The notes beneath the pieces were generated by a model. It was not told where the DNA came from. It saw only the letters and a list, made by a program, of their open reading frames with translations, and ran no database searches. A program made the translations under genes and the position numbers. From Brevibacterium sp. 'Marine' (GTDB lineage: Bacteria; Actinomycetota; Actinomycetes; Actinomycetales; Brevibacteriaceae), in contig NZ_CP051626.1 in the NCBI RefSeq assembly GCF_012844365.1, forward strand, positions 3,100,001 through 3,164,000: a stretch of DNA of 64,000 bases, given 5' to 3'. Below are positions 1 through 64,000 of this stretch, in pieces. Each line of letters starts with the position of its first letter. The stretch's first letter is position 1.

Positions 1-151
1 CCGTGAGGATGAGCAGCATCGTGCCGGTGATGAGGGCCATCACGCGGTAGAACTTCAGCGCATTGCGGGCCGAGGTGAAGCGTTTGACGCTCCACACCTC
101 GTTCTCGTCGAAATCGGGGCGGGAGTCCAAGGACTCGTGTTCTTCGCTCAC
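1..151 (-). CDS. DUF3817-type integral membrane protein, N-terminal fragment
   Basis: Partial gene running off the left edge; only the first 50 codons are present. The GTG start at 151 has a strong ribosome site (GGAGGA) about 9 nt upstream, lying inside the last codons of the SURF1 gene. The visible protein is a charged N-terminus (VSEEHESLDSRPDFDENEVW) followed by SVKRFTSARNALKFYRVMALITGTMLLILT, where a membrane helix begins. The phrase around ALKFYRVMALITG is typical of DUF3817 proteins, small multi-helix membrane proteins of unknown function that often lie beside SURF1 in actinobacteria. The gene is translationally coupled to SURF1. The family call rests on a short fragment. Confidence 0.7.
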   Translation of the reverse strand, partial: MSEEHESLDSRPDFDENEVWSVKRFTSARNALKFYRVMALITGTMLLILT

Positions 152-153
152 GC

Positions 154-1146
154 TCAGTTTCCTCCGGTCGTGGAAGTGTCGGTGTCGGTCGGGCCGGGCT
201 TGTCTCCGGCCTTCTTCCCGGTTTTCTTCCCCGTTTTCTGTCCACCGTGACGATGGGCCGGCAGTCCGGTCAGTCCGGACATCACCTCGGGGTCGATGGT
301 CGCGTCGCCTGCGGGTTTGACGACAACATACTCGACGCGCTTCTCCGATTCCTGGGAATCCTCGCCGAGGCGGCGCCGGAAGTAGTCGTCGCGCAGCAGC
401 TGGAACCACATGTAGAGGGCCATGGCTGCGAAGATGATCCATTCGAGGGCGTAGACCGCCGACTGCAGATCGAATCCGCCTTCGTCGCGCGTCGTCGTGG
501 TCGGAACCTGCTCGAGGCCGTCGGTGCCCACCGATGCGGCCGCTCCGTCCGCGGTTTCGGGAATGAGGAATCCGGAGTAGGTGAGCAGGTCGGGGAACAG
601 GTTGATGATCTGCGAGGTCGAGACCGTGTGCACCTGCCCCTCGGGCAGGTCATTGCCCTCGACGGGGCCTTCGATCGGACCGATCCGAGCGGTCAGCTCG
701 ACCTGGCCGTCCCGGGCCGCCGACGTCATCGCCGTGTCCTCGTCGGTGGTGAAACCGCGGACGACGGGGATCGCGATCGTCTTCTTCTCAGCGTTCGCGG
801 CCTTGATGCCTTCACCGAGGTGGGCCCCGTCGGGGGCGAACATCGTGACGACCCAATACCCGGTTTCGCCGTCCTGGACGCGGCCGGGGACGACGATCTG
901 GGCGTCGGGGATCCAGTGTCCGGACAGGCTGACCCGCTGGTCGGCGAGGATGCCGGGCATCGGAGCCTGGGCATCCATGACGTCGTTGAAGTCCTTGAGC
1001 TCATCGACTCCGGAGGATTCTGCGACGTCGTTCTTGTGCTGGGCTCGGTCGACCTGCCATGCGGAGAGACCGACGAAGCAGGTGACGAGCACCAGGACGA
1101 GGAGCAGGGACCCCAGCCATTTGGGAGTCAGTGCCAGGCGGAACAG
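154..1146 (-). CDS. SURF1 family cytochrome c oxidase assembly protein
   Basis: SURF1-like membrane protein needed for maturation of the haem-copper oxidase. It has the family layout: an N-terminal membrane helix, a large extracytoplasmic domain (GYWVVTMF, IPVVRGF and a proline-rich loop), and a second helix (YALEWIIFAAMALYMWFQLL, about residues 230-250) before a basic Lys/Gly-rich tail. The start is uncertain. A GTG at 1092 would cut off most of the first helix. The conserved entry (LFRLALTPKWLGSLLLVLV) is encoded upstream and runs back to a CTG at 1144-1146, the first codon after the in-frame GuaB3 stop. I therefore place the start at this CTG. A C-terminal stretch carries the CCGAGGCGG repeat core (365-373). 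Confidence 0.85.
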   Translation of the reverse strand: MFRLALTPKWLGSLLLVLVLVTCFVGLSAWQVDRAQHKNDVAESSGVDELKDFNDVMDAQAPMPGILADQRVSLSGHWIPDAQIVVPGRVQDGETGYWVVTMFAPDGAHLGEGIKAANAEKKTIAIPVVRGFTTDEDTAMTSAARDGQVELTARIGPIEGPVEGNDLPEGQVHTVSTSQIINLFPDLLTYSGFLIPETADGAAASVGTDGLEQVPTTTTRDEGGFDLQSAVYALEWIIFAAMALYMWFQLLRDDYFRRRLGEDSQESEKRVEYVVVKPAGDATIDPEVMSGLTGLPAHRHGGQKTGKKTGKKAGDKPGPTDTDTSTTGGN

Positions 1147-2280
1147 TCAGACCACCGAACCGGTCTGGTAGGGCGAGACGGTGACGTCGACGCGCTGGAA
1201 TTCCTTGAGGTCGAGGTAGCCGGTGGTCGCCAGTGCCCGCCGCAGGGCACCGGCGAGGTTGAGTTCGCCGATCGCGGTGCGGCCGGGGCCGAAGAGGACC
1301 TGTTCGAGGCTGCCGACGGTGCCCAGTTCCACGCGGTGGCCGCGCGGCAGGTCCGGGTGGTGGGCTTCGGCGCCCCAGTGCATGCCGCGGCCGGGGGCTT
1401 CGGTCGACCGGGCCAGGGCGGTGCCGAGCATGACGGCGTCGGCGCCGACTCCGAAGGCCTTGACGATCTCGCCGCTGGTGCCGAGTCCGCCGTCGGCGAT
1501 GACATGGACGTAGCGGCCGCCGGATTCGTCCATATAGTCGCGCCGGGCGGCGTGGACGTCGGCGACGGCCGTGGCCATCGGGGCGTGGATGCCCAAGGTC
1601 TTGCGAGTCGTGGCCGCCGCTCCCCCGCCGAAGCCGACGAGGACGCCGGCGGCACCGGTGCGCATGAGGTGCAGGGCCGCGGTGTAGGTGGCGGCTCCGC
1701 CGACGATGACGGGCACATCGAGTTCGTAGATGAACTGCTTGAGGTTGAGCGGTTCGGTGTGGGTCGAGACGTGCTCGGCCGAGACCGTGGTGCCGCGGAT
1801 GACGAAGATGTCGACACCGGCGTCGACGACGGTCTTGTAGAACTCCTGGGTCCGCTGCGGGGTCAGGGCGCCGGCGACGGTGACTCCGGCCTCGCGGATC
1901 TGCTCGAGGCGGGCGGTGATGAGTTCGGCCTGGATGGGTGCGGAGTAGAGCTCCTGCATCCGGGAGGTCGCCATCTCGGCCGGCAGCTGGGCGATTTCGG
2001 CCAGCTGCGGGGTCGGGTCCTCGTACCGGGTCCACAGTCCTTCGAGGTCGAGGACGCCGAGGCCGCCGAATCGGCCGAGGGCGATGACGGTCTCCGGGGA
2101 CATGGCCGAGTCCATGGGGGCGCCGATGAAGGGCAGCTCGAACTGGTAGGCGTCGATCTGCCAGCTCAGGGACACGTCTTCGGGGTCACGGGTGCGGCGA
2201 GCGGGGACGATGGCGATGTCGTCGAGCGAATAGGCGCGACGGCCGCGCTTGCCTCTGCCGATTTCGATTTCAGAACTCAC
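1147..2280 (-). CDS. guaB3: GuaB3 family IMP dehydrogenase-related protein
   Basis: 377-residue TIM-barrel protein of the actinobacterial GuaB3 group, related to IMP dehydrogenase but lacking the two CBS domains. The N-terminus (EIEIGRGKRGRRAYSLDDIAIVP) is characteristic, followed by GAPMDSAMS, VIVGGAATYTAALHLMRTGAAGVLVG and IADGGLGTSGEIVKAFGVGADAVMLG, matching the substrate-loop region. Some relatives act on GMP/IMP; the exact reaction here cannot be read from sequence. The stop codon is immediately followed, in the same frame, by the SURF1 reading frame. A true full-length guaB lies at 32079-33605, so this is the paralogue. The upstream 2281-2362 holds no other gene. Confidence 0.92.
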   Translation of the reverse strand: MSSEIEIGRGKRGRRAYSLDDIAIVPARRTRDPEDVSLSWQIDAYQFELPFIGAPMDSAMSPETVIALGRFGGLGVLDLEGLWTRYEDPTPQLAEIAQLPAEMATSRMQELYSAPIQAELITARLEQIREAGVTVAGALTPQRTQEFYKTVVDAGVDIFVIRGTTVSAEHVSTHTEPLNLKQFIYELDVPVIVGGAATYTAALHLMRTGAAGVLVGFGGGAAATTRKTLGIHAPMATAVADVHAARRDYMDESGGRYVHVIADGGLGTSGEIVKAFGVGADAVMLGTALARSTEAPGRGMHWGAEAHHPDLPRGHRVELGTVGSLEQVLFGPGRTAIGELNLAGALRRALATTGYLDLKEFQRVDVTVSPYQTGSVV

Positions 2281-2362
2281 CCCAACAGCCTATCCCACCG
2301 CTCTCCGCACACGGTCTCAGCCCACTATGAGGAACAGCGCATCTCCCCTCCCAGGACTACCT

Positions 2363-2406
2363 GACGGGGGCCCAGCAACCTCGCGCGAGGTTGCTGGGCC
2401 CCCGTC
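2363..2406 (-). terminator. Perfect 44-bp palindrome downstream of the LysR gene
   Basis: Two perfectly complementary 22-bp arms meet without a spacer (left arm begins GACGGGGGCCCAGCAACC). It begins 10 nt beyond the LysR stop codon and precedes GuaB3 on the same strand. No T-run follows on the minus strand, as is common for actinobacterial hairpin terminators. It probably separates lysR from guaB3 transcription. Confidence 0.7.
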
Positions 2407-2415
2407 GGATAGCAA

Positions 2416-3318
2416 TTAAGGGGTGAGGTGGGGTGCGACGGCTTGCTCCGCTGCCGTGGCGAAGGCACGGACGTGGGGTAAGTGCGCGTCTTTGTCGCGG
2501 ATGTGCATGACGACCCGGCGCATCGGGACGGGGTCGGTGAGGTCGACGGCGGTCAGGCCGGGCGGCAGCTGCAGAGTCGAGAGCCGCGGGAGGACCGTGA
2601 CGCCCATATGCGACGCCACCAATGCCAGAGCCGCGAAGTCGTCCTCGCAGGCGGCGAAGCTCTTGCGTTCGAATCCGGCCGCGGCGCATGCATGGTCGAC
2701 GACCTTGCTCGAGGGCCCGGCCCACATGTCGTAGTCGACCCAGTGCTCGTCCTCGAGATCGATGAACGGCACGGACCGGCGGCCTGCGAACCGGTGGCCC
2801 TCGGGAACCACGACCCGATAGTCATCATCGAAGAGCGGAATGCGCGTCATCTCCGGCAGGTGGATCTCCCCATCCTGAGGGACCTCGGCGCGGATTTCGA
2901 TGAGGCAGTGCCCGCGCCGATTCTTCGCCGGTTCGTTGAGCTGGATATCGAATCGCAGGTTCGGATGATCCTGGGCCACGGTGTCGATGATGCCCGGCAG
3001 CAGACGCGCGTTGAACGAGGTGAACGCCGCGATCCGCAGCCGGGGTCTGCTGACATTGCGGAAGCCCTCGACCAGATCGTCGAGGCGGCCCACCGCTGTG
3101 AAGACCTCCGCGGAGTCATCGGCCAGACGTCGGCCGAGCTCGGTGATCTCGATGCCGCGACCCGACCGCCGGTAGAGCGGTGCCCCGACGGCCTTCTGCA
3201 GGGTGGTGATGTGCTGGCTGACGGTCGCCGGGGTGTAGTTGAGGTTCTTCGCCGCGGCGACCACGGAGCCGGTGGCCGCGACGGCCCGCCAGACCCGCAG
3301 ACGATTGAGATCCCACAT
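2416..3318 (-). CDS. LysR family transcriptional regulator
   Basis: 300-residue LysR-type regulator. An N-terminal winged helix-turn-helix (about residues 1-60: LNRLRVWRAVAATGSVVAAAKNLNYTPATVSQHI) is followed by a periplasmic-binding-like effector domain (RPRLRIAAFTSFNARLLPGIID... HMGVTVLPRLSTL). It is divergent from the LysE-family exporter at 3497, the arrangement of LysG/LysE and similar pairs where the regulator senses the exported amino acid and activates the exporter. The effector is unknown. An inverted repeat at 3370-3385 in the shared spacer is a candidate binding site. Confidence 0.9.
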   Translation of the reverse strand: MWDLNRLRVWRAVAATGSVVAAAKNLNYTPATVSQHITTLQKAVGAPLYRRSGRGIEITELGRRLADDSAEVFTAVGRLDDLVEGFRNVSRPRLRIAAFTSFNARLLPGIIDTVAQDHPNLRFDIQLNEPAKNRRGHCLIEIRAEVPQDGEIHLPEMTRIPLFDDDYRVVVPEGHRFAGRRSVPFIDLEDEHWVDYDMWAGPSSKVVDHACAAAGFERKSFAACEDDFAALALVASHMGVTVLPRLSTLQLPPGLTAVDLTDPVPMRRVVMHIRDKDAHLPHVRAFATAAEQAVAPHLTP

Positions 3319-3369
3319 GCCCTCAAGAGTAGTCGCAGACCCCCCGGAATATCATTAGGCATGACCTGA

Positions 3370-3385
3370 TGATCGTTCACGATCA
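3370..3385. promoter_or_regulatory. Candidate LysR operator in the lysR/lysE spacer
   Basis: Perfect inverted repeat TGATCGT-tc-ACGATCA in the 178-bp spacer between the divergent LysR and LysE genes. Its position and dyad symmetry fit a LysR-type binding site, although the spacing is shorter than the classical T-N11-A box. A related half-site (TTGATCGATT) lies just downstream around 3400. Confidence 0.45.
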
Positions 3386-3496
3386 GTTGCTTTTCCCGAT
3401 TGATCGATTCCGGCAGAATAGTGCTCGGCTCCGCCGACTTCGGAGACCACCTGATGCTTCCTCCCCGCCGACCGTCCTCGCCCCCGAAGGAGTGCC

Positions 3497-4279
3497 GTGA
3501 CCGGACCCGAGATCCTCACCATCACCGGAGCCGCGGCGGCGCTTGCTGTCACGCCCGGCCCCGAGACGATCCTGACGATCCGCCTGTCCTCACTGCGCCG
3601 CAAGGCCGGGCTCGTCTATGCGCTCGGCACGGCCACGGGAACCGTGATCTGGATGATCCTCGCGCTCACCGGCGTCTCCGCCCTGCTGACCGTCTACCCT
3701 GCCGCCGTCCAAGTGCTCAAGATCGCCGGCGGCCTCTATCTCTGTCTCCTCGGCGTCCTCGCCGGCAGGCAGGCCCTTCGCCTGCGCCGTGAGCTGAAGG
3801 CCGCCGAGGCGGCTGGCGGACCCACCGCGGACGTCTCCCCCGCATCGTCGACCGGGCCCGCATCGTCCGGACCTGTATCGACCGGACCTGGACCGTCCGC
3901 CGGTTCCGAGACTCCCGACCTCCCCGACGGCCCCGTCACGGAGTTCGCCCAGGTCATGGAGACGGCCTCATGGGGCCACCTGCGCTCGTTCGTGTCCTAT
4001 CGCCGCGGCATCATCTCCTCGCTGTCCAACCCGAAGGTCGGCCTGTTCTTCCTCGCGATCCTGCCGACCCTCGTGCCCGCATCCCCGACCGGCATCGACT
4101 ACACCGTGCTCGTCGCACTGATCCTCGGCGTGCTCCTGTCCTATCAGCTCGTCCTTGCATGCCTGGCCAGCCTCGCCGCATCGGCGATGGCCCACCGCAG
4201 CGCCGACTTCGTCATCGAAGCCGCCTCCACGCTCATCCTGCTCATCATCGGCATCGCGGTCATCGCGATCCCCATCTGA
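3497..4279 (+). CDS. LysE/RhtB family amino-acid exporter
   Basis: 260-residue inner-membrane translocator. The N-terminus (TITGAAAALAVTPGPETILTIRLSSLRRKAGLVYALGTATG) is the family's conserved first helix and G/P-rich loop. Helices follow at about 40-60, 65-85, 180-205, 212-232 and 238-258, and the repeat of the family signature (SLSNPKVGLFFLAILPTLV) is present. The central cytoplasmic loop (about 95-150) is an unusually long Pro/Ser/Gly-rich insertion, making the protein longer than the usual 200-210 residues. The GTG start has a GAAGGAG ribosome site. Regulation is probably by the divergent LysR gene. Substrate unknown. Confidence 0.9.
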   Translation: MTGPEILTITGAAAALAVTPGPETILTIRLSSLRRKAGLVYALGTATGTVIWMILALTGVSALLTVYPAAVQVLKIAGGLYLCLLGVLAGRQALRLRRELKAAEAAGGPTADVSPASSTGPASSGPVSTGPGPSAGSETPDLPDGPVTEFAQVMETASWGHLRSFVSYRRGIISSLSNPKVGLFFLAILPTLVPASPTGIDYTVLVALILGVLLSYQLVLACLASLAASAMAHRSADFVIEAASTLILLIIGIAVIAIPI

Positions 4280-4300
4280 GGCGCGGACTCCCCGAGCATG

Positions 4301-4350
4301 CGAAAGGGGCGGGGCCCCGAGGTCGATCCTCGGCTGCCCCGCCCCCTTCG
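4301..4350. terminator. GC-rich hairpin between convergent lysE and MscS-like genes
   Basis: Stem built from CGAA(A)GGGGCGGGGC and GCCCCGCCCCCTTCG, with an inner CGAGG/CCTCG helix and small loop. It lies 22 nt after the lysE stop and 22 nt before the stop of the convergent channel gene, so it can serve both directions. Confidence 0.75.
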
Positions 4351-4371
4351 GTTGGGCGCGCAGACGCTCAC

Positions 4372-5814
4372 TCAGCTCTCATTCGCCGAGGAGGCTCCCC
4401 CACTTCCGCTGCCACCGCCGTTTCCGGTGGTCGGCGTTGCGGTCCCCGGAGTGGAGCTGTCCACGGCGTCGGGATTCTGCTTCTCGGCCGCCTCGGCGAG
4501 GTCGACCTTGTCGAGCATCTTCGCGGCCGCGTCACGTCCGCCGAGGCCGAAGGCCAGGGCGGCTGCCGCGGCACCGCCGATGACGACGGCTCCGAAGGCG
4601 AGGTTGATGATCGAATCCGCCAGGCCCATGTAACGCAGGCCCATCGCGATGAACAGGGCGATCGCCGAGTAGCGCAGCACCTTGGACGCGAGGTTGTTCG
4701 TAATGAACTTGCCGATGATCGCGGCGATGAGGAATCCCGCGGCGATGATCGCAGCGCCGAAGAGCACGCTGCCGCCGAGGTCGAGGATCTCGTTGAGGAT
4801 GTTCGTGATCTCGGGGAATCCGAGCATCCGGGCGGCCATGATCGCGAAGAAGATCATGATGGCCACCTGCACGAGACGGGTGATCACATTGGAAGCGCTG
4901 GTGCCTTCGGGCACGATCCCGATCTCGTTGATGGCTCTGTCGGTGCCGATGCCCTGGAGGATCTGCTCGAGCAGATTGCCGAGGAACTTGGCGATGACGA
5001 AGCCGATGGCCAGCAGGATGCCGGCGGCGATGATGAGCGGGATCGCGTTGAGGAAGATCTGGAGCATCTGCTGGGCAGGCTCCGAGATCGCCCTGATGCC
5101 GAGGACCTGCAGCGCCGAGATCGCGACGACGATGATGATGATCCCGAAGACCAGGTTGCCGATGAGGTTCGAGATCTTCGCGTTCGCCTCAGCGTTCGGG
5201 TTCGGCGCGTGACCGGGGTGGCCGGCCTGCGGCGGCATACCCTGCTGGCCCTGCGGTGGAACGCCCTGCTGACCCTGCGGCGGCATACCTGGCTGACCGC
5301 CCTGCTGGCCCTGTGCGGCGTACTGCTGGGTGGTGCCGGGTTGCGGTTGAGCATGTCCGGTGCCTTCGGCGACTCCGGTGGCTTTGTCACCGAGTGAGCG
5401 GAACTTCGAGGTCAGCTTCGTCAGGTCCACAGCATTGAGCGCGGTCTGGACGAGCTGTTTGGCGATCTTCGCGAAGACATAGCCGATGAAGAAGATGAAT
5501 CCTGCGCCGATGATGTTCGGCAGGAACCCGAAGATTCCATCGAGCAGACCCTGCAGCGGAGAAAGCACCTGATCGAGGTTGAACAGCTGGAGAACGGCGA
5601 TGAGTCCGAGCAGCCAGATGACGAGTCCGGCGATCTGCCCGACCGACTTGCCGATCTGCTGACCATTGCTTCCGTCCCGCTGCAGAGCGGGGACCTTGGT
5701 GACAAGTTTGCCGATCGCCCATTTGACGATGGCGGCGAGAATCCAGGTGACGATGAGAATGACGATTGCCAGCCCGACTTTCGCCAGGACCGACCAGATA
5801 TCCATACCTTGCAT
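4372..5814 (-). CDS. Mechanosensitive-channel-like membrane protein with conserved TM-helix repeats
   Basis: 480-residue multi-pass membrane protein resembling actinobacterial mechanosensitive channel (MscS-superfamily) proteins built from PF05552-type TM-helix repeats. It has two similar blocks, each with helices and the phrase FI(F)FIGYVFAKIAKQLVQ / IGFVIAKFLGNLLEQIL. These are separated by a cytoplasmic Gln/Pro/Gly-rich linker (about 155-210) containing tandem MPPQGQQG-type repeats. A glycine/alanine-rich helix (AFGAVVIGGAAAAALAFGLGGRDAA) precedes the acidic C-terminus, matching the MscS pore-to-beta-domain junction (GLGGRDAA). The full MscS beta domain is absent, so channel activity is inferred. 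Confidence 0.82.
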   Translation of the reverse strand: MQGMDIWSVLAKVGLAIVILIVTWILAAIVKWAIGKLVTKVPALQRDGSNGQQIGKSVGQIAGLVIWLLGLIAVLQLFNLDQVLSPLQGLLDGIFGFLPNIIGAGFIFFIGYVFAKIAKQLVQTALNAVDLTKLTSKFRSLGDKATGVAEGTGHAQPQPGTTQQYAAQGQQGGQPGMPPQGQQGVPPQGQQGMPPQAGHPGHAPNPNAEANAKISNLIGNLVFGIIIIVVAISALQVLGIRAISEPAQQMLQIFLNAIPLIIAAGILLAIGFVIAKFLGNLLEQILQGIGTDRAINEIGIVPEGTSASNVITRLVQVAIMIFFAIMAARMLGFPEITNILNEILDLGGSVLFGAAIIAAGFLIAAIIGKFITNNLASKVLRYSAIALFIAMGLRYMGLADSIINLAFGAVVIGGAAAAALAFGLGGRDAAAKMLDKVDLAEAAEKQNPDAVDSSTPGTATPTTGNGGGSGSGGASSANES

Positions 5815-6025
5815 GTCGCTTATCTCCTTCGAACTCAGCGAATCGACAAGTTCTGTTTCCTCTTGCTGATTTTGAGTCTATTCTCAGAGAACACTGAGAA
5901 CAAGGGTCCAGCGACGGATAGCTGACAATTGAAACCACAGATGTCGACGCATCTCGGTCGGTTACATAGGCATATGTCGATCGCTCAACAGAATCGTCAT
6001 AAACCGATCACAATCGCATCTCGTA

Positions 6026-6934
6026 TCAGAATTCCAGCGGCAGATTGTCGATGAGATGAGTTCCGCCGACCGTCGCGGAGACGAGCAGGAGTGCGGGCCC
6101 TGTGAAGTCCGGTGGGCATGGCTGCAGGGTTGCGGACTCGACGAGGCTGCAGTAGATGATCTCGAGATCGCCGCGCTCGGCCGCCGGTTCAAGTTCGGCG
6201 AGTGCGGCTGCCTCGACAGCGGCGGGCAGGCCCGCACCCGTGCCACCGCCGCCGCTGCCGCTGCTGCCGCCACCGGCGCTGGGCCCCGTCGTTCCACGGC
6301 CCCGTTCGGCCGCCTCGGCGGCGGCATCGAGGGCCCGCGGAATCGCCAGGGCCCGGGCCCGATCGTCGGCGGCCAGGTAGGAGTTACGGCTCGACATGGC
6401 CAGCCCGTCGGCGTCCCGGACGACGGGCAGTCCGATGAGCTCGATATCGAAGTTGAGGTCGGCGATCATGCGTTTGACCAGAACGAACTGCTGAATGTCC
6501 TTGAGCCCGAAGACCGTGACGTCGGGGGCGATGAGGGTGAAGAGCTTCGCCACGACGGTGAGTACGCCGTCGAAGTGCCCGGGCCTGGCCGCGCCTTCGA
6601 ACACCGCCCCCATGCGCCCGGCGACGACCCGCACTTCGGGTGCGGACGGGTACATCTCCGCGAGCGCCGGAGCGAAGACGAAGTCGACTCCGGCCTCCTC
6701 GCACCTCTTCAGGTCCTCTTCGATCGGTCGCGGGTACTGGACGAAGTCCTCGTCGGCGCCGAACTGGAGCGGATTGACGAAGATCGAGGCCACGACGAGA
6801 TCCGATTCGGATCGGGCACGAGTCATGAGCGCCTGATGACCGGAGTGCAGGGCACCCATCGTGGGGACGAGTCCGACGCGGCCGGACTGTTCTGCCCGCC
6901 ACCGACGCAGCGCCTGAATGCCGCCGACCTCCAT
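6026..6934 (-). CDS. panC: Pantoate-beta-alanine ligase (pantothenate synthetase)
   Basis: 302-residue cytoplasmic enzyme that condenses pantoate with beta-alanine using ATP to form pantothenate. Visible motifs: VPTMGALHSGHQALM (HxGH nucleotide-binding signature, about 23-37), SIFVNPLQFG, FDGVLTVVAKLF, VTVFGLKDIQQFVLVKRM and GLAMSSRNSYL. The ATG overlaps the panB stop by one base (TGATG), so the two are coupled. The C-terminal domain holds an unusual glycine/serine run (GGGSSGSGGGG, about residues 223-240), a lineage insertion in a normally compact region. A longer upstream frame exists but lies inside panB. Confidence 0.96.
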   Translation of the reverse strand: MEVGGIQALRRWRAEQSGRVGLVPTMGALHSGHQALMTRARSESDLVVASIFVNPLQFGADEDFVQYPRPIEEDLKRCEEAGVDFVFAPALAEMYPSAPEVRVVAGRMGAVFEGAARPGHFDGVLTVVAKLFTLIAPDVTVFGLKDIQQFVLVKRMIADLNFDIELIGLPVVRDADGLAMSSRNSYLAADDRARALAIPRALDAAAEAAERGRGTTGPSAGGGSSGSGGGGTGAGLPAAVEAAALAELEPAAERGDLEIIYCSLVESATLQPCPPDFTGPALLLVSATVGGTHLIDNLPLEF

Positions 6935-7929
6935 CAGTCGAAGCTCCTCTCGGGCTCGGGGAACACCCCGGACTTCACTTCCTCGACATAGGAACCGACA
7001 GCCTCGGTGAGCACGGAATGCAGGTCGGCGTAGCGCTTGACGAAGCGCGGGGCCTTCCCCGTGCGCAGGCCTGCCATGTCCTGCCACACGAGGACCTGGG
7101 CATCACAGTCCGCGCCGGCGCCGATGCCCACGGTCGGGATCGGCAGTTCGGCGGTGACCTGGCCGGCCAGCCCGGAAGGCACCATCTCCATGACTACGGA
7201 GAATGCGCCGGCCTCGGCGACGGCGCGGGCGTCGTCGAGCAGCGCCGTGCCGGCCTCGCCGCGGCCCTGGACCTTGTATCCGCCGAGGTTGTGCTCGGCC
7301 TGCGGAGTGAAGCCGATGTGCGCCATGACGGGGATGCCCGCCGTCGTGATCGCCTTGATTCGGGAGGCCATCCGTGCCCCGCCTTCGAGTTTGACTGCGT
7401 GGACTCCGGCTTCCTTCATGAAGCGCACGGCCGTGGCCACGGCCTGTTCATCGGAGATCTCGTAGCTGCCGAAGGGCAGGTCGGCGACGATGAGCGCTCG
7501 GCTCGTCGCCGAGGCGACGGCCCGGGCGAGCGGGATGAGTTCGTCGACCGTGACCGGCAGGGTCGTCGCATGGCCGTAGACATTGTTCGCCGCGGAGTCG
7601 CCGATGAGCAGGGCCTCGACCCCGGCCTGTTCGAACAGGGCCGCCGTGTACTGGTCGTAGCTGGTCAGCATCGCCCACCGCCGGCCTTCGGCCTTGGCTT
7701 TGATGAGGTCGAGGGTCCGGATTCGCCGAGGCGGCGCCGCCGGTGCGGACACCGGACCGCCGTACGGCGCCGGCTGTTCTGCCGAGGCGGCCCCCGTCGG
7801 GGCACTGCCGCCGGCAGTCCCGCTGTCGGTTGCCGCGTTGCCGCCTGTCGCGTTGCCGGGGGTCACGCCGCCGGACCCGTCTGTGTCGGGCGTGGAGGTG
7901 AACTGGTTCGAGTGTGCCGCTTCGGGCAT
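6934..7929 (-). CDS. panB: 3-methyl-2-oxobutanoate hydroxymethyltransferase
   Basis: 331-residue TIM-barrel enzyme transferring a hydroxymethyl group from 5,10-methylene-THF to ketoisovalerate, the first committed step to pantothenate. Motifs: [39 protein letters not shown] loop ([10 protein letters not shown]), [15 protein letters not shown] and [21 protein letters not shown]. The ATG at 7927-7929 has a GAAGGA ribosome site. The first 65 residues are low-complexity Gly/Thr/Ala/Pro and precede the conserved domain; two copies of the CCGAGGCGG core (7726-7734, 7782-7790) fall in this extension in different frames. Coupled to panC. Confidence 0.96.
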
Positions 7930-8256
7930 GGGAATCCTTCGGATATGCGATGTCGTCGGTGCCGGCGCGGGCGGGGCGAGGCCGACGCTTCGGTCAGAAG
8001 CCTCGGTGACTCTCACGGGGGCGCCCACCGCAGTGCGCATCGACTCGGATTGCGAGCCAGACCACAGCCTATTGCATCCCCGAGCGCAGAGCCATCGACC
8101 GCCACAGCGCAGAGCCATCGACCGCCGAGTTGTACATTGCCCGCCCCCAGGATTAAGCTCAAATCTGCGCAAACAAATAAACGCACAAGTGCGCAAAACA
8201 TTTCGGGCGGCTTCACCTCGTGCAAGGCACGGGTTCCACCCACCGAGCGAAGGACG
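7930..8256. promoter_or_regulatory. panB/nadA divergent intergenic region with two repeat pairs
   Basis: 327-bp gene-free spacer that must hold the promoters of both panBC and the nad operon. It contains a 21-bp direct repeat (8083-8103 and 8106-8126, beginning AGCGCAGAGCCATCGACC, 23-bp period). Closer to nadA is a second pair: TGCGCAAA at 8166-8173 and again at 8190-8197 (24-bp period), in locally AT-rich DNA. The second pair has the spacing of a repressor site near a promoter and could mediate NAD-responsive control. No NrtR, NiaR or NadQ-like gene is in the window. Confidence 0.5.
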
Positions 8257-9543
8257 ATGATGACCACGACAGCTTCGATCGAACTCACCCTCAAGGACAT
8301 CTCTGCCTCGGGCGCGAACGACGACATGTGCTCGACGGAGCTGCTCGATGCACCGTGGGACGTCGACGAACGCCCCGGCTACGGTCCCGGTTCCTCGATG
8401 GCCGACCCGATCCCGGTCGCCGCTCCACGTCAGGGCGACATTCCCGACGAATACAAGCAGGCATCGCCTGAAGAGCTCGACGCCCGCATCCGCGCCGCCA
8501 AGGCCGCCCTCGGTGATCGCGTCGTCATGCTCGGCCACCACTACCAGCGGGTCGAGGTCGTCGAACATGCCGACTACATCGGCGACTCGTTCATGCTCGC
8601 CCGGGCCGCCCAGAATCATCCGGAGGCTGAAGCCATCGTCTTCTGCGGCGTCCACTTCATGGCCGAGACCGCCGACCTGCTGTCGAAACCGGAGCAGTCG
8701 GTCATCCTGCCCAACCTCGCCGCCGGCTGTTCGATGGCCGATATGGCCAGCATCGATCAGGTCGAGGACTGCTGGGAGCAGCTGACCGAACTCTTCGGCA
8801 CCGAACCCGATGCCGACGGTCGCGTCCCGGTCATCCCCGTCACCTACATGAACTCCTCGGCCGCGATCAAGGGCTTCTGCGGCCGCAACGGCGGCATCGT
8901 GTGCACCTCCTCGAATGCCGAGGTGGTCCTGGAATGGGCCTTCGAACGCGGACAGCGCGTCCTGTTCTTCCCCGACCAGCACCTCGGCCGCAACACCGCT
9001 GTGAACATGGGCATCGGTCTGGACGAGATGCCGCTGTGGAACCCGGCCCGACCGCTGGGCAACAACGACGAACAGACCCTGAGCGAGGCCCGAGTCATCC
9101 TGTGGCAGGGCTTCTGCTCCGTGCACAAGCGCTTCACCCCGGCGCAGATCGACAAGGCCCGCGCTGAGCACCCGGACGTGCGCGTCATCGTCCACCCCGA
9201 ATGCCCGCGTGAGACCGTCGAGGCCGCCGATGAGGCCGGATCGACCGCATACATCACGAAGGCCATCGCCGAGGCGACCGAACCGACCACATTCGCCATC
9301 GGAACAGAGATCAACCTCGTCCAGCGGCTGGCCGCCGAACACCCGCAGCACGAGATCTTCTGCCTCGATCCCGTCATCTGCCCGTGCTCGACGATGTACC
9401 GCATCCACCCCGGCTACATCGCCTGGGTCCTCGAATCCCTCATCGACGGTCAGATCGTCAACCATATCTCCGTCGACGCCGAGGTGGCCGATCCCGCCCG
9501 CGTGTCCCTGGAACGGATGCTCGCCGCGAAGCCGCGGATCTGA
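8257..9543 (+). CDS. nadA: Quinolinate synthase NadA
   Basis: 428-residue [4Fe-4S] enzyme condensing iminoaspartate with dihydroxyacetone phosphate to quinolinate. The motifs [78 protein letters not shown] and [17 protein letters not shown] are all present, giving the cluster cysteines (CGVHFM, HPEC, ICPC). An N-terminal extension of about 65 residues precedes the catalytic core. Two adjacent ATG codons (8257, 8260) follow a GAAGGA site. It is the first gene of nadA-nadB-nadC-desulfurase, with the nadA stop overlapping the nadB start. Confidence 0.97.
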
Positions 9544-11186
9544 TGAGCCGCGTCATCGTCGCAGGTTCCGGGATCGCCGGGCTGACCGCGGCACTGCGCC
9601 TGTCGGGCCGTCACACGGTCACGCTCGTGACGAAGGAACGCCTCGGCGAGTCGAACACCGAGTGGGCACAGGGCGGCATCGCCGGTGTCATCGGCCCCGA
9701 TGACACGGTCGATGCTCATGTCGCCGATACGCTCACCGCCGGTGCCGGACACTGTGATCCGGAAGCCGTGCGGACCCTCTGCGAAGCCGGTTCGGACGCG
9801 ATCGTCTCCCTCGCCGAGGCGGGGGTGGACTTCGACACCGACCCGACCGGAGCCTGGGCCAGAGGAATGGAGGGCGCGCATTCATACCGGCGCATCTTCC
9901 ATTCCGGAGGCGATGCGACCGGACAGGCGATCAGCACCGCACTGGCGCAGAAGCTGCGCACCGAGGTCGCGGCAGGGCGAGTCACCCTGTTCGAGGACAC
10001 GATGCTCGTCGACATCCTCACCAGCGACGACAATCAGCGCCCGGCTCGAGCCACCGAAGTCGCCACAGCCACCGGGATCACCGTACTCCGCGACGGCCGC
10101 GTCGAGACCCTGGCCGCCGATGCGATCGTGCTGGCCACCGGCGGTGCCGGGCAGCTCTTCGCACACACGACGAATCCTGCGGCCGCCACCGGAGACGGTT
10201 TGGCCGCCGCCATCCGTGCCGGTGCCGAGGTCGCCGATCTCGAGTTCTTCCAGTTCCATCCCACTGCCTTGTCGGGTCCCGGTTTCCTCATCTCCGAGGC
10301 CGTCCGCGGTGCCGGCGCTCTCCTCCTCGATGAGCGGGGCCGCCGCTTCATGGCTGATGTCGACGATCGTGCCGAGCTCGCCTCCCGTGATGTCGTCGCT
10401 CTCGCCCTGCACCGTCGCCAGGCGGTGCAGGGCGGACGTCCGTGCTTCCTCGATGCGCGGTCCATCCCGGATGTGGAGGCGACGTTCCCGAGCATCACCG
10501 CCGGTCTGGCTGCTCATGGACTCGATCTGTCCCGGGACCTCATCCCCGTCACTCCCGCCGCCCACTACTTCATGGGCGGGGTGGCCACGGATCGCGACGG
10601 TCGCACGAGCGTCGACGGACTCTTCGCCGTCGGGGAGGTCGCGTGCACCGGAGTCCACGGAGCCAATCGGCTGGCTTCGAACTCTCTGCTCGAGGGCGCA
10701 GTCTTCGCCGCCCGCGCCGCCGCGGCGATCGACGCACTGCCGGTCAACAGAGACCATAACCTCCCACTCCCCCAGTTCGACTCATTCCACCAGACGGCAC
10801 TGACACGAACCGATCTGCAGGACCTGACCTGGGCTCATCTGGGTGTGGAGCGCACGGCCGCGGGTCTGCGGGCCCTGCTCGACCGCCTCGGTGACGGTGC
10901 CCGCAATGACGGTGCCGACAACGGTCCCCACATTGCCGGCACTTCCACCAACCGCGCCGACAACGCCGATGATCACCCCACCGCCCCGGCTGCGGCCCGC
11001 GTCGAGGCACTCGAGACCGCGAATCTCGCCCTCATCGCCGAACATATGGCTCGGCATGCCCTGGCCCGCGAGCACAGCCTCGGCGCGCATACCCGCACCG
11101 ACACGACACTCACGTCGTCGACGACGACCGCGCCGTCCACCGCCACTTCGCCCACCGCTCTGCTTCAGGAGGCCACCGCATGCTGA
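9543..11186 (+). CDS. nadB: L-aspartate oxidase NadB
   Basis: 547-residue flavoprotein oxidising aspartate to iminoaspartate for NadA. Visible: FAD dinucleotide fold ([17 protein letters not shown], 6-22), [72 protein letters not shown], and the C-terminal FAD loop [28 protein letters not shown]. The ATG shares one base with the nadA stop (TGATG). The C-terminal helical domain carries two low-complexity stretches rich in Asn/Asp/Ala and Thr/Ser, not expected in the core family. The last 7 nt overlap nadC. Confidence 0.97.
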
Positions 11187-12031
11187 CCGCATCAACCATC
11201 GATTCCGCACTGCGCACAGCCCTCGACGAAGACGCGCCCTGGGGCGATATCACCGGCGAGGTCTTCATCCCCGCCTCCGCCTCGGCGAGGGCCGAGCTGC
11301 GTGCCCGCGAAGACGGAGTGCTCGCCGGAATCGAGGTCTTCGCCCGCGCCTTCACCCTCGTCGACCCGAGCGTCACGGTCGACCTCGCCGCTGCCGATGG
11401 AGACTCTTTCACCGCAGGTCAGGTACTTGCCACGGTCGCGGGCCCTGCACGAACGGTGCTGCAGGCCGAGCGGATCGCGTTGAACTTCTGCCAACGGATG
11501 AGCGGAATCGCCACCCAGACTTACGCTTTTGTCGATGCCGCTGCCGGGCGCGCACGCATCGTCGACACCCGCAAGACCACCCCGGGCCTGCGGGCGTTCG
11601 AGAAGCACGCCGTGGTCTGCGGCGGCGGGCACAATCACCGTTTCGGACTCTCCGACGCGGTCATGGCCAAGGACAATCATCTCGCCGTTCTCACCGGTGC
11701 CGGGCTGTCCGTCGCCGAGGCGATCCGCACCGCCCGTGCCCGTCTGCCGCATACGACGACGATCGAGGTCGAGGTCGACCGACTCGACCAGGTGCCCGCG
11801 GTGCTCGACGGCGGTGCCGATGTCATCATGCTCGACAACTTCACCCCGGCTCAGCTGCGCGACGGCGTCGCACTCATCGATGGTCGTGCGGTCGTCGAGG
11901 CCAGCGGCAATGTCACTCTGGAGACGATCCCGGAGATCGCCGCCACCGGCGTCGACGTCATCTCATCGGGGGCGCTGACCCACAGTGTCCGTGCGATCGA
12001 TCTCGGTCTCGACCTGACCCTCGAGGCCTGA
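11180..12031 (+). CDS. nadC: Nicotinate-nucleotide pyrophosphorylase (carboxylating)
   Basis: 283-residue quinolinate phosphoribosyltransferase, converting quinolinate and PRPP to nicotinate mononucleotide. Motifs: DEDAPWGDITGE, ERIALNFCQRMSGIAT, DTRKTTPGLRAFEKHAVVCGGGHNHRFGLSDAVMAKDNHL, EVEVDRLDQVPA, IMLDNFTP, VEASGNVTLETI and GVDVISSGALTHS. Length is normal. The start lies inside nadB (7-nt overlap, ATGCTGA) and the stop is one base from the desulfurase ATG, so the four genes form one tightly coupled operon. Confidence 0.97.
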   Translation: MLTASTIDSALRTALDEDAPWGDITGEVFIPASASARAELRAREDGVLAGIEVFARAFTLVDPSVTVDLAAADGDSFTAGQVLATVAGPARTVLQAERIALNFCQRMSGIATQTYAFVDAAAGRARIVDTRKTTPGLRAFEKHAVVCGGGHNHRFGLSDAVMAKDNHLAVLTGAGLSVAEAIRTARARLPHTTTIEVEVDRLDQVPAVLDGGADVIMLDNFTPAQLRDGVALIDGRAVVEASGNVTLETIPEIAATGVDVISSGALTHSVRAIDLGLDLTLEA

Positions 12032-12032
12032 G

Positions 12033-13250
12033 ATGACCGGGCGCCTCTACCTCGACACCGCGGCCGCGGCCCCCGTGCGCCGGGAGGCCCTCGAGGCCGC
12101 GTGGCCGTATCTGGCCGGCGCGTTCGGCAATCCGTCGAGCCATCACGAGTTCGGTCGCGGACCTGCCGACGCCCTCACCGACGCCCGGGCTCGGGTGGCG
12201 AAAGTGCTCGGCATGCGCGCCACGGACATCACGTTCACCAGCGGGGGTACCGAAGCGGACAACCTCGCGATCATCGGCATGGCCCTCGGGCACCAGACCC
12301 AGGGACGAGCTCAGCCCCAGAGTCTGGCCGGGACTGTGGTGCCGCCTCGGCGTCATATCGTCACCTCCCCCATCGAACACGAAGCCGTGCTCGCCTCGGT
12401 GGAGTTCCTGGCCCGCGTCCACGGATTCACCGTCACCGAGGTGGCCCCGACCTCCGATGGGACCGTGACCGGACAGGCGCTGGCCGCGGCCGTGCGCCCG
12501 GACACCGTGCTCGTGACCGTGGGCTATGCGAACAATGAGATCGGCACCGTCGCCGACATCCCGAGCTTGGCCGGCATCGCCCATGACGCCGGCGCCCTTT
12601 TCCACACGGATGCGGTGCAGGCGGCCGGTTGGCTGCCGCTGACCGGGTTGGGCGTCGATGCGCTCAGCTTGGCCGGGCATAAGGTCGGTGCACCGAAGGG
12701 CATCGGGGTCGCCGCGATCCGCGCCCGCGTCCCCGTCGAACCGCTCATCCACGGCGGCGGGCAGGAGTCTGGACGCCGTTCGGGCACGGAGAACGTGGCC
12801 CTGGCCGTCGCGTTCGCCACGGCCCTCGAACTCGCCGAGGCGGAGCGGCGTGAGGCCGCCGATCGTGTCCGTGCCGTCCGCGATGAGTTCATCGCCGCTG
12901 TTCTCGACAGCGTGCCCGGGGCGTTCCTCACAGGCGCGGTGGGCACGGCCGGCTCTGACGGCCGGGAGACTCGGACTCCGAACCATGCGTCGTTCTGCTT
13001 CTCGCACACCTCCGGAGAGGCGGTGCTGCTCGAGCTCGAACGCCGCGGGGTGACGGCGTCGAGTGGTTCGGCCTGCGCGGTCGGCTCCGACGAGCCCTCT
13101 CATGTGCTCACGGCATTGGGGATCGCCGCCGAGGTCGCGCAGACGAGTGTGCGCTTCACCTTCCCCTCCTCGATCACCGGCGAGCAGGGACGCGCTGCCG
13201 CGCAGTCCGTCATCGCCGCCGCCGAGAGCCTGGCCACGAGCTTCGCCTGA
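12033..13250 (+). CDS. Cysteine desulfurase (NifS/IscS-like), nad-operon associated
   Basis: 405-residue class-V PLP aminotransferase that takes sulfur from cysteine. Motifs: YLDTAAAAPV, FGNPSSHHEFG, TSGGTEADNLAI, SPIEHEAVL, HTDAVQAAG, the PLP-lysine loop SLAGHKVGAPKG, GGGQESGRRSGTENV and the catalytic cysteine loop SSGSACAVGSDEPSHVL. The ATG begins 2 nt after the nadC stop. Desulfurases in nad operons are known to supply sulfur for the oxygen-sensitive NadA cluster; that role is inferred here from position. No scaffold gene (iscU/sufU) accompanies it. Confidence 0.93.
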   Translation: MTGRLYLDTAAAAPVRREALEAAWPYLAGAFGNPSSHHEFGRGPADALTDARARVAKVLGMRATDITFTSGGTEADNLAIIGMALGHQTQGRAQPQSLAGTVVPPRRHIVTSPIEHEAVLASVEFLARVHGFTVTEVAPTSDGTVTGQALAAAVRPDTVLVTVGYANNEIGTVADIPSLAGIAHDAGALFHTDAVQAAGWLPLTGLGVDALSLAGHKVGAPKGIGVAAIRARVPVEPLIHGGGQESGRRSGTENVALAVAFATALELAEAERREAADRVRAVRDEFIAAVLDSVPGAFLTGAVGTAGSDGRETRTPNHASFCFSHTSGEAVLLELERRGVTASSGSACAVGSDEPSHVLTALGIAAEVAQTSVRFTFPSSITGEQGRAAAQSVIAAAESLATSFA

Positions 13251-13401
13251 GGCTATTCGGGGCCGCTGAAGCGAGCTTCGTCTCACTCCGGCGTGCTTTT
13301 GATCACCTTCGCGCTCACCAGGTGGGATACCCCTATCTTTCTCGGTACTTTGGGGCGAGACTGAAAGAGAAGCATTCGTCTCAGGGTGTGAGGGGGCCGC
13401 C

Positions 13402-13617
13402 ATGGATCTTCTGATTCTGTTCATGATCGCAGTGATGTTCGCGACGATCGTCTTCGTCATCGGACGATACGCCTGCCCGAAGCATGACCGAGTGCCCCTC
13501 ATCGAGGTCGATCATGTGCTCCTCTGGACCGCCCTGCGCCGCGGTTGGCATGTGCTCGGTTCCTTCGGACCGCTCACTCATTACCCGGAGGATCCCTCGG
13601 GCGCATCCCGCGCCTGA
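13402..13617 (+). CDS. Small single-helix membrane protein, unknown function
   Basis: 71-residue hypothetical protein. The N-terminal 20 residues form a clear membrane helix (LLILFMIAVMFATIVFVIGRYA) followed by a conserved-looking cytoplasmic segment (CPKHDRVPLIEVDHVLLWTALRRGWHVLGSFGPL). An AGGGGG stretch lies 8 nt before the ATG. It sits alone between the nad operon and the DUF1648 gene. Not recognised; the coherent helix-plus-domain layout and codon usage support a real gene. It could be a short annotation artefact. Confidence 0.5.
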   Translation: MDLLILFMIAVMFATIVFVIGRYACPKHDRVPLIEVDHVLLWTALRRGWHVLGSFGPLTHYPEDPSGASRA

Positions 13618-13634
13618 GGCTCTGCTGCCCCAGC

Positions 13635-13695
13635 CGGGGCGAACCTCCGTTGCCTCGGTCGGGGCGAACCTCCGTCGCCTCAGTCGGGGCCGTGC
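13635..13695. repeat. Tandem 25-bp repeat, about two and a half units
   Basis: The 16-mer CGGGGCGAACCTCCGT occurs at 13635-13650 and 13660-13675 with a partial third unit after it, separated by GCCTCGGT/GCCTCAGT-like spacers. It fills the short gap between the 71-residue gene and the DUF1648 gene. Confidence 0.7.
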
Positions 13696-13749
13696 CTATC
13701 GGACGATCGCCGCAGGCCAGTAGCGCACAGCTGTTGTTAGAGTGACAAC

Positions 13750-14274
13750 ATGCCTTCCCCTTCTCAACCGCATCGGAACCCACCGAGTGAGACCGCCGCG
13801 CTCATCTTTGCGTGCCTTTCGATCCTCGTCTTCCTCGGGTTCTGCGTCTGGTTCTGGGGGCTGGCCCCGGACACCGTGGCCACCCATTTCGATTCCGGCG
13901 GTCAGCCCGATGACTGGACGTCGAAGGCCGGACTTCTGGGGATCTTCGTGCCCGTGGGGCTCGGCCTGCCCGCTCTCATGTCGATCCGGCCGTTGATTGC
14001 CAAGCTGCCGATCTCGCTCATCAATGCCCCGCACAAGGACTATTGGATCGAGCGCGGCGACAAGACCTACCTCATCGACTGCCTCATGGAACTCCTGCGC
14101 ATCACCGCCGGACTCACCGCACTGCTCTTCGCAGCCATCCTCGTCATCATCACCGAGGGGGCTCGCTCGGCGACGATGCCGGAATGGCTGACCGTCGTGC
14201 CGACGGCCGTCTTCCTCGCCGCCACGGGACTCGCCGTCTGGCGCTTCTACCGCAGACTCACCCCGTCGAGGTGA
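13750..14274 (+). CDS. DUF1648 domain membrane protein
   Basis: 174-residue protein with about four membrane helices (20-42, 62-82, 115-140, 147-165). After the first helix comes the DUF1648 signature: LAPDTVATHFDSGGQPDDWTSKAGLLG, i.e. the 'P..V..HF...G.PD.W.SK' pattern also found at the start of SdpI-like immunity proteins. Function is unknown; in Bacillus the wider SdpI family protects from a toxin, but this short version lacks the SdpI C-terminal part. No toxin gene is visible beside it. Confidence 0.8.
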   Translation: MPSPSQPHRNPPSETAALIFACLSILVFLGFCVWFWGLAPDTVATHFDSGGQPDDWTSKAGLLGIFVPVGLGLPALMSIRPLIAKLPISLINAPHKDYWIERGDKTYLIDCLMELLRITAGLTALLFAAILVIITEGARSATMPEWLTVVPTAVFLAATGLAVWRFYRRLTPSR

Positions 14275-14419
14275 CCACGTCGCCGGCTGCGGCCACCTCG
14301 CCGAGGTGACTCTGCGGTCCATCCCGACCGCAGGGGTGGGAACGCTCCCGCCCACCCACCGAGGTGACCGACCAGAGGTCAGGGCCGCCTCGGCGAAGGG
14401 CCTGCGCAAGGTTCTTGGG

Positions 14420-15160
14420 TCAGACGGTGACTTCTTGGGGCAGGAACACGGAGACGTCCCAGTTCTGCATCGCGTGGGCCGACGCCCAGAAGTGGAGTTC
14501 GTACACGCAGGCCTGTTCGAAGGCGGCGCGCATGCGGGCGGCTTCCTCGCTCGGGGCCTTCGCCAGTTCCTGTTCGAGGATGTGCACGGCGTGGCGGGTC
14601 GATTCGTCGAATTCCGGTGAGTCGTAGGTCTGCACCCAGGTGCGGTAGGGGTGGTCATCGGACATCTGGCCGGCCTGGTCGATCAGCACCTTGCCCATGT
14701 GGGCGTAGACCCAGAAGCAGGGCAAGACGGAGGCGACGCCTTCGCCGTAGGATCGGCTGGCTGCCGTGGCCACGAGGAAGGACACGTAGCCCAGCGTCGT
14801 CGGGGAGGCCTTGAATCGGGAGCCTTCCGCGGTGAGCTCCTCCAGCGCCGAGGCGAGTCGGGCGTCGGCGAGCAGCTCTGCATGCATCTCCTCTTCGACG
14901 GTGATCGCCTCGGCAGCGGAACCGGCCCAGAACCGGGACTCGTCACGATCGACGGTTTTCGCCGCGAGGAACGACATGGCCTTGGCGTATCCGTTGAGGT
15001 ACAGGCTGTCCTGCGAGATGTAGTTGACGAACGCCTTCGGATCGAGGCTGCCGTCGGCGAGCTGGGCGAGGAACGGCAGAGCTTCGATCTGCTTGATGAT
15101 GGGGCGGACGCGATCCCACAGCTGGGTGGTCAATGGCCCGGCGGTAAAGGTGACGGTCAT
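14420..15160 (-). CDS. tenA: TenA family aminopyrimidine aminohydrolase (thiaminase II)
   Basis: 246-residue TenA/THI-4 family helical enzyme that hydrolyses aminomethylpyrimidine thiamine-breakdown products to HMP for salvage. Motifs: FVNYISQDSLYLNGYAKAMSFLAAK, the catalytic cysteine in VLPCFWVYAHMGK (about residue 142), YRTWVQTYDSPEF, and the C-terminal glutamate in YELHFWASAHAMQNW. The ATG at 15158-15160 has a near-perfect AAAGGAG ribosome site, which decides the start over longer upstream frames. It lies 135 nt downstream of thiD on the same strand and so probably shares the riboswitch-controlled transcript. Confidence 0.93.
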   Translation of the reverse strand: MTVTFTAGPLTTQLWDRVRPIIKQIEALPFLAQLADGSLDPKAFVNYISQDSLYLNGYAKAMSFLAAKTVDRDESRFWAGSAAEAITVEEEMHAELLADARLASALEELTAEGSRFKASPTTLGYVSFLVATAASRSYGEGVASVLPCFWVYAHMGKVLIDQAGQMSDDHPYRTWVQTYDSPEFDESTRHAVHILEQELAKAPSEEAARMRAAFEQACVYELHFWASAHAMQNWDVSVFLPQEVTV

Positions 15161-15203
15161 GGAAACTCCTTTGTGCTCGTGTGACGTGGTGGTTCGGATG
15201 GCG

Positions 15204-15261
15204 TGGTAGTGCGTGTGCCGGGGTGTTTCGATTGACATGGTGGTGCGTGTGCCGGGGTGTT
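15204..15261. repeat. Two 24-bp direct repeats between thiD and tenA
   Basis: The sequence containing GTGCGTGTGCCGGGGTGTT occurs at 15204-15227 and 15238-15261 with one mismatch and a 34-bp period, just upstream of tenA. It may be a local duplication or a protein-binding array; nothing else occupies this gap. Confidence 0.6.
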
Positions 15262-15295
15262 CGTCAGACGTGGCGATTCGGCGGGTCGGGGCTGG

Positions 15296-16225
15296 TCAGG
15301 CGGGTCGACCGCGGACGATGTCGACCTGGTGATCGACGGGTCCGTGAGCGCCCTCCGGATCCAGGCTCAGCTGCCAGTCCGCAGCCGAGTTCAGGGCGCG
15401 AGCGAGAAAATCGAGGGCATGGCCGACAGCCTCGCCGAGGAGGTCGGACCCGATCGCCGCGCGTGACCGATCTTTCCCGGTCGGGGCCACCGGATCGGCA
15501 GGTCCCCCGGCGGTAGCTGCGCGTTCGCGGCCGAGGACGGCCACCTCGGCGGTGATCGCGGCCGAGAGAGTGCACCCGGTTCCGTGCGTGTTCATCGTCG
15601 TCACGCGAGGATGGGTGAACTCACGGACCTGACCGTCGGCCGTGGCGAGGATGTCGATGACCTCGTCATCGCTGCCGTGTCCACCCTTGAGCAGGACCGC
15701 TCCGGGCCCCCGCTCGAGCAGGCGTCCGGCCTGGTCACGCATGGCTTCGGTCGTCCGCGCTTCGGGTTCGTCATCGCTGATGAGCAGGGCCGCCTCGGGG
15801 AGGTTGGGGGTGATGAGGTCGGCGACGGGCAGCAGGTGGGTGCGCACGGCGTCGACGGCATCGGTCTCGAGGAGGCGGTGGCCGGAGGTCGCGATCATCA
15901 CCGGGTCGACGGTGAAGAAGCCGAGCCGGCCTTCGGCGGCGCGGGCGACGACGAGTTCGACGAGGTCACGGCTGCCGAGCATCCCCGATTTCGTCGCATC
16001 GACGGGCAGGTCGCCGAGCACGGAGTCGAACTGGTCGGCGACGAAATCGACGTCGACCGGATAGACGCGCGACACCCCGTGCGTGTTCTGCGCGACGAGG
16101 GCGGTGATGACGGTCGTGCCCGTGGTCTTCCGCGCGGTGAAGGTCTTGAGGTCGGCGTGGATTCCGGCGCCGCCGGAGGGGTCGGTGCCGGCGATGGACA
16201 AGGTGATCGGCGGGCGGGTCGTCAC
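15296..16225 (-). CDS. thiD: Bifunctional HMP kinase / HMP-phosphate kinase
   Basis: 309-residue ribokinase-fold enzyme phosphorylating hydroxymethylpyrimidine to HMP-P and HMP-PP. Motifs: [20 protein letters not shown] (9-28), [16 protein letters not shown] substrate loop, [25 protein letters not shown] and the anion-hole signature [17 protein letters not shown]. The segment after the core ([25 protein letters not shown]) is a small low-complexity insertion. The start is the GTG of a 4-nt GTGA overlap with the thiE stop, so translation is coupled in thiM-thiE-thiD. Confidence 0.95.
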
Positions 16226-17010
16226 TGGTCGCTCCCGGTGAAAGCGGCGAGCAGCTCTTCGGCCGCCGCCTTCGGATCGTCGGCCAGGCAGATCGCCGAG
16301 ACCACACAGATTCCGATCAGTCCACGTCCGTGCAGGTCGGGGGCACGGTCGGCGGTGATGCCGCCGATGGCGACGGCGGGGAGGCCGGCTTCTGCCGCCA
16401 ACTCCCCGAGGCGCTCCGGTCCGATGCCGTCGGGGGCGTCGGCTTTCGTGGAGGTGTCATAGACCGGTCCGATGCCGACGAGATCGACGACTCCGGAGTT
16501 GCGGGCGGCGGCGAATTCGTCGCTGTCCGCGGCCGAGAGACCGATGAGCGGTGCCGCACCCAGGGCGGCGCGCACCTCGGCGACGGTGGTGTCAGTTTGG
16601 CCGACGTGGATGTGCACGGTCTCGCCTTCGTCGATGAGGCGGCGGGCCACCTCGACTCGGTCGTTGAGGACGACGGGGACCGTGCGGTCGGTGTCGCGGG
16701 TGGCGGCGTCGACTGCGGCGATGACCTGGCGGGTGAGCGAGTAGAAGGCTGCATCGTCGATGTCTTTGTCGCGGACCTGGACGATGCCCACTCCCCCGTC
16801 GACGGCGGCCTGCACGGTCTCGGCGACGCTGCGGCCGGCGGCTTCGCATTGCGCGGAGTCGGTGACGAGGTAGAGGCGCGTGTCGATTCCGGCGAAGCGG
16901 TCGGTCGCACCGGCGCGGTCGGTCACGGCGGCGCGGTCGGTCACGGCGGCGCGGTCGGTCACGGCAGCGCCGTTCGGGTTGTCAGCGATGTGGGCGGATC
17001 CGGCGGTCAT
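16222..17010 (-). CDS. thiE: Thiamine-phosphate synthase
   Basis: 262-residue TIM-barrel enzyme joining HMP-PP to thiazole phosphate. Motifs: [75 protein letters not shown], and [12 protein letters not shown]. The catalytic core starts near residue 42. The first 40 residues are an extension with AAVTDR repeated three times, from four 18-bp DNA units (16903-16974). It overlaps thiM and thiD by 4 nt at each end. Confidence 0.95.
16903..16974. repeat. 18-bp tandem repeat, four units, inside the thiE 5' end
   Basis: Units at 16903-16920, 16921-16938, 16939-16956 and 16957-16974; consensus GGTCACGGCGGCGCGGTC, the outer units slightly diverged. The in-frame repeat encodes AAVTDR on the minus strand. 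Being a multiple of three it can expand or contract without a frameshift. Confidence 0.9.
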
Positions 17011-17936
17011 GCCTGGACGCCTTCGCCGGCCGTATCGCTGACAGAGGTGAGCGTGTCGAGGCTGATTCTCGCCTCTGCGAGTCGGTCGCCGTCGACGGCG
17101 TGGAGTGCGTCGAGGAAGTTCACCGAGTAGCTTCCCGGCCCCTTTGCGCCGTCGGCCGCGAGTTCGCCGGCGACCGCGAAGTGTGCATGGGCGGCGATGA
17201 CGGCTTCGAACCTCGCCGAGGCGGCCCCACCGTCGGTGGTGCGCTCACTTGCGTTGACGGCCGAGGCATCGCCGTCAGAGTCGGCGAGGCCTGCCCGGGC
17301 GGAAGCCAGGTAAGCGACGGTGACGGCGCCGAGTGAGCACCCGGTGCCGATGACGAGCGGCATGAACTCATGTCCGCCGGAGACGCGGGCGACGTGGTCG
17401 GCGCCGTCGATATGGGCGACGACGGCATCGGTGGGTCCGGAGACGGCGACGATGGCACCGGTTTCTCGGGCCAGCTTTGCGGCGGCGGGAAGGACGGCGT
17501 CGACTTCGTCGGTGGAGTCCACTCCACGACCGCCGAGTCCGACTCCGGCGAGTGCTGCGATCTCGGAGGCATTGCCGCGGATGGCGGTTGGGTGATCGGC
17601 GGCGGCGCGGCGGATGCGGGAGGTGCGGAAGTCGACGGCACCGACGCTCACGGGGTCGAGGACCCAGGGTTTGCCGGCGGCGTTGGCGACGTCGATGGCG
17701 GCATCGGCGGCGAGCAGCTGATGGTTCGAGGCGGTGCCGAAGTTGACGAGAACTCCGCCGGCGATTCCGGCGAACTGTCCGGCGTCGGCTTCGTGGTCGA
17801 GCATCGCCGGGGAGGCGCCGACAGCCAGGAGCACGTTCGCGCTGAACTGCTGCACGACGGTGTTCGTGATGCACTGGATGAGTGGATTGCTTGCGCGCAG
17901 TCGCGCATTCGCAGAACGCAGGTCGAAGTCAACCAT
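17007..17936 (-). CDS. thiM: Hydroxyethylthiazole kinase
   Basis: 309-residue ribokinase-fold kinase that salvages the thiazole moiety by phosphorylating 4-methyl-5-hydroxyethylthiazole. Motifs: PLIQCITNTVVQQFSANVLLAVGASPAM, VLVNFGT, PWVLDPVSVGAVDFR, IRGNASEIAALAG, VSGPTDAV, GTGCSLGAVTVAYLA. It is first in the thiM-thiE-thiD cluster directly behind a TPP riboswitch, so TPP should repress it. A loop about residues 225-240 (SDGDASAVNASERTTDGGAASARF) is non-conserved and carries a CCGAGGCGG repeat copy (17216-17224). Confidence 0.95.
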   Translation of the reverse strand: MVDFDLRSANARLRASNPLIQCITNTVVQQFSANVLLAVGASPAMLDHEADAGQFAGIAGGVLVNFGTASNHQLLAADAAIDVANAAGKPWVLDPVSVGAVDFRTSRIRRAAADHPTAIRGNASEIAALAGVGLGGRGVDSTDEVDAVLPAAAKLARETGAIVAVSGPTDAVVAHIDGADHVARVSGGHEFMPLVIGTGCSLGAVTVAYLASARAGLADSDGDASAVNASERTTDGGAASARFEAVIAAHAHFAVAGELAADGAKGPGSYSVNFLDALHAVDGDRLAEARISLDTLTSVSDTAGEGVQA

Positions 17937-17941
17937 GACGA

Positions 17942-18047
17942 TCCCTTCGCTAGTATGGCCCAGATCAGGTTCGATGGGTGTTCTCTCAGCCTCGGTGTCC
18001 TCCGTGCGCAGCGTCTCGGTGCGAACGGATCCTCATGAGGCACCCCA
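17942..18047 (-). promoter_or_regulatory. TPP riboswitch (THI element)
   Basis: Read on the minus strand, the leader begins ATGGGGTGCC, passes a variable stem, then GGCTGAGAGAACACCC, then GAACCTGATCTGG, and ends with TACTAGCGAAGGGAT. These are the pyrimidine-sensor (CUGAGA), pyrophosphate-sensor (ACCUGAUCUGG) and closing (GCGAAGGGA) elements of the TPP aptamer. The last helix ends only about 5 nt from the thiM ATG and includes the GAAGGGA ribosome site, so control is most likely by sequestering translation initiation. It governs thiamine salvage genes thiM, thiE, thiD and possibly tenA. Confidence 0.97.
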
Positions 18048-18194
18048 TGTCATTGGCTTCGACTGTATCAGCCTGTCCGGACACGGGCGACTTCCACAGT
18101 CACAAGGTCAAGCCGGGGAATGAGCGCCGATCCACGTTGTGCGCCATGCTGGCCGTTGAGTCTCCGTGCAAGACTGATTGCGCGGACCTCGGTG

Positions 18195-18290
18195 CTGTGA
18201 GATTATTGAGGTGGTAGCAAGGAGTTCACCTCCTAGAGCGCCAAGTCGCAAGCCCACGTCTCAGACGTGGGTTTTTGCGTTGGGCCTCGT
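18195..18290 (+). ncRNA. Structured-RNA-like element upstream of the DUF3800 gene
   Basis: A compact stem-loop block ends about 30 nt before the DUF3800 ATG. It contains AGGAG-ttcac-CTCCT (18220-18234), an alternative GAGGTG/CACCTC pairing (18208-18213 with 18227-18232), and a strong CCCACGTC-tca-GACGTGGG hairpin (18253-18271) followed by TTTTT. The last is enclosed by CGCAA (18247-18251) and TTGCG (18275-18279). Structured RNAs called DUF3800 motifs are known from comparative genomics upstream of DUF3800 genes. I believe this is a member, but which numbered motif I cannot say. The final hairpin plus U-run would also end a short transcript. Confidence 0.6.
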
Positions 18291-18317
18291 GTCAGAGCCG
18301 CTGGGTAGAGTTTGCCC

Positions 18318-19211
18318 ATGCTGCTCGCCTATATCGATGAGATCGGTGAACCCGGCCCTTACGTCGCCAAAGACCACCCGAGATTCAACACTAATCCCGT
18401 CTTCGGCTATGCAGGCTTCGTCATTCCCGAAAGCTCGGCTCGGAGGTTCGGTCAGATCTTCACAGCAGAGAAGCGACGCGTCTTTGCCAGCGAGCTTCGG
18501 GGCGTGGAGAACCCGGGCCGCTGGGAGCGAAAGGGCTCAGATATCTTCACCCCAGACGCTTGGCGAAGTTACGGTGAGCAGATCCGTGTCTTTCGCGGAC
18601 TGATCAACAGGCTCGCAGAACTGAGCGGACGCGTCTTCTTCTATGCCGAACAGAAGGAGGTCGGCACCAGGAAGCAGGTGCGACTCTCCGATGAGCAACG
18701 CGAAGCTTCAGCTATGCGAGAGTCGGTCAATCGTCTCTGTCGTCACGCGGACAATTGCGGCGAGAATCTACTGATGCTGATGGACCAGATCAATGAGAAG
18801 CAACGGGCTGCAAGAGTAGCGACGATATACGCACACATATTCTCGCGTGCCCAAGAATTCAGGGAAATGAATGCTGCCATTGAGCCGCCCATGCACATCG
18901 ACAGTGCTCTCAGCTCCAATATTCAGTTTGCCGATTGGATAGCAGCATCTGTCAGCCGAGCCATCGACTACCAACTCGAACGCGAATCAAAGTACGACTG
19001 GGTACCTCAGGCTCTCGGCAGCCACATGCACCATCGCATCACATACGAATCCAAGCTTCGCCTCTGGCAGAGTTCGCTGGGCGATCTGAACAACTTCGAC
19101 GTATTCAAAGCCGAGAGGCCTTACCTGGATGGATTGCACACCGGGCCTATGAGTCCAGAAGATCTCGCGAAACTGCAAAAGGTCAAGCACGCTACTGTCA
19201 AACGAAAATAG
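18318..19211 (+). CDS. DUF3800 domain protein
   Basis: 297-residue protein with the DUF3800 layout. An N-terminal YIDEIGE motif (residues 5-11, family form Y-I-D-E-S-G) starts a beta strand. A helical, Arg/Glu-rich middle follows, then a C-terminal HIDSALSSNIQFADWIAASVSRAID (about 193-217), matching the conserved 'D..S.....Q.AD..A....R'. Aspartates D7, D195 and the AD pair suggest an RNase-H-like metal site; the family is predicted to be nuclease-like but is uncharacterised. The ATG at 18318 is chosen over a TTG two codons upstream. It is preceded by the structured element at 18195-18290. Codon use is a little less GC-rich than neighbours, hinting at mobility. Confidence 0.85.
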   Translation: MLLAYIDEIGEPGPYVAKDHPRFNTNPVFGYAGFVIPESSARRFGQIFTAEKRRVFASELRGVENPGRWERKGSDIFTPDAWRSYGEQIRVFRGLINRLAELSGRVFFYAEQKEVGTRKQVRLSDEQREASAMRESVNRLCRHADNCGENLLMLMDQINEKQRAARVATIYAHIFSRAQEFREMNAAIEPPMHIDSALSSNIQFADWIAASVSRAIDYQLERESKYDWVPQALGSHMHHRITYESKLRLWQSSLGDLNNFDVFKAERPYLDGLHTGPMSPEDLAKLQKVKHATVKRK

Positions 19212-19244
19212 TCCAAGTTCAGCTCCGCACTCCGCTGTGATGCC

Positions 19245-19709
19245 CTACTTCTGCCGATGCGCCCATTTCTCGTCGGGCATTCCCGGCCCTTTGGAGACGG
19301 TGACGATGTCAGGCTGCTGACCACAGGAGTCACAGCGAATCGAGCTGTGCACTTCGCCTTCACAGTCGTCGTGTCGGTAGATGATCGGCCTCCCGTTCGG
19401 CGCTTCCCAGCGATCTCCCCAGTCGGTGAACGCAATGAGCACGCCTTTGAGATCATGTCCCTTGTCGGTGAGCACGTACTCGACTCCGGATGGATTCGGC
19501 TGCCGAGTCATGACTCCGGCATCGACGAAGCCGTCGAGCCGCTTGGTGAGGATGTTGGTCGCCACTCCCAATCGCTTCTGGAAGTCGCCGAAGCGAGTGA
19601 CCCCGGCGAAGAGCGCGTTTCTGATGATCAGCAGGCTCCAGCGTTCGCCTACGATCTCCAAGGTCCGCGCGATCGAACACACTTCATCGTCATACGTTCT
19701 GCCCAACAT
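19245..19709 (-). CDS. HxlR family transcriptional regulator
   Basis: 154-residue winged helix regulator of the HxlR/MarR-like group. The signature CSIARTLEIVGERWSLLIIRNALFAGVTRFGDFQKRLGVATNILTKRLDGFVDAGVM is complete, with the wing YVLTDKGHDLKGVLIAFTDWGDRW. The C-terminus carries a conserved RCDSCGQ pair of cysteines as in the longer HxlR subgroup. It is divergent from a broken SRPBCC gene; two dyad-like sites in the spacer (19730-19746, 19771-19787) are probably its operators. Such pairs usually regulate the divergent gene in response to small electrophiles or aromatics; no effector can be inferred. Confidence 0.92.
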   Translation of the reverse strand: MLGRTYDDEVCSIARTLEIVGERWSLLIIRNALFAGVTRFGDFQKRLGVATNILTKRLDGFVDAGVMTRQPNPSGVEYVLTDKGHDLKGVLIAFTDWGDRWEAPNGRPIIYRHDDCEGEVHSSIRCDSCGQQPDIVTVSKGPGMPDEKWAHRQK

Positions 19710-19729
19710 AGAAGAGAGTCTACCTATTC

Positions 19730-19787
19730 ACTTGCATGACGAAAGCATAGGTGGGATGATCGATCCATCGACTTGCATGACGCAAGT
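19730..19787. promoter_or_regulatory. Pair of HxlR-operator-like sites
   Basis: ACTTGC-ATGAC-GCAAGT (19771-19787) is a perfect 6-bp-arm dyad. A diverged copy, ACTTGC-ATGAC-GAAAGC, lies 41 bp upstream (19730-19746), about four helical turns away on the same face. Both lie between the divergent HxlR and SRPBCC starts. Confidence 0.6.
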
Positions 19788-19823
19788 TGAGAGAACGACA
19801 AACAACGGCAAAGGAGCCTGACA

Positions 19824-20333
19824 ATGTCTGCACACAATCCCACTGCTCTTCCCGACACCGAATCAACATCGGACTTCACCTTCAGCTATGAGGTCACGCA
19901 ATCACCACACGCAGTCTTCGATGCGGTGACGAATGTGCGCGGCTGGTGGTCGCAGCGCATCGACGGGGCGACCGACCGCCTCGGCGAATTCGTCTACACG
20001 GTGCCGCAGATCCACACCACCCGCGCCGAGATCATCGAGCTGGTTCCCTCGGAACGGGTCGTCTAGAGAATCCTGGACAACCAGTTCGGAACCTCACCCG
20101 ACGAGATCGATGAGTGGGCCGGGACGACCGTCCGCTTCGACATCGAGCCCACGGGGTCAGGCACTCGGCTGACATTCACCCATGTGGGCTTGACCCCGGC
20201 GCTGGCCTGCTATGACGGATGCGCTCGAGGATGGACACGCCACGCCCACGACAGCCTGCACCAGCTCATCACGACGGGAGTGGGCAACCCGATCACTCCG
20301 GCGATCGAGGCCGAACTGATCACCGAGCCGTGA
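19824..20333 (+). pseudogene. SRPBCC/AHSA1 domain protein interrupted by an in-frame TAG
   Basis: The reading frame from ATG 19824 (AAAGGAG site) encodes a START/SRPBCC-like protein: FTFSYEVTQSPHAVFDAVTNVRGWWSQRIDG... VPQIHTTRAEIIELVPSERVV, then TAG at 20064-20066. The same frame then continues without further interruption as RILDNQFGTSPDEIDEWAGTTVRFDIEP... LTFTHVGLTP... WTRHAHDSLHQLITTGVGNP to TGA at 20331-20333. Relatives have Trp at this point (RVVWxVLDN), so a single TGG to TAG change explains it. The 170-codon frame keeps its coding character after the stop, implying a recent mutation, readthrough or a sequencing error. Confidence 0.85.
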
Positions 20334-20360
20334 CTTTCAGAACCTCGTATCTCGTCAGCA

Positions 20361-20430
20361 CCGACCGCTCGACTTAACGTCGCTGTATCAAGCTGTGCAT
20401 TGCGCGCTCGACGCTCAGGCGAGCGGTCGG
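20361..20430. repeat. 70-bp element with CCGACCGCTC / GAGCGGTCGG ends, copy 1
   Basis: Intergenic element with 10-bp inverted ends, exactly 70 bp, between the convergent SRPBCC pseudogene and the sugar permease. It shares the block GTCGCTGTATCAAG with copy 2 (25804-25873). Degenerate half-copies follow at 20451-20491 (CCGAGCGGTC, then the perfect palindrome GCTCAGCGCTGAGC). Confidence 0.8.
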
Positions 20431-20518
20431 CAGAGGGAGCTCTTGCGGAACCGAGCGGTCGACGACAACTTGAGCGCTCAGCGCTGAGCGGACGCCCCTG
20501 TGCCGCCGACTCGCCCTG

Positions 20519-21726
20519 CTACCCCCGCCCGACGTACCTCTGGCCGCGGCGGCTGAGCGCATCGATGACAACGGCTGCCAGCAGGACGAGCGCGGTGATG
20601 ATCTGCTGCGCATCGGAGTTGAAGCCGATGAGGTAGAGACCATTGTTGATCGCACCGACGACCAGCGCACCGAGCACCGCCGCCCATGCGGTTCCGCGAC
20701 CGCCGAAGAGCGAGGTGCCGCCGATGACAGCCGAGGCGATCGCATTGAGCAGGTCCTGCGTCGGCACGAGAGTCGAACCGGCGTTCGTTGTCACACCGGC
20801 CTTGATGAAGCCGAACAGCGCGGCCAGCACCCCGGCCGCCATGAAGACGCTGATCCGCACCCAAGTCACCCTGATACCAGAACGACGCGCCGCCTCGACC
20901 TTGCCGCCGACGGCGTAGATCGATCGGCCGTAGCGGGTCTTGCGCAGCACGAGGTCGATGATGATCGCGATGACCATCATGAGGAAGAAGGGCATCGCCA
21001 GACCGAAGTCCTGATTGACGAGGATGAGGAATCCGAATACGACCACCGTGAGCAGAGCGATGCGCACGATCACAGCTGCCCAGCTCGGGGCGTCGAGGCC
21101 CACGTGATGACGGCGCAGCTTGGAGTAGATGATTCCGGCACCGAAGCCGATGATCGCGATGGCACCGAATACATACGCCCAGATCGCCGGGAAGTAGAAG
21201 TTCGCGAAGTCGAAGGCGAAGGTGTCGGACATCGACAGGTTCTTCTGTGTGCCCAGGGTCGTCAGAGTCAATCCGGTGAAAGCGAGCAGACCGGCCAGTG
21301 TCACGACGAATGCCGGAATGCCGATGACGGCGAAGAACCAGCCTTGGATCGCACCGACGACGAGGCCGAGCAACAGCATGATGATGAGCGCCAGCGCAGG
21401 CGGCACACCTTGCCTGACGACGAGGACACCGAGCAGCGAGGCCGCCAGACCACCCAGCTGGGCGAGCGAGAGGTCGATCTCGCCGAGGAGCAGGATGAGG
21501 TTGATTCCCAGGGCGAGGATCGCGATGTAGGCGACCGTCGACGATAAGTTGACGAGGTTTGCCGGTGACAGGAAGCTGCTGTTCGCCGACTGGAAGACGA
21601 TGACGATGACGACGAGCGCGAGGATGACCGGAAGTGACCCGAGCTGCCCCTCGCGCACCCGTCGGACGAAAGTGCCGACGAAGCCCTCATGAGAGATGCG
21701 CTCATCGGTGATGAAGGAATTGCGGG

Positions 21727-21730
<4 letters not shown>
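20519..21730 (-). CDS. Sugar ABC transporter permease (XylH/RbsC family)
   Basis: 403-residue integral membrane permease of the carbohydrate-uptake-2 family. It has about ten helices, with the hallmark VAYIAILALGINLILLLGEIDLSLAQLGGLAASLLGVLVV and IGIPAFVVTLAGLLAFTGLTL, then YGRSIYAVGGKVEAARRSGI (EAA-like loop contacting the ATPase) and GTSLFGGRGTAWAAVLGALVVGAINNGLYLIGF. The size and arrangement fit xylose permease XylH more than RbsC (about 320). The start overlaps the ATPase stop by 4 nt (ATGA). Substrate is not provable here; no catabolic genes are adjacent. Confidence 0.9.
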
Positions 21731-22551
<821 letters not shown>

Positions 22552-22594
22552 CTGTTCCTACTTGTTTCGGTCGGGCGGCCCGACTTTGGGTTGC

Positions 22595-22632
22595 CCCTGC
22601 TGCCGGCACTTCATCGGGTGCCGGCAGCAGGG
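22595..22632 (-). terminator. Intra-operon hairpin between sugar-binding protein and ATPase genes
   Basis: Perfect 15-bp stem (CCCTGCTGCCGGCAC / GTGCCGGCAGCAGGG) with an 8-nt loop in the 134-nt gap between the binding-protein stop and ATPase start. Such stem-loops commonly stabilise the upstream message and reduce readthrough, giving binding protein in excess. A second small dyad (GTCGGGCGGCCCGAC) lies nearer the ATPase start. Confidence 0.75.
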
Positions 22633-22685
22633 ACGGTCATGTCACGTCTGCCGTGTCGCAGCGCAGACTCAGCTGCACGACCGAC

Positions 22686-23780
22686 TCACTTGACTCCGGC
22701 GTCTTCGCAGAGCTTCTCTACGCTTCCCGAACAGATGTCCTCGGCCTTGATCTGGTCGCCGACGATGTCCTTGATGTTGTCCTTGGTCACGACCTTGGCC
22801 TCGACGAAGTCCGTCGGAGTGTCCTTGTAGGTCGTTCCCGCATCGACGTCCTCTCCCGCAGCCAGAGCCACAGCGGCCTTGGCGGCGAACTCGGCCTGCG
22901 GTGGGATCGACTTGTAGATCGTGGCGAACTGGTCGCCTTTGAGGATGTTCTGCAGACCGTCGACCTCGGCATCCTGACCGGTGACGACGGTTTCGACCTT
23001 GGCCTTCTTCGTTGCAGCGATGACGCCGCCGGCAGTACCGTCGTTGGCCGCATAGATCGCGATCGGCTTCTCATCGCCGCCCTGCAGCTGGCCTTCGACC
23101 CATTGTCGGGCGTCGTCCGGGTTCCAGTCGAGAGTGTCGTGGCTGGCGGCGATGTCGACACCCGCGCCTTTGAGGGTCTCTTCGGCACCGGCCTTGAAGT
23201 CCGCGGCGTTCGGGTCCTTCGGGTCTCCGTTGACCATCCAAACCGGGCCCGACTTCGGATCGACGCCGGCGTCTTTGAGCCCGTCGAGGACGGCTTGGCC
23301 CTGCAGGTTGCCGATCTTCTTGTTGTCGAACGAGGTGTAGTACGCGGCGCCTTCGAAGAAGCGGTCGTAGGAGATGACCGGGATCTTCTTCGCTTCGGCC
23401 TTCGACAGTGCGGAGGAGACTGCCGAAGCGTCGACGGGATCGAGGACGATGGCGTCGACGCCTTCGGTCACAGCCGCTTCGACCTGTTGCTGCTGCTGAG
23501 TCGCGTCCTGGTTGGCGTTGCTGTACTTCACCTTCGCATCGGGGTTGGCCTCTTTGAGGTACTTCTCGAAGTTCGGTTTGTCGAGCGACTCGTAGCGAGT
23601 GGTCTTCGACTCGGGCAGCAGCAGGGCGATCGTGACGTCCCCGTCGCCGCCGGATCCGCTGTCCGCCTCGTCGTTTCCCTGGCCCTTCTGGTTGCCGCAG
23701 CCGCTGAGCGCAAGAGCACCGATCGCGACCGAGGCACCGAAGAGCGCCAGCTTCTTGTGGGACTTAAGGTTGTGCCTCAT
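22686..23780 (-). CDS. Sugar ABC transporter substrate-binding lipoprotein (XylF-like)
   Basis: 364-residue periplasmic-binding-protein family 1/4 lipoprotein. The signal peptide is short and basic with lipobox LALSGCG (Cys at about residue 28), followed by a Gly/Asp/Ser linker. The mature part has VTIALLLPESKTTRYESLDKPNFEKYL, VDAIVLDPVDASAVSSALSKAEAKKIPVISYDRFFEG, VWMVNGDPKDPNA and AIYAANDGTAGGVIAATKKA, TGQDAEVDGLQNILKGDQFATIYK. These resemble xylose-binding XylF. The start ATG at 23778-23780 (AAAGGT site) is preferred over one six codons upstream. It is directly downstream of a LacI-type operator. Confidence 0.92.
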   Translation of the reverse strand: MRHNLKSHKKLALFGASVAIGALALSGCGNQKGQGNDEADSGSGGDGDVTIALLLPESKTTRYESLDKPNFEKYLKEANPDAKVKYSNANQDATQQQQQVEAAVTEGVDAIVLDPVDASAVSSALSKAEAKKIPVISYDRFFEGAAYYTSFDNKKIGNLQGQAVLDGLKDAGVDPKSGPVWMVNGDPKDPNAADFKAGAEETLKGAGVDIAASHDTLDWNPDDARQWVEGQLQGGDEKPIAIYAANDGTAGGVIAATKKAKVETVVTGQDAEVDGLQNILKGDQFATIYKSIPPQAEFAAKAAVALAAGEDVDAGTTYKDTPTDFVEAKVVTKDNIKDIVGDQIKAEDICSGSVEKLCEDAGVK

Positions 23781-23799
23781 TGTGAACCTTTCAATCAAT

Positions 23800-23815
23800 C
23801 TGACAACGTTGTCAG
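23800..23815. promoter_or_regulatory. LacI-family operator upstream of the sugar ABC operon
   Basis: Perfect 16-bp palindrome CTGACAACGTTGTCAG with a central CG, typical of LacI-family sites, 20 bp before the binding-protein ATG and downstream of the lacI-type gene. Likely bound by the product of 23873-24970. Confidence 0.8.
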
Positions 23816-23872
23816 GCTGTTGAATATGATTCGCTGAACGCCGCCTGCTGTCAACTGTTTCGACAAAAGTTT

Positions 23873-24970
23873 TCAGCGGGTGTCCGGCGGTTCTTCACCG
23901 CTGCCACGAGCGATGATGCACAGTGCATTGTCGAAATCGGGCACGTTGTCGTCGACACGCCCACGCCCCATCGCCTCCGCCGCGATCGGGCCATTTCCCT
24001 CACCGAGGCGGCCCCCGCCTGCCCCGGCACCGCTAGGTTCCGCACCGGCCCGGAGCCTGCGGACCGCCTCGGCGGCAATGGATTCGACGTTGCGATCGAC
24101 GACGGTGACGTCGAGGAGTTCGGCCGTGGGGAAATCGTCGATGCCCACCAGGGCCGGCCATTCCCCGAGGCGGCGACAGGCATCGATGGCGCCCTGCGTG
24201 AGCGTGGCCGAGAGGGTGATGAGGGCGCCGGGGGCGCTGCGGGAGCCGAGCCAGGCGGCGACGACGTTCTTTGCGCTGGCTTCGTCGTGGGCGTCTTCGC
24301 GCATATAGGCGCGCCAGCCGACACCGCGACGGCCGGCGACGGCATCCTGGATTCCCTGCAGGCGGCGGGTGGTGATGAGGCTGGGCGATTGATCTCCGAT
24401 GACGCCGAGTGCCATGTGTCCGTGAGCGAGCAGCTGCTCGGCCGCGAGGCGTCCCGCTTCACGGTCATCACCTGCGACGATGCTGATGCCGGGACTGTCG
24501 ACCGCAGGGTCGAGGGAGACGATTCTGGTGCCCGGCGCCGAGGCGGCTCGCGCGTAGGTCTCGGCCGCCTCGGGGTGGGCGCGGATGACGATGATCCCGG
24601 TCAGATCGTTGGCGAGGCATTCGTCGAGGAAGGCTTCCTCCCGGTCGGGATCGTCACCGACCACGGTCACCACGGGGCGCAGGTCGACGGCTGCGAGTTC
24701 GGCTTCCACGGCGGCGAAGGCACGGGCCTGGAAGGCGTCCCCGGCATCGGAGAGGACCACGCCGATATACGGTGAGCGGCCTCCGGCACGCAAGCGCCGG
24801 GCCGTGGAATTGAGTCGGAATCCGAGTTCTTCTGCGGCGGCTTCGACCTTCTCTGCGGTCGAGGCGGCAACGTGCTTTTCGCCGTTGAGGACGCGGGAGG
24901 CCGTCTTGATGCTCACACCTGCGCGGGCAGCGACCGTGGCCAGGGTCGGCCGATCGTTCTGCTTCGCCAT
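23873..24970 (-). CDS. LacI family transcriptional regulator of the sugar ABC operon
   Basis: 365-residue regulator. Helix-turn-helix and hinge at residues 8-65 (PTLATVAARAGVSIKTASRVLNGEKHVAASTAEKVEAAAEELGFRLNSTARRL), then a sugar-binding domain (YIGVVLSDAGDAFQARAFAAVEAE, DLTGIIVIRAHPEA, ALGVIGDQSPSLITTRRLQGIQDAV, ALVGIDDFPTAELLDVTVV). The C-terminal tail (about 310-335) contains a Gly/Arg insertion, GAGGGRLGEGNGP, from a copy of the CCGAGGCGG repeat. It lies upstream of the transporter on the same strand, with its probable operator in between. Confidence 0.93.
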   Translation of the reverse strand: MAKQNDRPTLATVAARAGVSIKTASRVLNGEKHVAASTAEKVEAAAEELGFRLNSTARRLRAGGRSPYIGVVLSDAGDAFQARAFAAVEAELAAVDLRPVVTVVGDDPDREEAFLDECLANDLTGIIVIRAHPEAAETYARAASAPGTRIVSLDPAVDSPGISIVAGDDREAGRLAAEQLLAHGHMALGVIGDQSPSLITTRRLQGIQDAVAGRRGVGWRAYMREDAHDEASAKNVVAAWLGSRSAPGALITLSATLTQGAIDACRRLGEWPALVGIDDFPTAELLDVTVVDRNVESIAAEAVRRLRAGAEPSGAGAGGGRLGEGNGPIAAEAMGRGRVDDNVPDFDNALCIIARGSGEEPPDTR

Positions 24971-25066
24971 GTGCGCACCTTTGAGTCTGAGGACCGATTC
25001 GTGACTCTGCGCAGCGACGCGCAGGCAACCGTTGGAATGATACTAACCGCTGAGGTGAAGGATGAA

Positions 25067-25117
25067 CGCACTCGCCGAGGTGGGGCTCCGTTGCGAAGCC
25101 CCACCTCGGCGAGTGCG
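25067..25117. terminator. Perfect 21-bp-arm hairpin between TfoX-like and LacI genes
   Basis: Arms at 25067-25087 and 25097-25117 are exact reverse complements, with a 9-nt loop (CCGTTGCGA). It lies about 175 nt past the TfoX-like stop and 97 nt before the lacI start. The stem contains CTCGCCGAGG, so it is built from the same motif as the dispersed CCGAGGCGG family. Confidence 0.75.
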
Positions 25118-25190
25118 GCGTTCGGACTTCGGCGCCTCACCCACCGCTCAAGTCCGCGCCGACCGCGCGCATCGGCTCGGTCGCATCGCA

Positions 25191-25260
25191 TCGACCGCTC
25201 AAGTCAGCGCCGACCGCGCGCCGCATAGCTCGCTGCAGTGTCGCTAAGGTGAGCGGTCGG
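25191..25260. repeat. 70-bp element with CCGACCGCTC / GAGCGGTCGG ends, copy 3
   Basis: TCGACCGCTC at 25191 and GAGCGGTCGG ending at 25260, exactly 70 bp apart end to end. Its first 28 bases duplicate the adjacent stretch at 25145-25174 (CCGCTCAAGTCxGCGCCGACCGCGCGC), so a partial copy lies immediately before it. Intergenic, between the lacI gene and the TfoX-like gene. Confidence 0.75.
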
Positions 25261-25291
25261 CAGATAGCGGCCGCGTCAACGGTCCCCGGGA

Positions 25292-25639
25292 TCAGTCCGG
25301 CCGGCTCGTCACTGCCCGGTTGAAGTCCATGGCGGTCTCGATCCAGAATGCCAGCTGTTCGTCATCACGGACAGACTCTGCGCTTACGTTGATCCATCCC
25401 GGCCCCATGTTTCGCCCGGTTCCCATCTCGGCTTGGGCCGCATCCGGTCGCTTGAGGAGCTCGTCGTGCCGAGCGGCATCGACTCGCACCAGCAGATCGC
25501 CCGTCTTACCAGCACTGACGATCATCTTCTCGTTGACCATGACCGCGCGGCCGCCGAACATCGAGACCTCTCGGACCACGGGCCCTCCGGCAATGAGCGC
25601 ACGGATTCGTTCGACGAGTGAAGTCTGCTCGGGTGTCAT
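25292..25639 (-). CDS. TfoX/Sxy N-terminal domain protein
   Basis: 115-residue single-domain protein. It has the TfoX_N pattern: MTPEQTSLVERIRALIAGGP, REVSMFGGRAVMVNEKMIVSAGKTGDLLVRVD, and MGPGWINVSAESVRDDEQLAFWIETA. TfoX of Proteobacteria activates competence genes, but small actinobacterial members of this domain are uncharacterised and may not regulate transcription. The ATG at 25637-25639 has an AGAAGAG site; longer starts would extend into the hairpin at 25696-25736. It is flanked on both sides by 70-bp repeat elements. Confidence 0.85.
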   Translation of the reverse strand: MTPEQTSLVERIRALIAGGPVVREVSMFGGRAVMVNEKMIVSAGKTGDLLVRVDAARHDELLKRPDAAQAEMGTGRNMGPGWINVSAESVRDDEQLAFWIETAMDFNRAVTSRPD

Positions 25640-25695
25640 CGCATGCTCTTCTCTGGTCAGCGGTGCAGTCAAGGTCGCTTTCACTGTGAATGGTA

Positions 25696-25736
25696 CTCGC
25701 CGAGGCGGGATCTCTCTGGAGTCCCGCCTCGGCGAG
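25696..25736. terminator. 15-bp-arm hairpin made of the CTCGCCGAGGCGGGA motif
   Basis: Arms CTCGCCGAGGCGGGA (25696-25710) and TCCCGCCTCGGCGAG (25722-25736) around an 11-nt loop. It is an inverted pair of the dispersed repeat core. It lies between the siderophore operon and the TfoX-like gene, about 160 nt past the former's stop, so may terminate it. Confidence 0.65.
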
Positions 25737-25803
25737 GTTGTTCGTCGGTTCACCGACCGCTCAGCTCAGCTGCGAGCGCGCACTTCAGCTCGCCGTCATA
25801 TCA

Positions 25804-25873
25804 CCGACCGCTCGAGTTGCCGTCGCTGTATCAAGTTATGTGGCGAGCAGTCGGCGCCGAGGTGAGCGGTCGG
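25804..25873. repeat. 70-bp element with CCGACCGCTC / GAGCGGTCGG ends, copy 2
   Basis: Exactly 70 bp from CCGACCGCTC (25804) to GAGCGGTCGG (25873). Shares GTCGCTGTATCAAG with copy 1. A second CCGACCGCTC lies just before it (25753-25762), and the repeat ends 21 bp before the stop codon of the siderophore synthetase gene. Confidence 0.8.
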
Positions 25874-25894
25874 CGAGGTGGCTGTCAGGCCGCC

Positions 25895-28561
25895 TCAGCG
25901 AGCCACGGGATTGGGCATCGTGCCCGCGTAGAGCAGTGATTCTGCTTGGTTGCCGATGTCGACCATCTGCTTCGTGTTCTTCAGCTGCAGTCGGTTGAGG
26001 CACGAATGGGCGAAACGTTCGGCACGCAGATCGACGTCTCCGCTGACACCGCGGGCCGCATCCGGGTGTTCGGCCTCGTACTCATCAAGCACCTCGGCGA
26101 CGATCGCCCAGAACCTGTCGGCCGGCAGCAGTCCATCGGCGTCGAGGATGCCGGAGAGGTGCCGCAGGACCCCGTCGAACATGTCGGTGAAGACGGACAG
26201 TGCCTTCTCCTCTCCCGACACCACGGCGCGGATGCGTTCGACATCGGCGGGCAGTTCGCGGTGGCCGAGCACGGCGACTTCCTCACCGATGTCCTTCATG
26301 AATGCCCCGGTCACCACATGCTCGTCGAGGACGAGGATGAGGTTCTCCCCGTGCGGCATGAATACGAGATCGTGCGCGAGCAGCGCATGGACGAGCGGTT
26401 TCAGGTAGGCCCGCAGGTAGCTGCGCAGCCACGCCCCGGCACTCAGACCGGATGCGCTGATGAGCTCACCCGCCAGCGACACTCCATGATGGTCCCGGTG
26501 CAGCAGAGCGGCCATGGTGATGAGCTTCTGACCTGGTTCGATACGCGAAACGGGGTTCTCCCGCCACAGGGCGGCGAGCATCTTCCGGTGCGGATTCGTC
26601 TCCTTCGTCCGGTGGTAGACATCCCCCGTGTAGCCGAGTGCGGCACGCTCCCGCAGCACTCGGAATCCCGCCTCGGCGAAGGTGGGGTCGGATCCCACCA
26701 AGCCAGTGACCCAGTCGTTGATGGCCGGGGTGTCGCGCATGTACTTCGGCGACAGCCCGCGCAGGAATCCCATGTTCTGCACGGCGAGCGCGACCTTCAC
26801 ATATGGAGCTCCGGTCCGCGAATGGTTGAAGAATGTGCGCAGGGACTGCTGCGCCTGGTGCTTATCGAGTCCCTCCCCGAGCGGCAGCAGATCGCCGCGG
26901 GCAATGTCCGCAGCGAAGGTGATCGCCAGGCGGTGGTCGGCCTGCCAGGGGTGGATCGGCATGAGATGGAAGTCAGCAGGATCCTGCCCTGCCGCCCGGA
27001 TCCGGGTACCGAAGAGATCCCGTTCGGCCTCGCTGAGCACCTCACCGAGGTGGCCCTCCTCAGCGAGTCCGACTCCCAAAGACAGATGGCTGAGTTCGCG
27101 CCTCACTGCCACCCATTCGATGCGGTTGAGCTGTCCGTTCTCCGGTGCCCACGTCCGGAAGTCGCTGAGACCGAAGCCGATGCGACCGTTGTTCGCAAGG
27201 AACCCCGGGTGGCCCTCGGTCATGGCCGCCTCGGTGGTCTGGAAATCCGCGTCGACGAGTGCCCGTGCATCGGGCCTGCGCCCGGCCCGAGCGTCCTCGA
27301 GTTTGAACGCGGCCCCGGCCAGGGTCGACGCGAGTTCCTCGAGGTAGGTGGAGATGAGGCCCTCGGGGATGGCGAGTTCGTCCTGGAGTTCGACGACGAG
27401 TTCCTGTGCGTCGAGCGGAACCTCGGATCCGTCGCGCCACCGGGTGATGCTGGCTTCGTCGATCACCCAGTGCTCGAGCGGCAGCACACGCGCGGTGAAT
27501 GTGTATCGGCTGGCCCCGTCGATGCTCAGCTCCCAGGTCTCGCCTTCGCCATTCGCCGAGGCGGCTCCCCCAGTCGTGGATGGTCGGTCCCCCAGGTCCG
27601 AACTCCCATCCGCATGTGCACTGCCGTTCACGACGACTCCCCTCCCCTCACCGACGCTCACCGGTGCGATGAGTCGTTCGTGGGCGAATTCGGACAGGGC
27701 TTTGGCGACGAGGTGGCGCTGCACGGCGGCGAACGCATCGCCGTTGAGATGGGCATACGGAGCCGGCGGGGCTGCGAACGGCCGACCCGTACGCGGTTTG
27801 GTGGACCTCTGGTCACTGTCCGGTTCCCCGGTCTCAGCCGCGCGCGACTCTCGGACTCCGGCTCCGACGAACGGCGCCAGCGCGCTGGCCTCGAAGCCCG
27901 CGCGGGTGCACACACTGACGAGCGCCAGTTTCTCGATCTCGCCCATCATGATGGTCGCCTCGGTGATGGGGGTGAACCCGGCGGCGCGGTTCTTCTCGAT
28001 GATCGCGTCGTTCCTGGCATCGGGTTCGACGACGACGCGCTCGGCGCCGCGTCCTCCCTGGTCAACCGGCTTCAGGCAGAAGTCGATGACCTCGGCCATG
28101 ATGCGGTCGGTGAGGCCGTGTACGGCGGGTCCTGCCGGAGGGGCGACGAGCAGGTGCATCCCGATGTCCGCAGGTCCCGTGGCCAGGACATTCTGTGGGA
28201 TGAGGCTGCCAGGGGTGTAGGTCTCGACGTAGAAGCAGTCTATGCCGTCGACGGAGCCGACCCAACCGGCGTCATCCGTGGAGTCGCGAATGCCATCCAA
28301 GTAGGTCCGGACCTCGTTCTCGTCGAGGTCGGTCATCATCCAGTAGTGGGCGCGCGGATGGGCCAGCCACTCGTGGATCCGGGCGGTGTCCCGGTCGACG
28401 TCGAGAGGACGGATGGTCACCGTCGCCGAGGCGGCCGTGAGCTTCACGTCCGAACTGCGGTCCGTGCGCGTACAAGTGGCGTTCGCACCAACCGCAGAAA
28501 CGGTCGGGTCGGTTTCGTCCGCCTCGGTGGTGGTCAGGCTGGTGATGAGTTCGGTGGTCAT
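25895..28561 (-). CDS. Fused siderophore acyltransferase - IucA/IucC synthetase (DesC-DesD type)
   Basis: 888-residue fusion. Residues about 45-225 form a GNAT-like siderophore acetyltransferase domain (VTIRPLDVDRDTARIHEWLAHPRAHYWMM... VVEPDARNDAIIEKNRAAGFTPI). After a Pro/Arg linker, about 275-888 is an NRPS-independent siderophore synthetase: HPGFLANNGRIGFGLSDFRTWAPENG, MPIHPWQADHRL, SLRTFFNHSRTGAPYVKVALAVQNMGFLRGLSPKYM, and the nucleotide loop MPHGENLILVLDEH. It would acylate N-hydroxy-diamine and then condense or cyclise units, as in the known DfoC fusion and separate DesC/DesD. The ATG overlaps the hydroxylase stop by 4 nt. Last gene of the iron-box operon. Confidence 0.93.
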   Translation of the reverse strand: MTTELITSLTTTEADETDPTVSAVGANATCTRTDRSSDVKLTAASATVTIRPLDVDRDTARIHEWLAHPRAHYWMMTDLDENEVRTYLDGIRDSTDDAGWVGSVDGIDCFYVETYTPGSLIPQNVLATGPADIGMHLLVAPPAGPAVHGLTDRIMAEVIDFCLKPVDQGGRGAERVVVEPDARNDAIIEKNRAAGFTPITEATIMMGEIEKLALVSVCTRAGFEASALAPFVGAGVRESRAAETGEPDSDQRSTKPRTGRPFAAPPAPYAHLNGDAFAAVQRHLVAKALSEFAHERLIAPVSVGEGRGVVVNGSAHADGSSDLGDRPSTTGGAASANGEGETWELSIDGASRYTFTARVLPLEHWVIDEASITRWRDGSEVPLDAQELVVELQDELAIPEGLISTYLEELASTLAGAAFKLEDARAGRRPDARALVDADFQTTEAAMTEGHPGFLANNGRIGFGLSDFRTWAPENGQLNRIEWVAVRRELSHLSLGVGLAEEGHLGEVLSEAERDLFGTRIRAAGQDPADFHLMPIHPWQADHRLAITFAADIARGDLLPLGEGLDKHQAQQSLRTFFNHSRTGAPYVKVALAVQNMGFLRGLSPKYMRDTPAINDWVTGLVGSDPTFAEAGFRVLRERAALGYTGDVYHRTKETNPHRKMLAALWRENPVSRIEPGQKLITMAALLHRDHHGVSLAGELISASGLSAGAWLRSYLRAYLKPLVHALLAHDLVFMPHGENLILVLDEHVVTGAFMKDIGEEVAVLGHRELPADVERIRAVVSGEEKALSVFTDMFDGVLRHLSGILDADGLLPADRFWAIVAEVLDEYEAEHPDAARGVSGDVDLRAERFAHSCLNRLQLKNTKQMVDIGNQAESLLYAGTMPNPVAR

Positions 28562-30027
28562 ACGTGCGACATCTCCTTGGAGTTCTCGAGTGCGAAGGCG
28601 GCATCGGGGACGGCATCGGATTCGTCGGCCGGCACCCCGAAGGTCTGGAAGGCGATGGCCCGTTCGATCGGATAGGGTTCCCGGCCGGTCACTGCGGCCA
28701 GCACCACCGAGGCCCGCCACGGGCCGAAGCCGAGGTCGGGGGCGGTCACGCCGTGGGTGTGCTCTTCGCCGCCCACGACGTGGATGGTTCCTTCGTCGTT
28801 GATCGTGTAGTGGCGGCTGACGTCGAGGCGGCCTCGGGAGTCCAGACGGATGTCGTCACCGAGAGGGCTGAGGAAGTCCGGGACCTGGGATTTGTATCCG
28901 GTGGCCGCGATAACCGATCCGGACCGCCTGGTGAAGGTCTTTCCCAGTGCCGTGTTGCGGAAGTCGAGCAGGTATTCGCCGCTGATCTGATCGATGTCGG
29001 CGGTGACGAGTTCGGCTTCGGAGATGAGGTTTGTCAGCAGTTCTCGCCCGCCGCGGCTGAGTCGGTAGAGAGTGTCGTGGATGTCGTCGACGAGGTCGGC
29101 GGAGATGCCCTTGTACAGCGTGCGCTGTTCCCGGCCGACGCGTTCGCGCAGCTCATCGGGCAGCGCCCGGAAGTGGTCGGTGTACTCCGGGGAGGTCATC
29201 TCAAGGGTGAGCTTCGTGTACTCCATCGGGAAGAACCGCGGCGACCGGGTCACCCAGTCGAGGCGTACGCCTCGGTCTTCGGCGTCGTCGATGAGGTCAC
29301 GGTAGATCTCGGCGGCGGACTGGCCGCTGCCGACGATCGTGATCGCCCCGGAGTCGAGCAGCGCGTCCCGGTTCTCGAGGTAGTCGGCGGTGTGGATGAG
29401 CGGGCCGGCAGCGGGCGAGTTGGCGGCGCTGTCCGGGCCGGCAGCGGGCGAGTTGACGGCACCGTCCGGGCCCGTGCCGGACGCACCAGCGCCGGCATCG
29501 CCCTCGAGCCCCTGCAGCGCAGGCGGCAGTACGGGCTGCGTTCCCACGCCGAGCACGAGATGCCGTGCGCGGTAGGTCTCGGTGCCCACGATCGAACCGG
29601 AGTCGTCGGCCACCTCGGCGAGGGCGGTGTACACACCGTCCTCCCTGGTCACGGACACGACGCGACGGTTCCATCGCAGCGAATCCAACTGGGCGGAAAC
29701 CCACCGGCAGTATTCGTCGAATTCGGCGCGCAGGGGGTAGAAGGATTCGCGGATGTAGAACGGGTAGAGCCGCCGGCGCTCCTTGAGGAAGTTGAGGAAC
29801 GAGTACGGGGAGGTGGGGTCGGCCATGGTGACGAGGTCGGCGAGGAACGGCACCTGGATGGTTGAGCCTTCGATCATCATGCCCGGGTGCCAGCGGAATT
29901 CGGGGCGCTGGTCGACGAAGATCGCGTCGACGTCGTCGAGCGGTTCCGACAGTGCGGCCAGGCCGAGTCCGAAGGGACCGATGCCGACGCCGAGGATGTC
30001 GTGGATGGGCGTGGAATCTGCGCTCAT
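28558..30027 (-). CDS. Lysine/ornithine/cadaverine N-hydroxylase (DesB/IucD type)
   Basis: 489-residue FAD/NADPH monooxygenase. Features: FAD site LGVGIGPFGLGLAALSEP (11-28), HPGMMIEGSTIQVPFLADLVTMADPTSPYSFLNFLKE, NADPH fold ITIVGSGQSAAEIYRDL, MEYTKLTLEMTSPEYTDHF, C-terminal HGVTAPDLGFGPWRAS. With a decarboxylase upstream, the substrate is likely the diamine cadaverine (or putrescine) rather than the amino acid. Residues about 175-200 hold a duplicated insertion (NSPAAGP twice), a local DNA duplication at 29400-29465. It overlaps both neighbours by 4 nt (ATGA). Confidence 0.93.
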   Translation of the reverse strand: MSADSTPIHDILGVGIGPFGLGLAALSEPLDDVDAIFVDQRPEFRWHPGMMIEGSTIQVPFLADLVTMADPTSPYSFLNFLKERRRLYPFYIRESFYPLRAEFDEYCRWVSAQLDSLRWNRRVVSVTREDGVYTALAEVADDSGSIVGTETYRARHLVLGVGTQPVLPPALQGLEGDAGAGASGTGPDGAVNSPAAGPDSAANSPAAGPLIHTADYLENRDALLDSGAITIVGSGQSAAEIYRDLIDDAEDRGVRLDWVTRSPRFFPMEYTKLTLEMTSPEYTDHFRALPDELRERVGREQRTLYKGISADLVDDIHDTLYRLSRGGRELLTNLISEAELVTADIDQISGEYLLDFRNTALGKTFTRRSGSVIAATGYKSQVPDFLSPLGDDIRLDSRGRLDVSRHYTINDEGTIHVVGGEEHTHGVTAPDLGFGPWRASVVLAAVTGREPYPIERAIAFQTFGVPADESDAVPDAAFALENSKEMSHV

Positions 30028-31628
30028 GCTGCGCCTCCTTCGGTTGCGGCGTCCTCGAGATCCCGGCCAGCGAGAATGCCGTGCCCGGTGGCACGGACGA
30101 GGTCGAGCACGGCGGTGACGTCATCGATGCTGGTGTCGGGGTTGAGCAGGGTGAGTTTGAGCCACGGCGTTCCGTCGATGACGGTGCGGGCGATGGCGGC
30201 GCGGCCGGAGCGGAAGAGGACTCGGCGGATGAGCGGGACGAGTTCGTCGCAGGTGGCCGGGTCCGCGGTCGCCGGGGTGAAGCGGAACAGCACCGTGGAC
30301 AGGTCCGAGGCGCCGAGCACCTCGAAGTCCGCCTGGGCCTCGAGCAGCTCCCGGACGTCGGCCGCGAGGTCGCAGACTGTGTCGAGCATCGATCCGATCT
30401 CGCCTGCCCCACGGGCGCGCAGCGTCGTCCAGAGCTTGAGCGCGTCGAAGCGGCGGGTGGTCTGCAGGGACTTGTCGACCTGGTTCGGTTCGGCGTCGGC
30501 TTCGTGCGCTTCGGCTTCGGGGTTGAGGTAGTCGTGGTGGTGGATCGTCGGCGCGAACAGGCTCGCGTCCCTGATGAGCAGGGCCGAGGAGGACACCGGC
30601 TGGAAGAACGTCTTATGGAAGTCGATGGTCACCGAGGTGGCCCCGGAGATCCCGTCGAGCAGGTGGGCGCGAGCCGGGGCCCAGAGCAGTCCGCCGCCGT
30701 ATGCGGCGTCGACGTGCAGCCACACGTTCGCTGATTCGCAGACCCCGGCGATGGTCTCGAGCGGGTCGATGACACCGCGGTCGGTGGTTCCGGCGGTGGC
30801 GACGACGGCCATGGGGATCTGGTCGTTCGCCTCGATCGCGAGGAGGCTGGCGTTGAGCGCTTCGGCGTCCATTCGGCCGGACTGGTCGGTCGGGACGGTC
30901 ACGACCGCCTCGGCGTCGAGGCCGAGGAGGAATGCCGCGCGCGACACGGAGAAGTGGGCCTGGTCGGTCGCGAGGATCCGCAGCCGGGACAGCAGGTCAC
31001 GACGGGTGGGCGCGCCCAGGCCAGGGCCGCCTCGGCGAGGTTCGGTCTCATCGTGTCCTGCCACCTCGCCGAGGACGTTTTCGCGGGCAAGAAACAGCGC
31101 CTGGAGGTTCGACTGGGTGCCTCCGGAGGTGAAGATTCCGTCGCCGCCGGCGAAGCCGAGGTGGCCGCAGGTCCACTCGATGAGCCGGCGTTCCATGAGG
31201 GTGGCGACCTCGGATTGGTCGTAGGTGTCGACCGAGGTGTTGATGGCGGCGAGCATCGCTTCGGCGGCGACGGCGGGGACGGCGACCGGGCAGTTGAGGT
31301 GGGCGACGTAGCTGGGGTGGTGGAACCACACGGCATTGTCGGCGTAGAGGGCGTCGACTTCGCGCAGGGCTTCGGCGTTGCCGACGCCTGCGGTGTCGAG
31401 GTCGACGGCATCGACTGCGACCTGGAGTCCGGAGCGATCCTTCGCCGAGGCGGCCCGCTCGATGGTGCGGAAACGTTCGCCGAGGATGTCGACGACGTCG
31501 TGCATGAGCGATGTGTACTCGTCTGCGCTGTGGGCGCCGAGGAGGGCATCGGTGTGGGGGATTTCGGGGGTCTGAAGGGGTGCTGAGGTGGGTGTCGCTT
31601 CGGTGTCGTAGAGCAGAGAAGTCGTCAC
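30024..31628 (-). CDS. PLP-dependent L-lysine/diaminobutyrate-type decarboxylase (DesA-like)
   Basis: 534-residue group-II PLP decarboxylase. Motifs: FHHPSYVAHLNCPVAVPAVAAEAMLAAINTSVDTYDQSEVATLMERR, GIFTSGGTQSNLQALFLAREN, VVATAGTTDRGVIDPL, WLHVDAAYGGGLLWAP, and the PLP lysine in VTIDFHKTFFQPVSSSALLIRD. In a siderophore operon this makes the diamine backbone (cadaverine for desferrioxamines). The GTG at 31626-31628 is preferred because an AAGGAGGAAA ribosome site precedes it; a start ten codons earlier would translate that site. A short insertion (about 185-203) lies between two inverted repeat cores (31022-31076). Confidence 0.92.
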   Translation of the reverse strand: MTTSLLYDTEATPTSAPLQTPEIPHTDALLGAHSADEYTSLMHDVVDILGERFRTIERAASAKDRSGLQVAVDAVDLDTAGVGNAEALREVDALYADNAVWFHHPSYVAHLNCPVAVPAVAAEAMLAAINTSVDTYDQSEVATLMERRLIEWTCGHLGFAGGDGIFTSGGTQSNLQALFLARENVLGEVAGHDETEPRRGGPGLGAPTRRDLLSRLRILATDQAHFSVSRAAFLLGLDAEAVVTVPTDQSGRMDAEALNASLLAIEANDQIPMAVVATAGTTDRGVIDPLETIAGVCESANVWLHVDAAYGGGLLWAPARAHLLDGISGATSVTIDFHKTFFQPVSSSALLIRDASLFAPTIHHHDYLNPEAEAHEADAEPNQVDKSLQTTRRFDALKLWTTLRARGAGEIGSMLDTVCDLAADVRELLEAQADFEVLGASDLSTVLFRFTPATADPATCDELVPLIRRVLFRSGRAAIARTVIDGTPWLKLTLLNPDTSIDDVTAVLDLVRATGHGILAGRDLEDAATEGGAA

Positions 31629-31676
31629 TGTGAGGTTTCCTCCTTCGATGATGCGCACCGCGAAGCGCGGCTCGCA

Positions 31677-31695
31677 TTAGGGAAACCTACCCTAA
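31677..31695. promoter_or_regulatory. IdeR/DtxR-type iron box
   Basis: TTAGGGAAACCTACCCTAA, a 19-bp interrupted palindrome matching the TTAGG...CCTAA iron-box pattern of DtxR/IdeR/DmdR repressors. It is about 49 bp before the decarboxylase start, so the siderophore operon should be repressed when iron is plentiful. Confidence 0.9.
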
Positions 31696-31904
31696 CTTTC
31701 TGCATTGGCGAAGAGTCTGTTCGCCGGCCCGACGACTACGGGCGTCGCGCATCCGTCGGGCAAGGCGGTGCCCGCGCCCAGGTTTCATGCGGCAAGGAGG
31801 CTGTTCGCACTACGGGTGCATCGGGCCGAAAAGCGCTGAGTGGCCTTCGTCACATTGAGGTGTGTTGTCCAACATCGTGAGACGTTCCAGGCGGATCCAG
31901 CTGA

Positions 31905-31967
31905 CGAGTTCAGGACACTTCGTGCGGGGCCCCGAGGCAAAATTCCGCACAGATCGTCCGGAACTCG
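31905..31967. repeat. 63-bp palindromic element, copy A
   Basis: CGAGTTC...GAACTCG ends; arms CGAGTTCaGGAC...TGCGGgg and TTCCGCA...GTCCgGAACTCG fold as an imperfect hairpin. The whole 63 bp aligns without gaps to 52155-52217 (about three quarters of positions identical by eye). It lies in the gene-free gap between the siderophore operon promoter and the guaB terminator. Confidence 0.75.
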
Positions 31968-32000
31968 GGAGATTCACCGCCCGAGTCCCCTCATGAAGTA

Positions 32001-32036
32001 AGCCGCAGCCTCCGCGCGAACGCGGAAGCTGCGGCT
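32001..32036 (-). terminator. guaB transcription terminator
   Basis: AGCCGCAGC-c-TCCGCG cgaa CGCGGA-a-GCTGCGGCT: a 15-bp stem with one internal mismatch and a CGAA tetraloop, 43 nt past the guaB stop. A smaller CCCC-tccttc-GGGG hairpin lies between (near 32052-32066). Confidence 0.75.
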
Positions 32037-32078
32037 TCTCATCGACCAGAGACCCCTCCTTCGGGGGACCTCACTACC

Positions 32079-33638
<1,560 letters not shown>

Positions 33639-33808
33639 TCAATGCTATCGGAGCGCGACAGTCGACCGCTATGGGTTCAAGTACCGAGCACTGTGAGACT
33701 GACTACACGGGGAAAGCTGTCGGATTCGTGCGGGAATCCTTCACCGAGGCGGCTCATCGTCAATCCCTCACCGAAGCGGGTGGCCGCCGCCCCATCCTCA
33801 CCGAAGAT

Positions 33809-34471
33809 CTACCGCCCCTCCCCCACGGACCGTGCAAGGTCGAGGGTCGATGCTTCGGAGTCGTCGAGGTGGATGCGCAGCAGTCCTTCGGCGCCCTGCC
33901 GGTCCCCGGATTTCATCTTCTCGAGGATGTCCCGGTGCGGGTTCGCCCAGTGCGAGTGGTATTTGCCGGGTTCGGGCGAGCGCGAGAACGTCGTCGACAG
34001 CCGAGCCATGAGGTTGAGGTAGAACTCGTCGAGAAGTGGTGAACCGAGGAGGCCGACGATCGCGCGGTGGAACGATGCCGAGTGTTCCTGCGCATCGGCC
34101 CAGGTTTCGTTCTTCGGTGCGGTTTCGGCCCGGACCACGGAGGCTTCGACGGCGGCCATCGCCTCGTCGGTGGCGTCCTGCGATTCCTGGACGGCGCGGA
34201 TCTCGAAGACCCGGCGGGCACGGTAGAGGTCCTTGAGCTCGTCGATGCCGAAGGTGGAGACGAAGAAGCCCCGGTTGGGTTCCTGGGTGAGCAGCCCGGC
34301 GTGGCGCAGCAGGCTCAGCGATTCGCGGGCGGTGTTGCGCGAAACGTTGAACTCCTTGGCCAAGGCACCATCGCGGACCGGACTTCCCGCCGGGTATTCA
34401 CCGTCGGTGATGCGGGTGCGGACAAGGGCGACGATCGCCTCTGACGTGCAGCCGGGGGAATGTGGACTCAT
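33809..34471 (-). CDS. GntR family transcriptional regulator (FadR/FCD subgroup)
   Basis: 220-residue regulator with a winged helix (IVALVRTRITDGEYPAGSPVRDGALAKEFNVSRNTARESLSLLRHAGLLTQEPNRGFFVSTF, 13-75) and an FCD helical effector domain (ELKDLYRARRVFEIRAVQES... FHRAIVGLLGSPLLDEFYLNLMARL... HRDILEKMKSGDRQGAEGLLRIHLDDSEA). The FCD metal-binding histidines are visible (H in SFHRAIV, HRDIL, IHLDDSE). No obvious target operon adjoins; guaB and RluA neighbours are housekeeping genes. The 33606-33808 gap holds a CCGAGGCGG copy (33744-33752). Confidence 0.9.
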   Translation of the reverse strand: MSPHSPGCTSEAIVALVRTRITDGEYPAGSPVRDGALAKEFNVSRNTARESLSLLRHAGLLTQEPNRGFFVSTFGIDELKDLYRARRVFEIRAVQESQDATDEAMAAVEASVVRAETAPKNETWADAQEHSASFHRAIVGLLGSPLLDEFYLNLMARLSTTFSRSPEPGKYHSHWANPHRDILEKMKSGDRQGAEGLLRIHLDDSEASTLDLARSVGEGR

Positions 34472-34540
34472 ACCACCAGGCTACCGTGTCCCCGCCGGCC
34501 GTGGGCGAACTTCGCCGCCGACTCTGCCTGAGTCGACCGC

Positions 34541-35611
34541 TCAGGACGCAGCGACGGCACCCGGGTCGAGGCTCAGACGCGAGCTGAAATGGCGCGGGCA
34601 CCCCGTCAGCGGATCGTCGAATGCGATCTCCGCGGCCAACAGCTGCAGCGGCGACGAGAAGTCGTACGGATCCGGGGCAAGATCGACCGGATAGACCGGA
34701 TCACCGAGGATGGGCAGCCCGAGCGCGTTCATGTGCACCCGCAACTGGTGCGTCTTGCCCGTGACCGGCGCAAGTTCGTACTCGGCAACCCCTCCCCGAG
34801 GCGGCCCTTCGTCTCCGTCTCCCGCCCATTCGGACGGTGCATGGTCACCTCCCCCTCGCCGAGGCGGCCCAGCGCCATCCGTATCCACTCGAGTCCTACT
34901 GGGGCTGAGTCCCCGTGCTCCGATGGTGCGCACGAGGCGGATCCGACTGACCGCGTTCGGCTCCCCTGCGACTTCGAGCACTTGGCGTCCGCCGACCGGT
35001 TTGACCAAACGTGATTCGCGGATGACAGGAAACTCCATGTCTGCCGGTGGCGCCGACGCCAGGGCTCGGTAGGTCTTGTGGACCCTGCGGTCTTGGAACA
35101 GACGCTGGTAGCGGCCGCGCGTCTCGGGCCGTTTCGACAGGACCAGCAGACCGGCGGTGATCCGGTCGAGGCGGTGGATGGCGACGAGGTCGGGCTGGTC
35201 GAGATCGACACGCAGCCGGGTGACGACGCATTCGCGCACGAAGCATCCGTTCGGGGTGCTGGCGAGGAAATGAGGTTTGTCGACGACGATCAGGTCCTCG
35301 TCCTCGAACACGATCCCGACGTCGAAGGGGATCCGCTCTTCGGGTGGGACCGGACGGTGGAAGAAGTAGAACCCGCCGGGAATGACCGGATCGTCCCAGG
35401 TCACCGTGCGCCCCGCCTCGTCGCACATGTCCCCATCGGTCAGCAGCGCCTGTCGGGACTCGGGGGCCGCCTCGGGGAATTCGGTCTCCAGCCAGTCCCC
35501 GATCGAGTCGGGAACGGGCAGGTGGTTCTTCGCGTGGGTGGCCTTGCCACCGGGAGCGCGCAGAGCGGTCGCCGAGATTCCCTCTCGAGGCGGGAGCGGA
35601 CTGCGGGGCAT
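34541..35611 (-). CDS. RluA family pseudouridine synthase
   Basis: 356-residue RNA pseudouridine synthase. Motifs: GGFYFFHRPVPPEE, DVGIVFEDEDLIVVDKPHFLASTPNG, VAIHRLDRITAGLLVLSKRPETRGRYQRLFQDRRVHKTYRAL with the catalytic Asp in HRLDR, and PVTGKTHQLRVHMNALGLPILGDPVYP. The RNA substrate cannot be assigned. Just before the TGKTHQLRVH strand there is a 25-30 residue Gly/Arg-rich insertion (GPPRRGGGDHAPSEWAGDGDEGPPRGG, about 248-275) bounded by two CCGAGGCGG copies. The ATG at 35609-35611 is chosen because upstream sequence is tandemly repeated and not conserved. Confidence 0.92.
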   Translation of the reverse strand: MPRSPLPPREGISATALRAPGGKATHAKNHLPVPDSIGDWLETEFPEAAPESRQALLTDGDMCDEAGRTVTWDDPVIPGGFYFFHRPVPPEERIPFDVGIVFEDEDLIVVDKPHFLASTPNGCFVRECVVTRLRVDLDQPDLVAIHRLDRITAGLLVLSKRPETRGRYQRLFQDRRVHKTYRALASAPPADMEFPVIRESRLVKPVGGRQVLEVAGEPNAVSRIRLVRTIGARGLSPSRTRVDTDGAGPPRRGGGDHAPSEWAGDGDEGPPRGGVAEYELAPVTGKTHQLRVHMNALGLPILGDPVYPVDLAPDPYDFSSPLQLLAAEIAFDDPLTGCPRHFSSRLSLDPGAVAAS

Positions 35612-35623
35612 GGGGCCAAGTCT

Positions 35624-35694
35624 ATGCGGTGCCACCATCGTCCCCAGTCGATGCGGCGCCACCATCGGCACGGTCGCGGAGGCACGGTCGCGGA
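35624..35694. repeat. Short tandem duplications upstream of the RluA-family gene
   Basis: ATGCGGTGCCACCATCG (35624-35640) recurs as ATGCGGCGCCACCATCG (35651-35667), a 27-bp period. GCACGGTCGCGGA is then repeated just after it. These occupy the upstream region of the pseudouridine synthase and the space before the divergent small gene. Confidence 0.65.
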
Positions 35695-35822
35695 AGCTCT
35701 GGCGTGGAAGCACTGGCGCGGAACCGCACGAAATCTGCCGGATACCGCAGATCGGCCGCGGTTTCCGCAAAACTCCGAGACGCCTTCGAATTCCCGCCGA
35801 CTGAGCACCTATGGTGGGACAC

Positions 35823-36275
35823 ATGGACCGCATCGAACTCACGCAGGATGTCCTCTGCGAGAAGGTCGTCACTCCGATCGTTCTCGCGATGTTCGCCGAT
35901 CACGAGTGGGACAGCATCGCGATGCTCCGCGATTCCGACGATGAGCGTCGGCTCTTCGCGCGGATCGTCGTCGCCGGGGAGGCCGTTGAAGTCCTCCTCG
36001 ACTACCCCGGCAATGATGAGAGCCTCTATGACATGCAGGAGCGCCTGGTCGCGGAGTTCCGGTCATTCATCGAAACCTCTGAGTTCGGCGCGCGACGCGC
36101 CCCGGAGTGGGAGGCCGATTCATTCGCCTTCGAGCACAAACCTGCCGTCGTCACCCGCACTCCGCGACCGGATTTCGACGGACCGCCGGACTGCGTTCAG
36201 CGTCGCCTGCGCAACCGCGGAAGGGTCATGCGCATCGACCGCCGCCGCTGCGTCTCCGCTCACCGCCGCGACTGA
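35823..36275 (+). CDS. Hypothetical protein
   Basis: 150-residue protein of unknown function. The first two thirds look like a folded domain (MDRIELTQDVLCEKVVTPIVLAMFADHEWDSIAMLRDSDDERRLFARIVVAGEAVEVLLDYPGNDESLYDMQERLVAEFRSFIETSEFG). The last 40 residues are Arg-rich and less convincing, so the C-terminus may be shifted or variable. GGTGGGA precedes the ATG at 35823; another ATG four codons upstream (35811) is possible. Not recognised. It ends 64 nt before a strong hairpin. Confidence 0.55.
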   Translation: MDRIELTQDVLCEKVVTPIVLAMFADHEWDSIAMLRDSDDERRLFARIVVAGEAVEVLLDYPGNDESLYDMQERLVAEFRSFIETSEFGARRAPEWEADSFAFEHKPAVVTRTPRPDFDGPPDCVQRRLRNRGRVMRIDRRRCVSAHRRD

Positions 36276-36339
36276 GCAACCGCCCCGCTGCACCCTGCCC
36301 CCACCGCACTCGGCTGCGCGCCGGAGGCCCCGCGTCGCG

Positions 36340-36397
36340 GCACAGTTTGAGTTGAATAGCCCAGTTTCAAACATGGGCTGTTCAACTCACACTGTGC
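36340..36397 (+). terminator. 58-bp hairpin between convergent genes
   Basis: 24-nt arms (36340-36363 and 36374-36397; GCACAGTTTGAGTTGAATAG against CTGTTCAACTCACACTGTGC) with one wobble and one mismatch, 10-nt loop, then TTT on the plus strand. Lower GC than surrounding DNA. Acts for the hypothetical gene and possibly for the convergent acyl-CoA dehydrogenase. Confidence 0.75.
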
Positions 36398-36419
36398 TTT
36401 CAGCGACAGGGCATCCCGC

Positions 36420-38150
36420 TCACGCCCGCTCGACGAGGAAGTCGATGTCGACGCCGTCGGGCAGGGCACCGTATTCGCGGCCTCGATCGGCACCGAGGCG
36501 GGCCGCCGCAAAACTCGATGCCACTTCAGCTGGCGCGGATTCGAAGAGGATCGCCGCCTGCATGAGCAGCGCCATCTTCTCCACGAGAACTCGGCCTCGC
36601 CCCTGCAGGGCCGCCTGCGCCGCCGCATCCCCGGAATCCAGATCCTGCACCGCTGACTGCAGCGACCGCGCCAACGATTCGTAGGCTGCATCGAAGTCCG
36701 CGTGCTTGCCCAAGCCGGTCTCGAGGAAGCCGAGGAACGACTTGGCACTTCGCGGCTCACGGGCCAAGGCACGCAGCACGTCGAGGACGATGACGTTTCC
36801 GGAGCCTTCCCACACCGCCATCACCGGCTGCTCCCGGTAGCGGCGGGCCAGTGGGAACGCTTCGGTGTAGCCGTTGCCGCCGAGGCACTCGAGTGCTTCG
36901 TACGCGTGTTCTGGACCGCGTTTGCAGATCCAGTATTTCCCGACGGCCGTGGCCAGACGCCGGAAGTCGGCCGCCTCGGCGCTGTCGTCGTCATAGGCGG
37001 CCGCCAGGTGCAGTGCCGTGTAGGTGGCCGCTTCGGTTTCGAGCTCGAGGTCGGCGATGACCGCGCGCATGAGCGGCTGGTCGATGAGCGTGGTGCCGAA
37101 GGCCGCACGCCCGCGGGCGTGCCAGGCCGCCTCGGCCACACTTTGGCGCATCCCCGCGGCCGAACCGAGGACGCAGTCGAGCCGGGTCTGGGCGACCATC
37201 TCGATGATCGTGCGCACTCCCCTGCCCGGCTCACCCAGCAGCCACCCGTGCGTGGCGTCGAACTCGACTTCCGAGGAGGCATTGGATCTGTTCCCGAGCT
37301 TGTCCTTGAGCCGCTGGATCCGCACCGAATTGAGGTCACCGCCGGACAGCACTCGGGGCACGACGAAGCAGCTCGGTCCCTCATCGAGTTGGGCGATGAC
37401 GAGGAAGGCGTCGGACTGCGGAGCCGAACAGAACCATTTGTGGCCGGTGAGGAGGTAGTGGTCTCCGGACGGAACCGCGTAGGTGGTGTTTGCGCGGATG
37501 TCCGATCCGCCCTGCTTCTCCGTCATCGCCATGCCGAAGGTCACTGCGGTCTTCGCCGCCGGGTCGATCCGCCGCGGATCAAAGTCGGCAGCGGTGGCGC
37601 GCGGGACCCAGAAATCGGCGAGCGCGGAGTCGGCGCGCAGGGACGGCACGACCGCGTGCGTCATCGACACCGGGCAGGCGTGGCCGGGTTCGATCTGGGA
37701 GAAGAGCATGAACCGCACGGCTCGTTCGACGTTCGCCCCCGGCCCGGGGTGCGTCCAGGCGTAGGAGTGGGCTTCCGCATCGAGCGCATCGCCGATGATC
37801 CGATGGTAGGCCGGGTGGAACTCGATCTCGTCGACGCGGTTGCCCCAGTCGTCGTGGGTGCGCAGCACCGGCCCGTGGACGTTGGCCAGGCGCGCGTCAT
37901 TGATGAAGTCGGCGCTGCCGACGAGCGCTCCGATGCGGTCGAGCTCGTCATGCGCGGCATCCGGCGCATAGTGGGCGAGCGCATCCTTCAGGGCCGTGTT
38001 CAGCGTGAATTCGTTGATATCTCGCCGAGGCGGCGCCTGGTTGAACACCGTATGCGTCGTCCGCGGGGTGGTGGGTTCCGCCGCAGGTTCTGCGGAGCGC
38101 GCGACTTCAGGGTTCGCTTTCGTTGACGCGGTGTCGGGCGTCGCGGTCAT
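36420..38150 (-). CDS. AidB-like acyl-CoA dehydrogenase
   Basis: 576-residue flavoprotein of the AidB/isovaleryl-CoA dehydrogenase branch. The N-terminal helical part (VFNQAPPRRDINEFTLNTALKDALAHYAPDAAHDELDRIGALVGSADFINDARLANVHGPVLRTHDDWGNRVDEIEFHPAYHRI) is diagnostic of AidB. It is followed by the FAD/substrate region (GMAMTEKQGGSDIRANTT, LTGHKWFCSAPQSDAFLVIAQ) and ECLGGNGYTEAFPLARRYREQPVMAVWEGSGNVIVLDVLRAL. E. coli AidB binds DNA in the alkylation response; the role here may instead be lipid catabolism, given TetR and acyl-CoA ligase neighbours. Overlaps TetR by 4 nt. Confidence 0.93.
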   Translation of the reverse strand: MTATPDTASTKANPEVARSAEPAAEPTTPRTTHTVFNQAPPRRDINEFTLNTALKDALAHYAPDAAHDELDRIGALVGSADFINDARLANVHGPVLRTHDDWGNRVDEIEFHPAYHRIIGDALDAEAHSYAWTHPGPGANVERAVRFMLFSQIEPGHACPVSMTHAVVPSLRADSALADFWVPRATAADFDPRRIDPAAKTAVTFGMAMTEKQGGSDIRANTTYAVPSGDHYLLTGHKWFCSAPQSDAFLVIAQLDEGPSCFVVPRVLSGGDLNSVRIQRLKDKLGNRSNASSEVEFDATHGWLLGEPGRGVRTIIEMVAQTRLDCVLGSAAGMRQSVAEAAWHARGRAAFGTTLIDQPLMRAVIADLELETEAATYTALHLAAAYDDDSAEAADFRRLATAVGKYWICKRGPEHAYEALECLGGNGYTEAFPLARRYREQPVMAVWEGSGNVIVLDVLRALAREPRSAKSFLGFLETGLGKHADFDAAYESLARSLQSAVQDLDSGDAAAQAALQGRGRVLVEKMALLMQAAILFESAPAEVASSFAAARLGADRGREYGALPDGVDIDFLVERA

Positions 38151-38749
38151 GGTTCTCCTAATGCGGATCGGGTGAACGTGGTCAGTGCCTTGATGAGGGT
38201 CTCGATCTCTGCGGAGCTCGGATTCGGGGTGGCCGGATCGAGGATGTCGACGAGGTTCTCTCCCACGCTTCCGACGATCGACCGAGCAACCACCTCGGCG
38301 GGGATCGTCGTACCGCCCACCCGGCCAAGGGCTTCCCCGATGACGGCGACGTATCCTCGGCGCAGCCGCAGCCGTTCGCTCTGCACGGGTTCGGGGACCT
38401 CTTCAAGCAGCAGCGCGTGGGCGAGCCTGCGCCCGGCCACGGCTCGGCGGACGAAGACTTCGACGGTCGATTCCGCGACCTCGGCGGCAGTGGATGCTTC
38501 GTCGACGGTGCCGGCGATGACGTCGAGTTCGTGGCCGGCGGCCTGGTCGAAGACCAGCCGCAGCAGCTCATCACGGTTGCTGAAATACGTGTAGATCGAT
38601 CCGGCGCTGCAGGCAGCTTCGGCGGCGACCGCGGCCACGCTCGCCGAGGCGAATCCTCCGCGAGCGATGACATGTCGAGCGGCACGTTCGATCTCGGCCC
38701 GGCGTGCCTCGGCGTTGGCCCGAGTGCGCTGGGTTGCGCGGTACGCCAT
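38147..38749 (-). CDS. TetR family transcriptional regulator
   Basis: 200-residue regulator. Helix-turn-helix at about 15-60 (ARRAEIERAARHVIARGGFASASVAAVAAEAACSAGSIYTYFSNRDELLRLVFDQAA), then a helical ligand domain. It is cotranscribed with the acyl-CoA dehydrogenase (ATGA overlap) and divergent from an acyl-CoA ligase, the usual arrangement for a FadR-like repressor responding to acyl-CoA. The start may be ATG 38749 (GAGGTGAG site) or GTG 38755. A dyad at 38789-38807 is its likely operator. Confidence 0.9.
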   Translation of the reverse strand: MAYRATQRTRANAEARRAEIERAARHVIARGGFASASVAAVAAEAACSAGSIYTYFSNRDELLRLVFDQAAGHELDVIAGTVDEASTAAEVAESTVEVFVRRAVAGRRLAHALLLEEVPEPVQSERLRLRRGYVAVIGEALGRVGGTTIPAEVVARSIVGSVGENLVDILDPATPNPSSAEIETLIKALTTFTRSALGEP

Positions 38750-38788
38750 CCTCACCTCGGATCGTCGAAGGGCTCACTTCCCCAAAGA

Positions 38789-38807
38789 AATGAATCGTGG
38801 TTCAATT
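38789..38807. promoter_or_regulatory. Candidate TetR operator
   Basis: AATGAATCGTGGTTCAATT, an imperfect 19-bp dyad (TGAA...TTCA core), in the 92-bp spacer between the divergent TetR and acyl-CoA ligase genes. AT-rich compared with its surroundings. Confidence 0.6.
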
Positions 38808-38841
38808 GTTTTCAGTATGGCACTCGTCACAGGGAGAAGCA

Positions 38842-40359
38842 ATGAAGCTCGGAACCATGCTCGACACCACCGTTCTGCGGCACCCGGACAAGGAGGCTCT
38901 GGTCTTCGAGGATCAGCGCCTCACCTACACCGAGCTGCGGCACCGGGCACTCAAGGCAGCCCAGGTGCTCGCCGACAACGGCGTCGGCTCCGGCGATGTC
39001 GTGGCCATCATGACCTTCAATGTCCCGGGGTTCGTCTTCGCCGCCTTCGGTGCGTGGTACCTCGGCGCGACTGTCGTGCCGGTCAACCACAAGTTCCAAA
39101 CTCCGGAGGTCGAATACACGATCGAGCACTCGGGAGCGAGGCTCGGCATCGTCAGCACCGAACTCGCCGAGATCGCGCGGGCCGGAGCACCGGACATCAC
39201 CTGGCTGGAGACCGAACCCAACACCCCGGGCAGCTTCGACGTGCAGCTCGATGCCGCCGCAGAGGCCGAACCCGGCGACTTCACCGATGAACAGGTCGCG
39301 CAGATCCTCTACACCTCGGGCACGACGAGCTCACCGAAGGGCTGCGTGCATTCGCATCGCAACATCTTCCAGGTCGGCACGCTCATCAACCTCAATATGG
39401 GCTACCGCAGCGACGACCGGTACCTCATCTGCATGCCGATCTGGCATTCGGCTCCGCTGAATATCGCCCTCATCCCGACGATCCAGATGGGTGGGACCGT
39501 CGTCCTCCAGCGGGCGTATCACCCGGTGGAGTCGATGCAGATCATCGCAGCGGAGCAGATCACGACGTTCTTCGGACCCACTGTCGCCTATGTCGCGCCG
39601 ATCATGACCGCGAAGAAGCTCGGCTTCGATTTCGCCGACTACGACTTCTCGTCCATTCGCCGGTGGAACTACGGCGGCGCTCCGATCGACCGCGCGACGG
39701 CGGCCATGCTCATCGAGGCCTACGGGACGAACCAGTTCTACAACCTCTTCGGCATGTCCGAGATGGGTCCGACCGGCTGCCTTCTCGGGCCCGAGGATCA
39801 GCTGAGCAAGGCGGGATCCGTCGGCCGGCACGCCATGGTCGGCAACGCCATGCGCGTGGTCACGGCCGACGGCGCCGAGGCGGGCCCCGGTCAGACCGGC
39901 GAGATCTGGTTCGCCGGTGACACCCGGATGCGCGAATACCTCGGCAATCCCCAAGCCACCGAGGCGGCCTTCGAGGGTGAGTGGTACAAGACCGGTGATC
40001 TCGCCCGGCTCGACGAGGACGGGTATCTCTTCATCGTCGATCGATCGAAAGACGTCATCATCGTCGGCGGTGAGAACGTGTTCTCCCTCGAGGTCGAGGA
40101 GGCCATCATCGCTCACGACCGGGTCGCCGATGTCGCTGTCGTGGCGAAGCCGGATCCGCAGTGGGGCGAGCAGGTCGTCGCCTTCATCACGACCACCGAT
40201 GGCGAGGACTTCTCCGTCGATGAGCTGCGCGACTTCCTCTCCGATAAGCTCGCGCGCTACAAGCTCCCGCGCGAGATCTTCACCATCGACGAGCTGCCGC
40301 GCAACCCGTCGGGCAAACTGCTCAAGCACAGGCTGCGCAGTCAGGTGGCCGCCGGCTGA
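38842..40359 (+). CDS. Acyl-CoA ligase / AMP-dependent synthetase
   Basis: 505-residue ANL superfamily enzyme that activates a carboxylic acid to acyl-AMP and then acyl-CoA. Motifs: P-loop ILYTSGTTSSPKGCVHSHRN, NYGGAPIDRATAAMLIEAYG, YNLFGMSEMGPTGC, GEIWFAGDTRMREYLGNP, YKTGDLARLDEDGYLFIVDRSKDVIIVGGENVFSLEVEEAI and the final PRNPSGKLLKH lysine. The ATG at 38842 has an AGGGAG site. Divergent from tetR-acyl-CoA dehydrogenase, so probably part of a fatty or branched acid degradation regulon. Substrate unknown. Confidence 0.94.
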   Translation: MKLGTMLDTTVLRHPDKEALVFEDQRLTYTELRHRALKAAQVLADNGVGSGDVVAIMTFNVPGFVFAAFGAWYLGATVVPVNHKFQTPEVEYTIEHSGARLGIVSTELAEIARAGAPDITWLETEPNTPGSFDVQLDAAAEAEPGDFTDEQVAQILYTSGTTSSPKGCVHSHRNIFQVGTLINLNMGYRSDDRYLICMPIWHSAPLNIALIPTIQMGGTVVLQRAYHPVESMQIIAAEQITTFFGPTVAYVAPIMTAKKLGFDFADYDFSSIRRWNYGGAPIDRATAAMLIEAYGTNQFYNLFGMSEMGPTGCLLGPEDQLSKAGSVGRHAMVGNAMRVVTADGAEAGPGQTGEIWFAGDTRMREYLGNPQATEAAFEGEWYKTGDLARLDEDGYLFIVDRSKDVIIVGGENVFSLEVEEAIIAHDRVADVAVVAKPDPQWGEQVVAFITTTDGEDFSVDELRDFLSDKLARYKLPREIFTIDELPRNPSGKLLKHRLRSQVAAG

Positions 40360-40425
40360 GGCACGTCCGTCTGTGTCTGCATTGACAGCCGCAGTCCGGC
40401 TGTCGGCAGGGGAATCAGCTGGTTG

Positions 40426-41592
40426 TCAGTCGGCAGCGGAGACTTCGCGCGGCCGTCGCCAGACGAGGACGGCGACGACGCCTGTCAGAATGACGGCAGT
40501 CAGGGCGAACGGCACCGGCAGGAGCGGGTCCAAGAGCACCACGACGCCGGCCGCCGGCACGACGGTGTTGACGATGGGATCCGCGTGCCGCCGGATCGCG
40601 AGCAGCCAGATGCCGAAGACGAAGACAGCGAGCGGGACCGTGTAGGCGAATGATGCCCACGGCTGGTGCAGTTCGCTGTGTCCGGTGAGGACATCGATCT
40701 CCACTTCGATGCCGGCGGAGAACGCACCGGCGGCCGCGAAGATGAAGTAGTGCCCGTAGCCATAGGCCAGCGACCGGGACAAGCTGCCGATCACGCGATG
40801 ATGGGGCGGCCAGAAGTAGATCCACCACAGGGCTGCGGTCGCGATGAGCACGAGGACGGCGACCCAGATGAGCGAACCGAGCTCCTCGGTGTCGTGGAGT
40901 GCCTCGATGATCGCATTGGCGGAGCCGAGCAGGCTCTCTCCGAGCACGATCAGAGTGAACAGACCATACCGCTCGGTGATGTGATGAGGATGCCAGGGAG
41001 TGGTCCCCGTGCGTTCGGCGACGATCGGCACGGCGAGCTCTGCGACGATGAGCACGACGAGCGCGAAGGTGAACATCGAGCCAGGCAGCATCAGGGAGGC
41101 GAGCCACAGGACCTGCACGACAGCGATCCCGCCCGCGTAGATGAGGGTGGCACGGCGTGCCGCGCCCGCCGAACGGGAGGCACGCAGCCATTGGGCCACG
41201 AGCGCGAGGCGCATGACGACGTAGGCGTAGATCAGTACGGAGAAGTCGTGGTCCTCAAAGGCGGGTCCGATGCCGGAGGCAAGCACCAGCACTCCGCCCA
41301 TCTGCGCGATGGTGAGCACTCGGTACAGCCAGTCGTCGACGTCGAAAGAGGTGGCGAACCAGGTGAAGTTCATCCAGGCCCACCAGATCCCGAAGAACAC
41401 GATGGCGTAGTTGACGATCCCGTCGACCGTATGGCCCTCGGTGAGGGCGTGGTGCAGTGACACGGCGGCGGTGCTCACCGCGACAACGAACACGAGGTCG
41501 AAGAACAGCTCCAACGTCGAGGCGGTACGACCTTCCTCCGACGGGTCGCGGGGCGTCATCGGCACGAGACGAAAACGGGTCTGAGCGGTCAT
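40426..41592 (-). CDS. LtrA family membrane protein
   Basis: 388-residue protein with about ten membrane helices belonging to the low-temperature-requirement-A family. Signature near the N-terminus: RTASTLELFFDLVFVVAVSTAAVSLHHAL, followed by VFFGIWWAWMNFTWFATSFDVDDWLYRVLTIAQMGGVLVLA, and ITERYGLFTLIVLGESLLGSANAI. Biochemical function is unknown; the name comes from a Listeria cold-growth mutant. Its 67-nt gap from the convergent acyl-CoA ligase holds nothing obvious. Confidence 0.93.
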   Translation of the reverse strand: MTAQTRFRLVPMTPRDPSEEGRTASTLELFFDLVFVVAVSTAAVSLHHALTEGHTVDGIVNYAIVFFGIWWAWMNFTWFATSFDVDDWLYRVLTIAQMGGVLVLASGIGPAFEDHDFSVLIYAYVVMRLALVAQWLRASRSAGAARRATLIYAGGIAVVQVLWLASLMLPGSMFTFALVVLIVAELAVPIVAERTGTTPWHPHHITERYGLFTLIVLGESLLGSANAIIEALHDTEELGSLIWVAVLVLIATAALWWIYFWPPHHRVIGSLSRSLAYGYGHYFIFAAAGAFSAGIEVEIDVLTGHSELHQPWASFAYTVPLAVFVFGIWLLAIRRHADPIVNTVVPAAGVVVLLDPLLPVPFALTAVILTGVVAVLVWRRPREVSAAD

Positions 41593-41671
41593 GATCGGGG
41601 CCTTCTGCGCATGTCAGAGTCCCGAAGGCTTGAGTCTGAGCCTCCGGGACACTGTCCGTTGACGGGGCTTG

Positions 41672-42052
41672 TCAGTCTACGGGGACGACTTCGAGGGTAT
41701 TGCGACGCACCGGCTCGGTCGACATCGTCACCGAGTACTTGCTGTCGGCATATTTCTTCAGGAACGAATCGTCGACGGCCTGGTTCGTCTCCTCGTCCTC
41801 GGAGTCGACAGGCACGAACCGGACGTCCTTCTCGACGCCTCCGGCGGAGATCCGACCGCGACCGGTCTCCAGGGCAGGGCCGTACCATTTGCCCTGTGTG
41901 CCGTTGAAGGAGCGGATGAAGATCCGCTCTCCCACGGGTACCGACCAGATGTCGACGTTCTTCGGTGTTGTGCCGTCCGGGAGGGTTGCCCCGACGGTGA
42001 AATAGGTCTCTGCGTTGATGCGGTTGAGTTCGTCTTCGGTCCATGCAGCCAT
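41672..42052 (-). CDS. DUF2255 family protein
   Basis: 126-residue small protein. The fold pattern WTEDELNRINAETYFTVGATLPDGTTPKNVDIWSVPVGERIFIRSFNGTQGKWYGPALETGRGRISAGGVEKDVRFVPVDSEDE... VDDSFLKKYADSKYSVTMSTEPVRRNTLEVVPV matches DUF2255, a split-barrel family akin to flavin reductase/deazaflavin-dependent nitroreductase folds. No enzymatic role known. The ATG at 42050-42052 is preferred over a frame extending 15 codons upstream. Confidence 0.85.
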   Translation of the reverse strand: MAAWTEDELNRINAETYFTVGATLPDGTTPKNVDIWSVPVGERIFIRSFNGTQGKWYGPALETGRGRISAGGVEKDVRFVPVDSEDEETNQAVDDSFLKKYADSKYSVTMSTEPVRRNTLEVVPVD

Positions 42053-42192
42053 TGTCTCGGCCAACCTTTCGTTTGTGGAGGTCCGCTGCCTCCGCACCTG
42101 TGGCGCGGGACAGCGGCTATTCTTTGATTCGGGGTCGTGGTCCTCAGAGTTCAGAGGGCCCAGGTTCGGAATCCTTCGGTCTCAGAGCTTGC

Positions 42193-43107
42193 TCAGAGCT
42201 TGTCGGTGAAGAAGGGTCCGAGCTTGCTCACAGCCTCGGCGACTTCCTTCTCTCCGTCGTAGAGCTCCATATGATTCGCGCCCTCGACGACGTGGAAGGC
42301 CTTGTCAGCACTCGCTGCGCGCTCGTAGAGGTCGTCGCTCATCCACTTCGAGCCGGCCTCGCTGCCCGCGATGACCAGCAGCGGCTGGGTGAGGAAGGCC
42401 TCAGATTTGTGGAACGCATCGTAGGTGATGATCTGCGAGAGGCTCCGTGCGGTCATGAAGCCCGGAGCGTTCGGGTGCTCACAGCGAGGAGTGTGGTAGT
42501 ACTCCCACGCCTGACGCAGCTCCTCGTTCGGAGCGTCTTCCTCCTTCATCGGGGCCAGCGGGAACGGGTTGTCTTGGCCGGCGGCGTCGGTGGTGCGCGC
42601 ATCCGACCCCATCTTCAGCAGCGGGAAGGCGTCGGCATCGGCGACGTCGTTGGTCCACCCGTTGCGGAACATCTGACCGATGTTGACCAGGCTGACCGTG
42701 CCCACTGCTTTGATGCGCGGGTCGTTGATCGCGGCGTTCGCGGTGTAGCCGGCACCGGCGCAGATGCCCATTCCGCCGATCCGCTCGTTGTCGACGTAAT
42801 CGAGTCCTGTCAGGTAGTCGACCACGGCGGACACATCCTCGGTGCGGATGTGCGGGTTCTCCAGCTGGCGCGGCTCACCGGTGCTCGCGCCCTGGAAGGA
42901 CGCATCGTAGGCGACGGTGACGAAGCCGAACTCCGCTAATTTGCCCGCGTAGAGCCCGGCGGTCTGCTCCTTGACGCCGCCGCCCGGATGGGAGACGACG
43001 ATCGCCGGGTACTGCTTCGAGGCGTCGAATTCCGGCGGGAAGTTGATCACGGCCGACAGTGTGGTGCCGTAGCCGTTGCGGGTTGTGATGTCGATGTTCT
43101 CGCTCAT
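42193..43107 (-). CDS. Alpha/beta hydrolase with cysteine nucleophile, copy 1
   Basis: 304-residue hydrolase of the dienelactone-hydrolase/YcjY-like group. Features: YPAIVVSHPGGGVKEQTAGLYAGKLAEFGFVTVAYDASFQGAS (oxyanion and early strands), nucleophile elbow GGMGICAGAGYTANAA with Cys (about residue 117) in place of Ser, acid loop LLVIAGSEAGSKWMSDDLYERA, and catalytic His in VEGANHMELYDGE. A paralogue lies 89 nt upstream on the same strand, so the two are likely co-expressed. Substrate unknown. Confidence 0.88.
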   Translation of the reverse strand: MSENIDITTRNGYGTTLSAVINFPPEFDASKQYPAIVVSHPGGGVKEQTAGLYAGKLAEFGFVTVAYDASFQGASTGEPRQLENPHIRTEDVSAVVDYLTGLDYVDNERIGGMGICAGAGYTANAAINDPRIKAVGTVSLVNIGQMFRNGWTNDVADADAFPLLKMGSDARTTDAAGQDNPFPLAPMKEEDAPNEELRQAWEYYHTPRCEHPNAPGFMTARSLSQIITYDAFHKSEAFLTQPLLVIAGSEAGSKWMSDDLYERAASADKAFHVVEGANHMELYDGEKEVAEAVSKLGPFFTDKL

Positions 43108-43196
43108 GGTTCTCTCCTTGGTCGGTTGCTTGCGGGGCTCGGTTGTTGTTACCGCTCGGCTCTGCGAACAGTGAGCACTCGGGTGTGATCGTGCGC

Positions 43197-44135
43197 TTAC
43201 AGGTGGGTGCCGAAGAACTCAGTTGCGGCCTCGATGGCCTTGCCTGTGGGTTCCGGCTGGTCGTAGAGGTCGTAATGGGACGTGTCCGGCAGCACGAGCA
43301 GCTGTTTGTCCGTCGACGCCGCACGACCGTAGATCTCCTGCCCATCACGGTAGGCACCGAACCCGCCGGGCTTGTCGCCGATGACGACGAGCAGCGGCTG
43401 GGTGAGCAGCTGTTCGGCATCGAAGAACGCGTCCCAGCCGACCGCCGCCGAACGCCGCGAGAACGCTGCGCTTGTGGCCCCGCCCGGTGACTGCCCGCGA
43501 TCAGTCTTGTAGTAATCGGTGGCCTCGAGCATGTCGATGTCGTCGATGCCTGCCTGCTTTCCCGCCTCGACGGATTCGGGCAGGTAGTCATCGACACGGG
43601 TCGTCTCGCCGCGGGCCTCGGCGGTGCGCTGCGCAGCCATCTGCTCCAAAGCAGCGATCGGGTCGTACTGGCTGAAGGCCTCACGGCTGAGCCGGCCGAA
43701 GTTCACTCCGGTGATGGAGGTGACGGCTTTGATGCGGCGATCGGTCATGGTTGCGCTGATGACATACCCGCCACCGCCGCACACACCGATTCCGCCGATC
43801 CGGTCGGCATCGACGTAGGGAAGTGTGACAAGGTGGTCGATCGCCACCTTGATGTCTTCGACTCGCTGCGCGGGATCCTCGACGAGTCGCGGCTGCCCGC
43901 CGCTCTCGCCCTGGTAGCTGGCGTCGAAGGCCAGCACCACATACCCGGCCTCGGCCAGAGCCTTTGCGTACACAGTCCCGGCTGTCTGCTCCTTGCAGCT
44001 GCCGATGGGATGCACGCTGACGATCGCCGGATACGACCCGTCCGGGTCGAATCCCTTTGGGCGGTGAATGACGCCTGCCAGGTCCCAGGCCATTCCCGGA
44101 GAACGAAAGCTCACGCGCTCCGTACCTTCAGTCAT
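43197..44135 (-). CDS. Alpha/beta hydrolase with cysteine nucleophile, copy 2
   Basis: 312-residue paralogue of the preceding hydrolase: YPAIVSVHPIGSCKEQTAGTVYAKALAEAGYVVLAFDASYQGESGGQPRLVEDPAQRVEDI, elbow RIGGIGVCGGGGYVISA (Cys nucleophile), LLVVIGDKPGGFGAYRDGQEI and DTSHYDLYD. The start is set at ATG 44133-44135 by the TTGGAGG ribosome site. It is divergent from an XRE/MmyB-type regulator with stacked palindromes between them, which probably controls both hydrolases. Confidence 0.88.
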   Translation of the reverse strand: MTEGTERVSFRSPGMAWDLAGVIHRPKGFDPDGSYPAIVSVHPIGSCKEQTAGTVYAKALAEAGYVVLAFDASYQGESGGQPRLVEDPAQRVEDIKVAIDHLVTLPYVDADRIGGIGVCGGGGYVISATMTDRRIKAVTSITGVNFGRLSREAFSQYDPIAALEQMAAQRTAEARGETTRVDDYLPESVEAGKQAGIDDIDMLEATDYYKTDRGQSPGGATSAAFSRRSAAVGWDAFFDAEQLLTQPLLVVIGDKPGGFGAYRDGQEIYGRAASTDKQLLVLPDTSHYDLYDQPEPTGKAIEAATEFFGTHL

Positions 44136-44294
44136 CGGTTCCTCCAAGCTCGGTCGTGGTCGTGTTCGTCGAGAGATCGGATCGGTCCCCGCTCTCTTCG
44201 ACACCACCCATACTTCTTCGGTCTGCCTGTTCGCGGTAGGTTCTGTCAGAACCCCCTTCGCCGATCGTGCGCAGCCCTTCTTCGATCGGGCGCC

Positions 44295-44340
44295 TCCCGT
44301 TCGAACGGGAGCCTCCCGTTCGGAGGTTCTCGGAGAACCT
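44295..44340. promoter_or_regulatory. Stacked palindromes in the hydrolase/XRE spacer
   Basis: TCCCGTTCGAACGGGA (44295-44310, perfect 16-bp palindrome) is followed by a small CCTCC/GGAGG dyad and by AGGTTCTC-g-GAGAACCT (44324-44340, perfect). Dense dyad symmetry 35-80 bp before the XRE regulator start; probable operators for that regulator and the divergent hydrolases. Confidence 0.65.
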
Positions 44341-44374
44341 GGCTCCCGTCGATGACGGTCCTTAGCATGGTGAT

Positions 44375-45259
44375 ATGAGCGCGAAAGACGAGAGAGTGCG
44401 GGACTTCCTCACCACACGCCGGGCGAAGATCACCCCGGACATGGTCGGACTGCCCACCGGCAGCGGTGTGCGACGCGTCCCCGGTCTGCGCCGAGAAGAG
44501 GTCGCGATGCTGTCCGGTGTGTCCGTGGACTATTACACGCGGATCGAGAAGGGCGACTTGAGCGGCGTCTCCGACGAGATCCTCGACGCCCTCGCGCGGA
44601 CGCTGCAGCTGGGTGAGGACGAGACCGCCTACCTCTACGACCTGGCTCGCACGTCCCGTCGGCCCGCGCGGGCGCGTCGGCACCCGAGGTCTGCGGTGTC
44701 CGTACCGCGGCAGGTTCAGCTGCTCATCGATTCGATGAGTGAGTCACCGGTGGTCGCGCTGAACCAACAGCTCGATATCGTCGCGGCGAATACTCTCGGC
44801 CGGGCTCTCTTCGACGTCGTCTTTGCCAGCCCCACGAAGAGGTCGGACTCCGCCCCGCCGAACATGGCCGCATTCGTCTTCCTCGATCCCGCAGCCGACA
44901 CCTTCTTCGGCAACATCGACGAGGCGGCCGGCACCTGCGTGCGCATGCTGCGAGCCCAGGCCGGCAAGACTCCGCACAACAGGCAGCTGACCCAGCTCAT
45001 CGGCGAGCTGTCCACGAGAAGCACGGACTTCAGCGCACGCTGGGCCGCCCACGATGTCGGCATTCACCGCACCGGCGCCAAGACGCTTCACCATCACGAG
45101 GTCGGCGAACTCGATCTCGGATTCGAAGAGCTCGCTCTTGCCTCCTCCCCGTCCATCGCACTGTCGACCTATGTCGCCGAGCCTGATTCGCCGACCTCGG
45201 AGAAGCTGCGGCTGCTGGCGACCTGGGCGGCGACGGAGAAAGTGACAGCGCAGCAGTAG
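44375..45259 (+). CDS. XRE helix-turn-helix regulator with MmyB-like ligand domain
   Basis: 294-residue regulator. The N-terminus has LRDFLTTRRAKITPDMVGLP-like entry then GVRRVPGLRREEVAMLSGVSVDYYTRIEKGDLSGVSDEILDALARTLQLGEDETAYLYDLAR, the HTH found in actinobacterial MmyB regulators. The C-terminal domain (PVVALNQQLDIVAANTLGRALF... NMAAFVFLDPAADTFFGNIDEAAGTCVRMLR... FSARWAAHDVGIHRTGAKTLHHHEVGELDLGFEEL) is the PAS-like MmyB ligand-binding domain. Such regulators often control a divergent oxidoreductase or hydrolase; here the hydrolase pair is the candidate target. Confidence 0.9.
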   Translation: MSAKDERVRDFLTTRRAKITPDMVGLPTGSGVRRVPGLRREEVAMLSGVSVDYYTRIEKGDLSGVSDEILDALARTLQLGEDETAYLYDLARTSRRPARARRHPRSAVSVPRQVQLLIDSMSESPVVALNQQLDIVAANTLGRALFDVVFASPTKRSDSAPPNMAAFVFLDPAADTFFGNIDEAAGTCVRMLRAQAGKTPHNRQLTQLIGELSTRSTDFSARWAAHDVGIHRTGAKTLHHHEVGELDLGFEELALASSPSIALSTYVAEPDSPTSEKLRLLATWAATEKVTAQQ

Positions 45260-45295
45260 CCGGAAGCGGTCGGCCGCACCTCCAGCCCCCGCACC

Positions 45296-46717
45296 TCACA
45301 CGGCTTCGAGCGCCTCGACGGGACTGATCGATGTGGCTGCGCGGGCGGGTTCGCGGCTGGCGACGAACACGGCGATGAGGGTGCCGACGATGACGGCGAT
45401 GACGACCGTCCAGGGCACGCTCGGAGCGAAGAGGCCGAGCAGAGGTGAGAGCAGGGTCAGTGCGCCGACCCACCCGAACCCGATGCCCAACGGCACGGCG
45501 ACCAGGCAGGCGGTCAGGCTCAGCTGCAGGCCTTCGGCGGTGATCATCCGCCGCACGCGCTTCGGGGTCTGGCCGAGCGCCATGAGCAGCCCGATCTCCT
45601 GAGTGCGCTGACGCACGGAGAGCATGAGCGTGTTCGCGACGCCGATGACGGCGATGATCACGGAGAAGAGGATGAGGGCCAGCGCGAACAGCATCGACTT
45701 GTCGATGACGGTGGCCAGCGCGTCCTCGAGGCCGCCCCACCCTTCCTCGCCGAGCGACCGCGCGTACCGCAGCAGCTGATCGCGGAAGGTGGTCATGGCG
45801 GTGGCGAACATGACGATGAGCGTGATGCCGATGACGAGCCCGATGACCGTACGGGCATTCCGGGTGGGATGACGGGCGATCGTCGAGGCCGCCAACCGGG
45901 ACACCGCGGTGCGCCCGCACAGCCAGCCGATCGCCGCCTGCAGGGGCGGCAGGATCCACGGATGGCCGATGATGACGCCGAGGAAGGTCAGGCTCGACCC
46001 CAATGCGGTGAGCACCACGCTGATCAGGCTGATCCGATGGTCGGCAGCCCCGATCACGGCGTTGACGAGGAACGTCAGACCCATCGACAGCAGAATCAGC
46101 GAGGCCGTGAGTCCCCCTAATGAGGCGCGGGCATCCTCCGGCCGGACCTCCACCGCCTGCGAGGTCGCCTCGATCGGTGAGATCCCCGTGATGCGGCGCG
46201 CCCCCAGGTACGCCGACAGCCAGGTCACGATGATGGTGGCGAGGGCGGGAACGGCCATGGTCGGGGTGAGGAGGGCGACCTCCTCGGTGATGGCGTTGCC
46301 CAGATAATTCTGGGCCGCTTTCGCCAGCCCGGTCGACGCCGCGAAGGCGAGCACCGCGGCGGGGACGGAGATGATCAGTCCCTCCGCCGAGGCGGCCCTG
46401 CGCAGCCGTTTCGACGACGCCCCGATGAGGCGCAGCAGAGCCAGCTGGCGGCTGCGACCGGCGATGATGATCGAGAACGTGTTCGCGATGACGATCGCGG
46501 AGACGAAGAGGGCGATGAGGAAGAAGGTGAAGCCGACCATCGTCAGCAGGTTCTGCGCGGTCTCGGATTCGGCGATGATCTTCTCGGACGACAGCCACGC
46601 GGTCAGGATCGCGATGCCCTGCATGATCGCGGTGCCGAAGAGGGCGGCGATGAAGACGACGAGGACGCTGGGGAAGAACTGCCGCGGGTTGGTCCGGATT
46701 TCGCGCAGCGGGTTCAT
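45296..46717 (-). CDS. FtsX-like ABC transporter permease
   Basis: 473-residue permease with two FtsX modules. Signatures: LIALFVSAIVIANTFSIIIAGRSRQLALLRLIGASSKRLRRAASAEG and, in the second half, VIIAVIGVANTLMLSVRQRTQEIGLLMALGQTPKRVRRMITAEGLQLSL. About eight membrane helices; extracytoplasmic loops are short, unlike MacB's large periplasmic domain. Paired by 4-nt overlap with the downstream ATPase gene (ATG side). Function: probably export or mechanotransmission of lipid, peptide or drug; no two-component system sits next to it. Confidence 0.9.
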   Translation of the reverse strand: MNPLREIRTNPRQFFPSVLVVFIAALFGTAIMQGIAILTAWLSSEKIIAESETAQNLLTMVGFTFFLIALFVSAIVIANTFSIIIAGRSRQLALLRLIGASSKRLRRAASAEGLIISVPAAVLAFAASTGLAKAAQNYLGNAITEEVALLTPTMAVPALATIIVTWLSAYLGARRITGISPIEATSQAVEVRPEDARASLGGLTASLILLSMGLTFLVNAVIGAADHRISLISVVLTALGSSLTFLGVIIGHPWILPPLQAAIGWLCGRTAVSRLAASTIARHPTRNARTVIGLVIGITLIVMFATAMTTFRDQLLRYARSLGEEGWGGLEDALATVIDKSMLFALALILFSVIIAVIGVANTLMLSVRQRTQEIGLLMALGQTPKRVRRMITAEGLQLSLTACLVAVPLGIGFGWVGALTLLSPLLGLFAPSVPWTVVIAVIVGTLIAVFVASREPARAATSISPVEALEAV

Positions 46718-47490
46718 CGGCTCACCGCAGTGTCGGCGCGTTCGTCGATGTCGAGCATGGTCGAGGCGATCGCCTCGGCGGTGATGGCGTCGTTCAGTTC
46801 GGTCACCGGGGTGCCGTCGGCGATGAAGATGACGCGGTCGGCATGGGCGGCGACGATCGGGTCGTGGGTGACGAGCACGATCGACTGGCCGAAGTCGCGG
46901 ACGGCCTCGACCATGATCGCCATGACCTCGCGACCGGATTTCGCATCGAGGTTGCCGGTCGGTTCATCGGCGAAGAGGATATCGGGGCGGGTCGCAAGTG
47001 CCCGGGCGATGGCGGTGCGCTGCTGTTGGCCGCCGGAGATCTCGTTGGGTCGATGCTTGAGCCGGTCCTCCAACCCCAGGCGGTGGACGACCGTGGAGAT
47101 CCAGGCGCGTTCGTCAGCGTTCGGGCGACGATCGTCGAGTTCGAAGGGCAGTCGGATGTTCTCCTTGACGGTGAGGGTGGGCACGAGATTGAAGGCCTGG
47201 AAGACGAACCCGATCCGGCGCCGGCGCAGAGCCGTGAGATCGTCGTCGCCAAGCGTCGTGATCTCCTGCTCGCCGAGGTGGACCTCGCCGGACGTGGGCC
47301 GGTCGAGTCCGGCGAGGACGTGCATGAGTGTTGACTTCCCAGATCCCGAGGGCCCCATCACCGCGGTCAGTTCGGCCGGTGCGATGTCGAGACTGACTCC
47401 ACTGAGGGCCGTGACCGCGGCCCCTTTCGGATCGAAGACCTTCGAAACGTCGCGAAGTCGGGCGATGGGCATCGTTGGGCCGGTGGTCAT
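46714..47490 (-). CDS. ABC transporter ATP-binding protein (LolD/MacB type)
   Basis: 258-residue ATPase. Walker A MGPSGSGKSTLMHVLAGLDRP (about 44-64), Q-loop GFVFQAFNLVPTLTVKENI, signature ISGGQQQRTAIARALA, Walker B DILFADEPTGNLDAKSGREV and switch IVLVTHD. The LNLVPTL-like Q-loop and 'GLDRPTSGEV' are typical of the MacB/LolD subgroup. Upstream gene of the pair; overlaps the permease start by 4 nt. Confidence 0.94.
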   Translation of the reverse strand: MTTGPTMPIARLRDVSKVFDPKGAAVTALSGVSLDIAPAELTAVMGPSGSGKSTLMHVLAGLDRPTSGEVHLGEQEITTLGDDDLTALRRRRIGFVFQAFNLVPTLTVKENIRLPFELDDRRPNADERAWISTVVHRLGLEDRLKHRPNEISGGQQQRTAIARALATRPDILFADEPTGNLDAKSGREVMAIMVEAVRDFGQSIVLVTHDPIVAAHADRVIFIADGTPVTELNDAITAEAIASTMLDIDERADTAVSR

Positions 47491-47689
47491 AGATTCCTCA
47501 TGCGTCGGTGCAAGCTGTCATTTCCAGACTAACGAGGATCAGGCTTAAGAAACATGAAAAGCGACTGGCCAGTAGGTGTGAGGCGGCTGTACGGCTTGAA
47601 ACAGTGAGAGCTCCTCACCGCCTGCTTGTGCAGCACGTTCGAGTGGGCACTCTCTGTTCCCGCGGCGCGCGATGTGCTCCACTGGGGAC

Positions 47690-48094
47690 ATGACTTATAC
47701 CGCGCTTCACCTCTCGACGTCGATCGACGCCTCCCCCACCGAGGTGGCCGCCTTCGCCGGCGATCCCGCGAACCTTCCGGCCTGGGCCGCAGGACTGAGC
47801 AATGGAATCCGCGAGGCGGCCGGCCGCTGGATCACGGACTCTCCGATGGGCGAGGTCGAGGTCCGCTTCGGCCCGCACACGGAGCTGGGCATCCTCGATC
47901 ACGATGTGATCTTCCCCGACGGCACGATCGTGCACAATCCCGTCCGGGTGCTCGCCAACGGCACCGGCGCCGAGGTGGTCTTCACCCTCTATCGACTGCC
48001 GGGTGTCGATGATGCCGAGTTCGACCGCGACGCCGACATGGTCCGCGCCGATCTCGCTCGCCTTCGCGCCATTTTCGAAGCGAACCGCGACTAG
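47690..48094 (+). CDS. SRPBCC family protein
   Basis: 134-residue START/Bet v1-like protein: TYTALHLSTSIDASPTEVAAFAGDPANLPAWAAGLSNGIREAAGRWITDSPMGEVEVRFGPHTELGILDHDVIFPDGTIVHNPVRVLANGTGAEVVFTLYRLPGVDDAEFDRDADMVRADLARLRAIFE. It has the helix-grip pattern (strand-helix start, long C-terminal helix). Ligand unknown. ATG 47690 (GGGG 4 nt upstream) is preferred over an ATG six codons earlier. Its stop overlaps the convergent pyruvyl-transferase-like stop by 4 nt. Confidence 0.85.
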   Translation: MTYTALHLSTSIDASPTEVAAFAGDPANLPAWAAGLSNGIREAAGRWITDSPMGEVEVRFGPHTELGILDHDVIFPDGTIVHNPVRVLANGTGAEVVFTLYRLPGVDDAEFDRDADMVRADLARLRAIFEANRD

Positions 48095-49665
48095 GCGCGC
48101 CGACGTGAGGAGCGCAGCTTCCGATAGGTGCGGCGGGCGAAGTCTGCAGACTGTCGGCTAGCGCTCTCGACTCGTCGTGCAGCGCGCACGACAGGCTCTG
48201 CCTCGCGGCGCTCATTACGTCGGCGGGCCTCGTCGCGTTCGGTGCGTACGCGCTGCAGCTGCGACTTCACCGCCTGCACCTCTTCGTTCGCCCGTGCCGC
48301 CTTCCGGTCCTTGAGCGCCATCACCAGCCCGTAGTTCTGGACGGCGTTGAGACGTTCGCGGACTACGCCGATGTTGTCGACGAATGGGTTGTCGATCGCT
48401 TCGGCGTGGAAGAAGCCGGGCGCTTCGGTCTCCGCCGCTCCGGGGGTGTCGCCCAGCGTCTTCGCGACGACGAAGTCCCACCACTTCCGATGCTCGGCAC
48501 GGCGCTTCTGCGACTGCGAACTCAATCGGCCCCTGAGCTCGTCTCGGTTTCCCACCGCGCCGACAGCTGTCGACACGATGTCGTCGACCGAATCGAGCGG
48601 CAGCACGTAGTCCTCCATTCCGACGTTCTCCGCGGCTCCGCGCATGCGGATGGACGAATAGAGATTGGGAGCCAACGAGATGAAGGGAATGCCCGCAGCT
48701 CCGGCGAAGATCGCCGCGTGGTATCGGGTCCCAACGACCAGTTGAGCCTGTTCCGTCAGAGCGATGAGCTCTCGTGCTGTGAGCATCCGCGTGGGAACGA
48801 CCTCGGCATGCCCGCTGGCCTGAGCGATCTTCATATCAGTGAGCTGGTCTCTCGTCTCCGGTGCCGGGGGCAGCGCCCCTCCGTGCGGCACAAGCAGCAC
48901 CCGCAGACCGGTATCCTCGGCGAGTCGACGAGTGAGTTCCGCCAGCCGCCCGTGGTAATCGTCATCGCTGAGCATCGGGGTTGAGGCCTTCTCGGCGAAG
49001 CTCGCCAGGATGAATGGACGCTCTGTCAGATCCGATACGGCAGACCGGTCCTCGTCGCGCGCTGTCAATGAGAACGCGTCGTCGACCTGACGGCGCACGG
49101 TCGCGGAACCTCGCCCGAGGTCGGCGGCGAGCTGGGTCGTGTAGCTTTCACGAGTTCCGACGAACTCCGCCTCGGCGAGGAGATCGTGGACGATGTCCCG
49201 ATCCTCGTCGTAGATGAGCGGGCCGAGCGTCTGGCTGGTCAACGCATACGGTTTGCCGAGGGCACGGGCGATCTTCGCCAGGGTCGCCCGCTCGTAGATG
49301 TGATGGGCGAACATCGAGTTGAGGTTGCCGCCGCCCGCAATGATGACGGCATCAGAGTCCCGGACTGCCTCAATGACATCGATCGCCGGGTCATCTGCCT
49401 TCAGCGCATTCCGATCTCCGGCGACGTAGTCGAGGATCGTCTTCAGCCGAGAGGTATTGGGACGTCGGTCGCGCCTGAACCCGATGCGTCTGACAGCGTC
49501 GACGCCGTACATTTCGCTCGCGTGCTGGGGTTCACCGGCGACAAGCGTGATGGCGATATCCGCTCGGGCACGAAGCTCATCGATGGCCAGCTCCGTCATC
49601 GCCTCATCGCCGAGGTGGTAGAACCGGCTCCACCCGACATCGCCGATCATCGTAATGCGCTTCAT
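48091..49665 (-). CDS. Polysaccharide pyruvyl transferase family protein with C-terminal coiled coil
   Basis: 524-residue protein. Residues 1-400 match the pyruvyl transferase/CsaB superfamily: MIGDVGWSRFYHLGDEAMTELAIDELRAR, AVIIAGGGNLNSMFAHHIYERATLAKIARALGKPYALTSQTLGP, ILASFAEKASTPML, LVGTRYHAAIFAGAAGIPFISLA. These enzymes add ketal pyruvate to cell-wall or exopolysaccharide sugars using PEP. The C-terminus (about 450-524) is a highly charged helix/coiled coil (KDRKAARANEEVQAVKSQLQRVRTERDEARRRNERREAE) ending in an Arg-rich tail, an unusual addition that may bind the membrane or a glycan partner. Start by AGGGAG site at ATG 49663-49665. Confidence 0.85.
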   Translation of the reverse strand: MKRITMIGDVGWSRFYHLGDEAMTELAIDELRARADIAITLVAGEPQHASEMYGVDAVRRIGFRRDRRPNTSRLKTILDYVAGDRNALKADDPAIDVIEAVRDSDAVIIAGGGNLNSMFAHHIYERATLAKIARALGKPYALTSQTLGPLIYDEDRDIVHDLLAEAEFVGTRESYTTQLAADLGRGSATVRRQVDDAFSLTARDEDRSAVSDLTERPFILASFAEKASTPMLSDDDYHGRLAELTRRLAEDTGLRVLLVPHGGALPPAPETRDQLTDMKIAQASGHAEVVPTRMLTARELIALTEQAQLVVGTRYHAAIFAGAAGIPFISLAPNLYSSIRMRGAAENVGMEDYVLPLDSVDDIVSTAVGAVGNRDELRGRLSSQSQKRRAEHRKWWDFVVAKTLGDTPGAAETEAPGFFHAEAIDNPFVDNIGVVRERLNAVQNYGLVMALKDRKAARANEEVQAVKSQLQRVRTERDEARRRNERREAEPVVRAARRVESASRQSADFARRTYRKLRSSRRRA

Positions 49666-49856
49666 ATCTCCCTTGGATCTGCGGAGAGGTCCCGGATCGG
49701 GAGCCTCCGCGACACCATAGCTGCGAGAGACCTCGGGAAAGTGAATGAGGCGCGACAGTCGAGTGAACAGAGGCGGGGACGACAGGCCGAACCGGCGAAG
49801 TCGGCGACCTCGGAACGGCACGGGCGATCTCATAGGACGGGCCGCCTCGGTGAGGG

Positions 49857-49912
49857 TGAATGCGACAGTGAATGCGACAGTGGCCCGGAACGTGATGTTC
49901 CGGGCCACTGTC
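49857..49912 (-). terminator. groEL terminator hairpin with adjacent 12-bp tandem repeat
   Basis: GACAGTGGCCCGGAAC (49876-49891) and GTTCCGGGCCACTGTC (49897-49912) form a perfect 16-bp stem with a GTGAT loop, 35 nt after the groEL stop. The distal flank duplicates GAATGCGACAGT in tandem. The rest of 49666-49946 is otherwise gene-free. Confidence 0.85.
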
Positions 49913-49946
49913 GTGGTCAGAGAAGACTGACGTCCGAGCGGGTGGC

Positions 49947-51566
<1,620 letters not shown>

Positions 51567-51575
51567 TCAGGGGAT

Positions 51576-51869
51576 TCAGCCGATGACGGCGAGCACGTCG
51601 CGAGCCGAGAGTACGAGGAACTCTTCGCCTGCGTACTTGACTTCGGTGCCTCCGTACTTGGAGTAGATGACCTTGTCGCCGACGGCGACGTCGACCGGCA
51701 CGCGGTTGCCGTTGTCAGCAACGCGGCCCGGGCCCACTGCGACAACTTCGCCTTCCTGAGGCTTTTCCTTGGCGGTTTCGGGAATGACCAGACCACTGGC
51801 GGTAGTCTGTTCTGCTTCGACCTGACGGATGACAATCCGATCTTCGAGTGGCTTGATGGAGACCGACAT
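51576..51869 (-). CDS. groES: Co-chaperonin GroES
   Basis: 97-residue Gro[97 protein letters not shown]. The mobile loop ([10 protein letters not shown]) and roof hairpin are intact. It leads the operon, with groEL 36 nt downstream. A CIRCE element lies about 155-180 nt before its start. Confidence 0.98.
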
Positions 51870-51980
51870 ATCGGGCCCTCTCCCTTCGCTGGGTTCTATT
51901 TCATCGAGTCAGACGGCGGCTGTTGCCATGAACCTCTCGTCGTCGCGGGTGCCGAGCGATTCGACCGTCTCATGAAACTG

Positions 51981-51995
51981 GCACTCAATGAGTGC
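51981..51995. promoter_or_regulatory. Short CIRCE-like dyad
   Basis: GCACTC-aat-GAGTGC uses the CIRCE half-sites but with a 3-nt rather than 9-nt spacer; AGTGCTAGTGCTAA follows directly. It lies about 111 nt before the groES ATG and may be a second HrcA contact or promoter-overlapping site. Confidence 0.5.
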
Positions 51996-52023
51996 TAGTG
52001 CTAATTCTGACTCTAGAACGCTC

Positions 52024-52050
52024 TTAGCACTCGGTCAACTTGAGTGCCAG
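52024..52050. promoter_or_regulatory. CIRCE element (HrcA operator)
   Basis: TTAGCACTC, nine bases (GGTCAACTT), then GAGTGCCAG: the classical TTAGCACTC-N9-GAGTGCTAA with two changes in the right arm. It is upstream of groES, so groESL should be derepressed by heat through HrcA. Confidence 0.92.
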
Positions 52051-52122
52051 CAATTCGTCATGCTCTGGGCGAAAGTTCAGATTGGGTGGGTTCGGGAGGG
52101 TCATAGCCGGGCGCTTCAGCCG

Positions 52123-52217
52123 CCGAGTTCCGGGCGTACGCCAGCTTCTCGTACCGAGTTCCGGACGATCCATGCGGGATTCGAGCCGCATTTCCCGCAC
52201 GAATCGTCCGGAACTCG
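52123..52217. repeat. 63-bp palindromic element, copy B, with a partial copy
   Basis: The full copy is 52155-52217: CGAGTTCCGGACGAT...TGCGGGA, 13-nt loop, TCCCGCA...ATCGTCCGGAACTCG, a long imperfect hairpin. A partial copy (CGAGTTCCGGGCGTACG) starts 32 bp earlier at 52123. Aligns over its whole length with 31905-31967. Located between the groES control region and the rpf terminator. Confidence 0.8.
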
Positions 52218-52299
52218 CCGTTGCCAGCCGGTCCTCGCTGGTCCCGGGTCTCCATACCCGAGGGCTGCAGGCTGTCGGAAGCTGTGCCAAAAAAGCATA

Positions 52300-52325
52300 G
52301 GCCCCGAGGATCTCTCCTCGGGGCC
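52300..52325 (-). terminator. rpf intrinsic terminator
   Basis: GGCCCCGAGGA-tctc-TCCTCGGGGCC, a perfect 11-bp stem with a 4-nt loop. In minus-strand sense it is followed by a run of six T (in TATGCTTTTTTGG). It is 109 nt past the rpf stop and is the clearest Rho-independent terminator in the window. Confidence 0.9.
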
Positions 52326-52433
52326 CACGCTCCTTGCTGACCGCCTCAGCTCAGTTGTCGATATCTGTTGTCAATGGCGGCCAGAGTTCATTGTCTTCAG
52401 GCGCCCAGTCGGCAAACCGGCTCTGATCTCAGA

Positions 52434-53636
52434 TCAGGCGCAGGCCCACTGCCCCCAGCCTTCCTGAGCCTGGAGCTTCTTGGCGCGCTGGAACTGTTCC
52501 TGCGGGCTGGCATCCGACGGGTTGCCGCTGCCGCCCATGGCCGCCCAGGTCGAGGGCAGGAACTGGAAGAGACCGAAGTGGGTGCCGTTCGATGCACGCG
52601 GGTTGAAGTTCGACTCGCACTCGACGACCGAGTACCACTTGGAACCGGGTCCGCCGAGCATCGCCTTGATCTCAGCGGTGGACATGGAACCGCCGCCGGA
52701 GCCGCCGCCGGTGCTCGAGTCACCGGAGTCACTCGAACCGGAATCGCCGGAATCACCCGAGTCGGAGCCGCCGGTGTCCGCCGGTTCTTCCTTCTTCTTG
52801 GTGCCCTGGATGACGACCTTGGTCTTGGGTTCGGAGAGGACCTTCTCGTCCTTCTTCTCCTTCTTGACCTCTTCGCCGTTGATCGTCTTGACCTTGTAGG
52901 TGACCTGCTTTTCGCCGTCCTTGCCTTCGGTCTCGACCTTGGTCTCACCCTCGTAGAGGGAGTCGGACTTCTTGGTCTCGACCTTGGCCTTGATGGTCTG
53001 CTTGTCCTTAACGGTGTCGTTCTTCACGCGGTTGACGGTGAGCACCTGGCCGTCGGAGACCTCGGCGGACATCGGCACGGACAGGAAGTCGTCCTTGTCG
53101 AGCTTGACGCCCGTGTCCTTGAGCGCCTCCTTCGCGGTGCCCACAGCGGCCGAGACCTTGTGGTCCTTGCCATCGGCGACGACGGTGAGGTCCTTCGACG
53201 TGGTCACCTCGATGTCATTGCCCTCGTCCTTCAGACGCTGGCTGGCCTTCGCGTTGAGATCGGCGCCCTTCGCGTCGACGCCGAGGTCGGCCAGAGCCTG
53301 ACCCACGGTGTTCGCGTTGGTCCATTCGTTCGTTTCCTCGCCATCGACGGACAGCGCCACCTTCTTCGCCGTGTTGACGGTGATCGTCATGTCACGGTCG
53401 ACCTTGGTGCCCACACCGGGCTTGACCTGGTCGCGCTTATCGACATCGATTTCGTGGCTGTCGAGGATGTCCCCGACCGTTCCGCCGAAGGTTCGGATCT
53501 CTTCGGCCTGTCCGTTGACCTCCAAGGTCACAGGCTTGTTCATGGTCACAACCGCGCCCGTGCCACCGACGAGTCCGGTGATCACGACCGCCTGTGCAGC
53601 GATCTGAACCTTGCGGTTCTTCAGAAAATCAATCAC
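52434..53636 (-). CDS. Resuscitation-promoting factor RpfB-like protein
   Basis: 400-residue secreted/anchored protein. An N-terminal signal-anchor helix (VQIAAQAVVITGLVGGTGAVVTM) is followed by three DUF348 domains (about 33-75, 90-135, 145-190; each with VSVDG-like / TVGxxLxD... pattern). A G5 domain (VKNDTVKDKQTIKAKVETKKSDSLYEGETKVETEGKDGEKQVTYKVKTINGEEV) and a Ser/Gly/Asp linker come next. The C-terminal lysozyme-like Rpf domain has VVECESNFNPRASNGTHFGLFQFLPSTWAAMGG...GWGQWACA, where Glu in ECESNF is the catalytic acid. Cleaves peptidoglycan to promote regrowth. Ribosome site is weak. Confidence 0.93.
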   Translation of the reverse strand: MIDFLKNRKVQIAAQAVVITGLVGGTGAVVTMNKPVTLEVNGQAEEIRTFGGTVGDILDSHEIDVDKRDQVKPGVGTKVDRDMTITVNTAKKVALSVDGEETNEWTNANTVGQALADLGVDAKGADLNAKASQRLKDEGNDIEVTTSKDLTVVADGKDHKVSAAVGTAKEALKDTGVKLDKDDFLSVPMSAEVSDGQVLTVNRVKNDTVKDKQTIKAKVETKKSDSLYEGETKVETEGKDGEKQVTYKVKTINGEEVKKEKKDEKVLSEPKTKVVIQGTKKKEEPADTGGSDSGDSGDSGSSDSGDSSTGGGSGGGSMSTAEIKAMLGGPGSKWYSVVECESNFNPRASNGTHFGLFQFLPSTWAAMGGSGNPSDASPQEQFQRAKKLQAQEGWGQWACA

Positions 53637-53674
53637 AAAAATATCCCTGAGCAGAGTTTATCGACCCGTTCACT

Positions 53675-53823
53675 GTAACCGATTCGTTACACGGTTCGCA
53701 AAATATCACGGAAATGTAACGGTGTGAGTTTCCTGAGGGCGTGTCTGACCTGGAGTTCCCCATGTTTTAGGGGCATTCCCGATCGTGATATTTCCTCGCC
53801 GAGGCGGCGCACCGATTCGTTAC
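53675..53823. promoter_or_regulatory. GTAAC/GTTAC motifs upstream of rpf
   Basis: GTAACCGATTCGTTAC (53675-53690) is an inverted pair of GTAAC half-sites; GTAACGG follows at 53716 and CGATTCGTTAC again at 53813-53823. Repeated GTAAC-type sites before cell-wall hydrolase genes resemble binding sites of the MtrA response regulator of actinobacteria. The assignment is tentative. Confidence 0.4.
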
Positions 53824-53914
53824 CTCGCTCACTGAGCCTGAGGCTCGGGCCAGCCCGACGGTCGCTGTGCGACACGCGCCAACGGTCGGCTGTCTCATCG
53901 ATCGGCTGGAGTTC

Positions 53915-54916
53915 TCAGTCCCAGCTGCCGAGGGCCCGCTCCGCGTTGGTCCACACGGCAGCACACAGATCCTCTTCGCTCATTCCACGCACCTCGGCGA
54001 GTTTCCGCGCCGTGATCGCCGTGAGGTAGGGACCTCCAGGCTTCCCGCGGTGAGGATGCGGGGTGAGGAACGGTGCGTCGGTCTCCGTCAGCAGCAGCTC
54101 CAGTGGAACCGCCGCCGCGGCCCGCCGCAGTTCGTCGGCGTTCTTGAACGTGAGGTTGCCGGCGAACGACATGTAGTAGCCTTCCGCGGCACACTCGCGG
54201 GCCATTGCCTCGTCTCCGGAGTAGCAGTGGAAGATCGTGACCTCGGGGGCGCCTTCCTCCTTGAGGATGCGCAGCACATCGGCGTGTGCCTCCCGGTCGT
54301 GGATCTGCAGTGCACGTCCCGTGCGCTTGGCGATCTCGATATGGGCACGGAAGGAGCGCTGCTGTTCGGCGACGCCCTCCTCTGCTGTGCGGAAGTAGTC
54401 GAGACCGGTCTCCCCCACCACACGCATGCGCTCATGCGAGCTCACGAGCGATTCGATCTCGGTGAGAGCGTCGTCGAGCAGGCCGCGTTCGGCCAGCCGC
54501 GGTGCCTCGTTCGGGTGCAGTGCGGCTCCGCCGATCATCCACGTCCGCCCCTCGGCAGGAGGAGTGGGCACGGTGCGGGGGTCGGCCGCCTCGGCGAGGG
54601 ATCCCACCTGCGTGGCCGCCTCGGCGGGGGTGCCTGAATATTGGGATGCCACGAGCGCCGTCGTCCACCGGGCTGCCGGCAGGTCGCAGCCGATCTGGAC
54701 GATGCGACGGACACCTGCCTCGGCGGCGGTGTCATGGAAGAAATCCAGCGTCGGGAACTCTTCGTCCGTCTCCGGGGTCACCTCGGGTTCCGGTTCGCCG
54801 GCGCCCAACGGCAGCCGAACACCCGTGCAGATGTCGAGGTGGGTGTGGGTGTCGACGATGGGGTGAGCGAGCGGTTCGGGCACCGGTGGATAGGTTCCGG
54901 CGGCGCGCGAGGCCAT
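53915..54916 (-). CDS. tatD: TatD family metal-dependent hydrolase
   Basis: 333-residue TIM-barrel nuclease family member. Metal ligands are visible in VDTHTHLD (about 21-28), VVGETGLDYFR, LQIHDREAHADVLRIL, IFHCYSGDEA and LLTETDAPFLTP. An insertion around residues 95-120 (GTPAEAATQVGSLAEAADPRTVPTPPAEGRT) contains two CCGAGGCGG copies (54586-54594, 54616-54624). The ATG shares one base with the metG stop (TAATG). metG-tatD-rpf is a conserved actinobacterial order, usually continued by ksgA, which is not here. Confidence 0.95.
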   Translation of the reverse strand: MASRAAGTYPPVPEPLAHPIVDTHTHLDICTGVRLPLGAGEPEPEVTPETDEEFPTLDFFHDTAAEAGVRRIVQIGCDLPAARWTTALVASQYSGTPAEAATQVGSLAEAADPRTVPTPPAEGRTWMIGGAALHPNEAPRLAERGLLDDALTEIESLVSSHERMRVVGETGLDYFRTAEEGVAEQQRSFRAHIEIAKRTGRALQIHDREAHADVLRILKEEGAPEVTIFHCYSGDEAMARECAAEGYYMSFAGNLTFKNADELRRAAAAVPLELLLTETDAPFLTPHPHRGKPGGPYLTAITARKLAEVRGMSEEDLCAAVWTNAERALGSWD

Positions 54917-56631
54917 TATTCGGTCTCCTCCACGAACTTCGGGAACACCGGTTCGGGTTTCGGCAGGGGCGTGCCCGGCTCGAGCGGGAACTCGACGGCC
55001 GCGAACGACCGGGGATCCGCCTCGGCGGCGGCGATGCCATCGGCAGCGGCCTCGGCGACGTTCGGCGCCAGGGCGGCCGAAGCGTAGGCGGCACCGGCGG
55101 CGACACCGATGCCCGCACCCGCGGACACGGCACCCATCGCCTCGGCGCCGGATCCGGAATCGACGGCGGTCGGCAGGACCTTCGCACCGGCCTCACCGCT
55201 GCCGGCGGGCACACCGAGGAGGTCGAGGATCTTGCCCGCGGAATCGGGCATGACCGGCTGGATGAGGATGGAGATGATGCGTACGACCTCGATCGTCACC
55301 CACAGCACGGTGGCCATGCGATCGGGGTCGGTCTTCTTCAGCTTCCACGGCTCCTGCGCGGAGAAGTAGCGGTTGGCCTCGGACAGCACCTTCCAGCAGG
55401 CCTCGACGTAGAGGTGGAGAGCCTGGGTGTCGACGTGGCGTCGGGCGGTCTCCGGTACGGCGCGGGCGAGGGCGAGGAGCTTCTCGTCCGCCTCACTGAG
55501 AACGCCTGGCTGCGGCACCTGGGCATCGCAGTTCTTCTGGATCATCGACAGCGAACGCTGGGCGAGGTTGCCGTATTCGTTGGCGAGGTCGGAGTTCTTG
55601 CGGGTGATGATCGAGTCCTTCGTGTACGAGCCGTCGTGGCCGTAGGAGAACTCGCGGAAGAGGAAGAAGCGCAGGGTGTCCAGGCCGAAGGCGTCGACAA
55701 GGTCGAGCGGGTCGACGACGTTGCCGACGGACTTCGACATCTTCTCTCCGGAGTTGAAGAGGAAGCCGTGAGCGTGGACGCGCTTGGGCAGCTCGATGCC
55801 GGCGCTCATGAGGAACGCGGGCCAGTAGACCGAGTGGAAGCGGATGATGTCCTTGCCGATGATGTGGACGTCGGCGGGCCACCACTTCGCGAACTTCTCG
55901 TCGTCGTCCGGGAAGCCGGCGGCGGTGATGTAGTTCGTCAGGGCGTCGATCCACACGTACATCACGTGCTTGTCGTTGCCGGGCACGGGCACGCCCCAGT
56001 CGAAGGTGGTGCGGGAGACGGAGAGGTCCTTGAGCCCGGAGGAGACGAAGGAGGCGATCTCGTTGCGGCGGGAGTCGGGACCGATGAACTCGGGGTGGTT
56101 CTTGTACAGCTCGAGCAGCTTGTCCTGGTACTTCGAGAGGCGGAAGAAGTAGGACTCCTCTTCGGTCCAGGTCACCTCGGTGCGGGTTTCCTTGGACAGG
56201 CGGACACCGTCGACGACCTCGGTCTCGTCGTCGGTGTAGAAGGCCTCGTCGCGCACGGAGTACCAGCCGGAGTACGTGTCGAGGTAGATGTCGCCGGCCT
56301 CTTCGAGCTTGCGCCAGATGGCCTGCGACGCGGTGTAGTGGTCGTCGTCGGTGGTGCGGATGAACCGGTCGAAGGTCGAGCCGAGGGCGAGCTGGGTGTC
56401 GCGGAAGTTCTTCGCGTTGTCGTCAGCGAGTTCCTTGGGGGTGATGCCGAGCTTGTTCGCCGCCTGCAGCATCTTCAGTCCGTGCTCGTCCGTGCCGGTG
56501 CAGAAGAACACATCATGATTGTCCAGTCGCTTGAACCGGGCGATCGTGTCGGCCGCAATGTACTCATAGGCATGCCCGATGTGAATGGCCCCATTGGGGT
56601 AGGCAATCGCTGTCGTCAAGTAGTAACCCAT
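54916..56631 (-). CDS. metG: Methionyl-tRNA synthetase
   Basis: 571-residue class-I synthetase. Motifs: [31 protein letters not shown] (HIGH at 17-20), [41 protein letters not shown], and [21 protein letters not shown] (KMSKS). The connective peptide lacks the CxxC zinc knuckles of the E. coli form ([13 protein letters not shown] instead), as in some other actinobacterial enzymes. The C-terminal region contains an alanine/glycine-rich insertion (about 490-545: [46 protein letters not shown]), absent from the core enzyme. No C-terminal tRNA-binding EMAP domain. Confidence 0.97.
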
Positions 56632-57090
56632 AGGGAACTCAGTCTAAGGGACGCGGTGCGACGGGCGCGCATGGGTCCGCTGGCGGTGAGCGGGTGGGTG
56701 CGCGGTGCGGGTGGGTGTGGCACCGTCAACGGGTGGAGGCTTGACGTTGCGGGAACACGGCGCAGGCGGATGGCAGGTGCGGGAAAGTGTGTGGAGGGCT
56801 CGGAGTGGATGCGCCGTAGGGCGCGTGGGCGCTTTCCAGCGCTGCCCGTATCCGCGGCGGAATGACCGTCTGCGGCCTTGAACTGAGTTCGGCCTCCAGA
56901 TGGCATGAACCCACCTCCGCCGTCGGTTAGGTACAGGTTTCTTAGAACTGCCCACTGAACAACCTGTGCAATTCAAAGACACGAGTGCTTTCCGCAGCTC
57001 TTGTCTTCCACACTGTTCGTGCCAGGAGCGGATCCACTCGTTTTCCCATTGACCACAGTGCAAAGCCTTCTGGAGTTGCCGGCATCTGCA
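56632..57090. other. Gene-free region upstream of metG
   Basis: 459-bp gap between the metG start and the stop of the AbiEi-like gene. The half near metG is GC-rich with G-rich runs (near 56680-56730). From about 56930 the composition becomes less GC-rich, like the adjacent AbiEi-like gene, suggesting a boundary of acquired DNA. No convincing coding frame, repeat or RNA gene seen; it must hold the metG promoter. Confidence 0.5.
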
Positions 57091-58194
57091 CTACTTCAGA
57101 GTCGGTTTGCCTCGATAATCCAAGAGCTGCGGGGACTGTGCGAACAGCTTCGTCTCAAACCGCTTCAAGTTCATGACGTCGCCGAACTCCAAATGCACGA
57201 TTCGGAAGCCCATGTTCAACAACTCGTTCTGCTGGCGACCTTCATGCTTGATTCGCTCGCCACCGAAGTCGGCGTATTTCTGACCTCCGTCGAATGCGAG
57301 CACAGTGTTGGTCGGCCGATGCAGGAAATCGAGTCTCGCAAGAAGGTCACCGTCGCGTCCGACGTTCCACTGCTGAGTGAAGTCGTGCAGACCCGTCTGG
57401 TGAAGCGCGAAGGATGTCCGGCTCTCTGCGTAGTTCTCCGACAGCGGACTGATGATCGTCAGTATTCGCAGGGCGCACTCCCTCCCCTGGCGAAGTCGCA
57501 TCGCTGCTGGAACAAAATCACGAGCCACGATCTCTCTGCCGATCTTATGCATGCGCCGCGGATTGTTCTTGCCGATCTGTGAATCGCCGGATTCTTTCTC
57601 AACCTGCGTGCGCAATCCGCCTTCCAACGCGGCCATGCCGTCGGCCGGTCCACTCTCTGTAATCATGTCCAGTCCGGAGCGGACCGATGTGAAGGCCCTG
57701 ACCCCGTGGATCGTGCACACGTCCTCGGAGCTGAACTGTCGCCGCCGCCTGATGATCTCAGGGCTGCGTGAAGCCGCGGAGGGATTCGACACAGTTATCC
57801 GATCCAACTCGGCTTCGTACAACGGCGGCTCGTGAAGAATCGCGGCCGAGGCTCCGCTGACAGCGTCTGCAGCCCGGAAGTGGCGATAATGCACGATTTT
57901 CAGACGCGCCATGTGTTCCTCGAACCGGTAGTCAGCTGCCCGGCCGGCCGCTGTCGTCGTACGAAAATACTCGACCCAGTCTTCATCATTGATCAATTTC
58001 GCCACCGACCGGTGTTTGCTCTCAGTACAGGCACGGACGATCGAATAGGTTCCACGTGACAACTTCAGCAGGCAACAGTTCACAGCACTGGAGATGGCTG
58101 CATGGGTCATCCCGACTGCTCTGAGGGTTCTGTAGTCGACGACGTTGTACCTGTCCAGATATTCAAGTGTCATCTGCTGATCGTGCGGCTTCAC
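57091..58194 (-). CDS. AbiEi/DUF559-like protein, solitary
   Basis: 367-residue protein similar to actinobacterial 'AbiEi antitoxin-like / DUF559' proteins. The N-terminus resembles an antitoxin winged helix (EYLDRYNVVDYRTLRAVGMTHAAISSAVNCCLLKLSRGTYSIV). The middle (AADAVSGASAAILHE, CTIHGVRAFTSVRSGLDMITESGPADGMAALEGGLR) is an AbiEi-like segment. The C-terminus (FDFTQQWNVGRDGDLLARLDFLHRPTNTVLAFDGGQKYADF... GFRIVHLEFGDVMNLKRFETKL) resembles a Vsr/DUF559 endonuclease fold with the D-x(n)-D/E-F-D pattern. No AbiEii toxin gene is next to it. Base composition is less GC-rich than neighbours. Start is GTG 58194 or ATG 58173. Confidence 0.7.
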   Translation of the reverse strand: MKPHDQQMTLEYLDRYNVVDYRTLRAVGMTHAAISSAVNCCLLKLSRGTYSIVRACTESKHRSVAKLINDEDWVEYFRTTTAAGRAADYRFEEHMARLKIVHYRHFRAADAVSGASAAILHEPPLYEAELDRITVSNPSAASRSPEIIRRRRQFSSEDVCTIHGVRAFTSVRSGLDMITESGPADGMAALEGGLRTQVEKESGDSQIGKNNPRRMHKIGREIVARDFVPAAMRLRQGRECALRILTIISPLSENYAESRTSFALHQTGLHDFTQQWNVGRDGDLLARLDFLHRPTNTVLAFDGGQKYADFGGERIKHEGRQQNELLNMGFRIVHLEFGDVMNLKRFETKLFAQSPQLLDYRGKPTLK

Positions 58195-58591
58195 CGCGGT
58201 CTAGTCACTAGGTTGAATCACTGCCTGTGGATAGATTCGCACCGTCCACAGGAAATTACGTCGAAGTCGTCGACCCTTCCTACCCCAAACAGGTGAGGAT
58301 CTAACCGATACCGATAACGACTCACCGCGACAATCTCTCAGCATTTGCGCAAGCCTGACGCCGTTTTCGATACAGGTGTTTCCAAAGTGCCCAGGTTTCT
58401 CCATGTGCAATTCAGAGCAGGGTGTACCGAACTTCTCAACAAGGTGGAGCGTGCGAGTGCATCCTTCTGCGGTAAGCATGCAGAACACTACTCAGGCATC
58501 CAGTGACCCGTGGACGGCATCCCGGGGGATCATCTGCCACAGGCGCTCAGCAGCACCTCCGCCCGAACAGTCCCGCCCCGCGCAAAGTTCT
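58195..58591. other. Gene-free region between AbiEi-like gene and rsmI
   Basis: 397-bp gap, less GC-rich than the genome around it. It has a palindrome CTAGTcACTAG (58201-58211) directly upstream of the AbiEi-like start and a CCTGTGG/CCACAGG dyad (58224-58230, 58246-58252). These could be autoregulatory sites, since antitoxin-type HTH proteins usually bind their own promoters. No further gene supported. Confidence 0.5.
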
Positions 58592-59695
58592 TCACTCGCG
58601 GTGGAGCCAGGCCTCGTAGACGTCGCGCTTGGACAGGCCGAACTTCTTCGCCACCTGCCCAGCCGCATCTTTGGCGCGCACTCCGGAGTCGACCAGCGCG
58701 CTGACCTCGCCGAGGTGGTCCTCCGGAGCCGTTTCGACCGCGGTGGCACCGGCGAGCACAAGGGTCAGTTCCCCGCGCAGTCCCCCGGCGGCCTGATCAC
58801 GCAGGGAACCGACGGTTCCGCGCAGAGTCTCCTCGTAGGTCTTCGTCAGTTCGCGGCTGATGGCCATGGGCCGGTCGATGCCGATGATCTCGGCGAAGTC
58901 GTCCATCGCATCGGCGATCCGGTGCGGGCTTTCGAAGAACACCATCGTCCGCTTCTCCGCCTTGAGTTCGGTCAGCAGGGTCTTGCGCTGCCCGGACTTG
59001 CGCGGCAGGAACCCTTCGAAGCTGAACCGATCGCTCGGCAGTCCCGAGACCGCGAGCGCCATGAGCACCGCGGACGGGCCCGGCGTCGACGTGATCGGAA
59101 GTCCCGCCTCGGCGCAGGCCCTGACCACGCGGTAGCCGGGGTCGGAGACGGCGGGCATTCCCGCGTCGGAGAGCAGAACAACGGTCTCACCGGCGGTGAT
59201 GATGTCGACGAGTTCGGGGGCGCGGTGGCCCTCGTTGTGGTCGAAGACGCTGATGACCCGTTTCGTATGAGTGAGATCGAGCCGCTGCGCCAGCGACAGG
59301 AACCGACGCGTGTCCTCGGCGGCGATGACATCGGCCGTTTCGATGGCCTCCCGCATCCGCGGGCTCGCGTCACCGAGGTTGCCGATCGGAGTCCCGACCA
59401 GGATCAGTCGACCGCCGGTGAGGTTCGGACCGGAGCTCAGCCCGGCGGGGTCGGTCTGATCGGTCAGGTCGGGCGGGGCCGCCTCGGCGGGGTCGGTCTG
59501 ATCGGTCTGGTCGGGCGGGGCCGCCTCGGCGTGGTCTGTGTGGTCGATGTCATCGGACGGCGCCGCCTCGGCGAGGTCGTCGGCTCGGTGGTCGGCGGCC
59601 TCGGTGGGGTTGTCGTCGTTTCGGTGGTCGGCGGCCTCGGCGGGTTCCTCGTTCGAGGAGAACTCACGATCGGGAATCGTGGAATCCTCGGTCAC
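58592..59695 (-). CDS. rsmI: 16S rRNA (cytidine(1402)-2'-O)-methyltransferase
   Basis: 367-residue SAM-dependent methyltransferase (TP_methylase fold) modifying C1402 in the ribosomal decoding centre. The catalytic part starts at about residue 94: GRLILVGTPIGNLGDASPRMREAIETADVIAAEDTRRFLSL, VISVFDHNEGHRAPELVDII, VVLLSDAGMPAVSDPGYRVVRACAEAGLPITSTPGPSAVLMALAVSGLPSDRFSFEGFLPRK. The first 90 residues are an acidic repeat-rich extension (AEAAP/TDQTD units) encoded by several CCGAGGCGG copies. GTG start within a GTGA overlap with the DUF4190 gene. Divergent from pmt, as in other actinobacteria, though three DUF4190 genes intervene. Confidence 0.95.
   Translation of the reverse strand: MTEDSTIPDREFSSNEEPAEAADHRNDDNPTEAADHRADDLAEAAPSDDIDHTDHAEAAPPDQTDQTDPAEAAPPDLTDQTDPAGLSSGPNLTGGRLILVGTPIGNLGDASPRMREAIETADVIAAEDTRRFLSLAQRLDLTHTKRVISVFDHNEGHRAPELVDIITAGETVVLLSDAGMPAVSDPGYRVVRACAEAGLPITSTPGPSAVLMALAVSGLPSDRFSFEGFLPRKSGQRKTLLTELKAEKRTMVFFESPHRIADAMDDFAEIIGIDRPMAISRELTKTYEETLRGTVGSLRDQAAGGLRGELTLVLAGATAVETAPEDHLGEVSALVDSGVRAKDAAGQVAKKFGLSKRDVYEAWLHRE
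59463..59660. repeat. Degenerate tandem repeats encoding the RsmI N-terminus
   Basis: Units of about 40 bp carrying CCGCCTCGGCG (59479, 59521, 59563) alternate with GGTCTGATCGGT / GTCGTCGG-like spacers, with weaker GCGGCCTCGG units near 59599 and 59634. Together they encode repeated AEAAPPD..TD/ AEAADHR stretches. Repeat expansion of the dispersed motif is the simplest explanation. Confidence 0.75.
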
Positions 59696-60123
59696 GAAGC
59701 GCCTTCAGCCGCGAAGAGCACGGCGAACAACCCGACGTAGAGGAGGATCATGAAGACCCAGAAGAGGACCCACAGCGCGGTGCCGATGTAGCCGACCCAC
59801 AGGGCCGCGATCGCCATGCCGTCGCCGCGCTCTCCGCGTTCGCGGATCTGTTTGCGGGCGATGTGGCCCATGATGATGCCGGCGATGCCGCCGATGAAGA
59901 CGGACGAGATGAAGCCGAAGATCGAGGCGCACATGCCGACGATGGCCAGCACATTCGTCGGCGGAAGCGGCTGGTACACGTAGCCGGGTCCGCCGGCGTA
60001 CTGCGCATTGGCAGCGGAGGCGCTGTTCTGACTGTACGACTGGGCACCGTATGAGCCGCCGGCGCTCGACTGGGGCTGCTGGTAGTACATGTCCGGGTTG
60101 TTCCAGTTGTTCTGGCTGCTCAT
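59692..60123 (-). CDS. DUF4190 membrane protein, copy 1
   Basis: 143-residue protein: a Gln/Asn/Tyr/Ser-rich N-terminal 50 residues (NNWNNPDMYYQQPQSSAGGSYGAQSYSQNSAS), then PTNVLAIVGMCASIFGFISSVFIGGIAGIIMGHIARKQIRERGERGDGMAIAALWVGYIGTALWVLFWVFMILLYVGLF. The latter is a DUF4190 domain: two helices, a GHIARxQI-RERG-EG-G cytoplasmic loop and a second hairpin. Function unknown. It overlaps rsmI by 4 nt and is the third of three DUF4190 genes in a row on this strand. Confidence 0.85.
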   Translation of the reverse strand: MSSQNNWNNPDMYYQQPQSSAGGSYGAQSYSQNSASAANAQYAGGPGYVYQPLPPTNVLAIVGMCASIFGFISSVFIGGIAGIIMGHIARKQIRERGERGDGMAIAALWVGYIGTALWVLFWVFMILLYVGLFAVLFAAEGAS

Positions 60124-60218
60124 GGCGAAGTCTCCTTGTGGTTGCCTTCAACGGTACAGAGTCGTCGGTGGCGGCAAAAGGCGGGGCGGTTACAGGTCAG
60201 TCACAGTTGGCGGGGCGG

Positions 60219-60698
60219 TCAGCTGACGGTTCCTCCTCCGGCGGCGATCGCTGCGCCGACCATGAGCGCGATGACGCCGAAGTAGACCAGCCAGAATCCG
60301 ACCCAGAAGAGCACGCTCAGGTAGCTCAGCCACAGCCCGGCCACGGCCATCCCGTTGCCGCGTTCTCCGCGGGATTTGATCTGCGAGCGGGCGACGTGGC
60401 CGAAGATGATGCCGACGATGCCGAGGAAGAAGAACGAGGAGATGAACGAGATGAGGCCGAGCACCAGCGCGACGATCGACGAGGAGTTCGTCGGCGCCAC
60501 CTGCTGGTAGACGACGACCGGTGCCCCGTTCCCGTAGGTCACCGGCGCCTGGACCAGGGCCGGCGAATGGACCGGTGCGGAAACACGAGCCGGTGCGGGC
60601 GTGCGGACCGCGACGGGTGCGTGGGCCGCTGCGGGTGCGTGGGCCGAACCGTTCGACCCGGTGTAGGTGGTCCCGAGGGGCAGTACGCGAGTGTTCAT
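60219..60698 (-). CDS. DUF4190 membrane protein, copy 2
   Basis: 159-residue paralogue with a Pro/Ala/Val-rich N-terminus (APAAAHAPVAVRTPAPARVSAPVHSP...) and a DUF4190 domain: TNSSSIVALVLGLISFISSFFFLGIVGIIFGHVARSQIKSRGERGNGMAVAGLWLSYLSVLFWVGFWLVYFGVIALMV. Start at ATG 60696-60698; upstream sequence in frame looks non-coding. The three copies differ most in their extracytoplasmic or N-terminal disordered tails. Confidence 0.82.
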   Translation of the reverse strand: MNTRVLPLGTTYTGSNGSAHAPAAAHAPVAVRTPAPARVSAPVHSPALVQAPVTYGNGAPVVVYQQVAPTNSSSIVALVLGLISFISSFFFLGIVGIIFGHVARSQIKSRGERGNGMAVAGLWLSYLSVLFWVGFWLVYFGVIALMVGAAIAAGGGTVS

Positions 60699-60990
60699 GT
60701 CCGTTCCGTTCCGCTGGCTGTCGTTGATCGTCAGGGCTGTTTCGGGCCGTGATCGTCGGATGTCCCGATGTCTGAGATCAACGCTACCCACCTGCGACGA
60801 GCGCGGTGGCCGAATCGTGTTGCAGTCCTGCACCACAGGTTGCAGAATCCCCTCGCCGAGGCGGCCCGACCGCCCCGGACCCGCGTGAACTCAGGGTGCA
60901 CGGAGTGTCCCGGGTGGACGGCCCCAAGTCAGACGAGGCGGTCCCGTGCCCGCATGACCTCGGCGGTCGTCCGCGGTCACGTCCGGCGGC

Positions 60991-61752
60991 TCAGTAGCTG
61001 CTCATCATGCCCAAGAAGCCGATGCCCAGGATGCCGATCATGATGATCGCCATGATGAGCCCGAGGGCGATGGTCACGTAGCCGATGATGAGCCCGGCGA
61101 TCGCCTGCCCACGGCCGTCTTCGCCGGTGTTCTTGATCTGGTTGAGGCCGATGTGGCCGAAGATCACGGCGAGCACCGGTGCGATCCATAGGAGCATCGC
61201 GATGATGCTGAAGATGACGCCGATGAACGGAATCATCGACAGCAGACCGCAGACGAATCCGCCGCCGATTCCGGTGATGCCCATCCACATCGACCACACG
61301 GCCATCTTGTTGGGTGCGGGCCGGACGAAGACCGGCTGCGCACCGTAGGTCATCGGCTGACTGTACGCGCCGGGCTGGCTGTAGGCGCCCGGCTGGCTGT
61401 AGGCGCCCGGCTGGCTGTAGGCGCCTGACTGCCCGTACGCGTTCTGCTGACCGTAGGCGCCGGACTGTCCATAGGAGTTCTGCTGCCCATAAGGCTGTGC
61501 CTGCGAGTAGTGCCCCTGCGAATACTGACCCGCATCGGACCCGTACTGTCCTGAACCGGACCCATACTGGCCCGCTTCGGAACCGTACTGACCTGCACCA
61601 GATCCGTACTGTCCCGCGCCGGAACCGTACTGGCCCGACTGCCCCTGCCCGTACTGCGGCTGGGACCCGTAGTTGTTGTTGAACTGCTGCGAGCCGACCT
61701 GGGGAGGATCGCTCGGGCGGTAGTTGGGGTTATTCGACACGTTGTGCACCAT
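60991..61752 (-). CDS. DUF4190 membrane protein with Tyr/Gln/Gly/Ser repeat tail, copy 3
   Basis: 253-residue protein. Residues 1-140 are a low-complexity tail of tandem units: GQYGSGA/GQYGSEA/GQYGSDA (about six), then YGQQNSYGQSGAYGQQNAYGQSGAYSQP and GAYSQP repeated four times. It resembles prion-like, phase-separating sequences. The membrane part follows (MAVWSMWMGITGIGGGFVCGLLSMIPFIGVIFSIIAMLLWIAPVLAVIFGHIGLNQIKNTGEDGRGQAIAGLIIGYVTIALGLIMAIIMIGILGIGFLGMM), a DUF4190 domain with one extra helix. Divergent from pmt by 175 bp. Confidence 0.85.
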   Translation of the reverse strand: MVHNVSNNPNYRPSDPPQVGSQQFNNNYGSQPQYGQGQSGQYGSGAGQYGSGAGQYGSEAGQYGSGSGQYGSDAGQYSQGHYSQAQPYGQQNSYGQSGAYGQQNAYGQSGAYSQPGAYSQPGAYSQPGAYSQPMTYGAQPVFVRPAPNKMAVWSMWMGITGIGGGFVCGLLSMIPFIGVIFSIIAMLLWIAPVLAVIFGHIGLNQIKNTGEDGRGQAIAGLIIGYVTIALGLIMAIIMIGILGIGFLGMMSSY

Positions 61753-61927
61753 TCGCTCTGACTCCGGCTGTCTCCCACTACTCTAGTGATGCACGTCGGC
61801 GAATGCCCAAGAATCCTGCTCAAGGTGCCGAACCTCATGCTGTGGCGACTCACCCCCTCAACAACCGCTGGCGTTCCTGCGGGTCGCATGAGAGCCCCGC
61901 CCGCCGAGATCTCTAAACTGGACTCCG

Positions 61928-63844
61928 ATGACACACACCGCAGACTCCCCGGCCCCCACCAGGCGCATCGCCCGCGAGCGCCTGGCGAGGAAACGCGAAA
62001 AGGTGCGTGCCGGTGCCGCTGCGATGCGCCGCGAAACCTTCCACGCCGGCATGTGGGCCACCCGCGCACCGCTGTGGATGTGGCCCGCACTGCTCGTCAT
62101 CACCGGAATCGGTGCGGCCCTGCGCTTCTTCCGCCTCGACTTCCCGCACCGCCTGATCTTCGACGAGACCTACTACGTCAAGGACGGCTACTCGGTCTTC
62201 AACTTCGGCTACGAACGCTCCTGGCCCGAGAACGCCGACGACTCCTTCAACGCCGGCGACCCCAGCGTCATCGAGCCCACTCCCGAATACGTCGTACACC
62301 CGCCCCTGGGCAAATGGCTCATCGGGTGGGGCATCGACCTCTTCGGCGCCGACGACTCATTCGGCTGGCGCTTCACCGTGGCGATCATCGGCACCCTGAC
62401 GATCTTCCTCCTCGGCGTCATCGCGTGGAAGCTCTTCCGCTCGGCATTCTTCGCCTGCGTCGCCGCCGGCCTGCTCGCCATCGACGGCGAGCACTTCGTC
62501 CACTCTCGCACGAGCCTGCTCGACATCGTGCTCATGGCCTTCGTCCTCCTCGCCTTCTTCTTCATCCTCCTCGACCGCGAGCAGGTGACGAAGCGCCTGG
62601 CCACCTGGACCCAGCGCACCGCGGAGATCGACAGCTTCGCACCGGCCCTCCCACAGCAGAATCCAGATCCCCTCGCCGAGGCGGCTGCCACTCCCCCACC
62701 GACCCCCACCGAGGCGGCCGTCTCCACCCCATCCTCCCCATCCGAGGTTCCCCGAACCTTCCCGACCGAACTCAGCGAGTCGATCTCTGCCGTCCCCTTC
62801 ACCGAGGCGGCCCCGCCCACCGCAGCCACCCAACGTCGGCCTCGGACCAGGTCAAGGGACGTGATCAACTTCGGGCCCCGCCTCGGCGCGCGTCCCTGGA
62901 TCTTCGCGGCGGGGATCAGCCTCGGCCTGGCTACGGGAGTGAAGTGGTCGGGTCTGTATGCGCTGGCGGTGTTCGGGATTCTGCTCGTGCTGTGGGACGT
63001 GCATTCGCGGTCTCGGGCCGGGGTCGTACATCCGTGGCTGGGGATGCTCATCCGCGACAGCATCCCATCGTTCTTCAAGCTCGTGCCGATCGCGCTCGTG
63101 ACCTATGTGGCGTGCTGGACCGGGTGGATCCGGTCGGACGATGCGTGGGACAGGCAGTGGGCTGCGGAGAATTTCGGTTGGTGGAGTGCGCTGCCGAAGT
63201 GGTTGGACTGGCTGCCGTCGTTGGCGCACTACCACTACACGGCGTACTCGTTCCACGTCGGCCTGGACTCGGAACATCCGTACATGTCGAACCCGTGGGG
63301 TTGGATCGTGCAGTGGCGGCCGACGTCGTTCTACTACGAGTCCTACGACAAGGGCGATATGGGGTGCACGGTCGCGAAGTGCTCGTCGGCGATCACTTCG
63401 GTGGGCAACCCTGTGATCTGGGGCTTGGCCGCGTTGGCTGTGCTCGTCTGCCTCGTCGTGTGGATCATCCGCCGAGACGTCCGCCCGGCCGTCATCCTCG
63501 CCGGCCTCGCCGCGACTTGGCTGCCGTGGTTCGCCTACCAGGAGCGGACGATCTTCACCTTCTACACCATCGTCATGGTGCCGTTCGTCGTGTTGGCCGT
63601 GACGTACTGTCTGACCCTGGTGTGGGGTCGGGTGCCTGCGGGCGGTGGACAGGTGGCCGCTGCCCCTTCGAAGAAGCAACGATTCGCCCGGATCTCGGCG
63701 GCACTGTTCGCCAGACGATTGAGCGTCGGCATCTTCCTTGTCGCAGCGATCCTCGCATTCGCCTACTTCTGGCCCATCTACACCGGCGAAGTCATCCCGT
63801 TCTCGGCCTGGAACAACCGCATGTGGAACATCACCTGGCGCTGA
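61928..63844 (+). CDS. pmt: Dolichyl-phosphate-mannose-protein (polyprenyl-P-mannose) mannosyltransferase
   Basis: 638-residue GT39 membrane enzyme that O-mannosylates exported proteins from polyprenyl-phosphate-mannose. Catalytic first loop RLDFPHRLIFDETYYVKDGYSVFNFGYE with the DE pair (about residues 77-78), HPPLGKWLIGWGIDLFGADDSFGWRFTVAIIGTLTIFLLGVIAWKLFRSAFFACVAAGLLAIDGEHFVHSRTSLLDIVLMAFVLLAFF, and later the C-terminal hydrophobic domain with WxSP-like substitutions. A cytoplasmic or loop linker at about 240-310 (PLAEAAATPPPTPTEAAVSTPSSPSE... TEAAPP) contains three CCGAGGCGG copies (62676, 62709, 62802). About ten membrane helices. Confidence 0.93.
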   Translation: MTHTADSPAPTRRIARERLARKREKVRAGAAAMRRETFHAGMWATRAPLWMWPALLVITGIGAALRFFRLDFPHRLIFDETYYVKDGYSVFNFGYERSWPENADDSFNAGDPSVIEPTPEYVVHPPLGKWLIGWGIDLFGADDSFGWRFTVAIIGTLTIFLLGVIAWKLFRSAFFACVAAGLLAIDGEHFVHSRTSLLDIVLMAFVLLAFFFILLDREQVTKRLATWTQRTAEIDSFAPALPQQNPDPLAEAAATPPPTPTEAAVSTPSSPSEVPRTFPTELSESISAVPFTEAAPPTAATQRRPRTRSRDVINFGPRLGARPWIFAAGISLGLATGVKWSGLYALAVFGILLVLWDVHSRSRAGVVHPWLGMLIRDSIPSFFKLVPIALVTYVACWTGWIRSDDAWDRQWAAENFGWWSALPKWLDWLPSLAHYHYTAYSFHVGLDSEHPYMSNPWGWIVQWRPTSFYYESYDKGDMGCTVAKCSSAITSVGNPVIWGLAALAVLVCLVVWIIRRDVRPAVILAGLAATWLPWFAYQERTIFTFYTIVMVPFVVLAVTYCLTLVWGRVPAGGGQVAAAPSKKQRFARISAALFARRLSVGIFLVAAILAFAYFWPIYTGEVIPFSAWNNRMWNITWR

Positions 63845-63915
63845 GCCGTCGGCGTCAGCGTGCACCTGTGCCCCGCACTGGCTCCGTCGAATCACGCCGC
63901 TGTCGGCTTCGCACA

Positions 63916-64000
63916 GAGCGTCATCGACTTCTGTCCCGAGCGTCATCGACTTTTGATCAGATACTCATGTTCGAACCGGATTAACCGTCCAAAAGTCGAT
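63916..64000. repeat. Direct and inverted repeats at the right edge
   Basis: GAGCGTCATCGACTT occurs at 63916-63930 and 63938-63952 (22-bp period). ATCGACTTTTG (63945-63955) is inverted as CAAAAGTCGAT (63990-64000) at the very end of the window. The structure may continue beyond the edge; a terminator or repeat element after pmt is likely. Confidence 0.55.

Follow-up and report, generated by a model that had tools for sequence, protein, structure and literature searches.

Type III toxin–antitoxin systems (ToxIN, CptIN, and TenpIN) carry an RNA antitoxin composed of tandem repeats. RNAs near DUF3800 genes are also a known kind, and DUF3800-associated RNA motifs were reportedly described by Weinberg et al. 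in 2017; like the RNA analysed here, these are structured RNAs upstream of DUF3800 genes, and their role is unknown. RF02968 (DUF3800-IX) and RF02969 (DUF3800-I) are the Rfam families of this kind named in the available excerpts of PMC11701678, and some Cas12a2 (V-A2) and VI-F loci contain DUF3800 proteins according to excerpts of PMC10910872 and PMC12669027. No tested function for a DUF3800–RNA pair was found in the accessible passages of open-licence PMC papers. In the AbiF/RCd22 pair of a C. difficile prophage, as excerpted from PMC12373285, a structured RNA upstream of the protein gene has its own promoter and a terminator with read-through, and neutralises the toxin directly.

Here we analysed a window of 64,000 nt, the whole stretch of DNA taken from Brevibacterium sp. 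'Marine', in which a DUF3800 gene is preceded by a small structured RNA. The pair resembles AbiF/RCd22 (PMC12373285, excerpts) in its prophage occurrence, its promoter-like boxes and the terminator-like shape of its RNA, whereas AbiF is an Abi_2 domain protein and the protein here is DUF3800. The abiF motifs carried by the AbiF RNA (RF03085) had no match in Rfam scans of the window and related loci, and toxicity and neutralisation were proven for AbiF/RCd22 (PMC12373285, excerpts), whereas the module here is known by comparison. With ToxIN, a type III system in the available part of PMC8860590, and with CptIN and TenpIN, it shares an upstream RNA, a predicted nuclease and a phage or plasmid setting. 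It differs from them in its predicted RNase HII-like fold and its single RNA unit without tandem repeats, and because of the latter we did not file the pair as type III.

An initial annotation had proposed that the RNA and the protein form an RNA-guided, RNA-inhibited or toxin–antitoxin-like module. A covarying RNA tied to the DUF3800 gene stood up to comparison, and the inhibited or antitoxin-like version fits best by analogy; the guided version did not, since no variable guide segment was found. We regard it as an evenly balanced proposition that the pair works like AbiF/RCd22 or a type III system, with the RNA binding and restraining the nuclease, and we favour this antitoxin reading over those of an active RNA–protein particle, a cis-acting leader or a guide RNA. 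With somewhat less assurance, we suggest that such pairs, from Actinobacteria to proteobacterial temperate phages, may form an unrecognised class of RNA-restrained nuclease, in which a two-hairpin RNA would control an RNase HII-like protein and the pair would exclude competing phages or secure its element. If true, the RNase H fold would underlie a new kind of RNA-antitoxin system. The features of the window are as follows.

18178..18206, + strand: likely promoter of the small RNA, TTGCGC (18178-18183), 17-nt spacer, GATTAT (18201-18206)
18213..18281, + strand: small structured RNA of ~69 nt, two hairpins and a linker, from alignments A1 (36 rows) and A4 (23 rows), covariation and solo fold; both ends putative
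18213..18242, + strand: hairpin 1, from the solo fold and the consensus of relatives
18243..18252, + strand: linker, AAGUCGCAAG in the window, near RAUUCSGAG in many relatives
18247..18279, + strand: hairpin 2 (P3), terminator-like, CCCACGTC/GACGTGGG (18253-18271), outer CGCAA/TTGCG, U-run 18272-18276
18306..18311, + strand: possible -10 box of a leaderless DUF3800 mRNA, TAGAGT, 6 nt before the start codon
18318..19211, + strand: DUF3800 protein gene, 297 aa, predicted RNase HII-like fold, invariant D7, E8, D156 and D206

Structure and conservation of the pair

The window protein matches DUF3800 (PF12686) with an E value of 1.3e-12 and 49.1 bits against a cut-off of 21, as the initial annotation had held, and no other Pfam domain was found in it. 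ATG at 18318 fits the relatives as its start codon, and TTG at 18312, which disagrees with them, was dropped. The metal-dependent nuclease fold proposed earlier is borne out by prediction only: the predicted structure is nearest to type 2 RNase H, RNase HII/HIII being the nearest among the matches listed (9–16% identity), and D7, E8, D156, and D206 are invariant in the protein alignment. ToxN-like folds were not among the structural matches listed, an absence that excludes nothing. Unlike RNase HII/HIII, the protein has a paired RNA and a mobile distribution. No sequence relative was found in the PDB, NCBIfam gave nothing useful, PADLOC gave only a weak unrelated match (E 0.019), and the PHROGs match was phrog_26069, whose function is unknown.

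The locus is indeed less GC-rich than its neighbours, with 56–57% in the 1-kb intervals of 18000-19999 versus 60–71% in the other intervals listed, and this dip across the gene fits a gained segment. The flanks had been described as a thiamine operon and an HxlR pair. We found a minus-strand hydroxyethylthiazole kinase gene with a TPP riboswitch and one HxlR gene; next to the latter is a small ORF, of which 80 aa were scanned with no Pfam match. The frame of this ORF (19824-20334, + strand) runs on past a TAG at 20064-20066, which is either a broken gene or a sequencing error, and our guess is that it resembles an SRPBCC/AHSA1-type protein. The same genome carries a second DUF3800 gene of another subfamily outside the window (G000:C1:3011140-3011727, minus strand).

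Upstream of the gene, a 141-nt stretch folded better than its shuffles (z -2.32; 3/200 shuffles as good). When 18213-18281 was folded alone, hairpin 1 comprised P1, with GG/CC (18213-14 with 18241-42) and GC/GC (18217-18 with 18238-39), and P2, with AGGAG/CTCCT (18220-24 with 18230-34), followed by the long hairpin 2, in agreement with the consensus of the relatives. The loop of hairpin 1 is a short UUCAC in the window's clade, versus the usual UGA..AAYAGU. Five linker bases (18247-18251) pair with 18275-18279 in hairpin 2, whose core CCCACGTC-TCA-GACGTGGG is exact at 18253-18271; a pattern search gave two matches, both strands of this one palindromic place, with 0.04 expected. Thus, among the nested stems noted initially, AGGAG/CTCCT, the core hairpin, CGCAA/TTGCG and the U-run were retained, and GAGGTG/CACCTC, which is absent from the relatives' consensus, was dropped. 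The letters UCACCUCCU in the window RNA, presumably those of the 16S 3' end, were not taken as meaningful because they are confined to the window's clade. It is likely, judging from these comparisons, that a small structured RNA gene lies upstream of the DUF3800 gene.

The same RNA was found upstream, on the gene's strand, in all 32 actinobacterial loci, a set chosen by similarity to the window protein. Their upstream regions were read by eye before any RNA model existed, and the model (R1) was then built from these loci, in which it scores 45–92.7 bits. RNAs outside alignment A1, which holds the 32 loci, the window and three relatives of the window's genus (36 rows), scored 85.6 (G083), 78 (G180), 75.9 (G293), 69.1 (G241), 68.9 (G260), 67.5 (G197), and 60.2 bits (G239), and 72.7 bits on a Gordonia plasmid. 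The consensus is roughly GGUAGCUA-GGGA-UGAAACAGU-UCCC-CGAGCGCC-RAUUCGAGAAACCCACGC-loop-GCGUGGGUUUCUGCGUU. In A1, 91.6% of cells were paired versus 32.5–53.6% in slid controls, the stems covaried with double changes at 17 of the 22 pairs, which clearly contradicts the lack of covariation that the initial annotation had named among its refuting conditions, and none of the five covariation measures was reached by any shuffle; these controls are not probabilities, because the structure was drawn from the same sequences and the rows are related. The pairing and the RNA structure are thereby established by comparison. Column pair 14-48 is A-C in 15/36 rows, G-U in 7/36 and otherwise mismatched in 14/36; A-C and G-U pairs are similar in shape. 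In four rows the apical loop is longer and can fold into a hairpin of its own, nested in the main one. An alternative helix, AGCGC/GCGUU, may compete with P1; it was paired in 84.9% of cells with a double change at only one of five pairs, and was set aside as lacking covariation support.

If the sequence were an ordinary intergenic terminator with chance stems, the terminator shape of hairpin 2 would be accounted for, and the 16 low-scoring model matches that we inspected do resemble plain terminators or chance. This reading is refuted by the covariation of hairpin 1 in Actinobacteria, a hairpin that also forms in the distant set described below, and the linker is conserved across phyla; we give it almost no credence. 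It is very unlikely, too, that the RNA serves as a guide, base-pairing with nucleic-acid targets to bring the nuclease to them. The predicted protein has an RNase H fold, as do the RuvC domains of RNA-guided nucleases, and DUF3800 is linked to some CRISPR loci (PMC10910872, PMC12669027, excerpts). The 36 aligned RNAs, however, contain no variable unpaired run of the kind a guide would have, and unpaired columns outside the P3 loop are 80% identical versus 81% for paired ones (75% for unpaired columns with the loop included; columns over half gaps left out of these averages), for which reason the RNA is not guide-like. Each locus has one RNA match on the gene's strand, with no tandem repeats.

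Unlike the DUF3800 RNA motifs in Rfam, the window RNA is matched by no Rfam model. The DUF3800 covariance models, which had been suggested as a check, matched neither the window at gathering thresholds nor 17900-19600 at E<=10, and gave no match in sets of 18, 15, and 17 related loci at gathering, nor with relaxed cut-offs in one locus and in a set of ten. On the RNA, none of the 4,227 Rfam 15 models reached threshold in the stretches scanned, and the only match in the window at gathering was the TPP riboswitch on the other strand. The window RNA is possibly a published DUF3800 motif absent from Rfam. Several sub-threshold matches were set aside: snoU83B over part of the RNA (E 6.3); in L041, rnk_pseudo (E 0.047, 22.2 bits versus 55, the best loose match on the RNA), istR, BSnc120, and Leu_leader; and inside the DUF3800 gene the archaeal-type snoRNA sR14 (18400-18467, minus strand; 23.3 bits versus 38, E 0.0013), most likely by chance.

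Promoter-like boxes

The box GATTAT ends 6 nt before the RNA start and matches TATAAT at 4/6 positions, though not TANNNT. Across A1, TANNNT precedes the RNA start by 7 nt in 23/36 rows and by 6 nt in another 7, a total of 30/36 against a shuffle maximum of 5. Near-consensus sigma-70 promoters (at least 9 of 12) were also found just before hairpin 1 in 15 of 23 distant loci, versus 2.1% of shuffles. A second box precedes the gene. A -10-like hexamer (4/6 to TATAAT) precedes the start codon by 6 nt in 17/35 and by 7 nt in 5 more, that is, in 22 of 35 distinct actinobacterial loci (shuffle maximum 5); with strict TANNNT the count was 4/35, equal to the shuffle maximum of 4. These promoter-like boxes are established by comparison; a generic promoter and terminator scan of the window listed neither promoter box, nor hairpin 2 as a terminator.

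These boxes bear on whether the RNA could be a cis-acting leader or attenuator of DUF3800 expression, perhaps bound by the protein itself. Its position directly upstream on the same strand, with a terminator-like hairpin at its end, is as expected of a leader, and read-through would be required at the 13/35 loci that lack a -10-like box ahead of the gene, some of which show, by eye, a Shine-Dalgarno-like stretch. In the 22 other loci, however, an mRNA starting at the box would exclude the RNA. Leaderless DUF3800 mRNAs may thus be common, which lowers the likelihood of a purely cis-regulatory leader; the RNA also persists without the gene, as described below. We therefore consider a leader improbable. 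The same boxes also speak against the antitoxin reading, since leaderless promoters would allow the gene to be expressed without the RNA, as does the fact that the generic scan of the window listed neither the boxes nor hairpin 2.

Retention of the RNA and of the gene

When 297 genomes of the order were searched with model R1, 54 of them gave matches at E<=0.01. Fourteen RNAs were accepted, 13 at >=44 bits and one (G304) at 30.2 bits that is followed by the gene, and the other 40 matches, all <37 bits, were treated as terminators or chance after the sequences of 16 had been inspected. The protein clade was found by protein profile in 7/297 genomes, all seven with the RNA and one (G105) with a broken gene. 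Among the 14 RNA genomes, six have an intact gene, four a broken gene or remnant, and four none seen. The remnants are clear in G105 and G175, and in G083 and G293 they are short pieces at the right place (tblastn E 0.09–0.8). No DUF3800 gene was seen beside the RNA in G180, G241, G197, and G021. The Pfam model found no DUF3800 anywhere in G083, G180, G293, G241, and G021, and G175 and G197 carry DUF3800 of another kind elsewhere, a point that counts against the antitoxin reading. The RNAs with a broken or absent gene (n=8) nevertheless keep 17–21 of the 22 pairs, versus 16–22 beside intact genes. Similarly, the genes of the 32 loci are intact in 27, cut by the contig end in one and broken in four, and the RNAs of the latter keep 20–21 pairs. 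A sample of 345 genomes from across the class, partly shared with the order sample, gave no further accepted RNA or protein; G634 (37.5 bits) was rejected as a terminator beside tRNA-like sequence, and G095 (33.4 bits) was not accepted.

No protein of the window's clade was found without the RNA in the 297-genome sample or the 32 loci, whereas the RNA is often found without an intact gene. This suggests, as far as gene content can indicate, that the RNA is harmless alone and that the protein needs it, an asymmetry that is partly expected because loss is more likely to strike a gene of 900 bp than an RNA of 70 nt. Among the 38 genomes of one genus, three carry the RNA, one together with the gene and two without it, and one uninspected match scored 31.5 bits; solo RNAs are sporadic in this genus, the one checked, and may therefore be recent leftovers.

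The dependence of the protein on the RNA would also be expected if the RNA were a required structural partner that activates or positions the nuclease in one active particle. The clade's protein was not seen without the RNA in 7/7 genomes and 32/32 loci, the unpaired motifs UGA..AAYAGU and RAUUCSGAG are conserved, and DUF3800 occurs in some Cas12a2 (V-A2) and VI-F loci (PMC10910872, PMC12669027, excerpts). A pure cofactor, however, would be unneeded where the gene is broken or gone, and the RNA is well kept there (8/14), although recent loss could explain this. We judge such a particle to be somewhat unlikely, and retain the antitoxin reading as the better one.

In the window's genus (57 genomes), the element is present with the gene in G066 and G077 and without it in G021; in nine other genomes of the genus, the kinase and permease genes adjoin and the element is absent. 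A search of 11 loci of this genus with the model at E<=1 gave no RNA. In one relative from this genus (L017), the kinase and permease genes flank the HxlR gene and the small ORF, with no DUF3800 or RNA match, a layout indicating that these neighbours come and go separately. In three actinobacterial loci (L044, L055, and L033), tRNA genes adjoin or lie near the module and are possible integration sites.

Related pairs in plasmids, phages and prophages

Distant homologues of the protein, with 23–28% identity in alignment A6 and 26.8–31.9% for full-length tblastn matches, were preceded by an RNA consisting of hairpin 1, a UUCC-containing linker and hairpin 2, followed mostly by UUCGUGUUU or similar. 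By eye, this related RNA was present in 14/14 viral contigs (11 distinct upstream sequences), in 13 of 14 plasmid loci, two of them actinobacterial, that were retrieved from lists of 19 and 21 records, and in both phage records fetched of four listed, the two unfetched ones being near-copies by their listing. R1 scored 84.1 and 47.7 bits on the RNAs of L121 and L122 and was weak on proteobacterial RNAs (13.5–34.9 bits where found), so the cross-phylum claim rests on reading by eye and on A4. In the 23 rows of A4, 98.0% of cells of hairpin 2 were paired versus 33.9–53.0% when slid, with double changes at 7/11 pairs. On two of the five measures, A4 does not stand clear of its shuffles (pair types reached in 312/500, pairs with double changes in 6/500), and the others were reached in 0/500. 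Hairpin 1 had a fold z below -1 in 20/23; no column-wise covariation is claimed for it here because MAFFT does not align it in this set. No visible RNA was seen in the upstream region of L152 (Agrobacterium), which has partial similarity, and no such RNA was seen upstream of DUF3800 genes of other clades (the second gene of the window's genome, L113, and L119; start codons of L115 and L119 guessed), where R1 gave chance-level matches only in L113 and none in L115 and L119.

The mobile and prophage setting is likewise established by comparison, and in some prophages the pair occupies sites known for superinfection exclusion. In E. coli JL05, it belongs to a lambdoid prophage next to intD and tRNA-Arg, where it directly follows the S24 repressor gene and precedes kil/gam/bet/exo; lambda has rexAB at this position. 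Accessory genes that are expressed together with the repressor, and RexAB-mediated exclusion, are described in PMC3564112 (excerpts). With one prophage pair as query, the identical pair was found in 5 of 5,426 complete E. coli genomes, repressor-adjacent in the one examined. Among 10 contigs with listed ORFs, 5 have a same-strand S24 repressor gene ahead of the pair (not all neighbours scanned): it is the next listed ORF in L139 and L144, is separated by a KilA-N or Bro-N gene in L136 and L145, and is ~2 kb away in L143. In phiO18P, the module lies between rep and portal, the region of old/tin and an anti-phage hotspot of P2-like phages (PMC9122126, excerpts); it is beside an integrase gene in L122 and after a tail gene in L140. 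The Thioclava plasmid p6 (L131, 4,712 bp) lists one gene besides the module in a gene table that may be incomplete, and so tiny a plasmid suggests a plasmid-keeping role.

We infer transcription, termination, binding, inhibition, nuclease activity and phage exclusion as steps of the antitoxin reading. The ~69-nt RNA would be made from its own promoter and end at hairpin 2, and the DUF3800 nuclease would be expressed through read-through or from a separate leaderless promoter that closely follows the RNA. Bound to the nuclease, the RNA would keep it inactive until a competing phage or loss of the element upset the balance, and the freed nuclease would then harm the infected cell or the invader. 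That a single RNA architecture accompanies a single DUF3800 clade in different phyla, together with the predicted RNase HII-like active site and the location at exclusion sites, allows a cheap direct test in E. coli. The C4 antisense RNA and the isrK RNA share prophage regions with the module (L134, 1937-2131; L153, 2347-2531).
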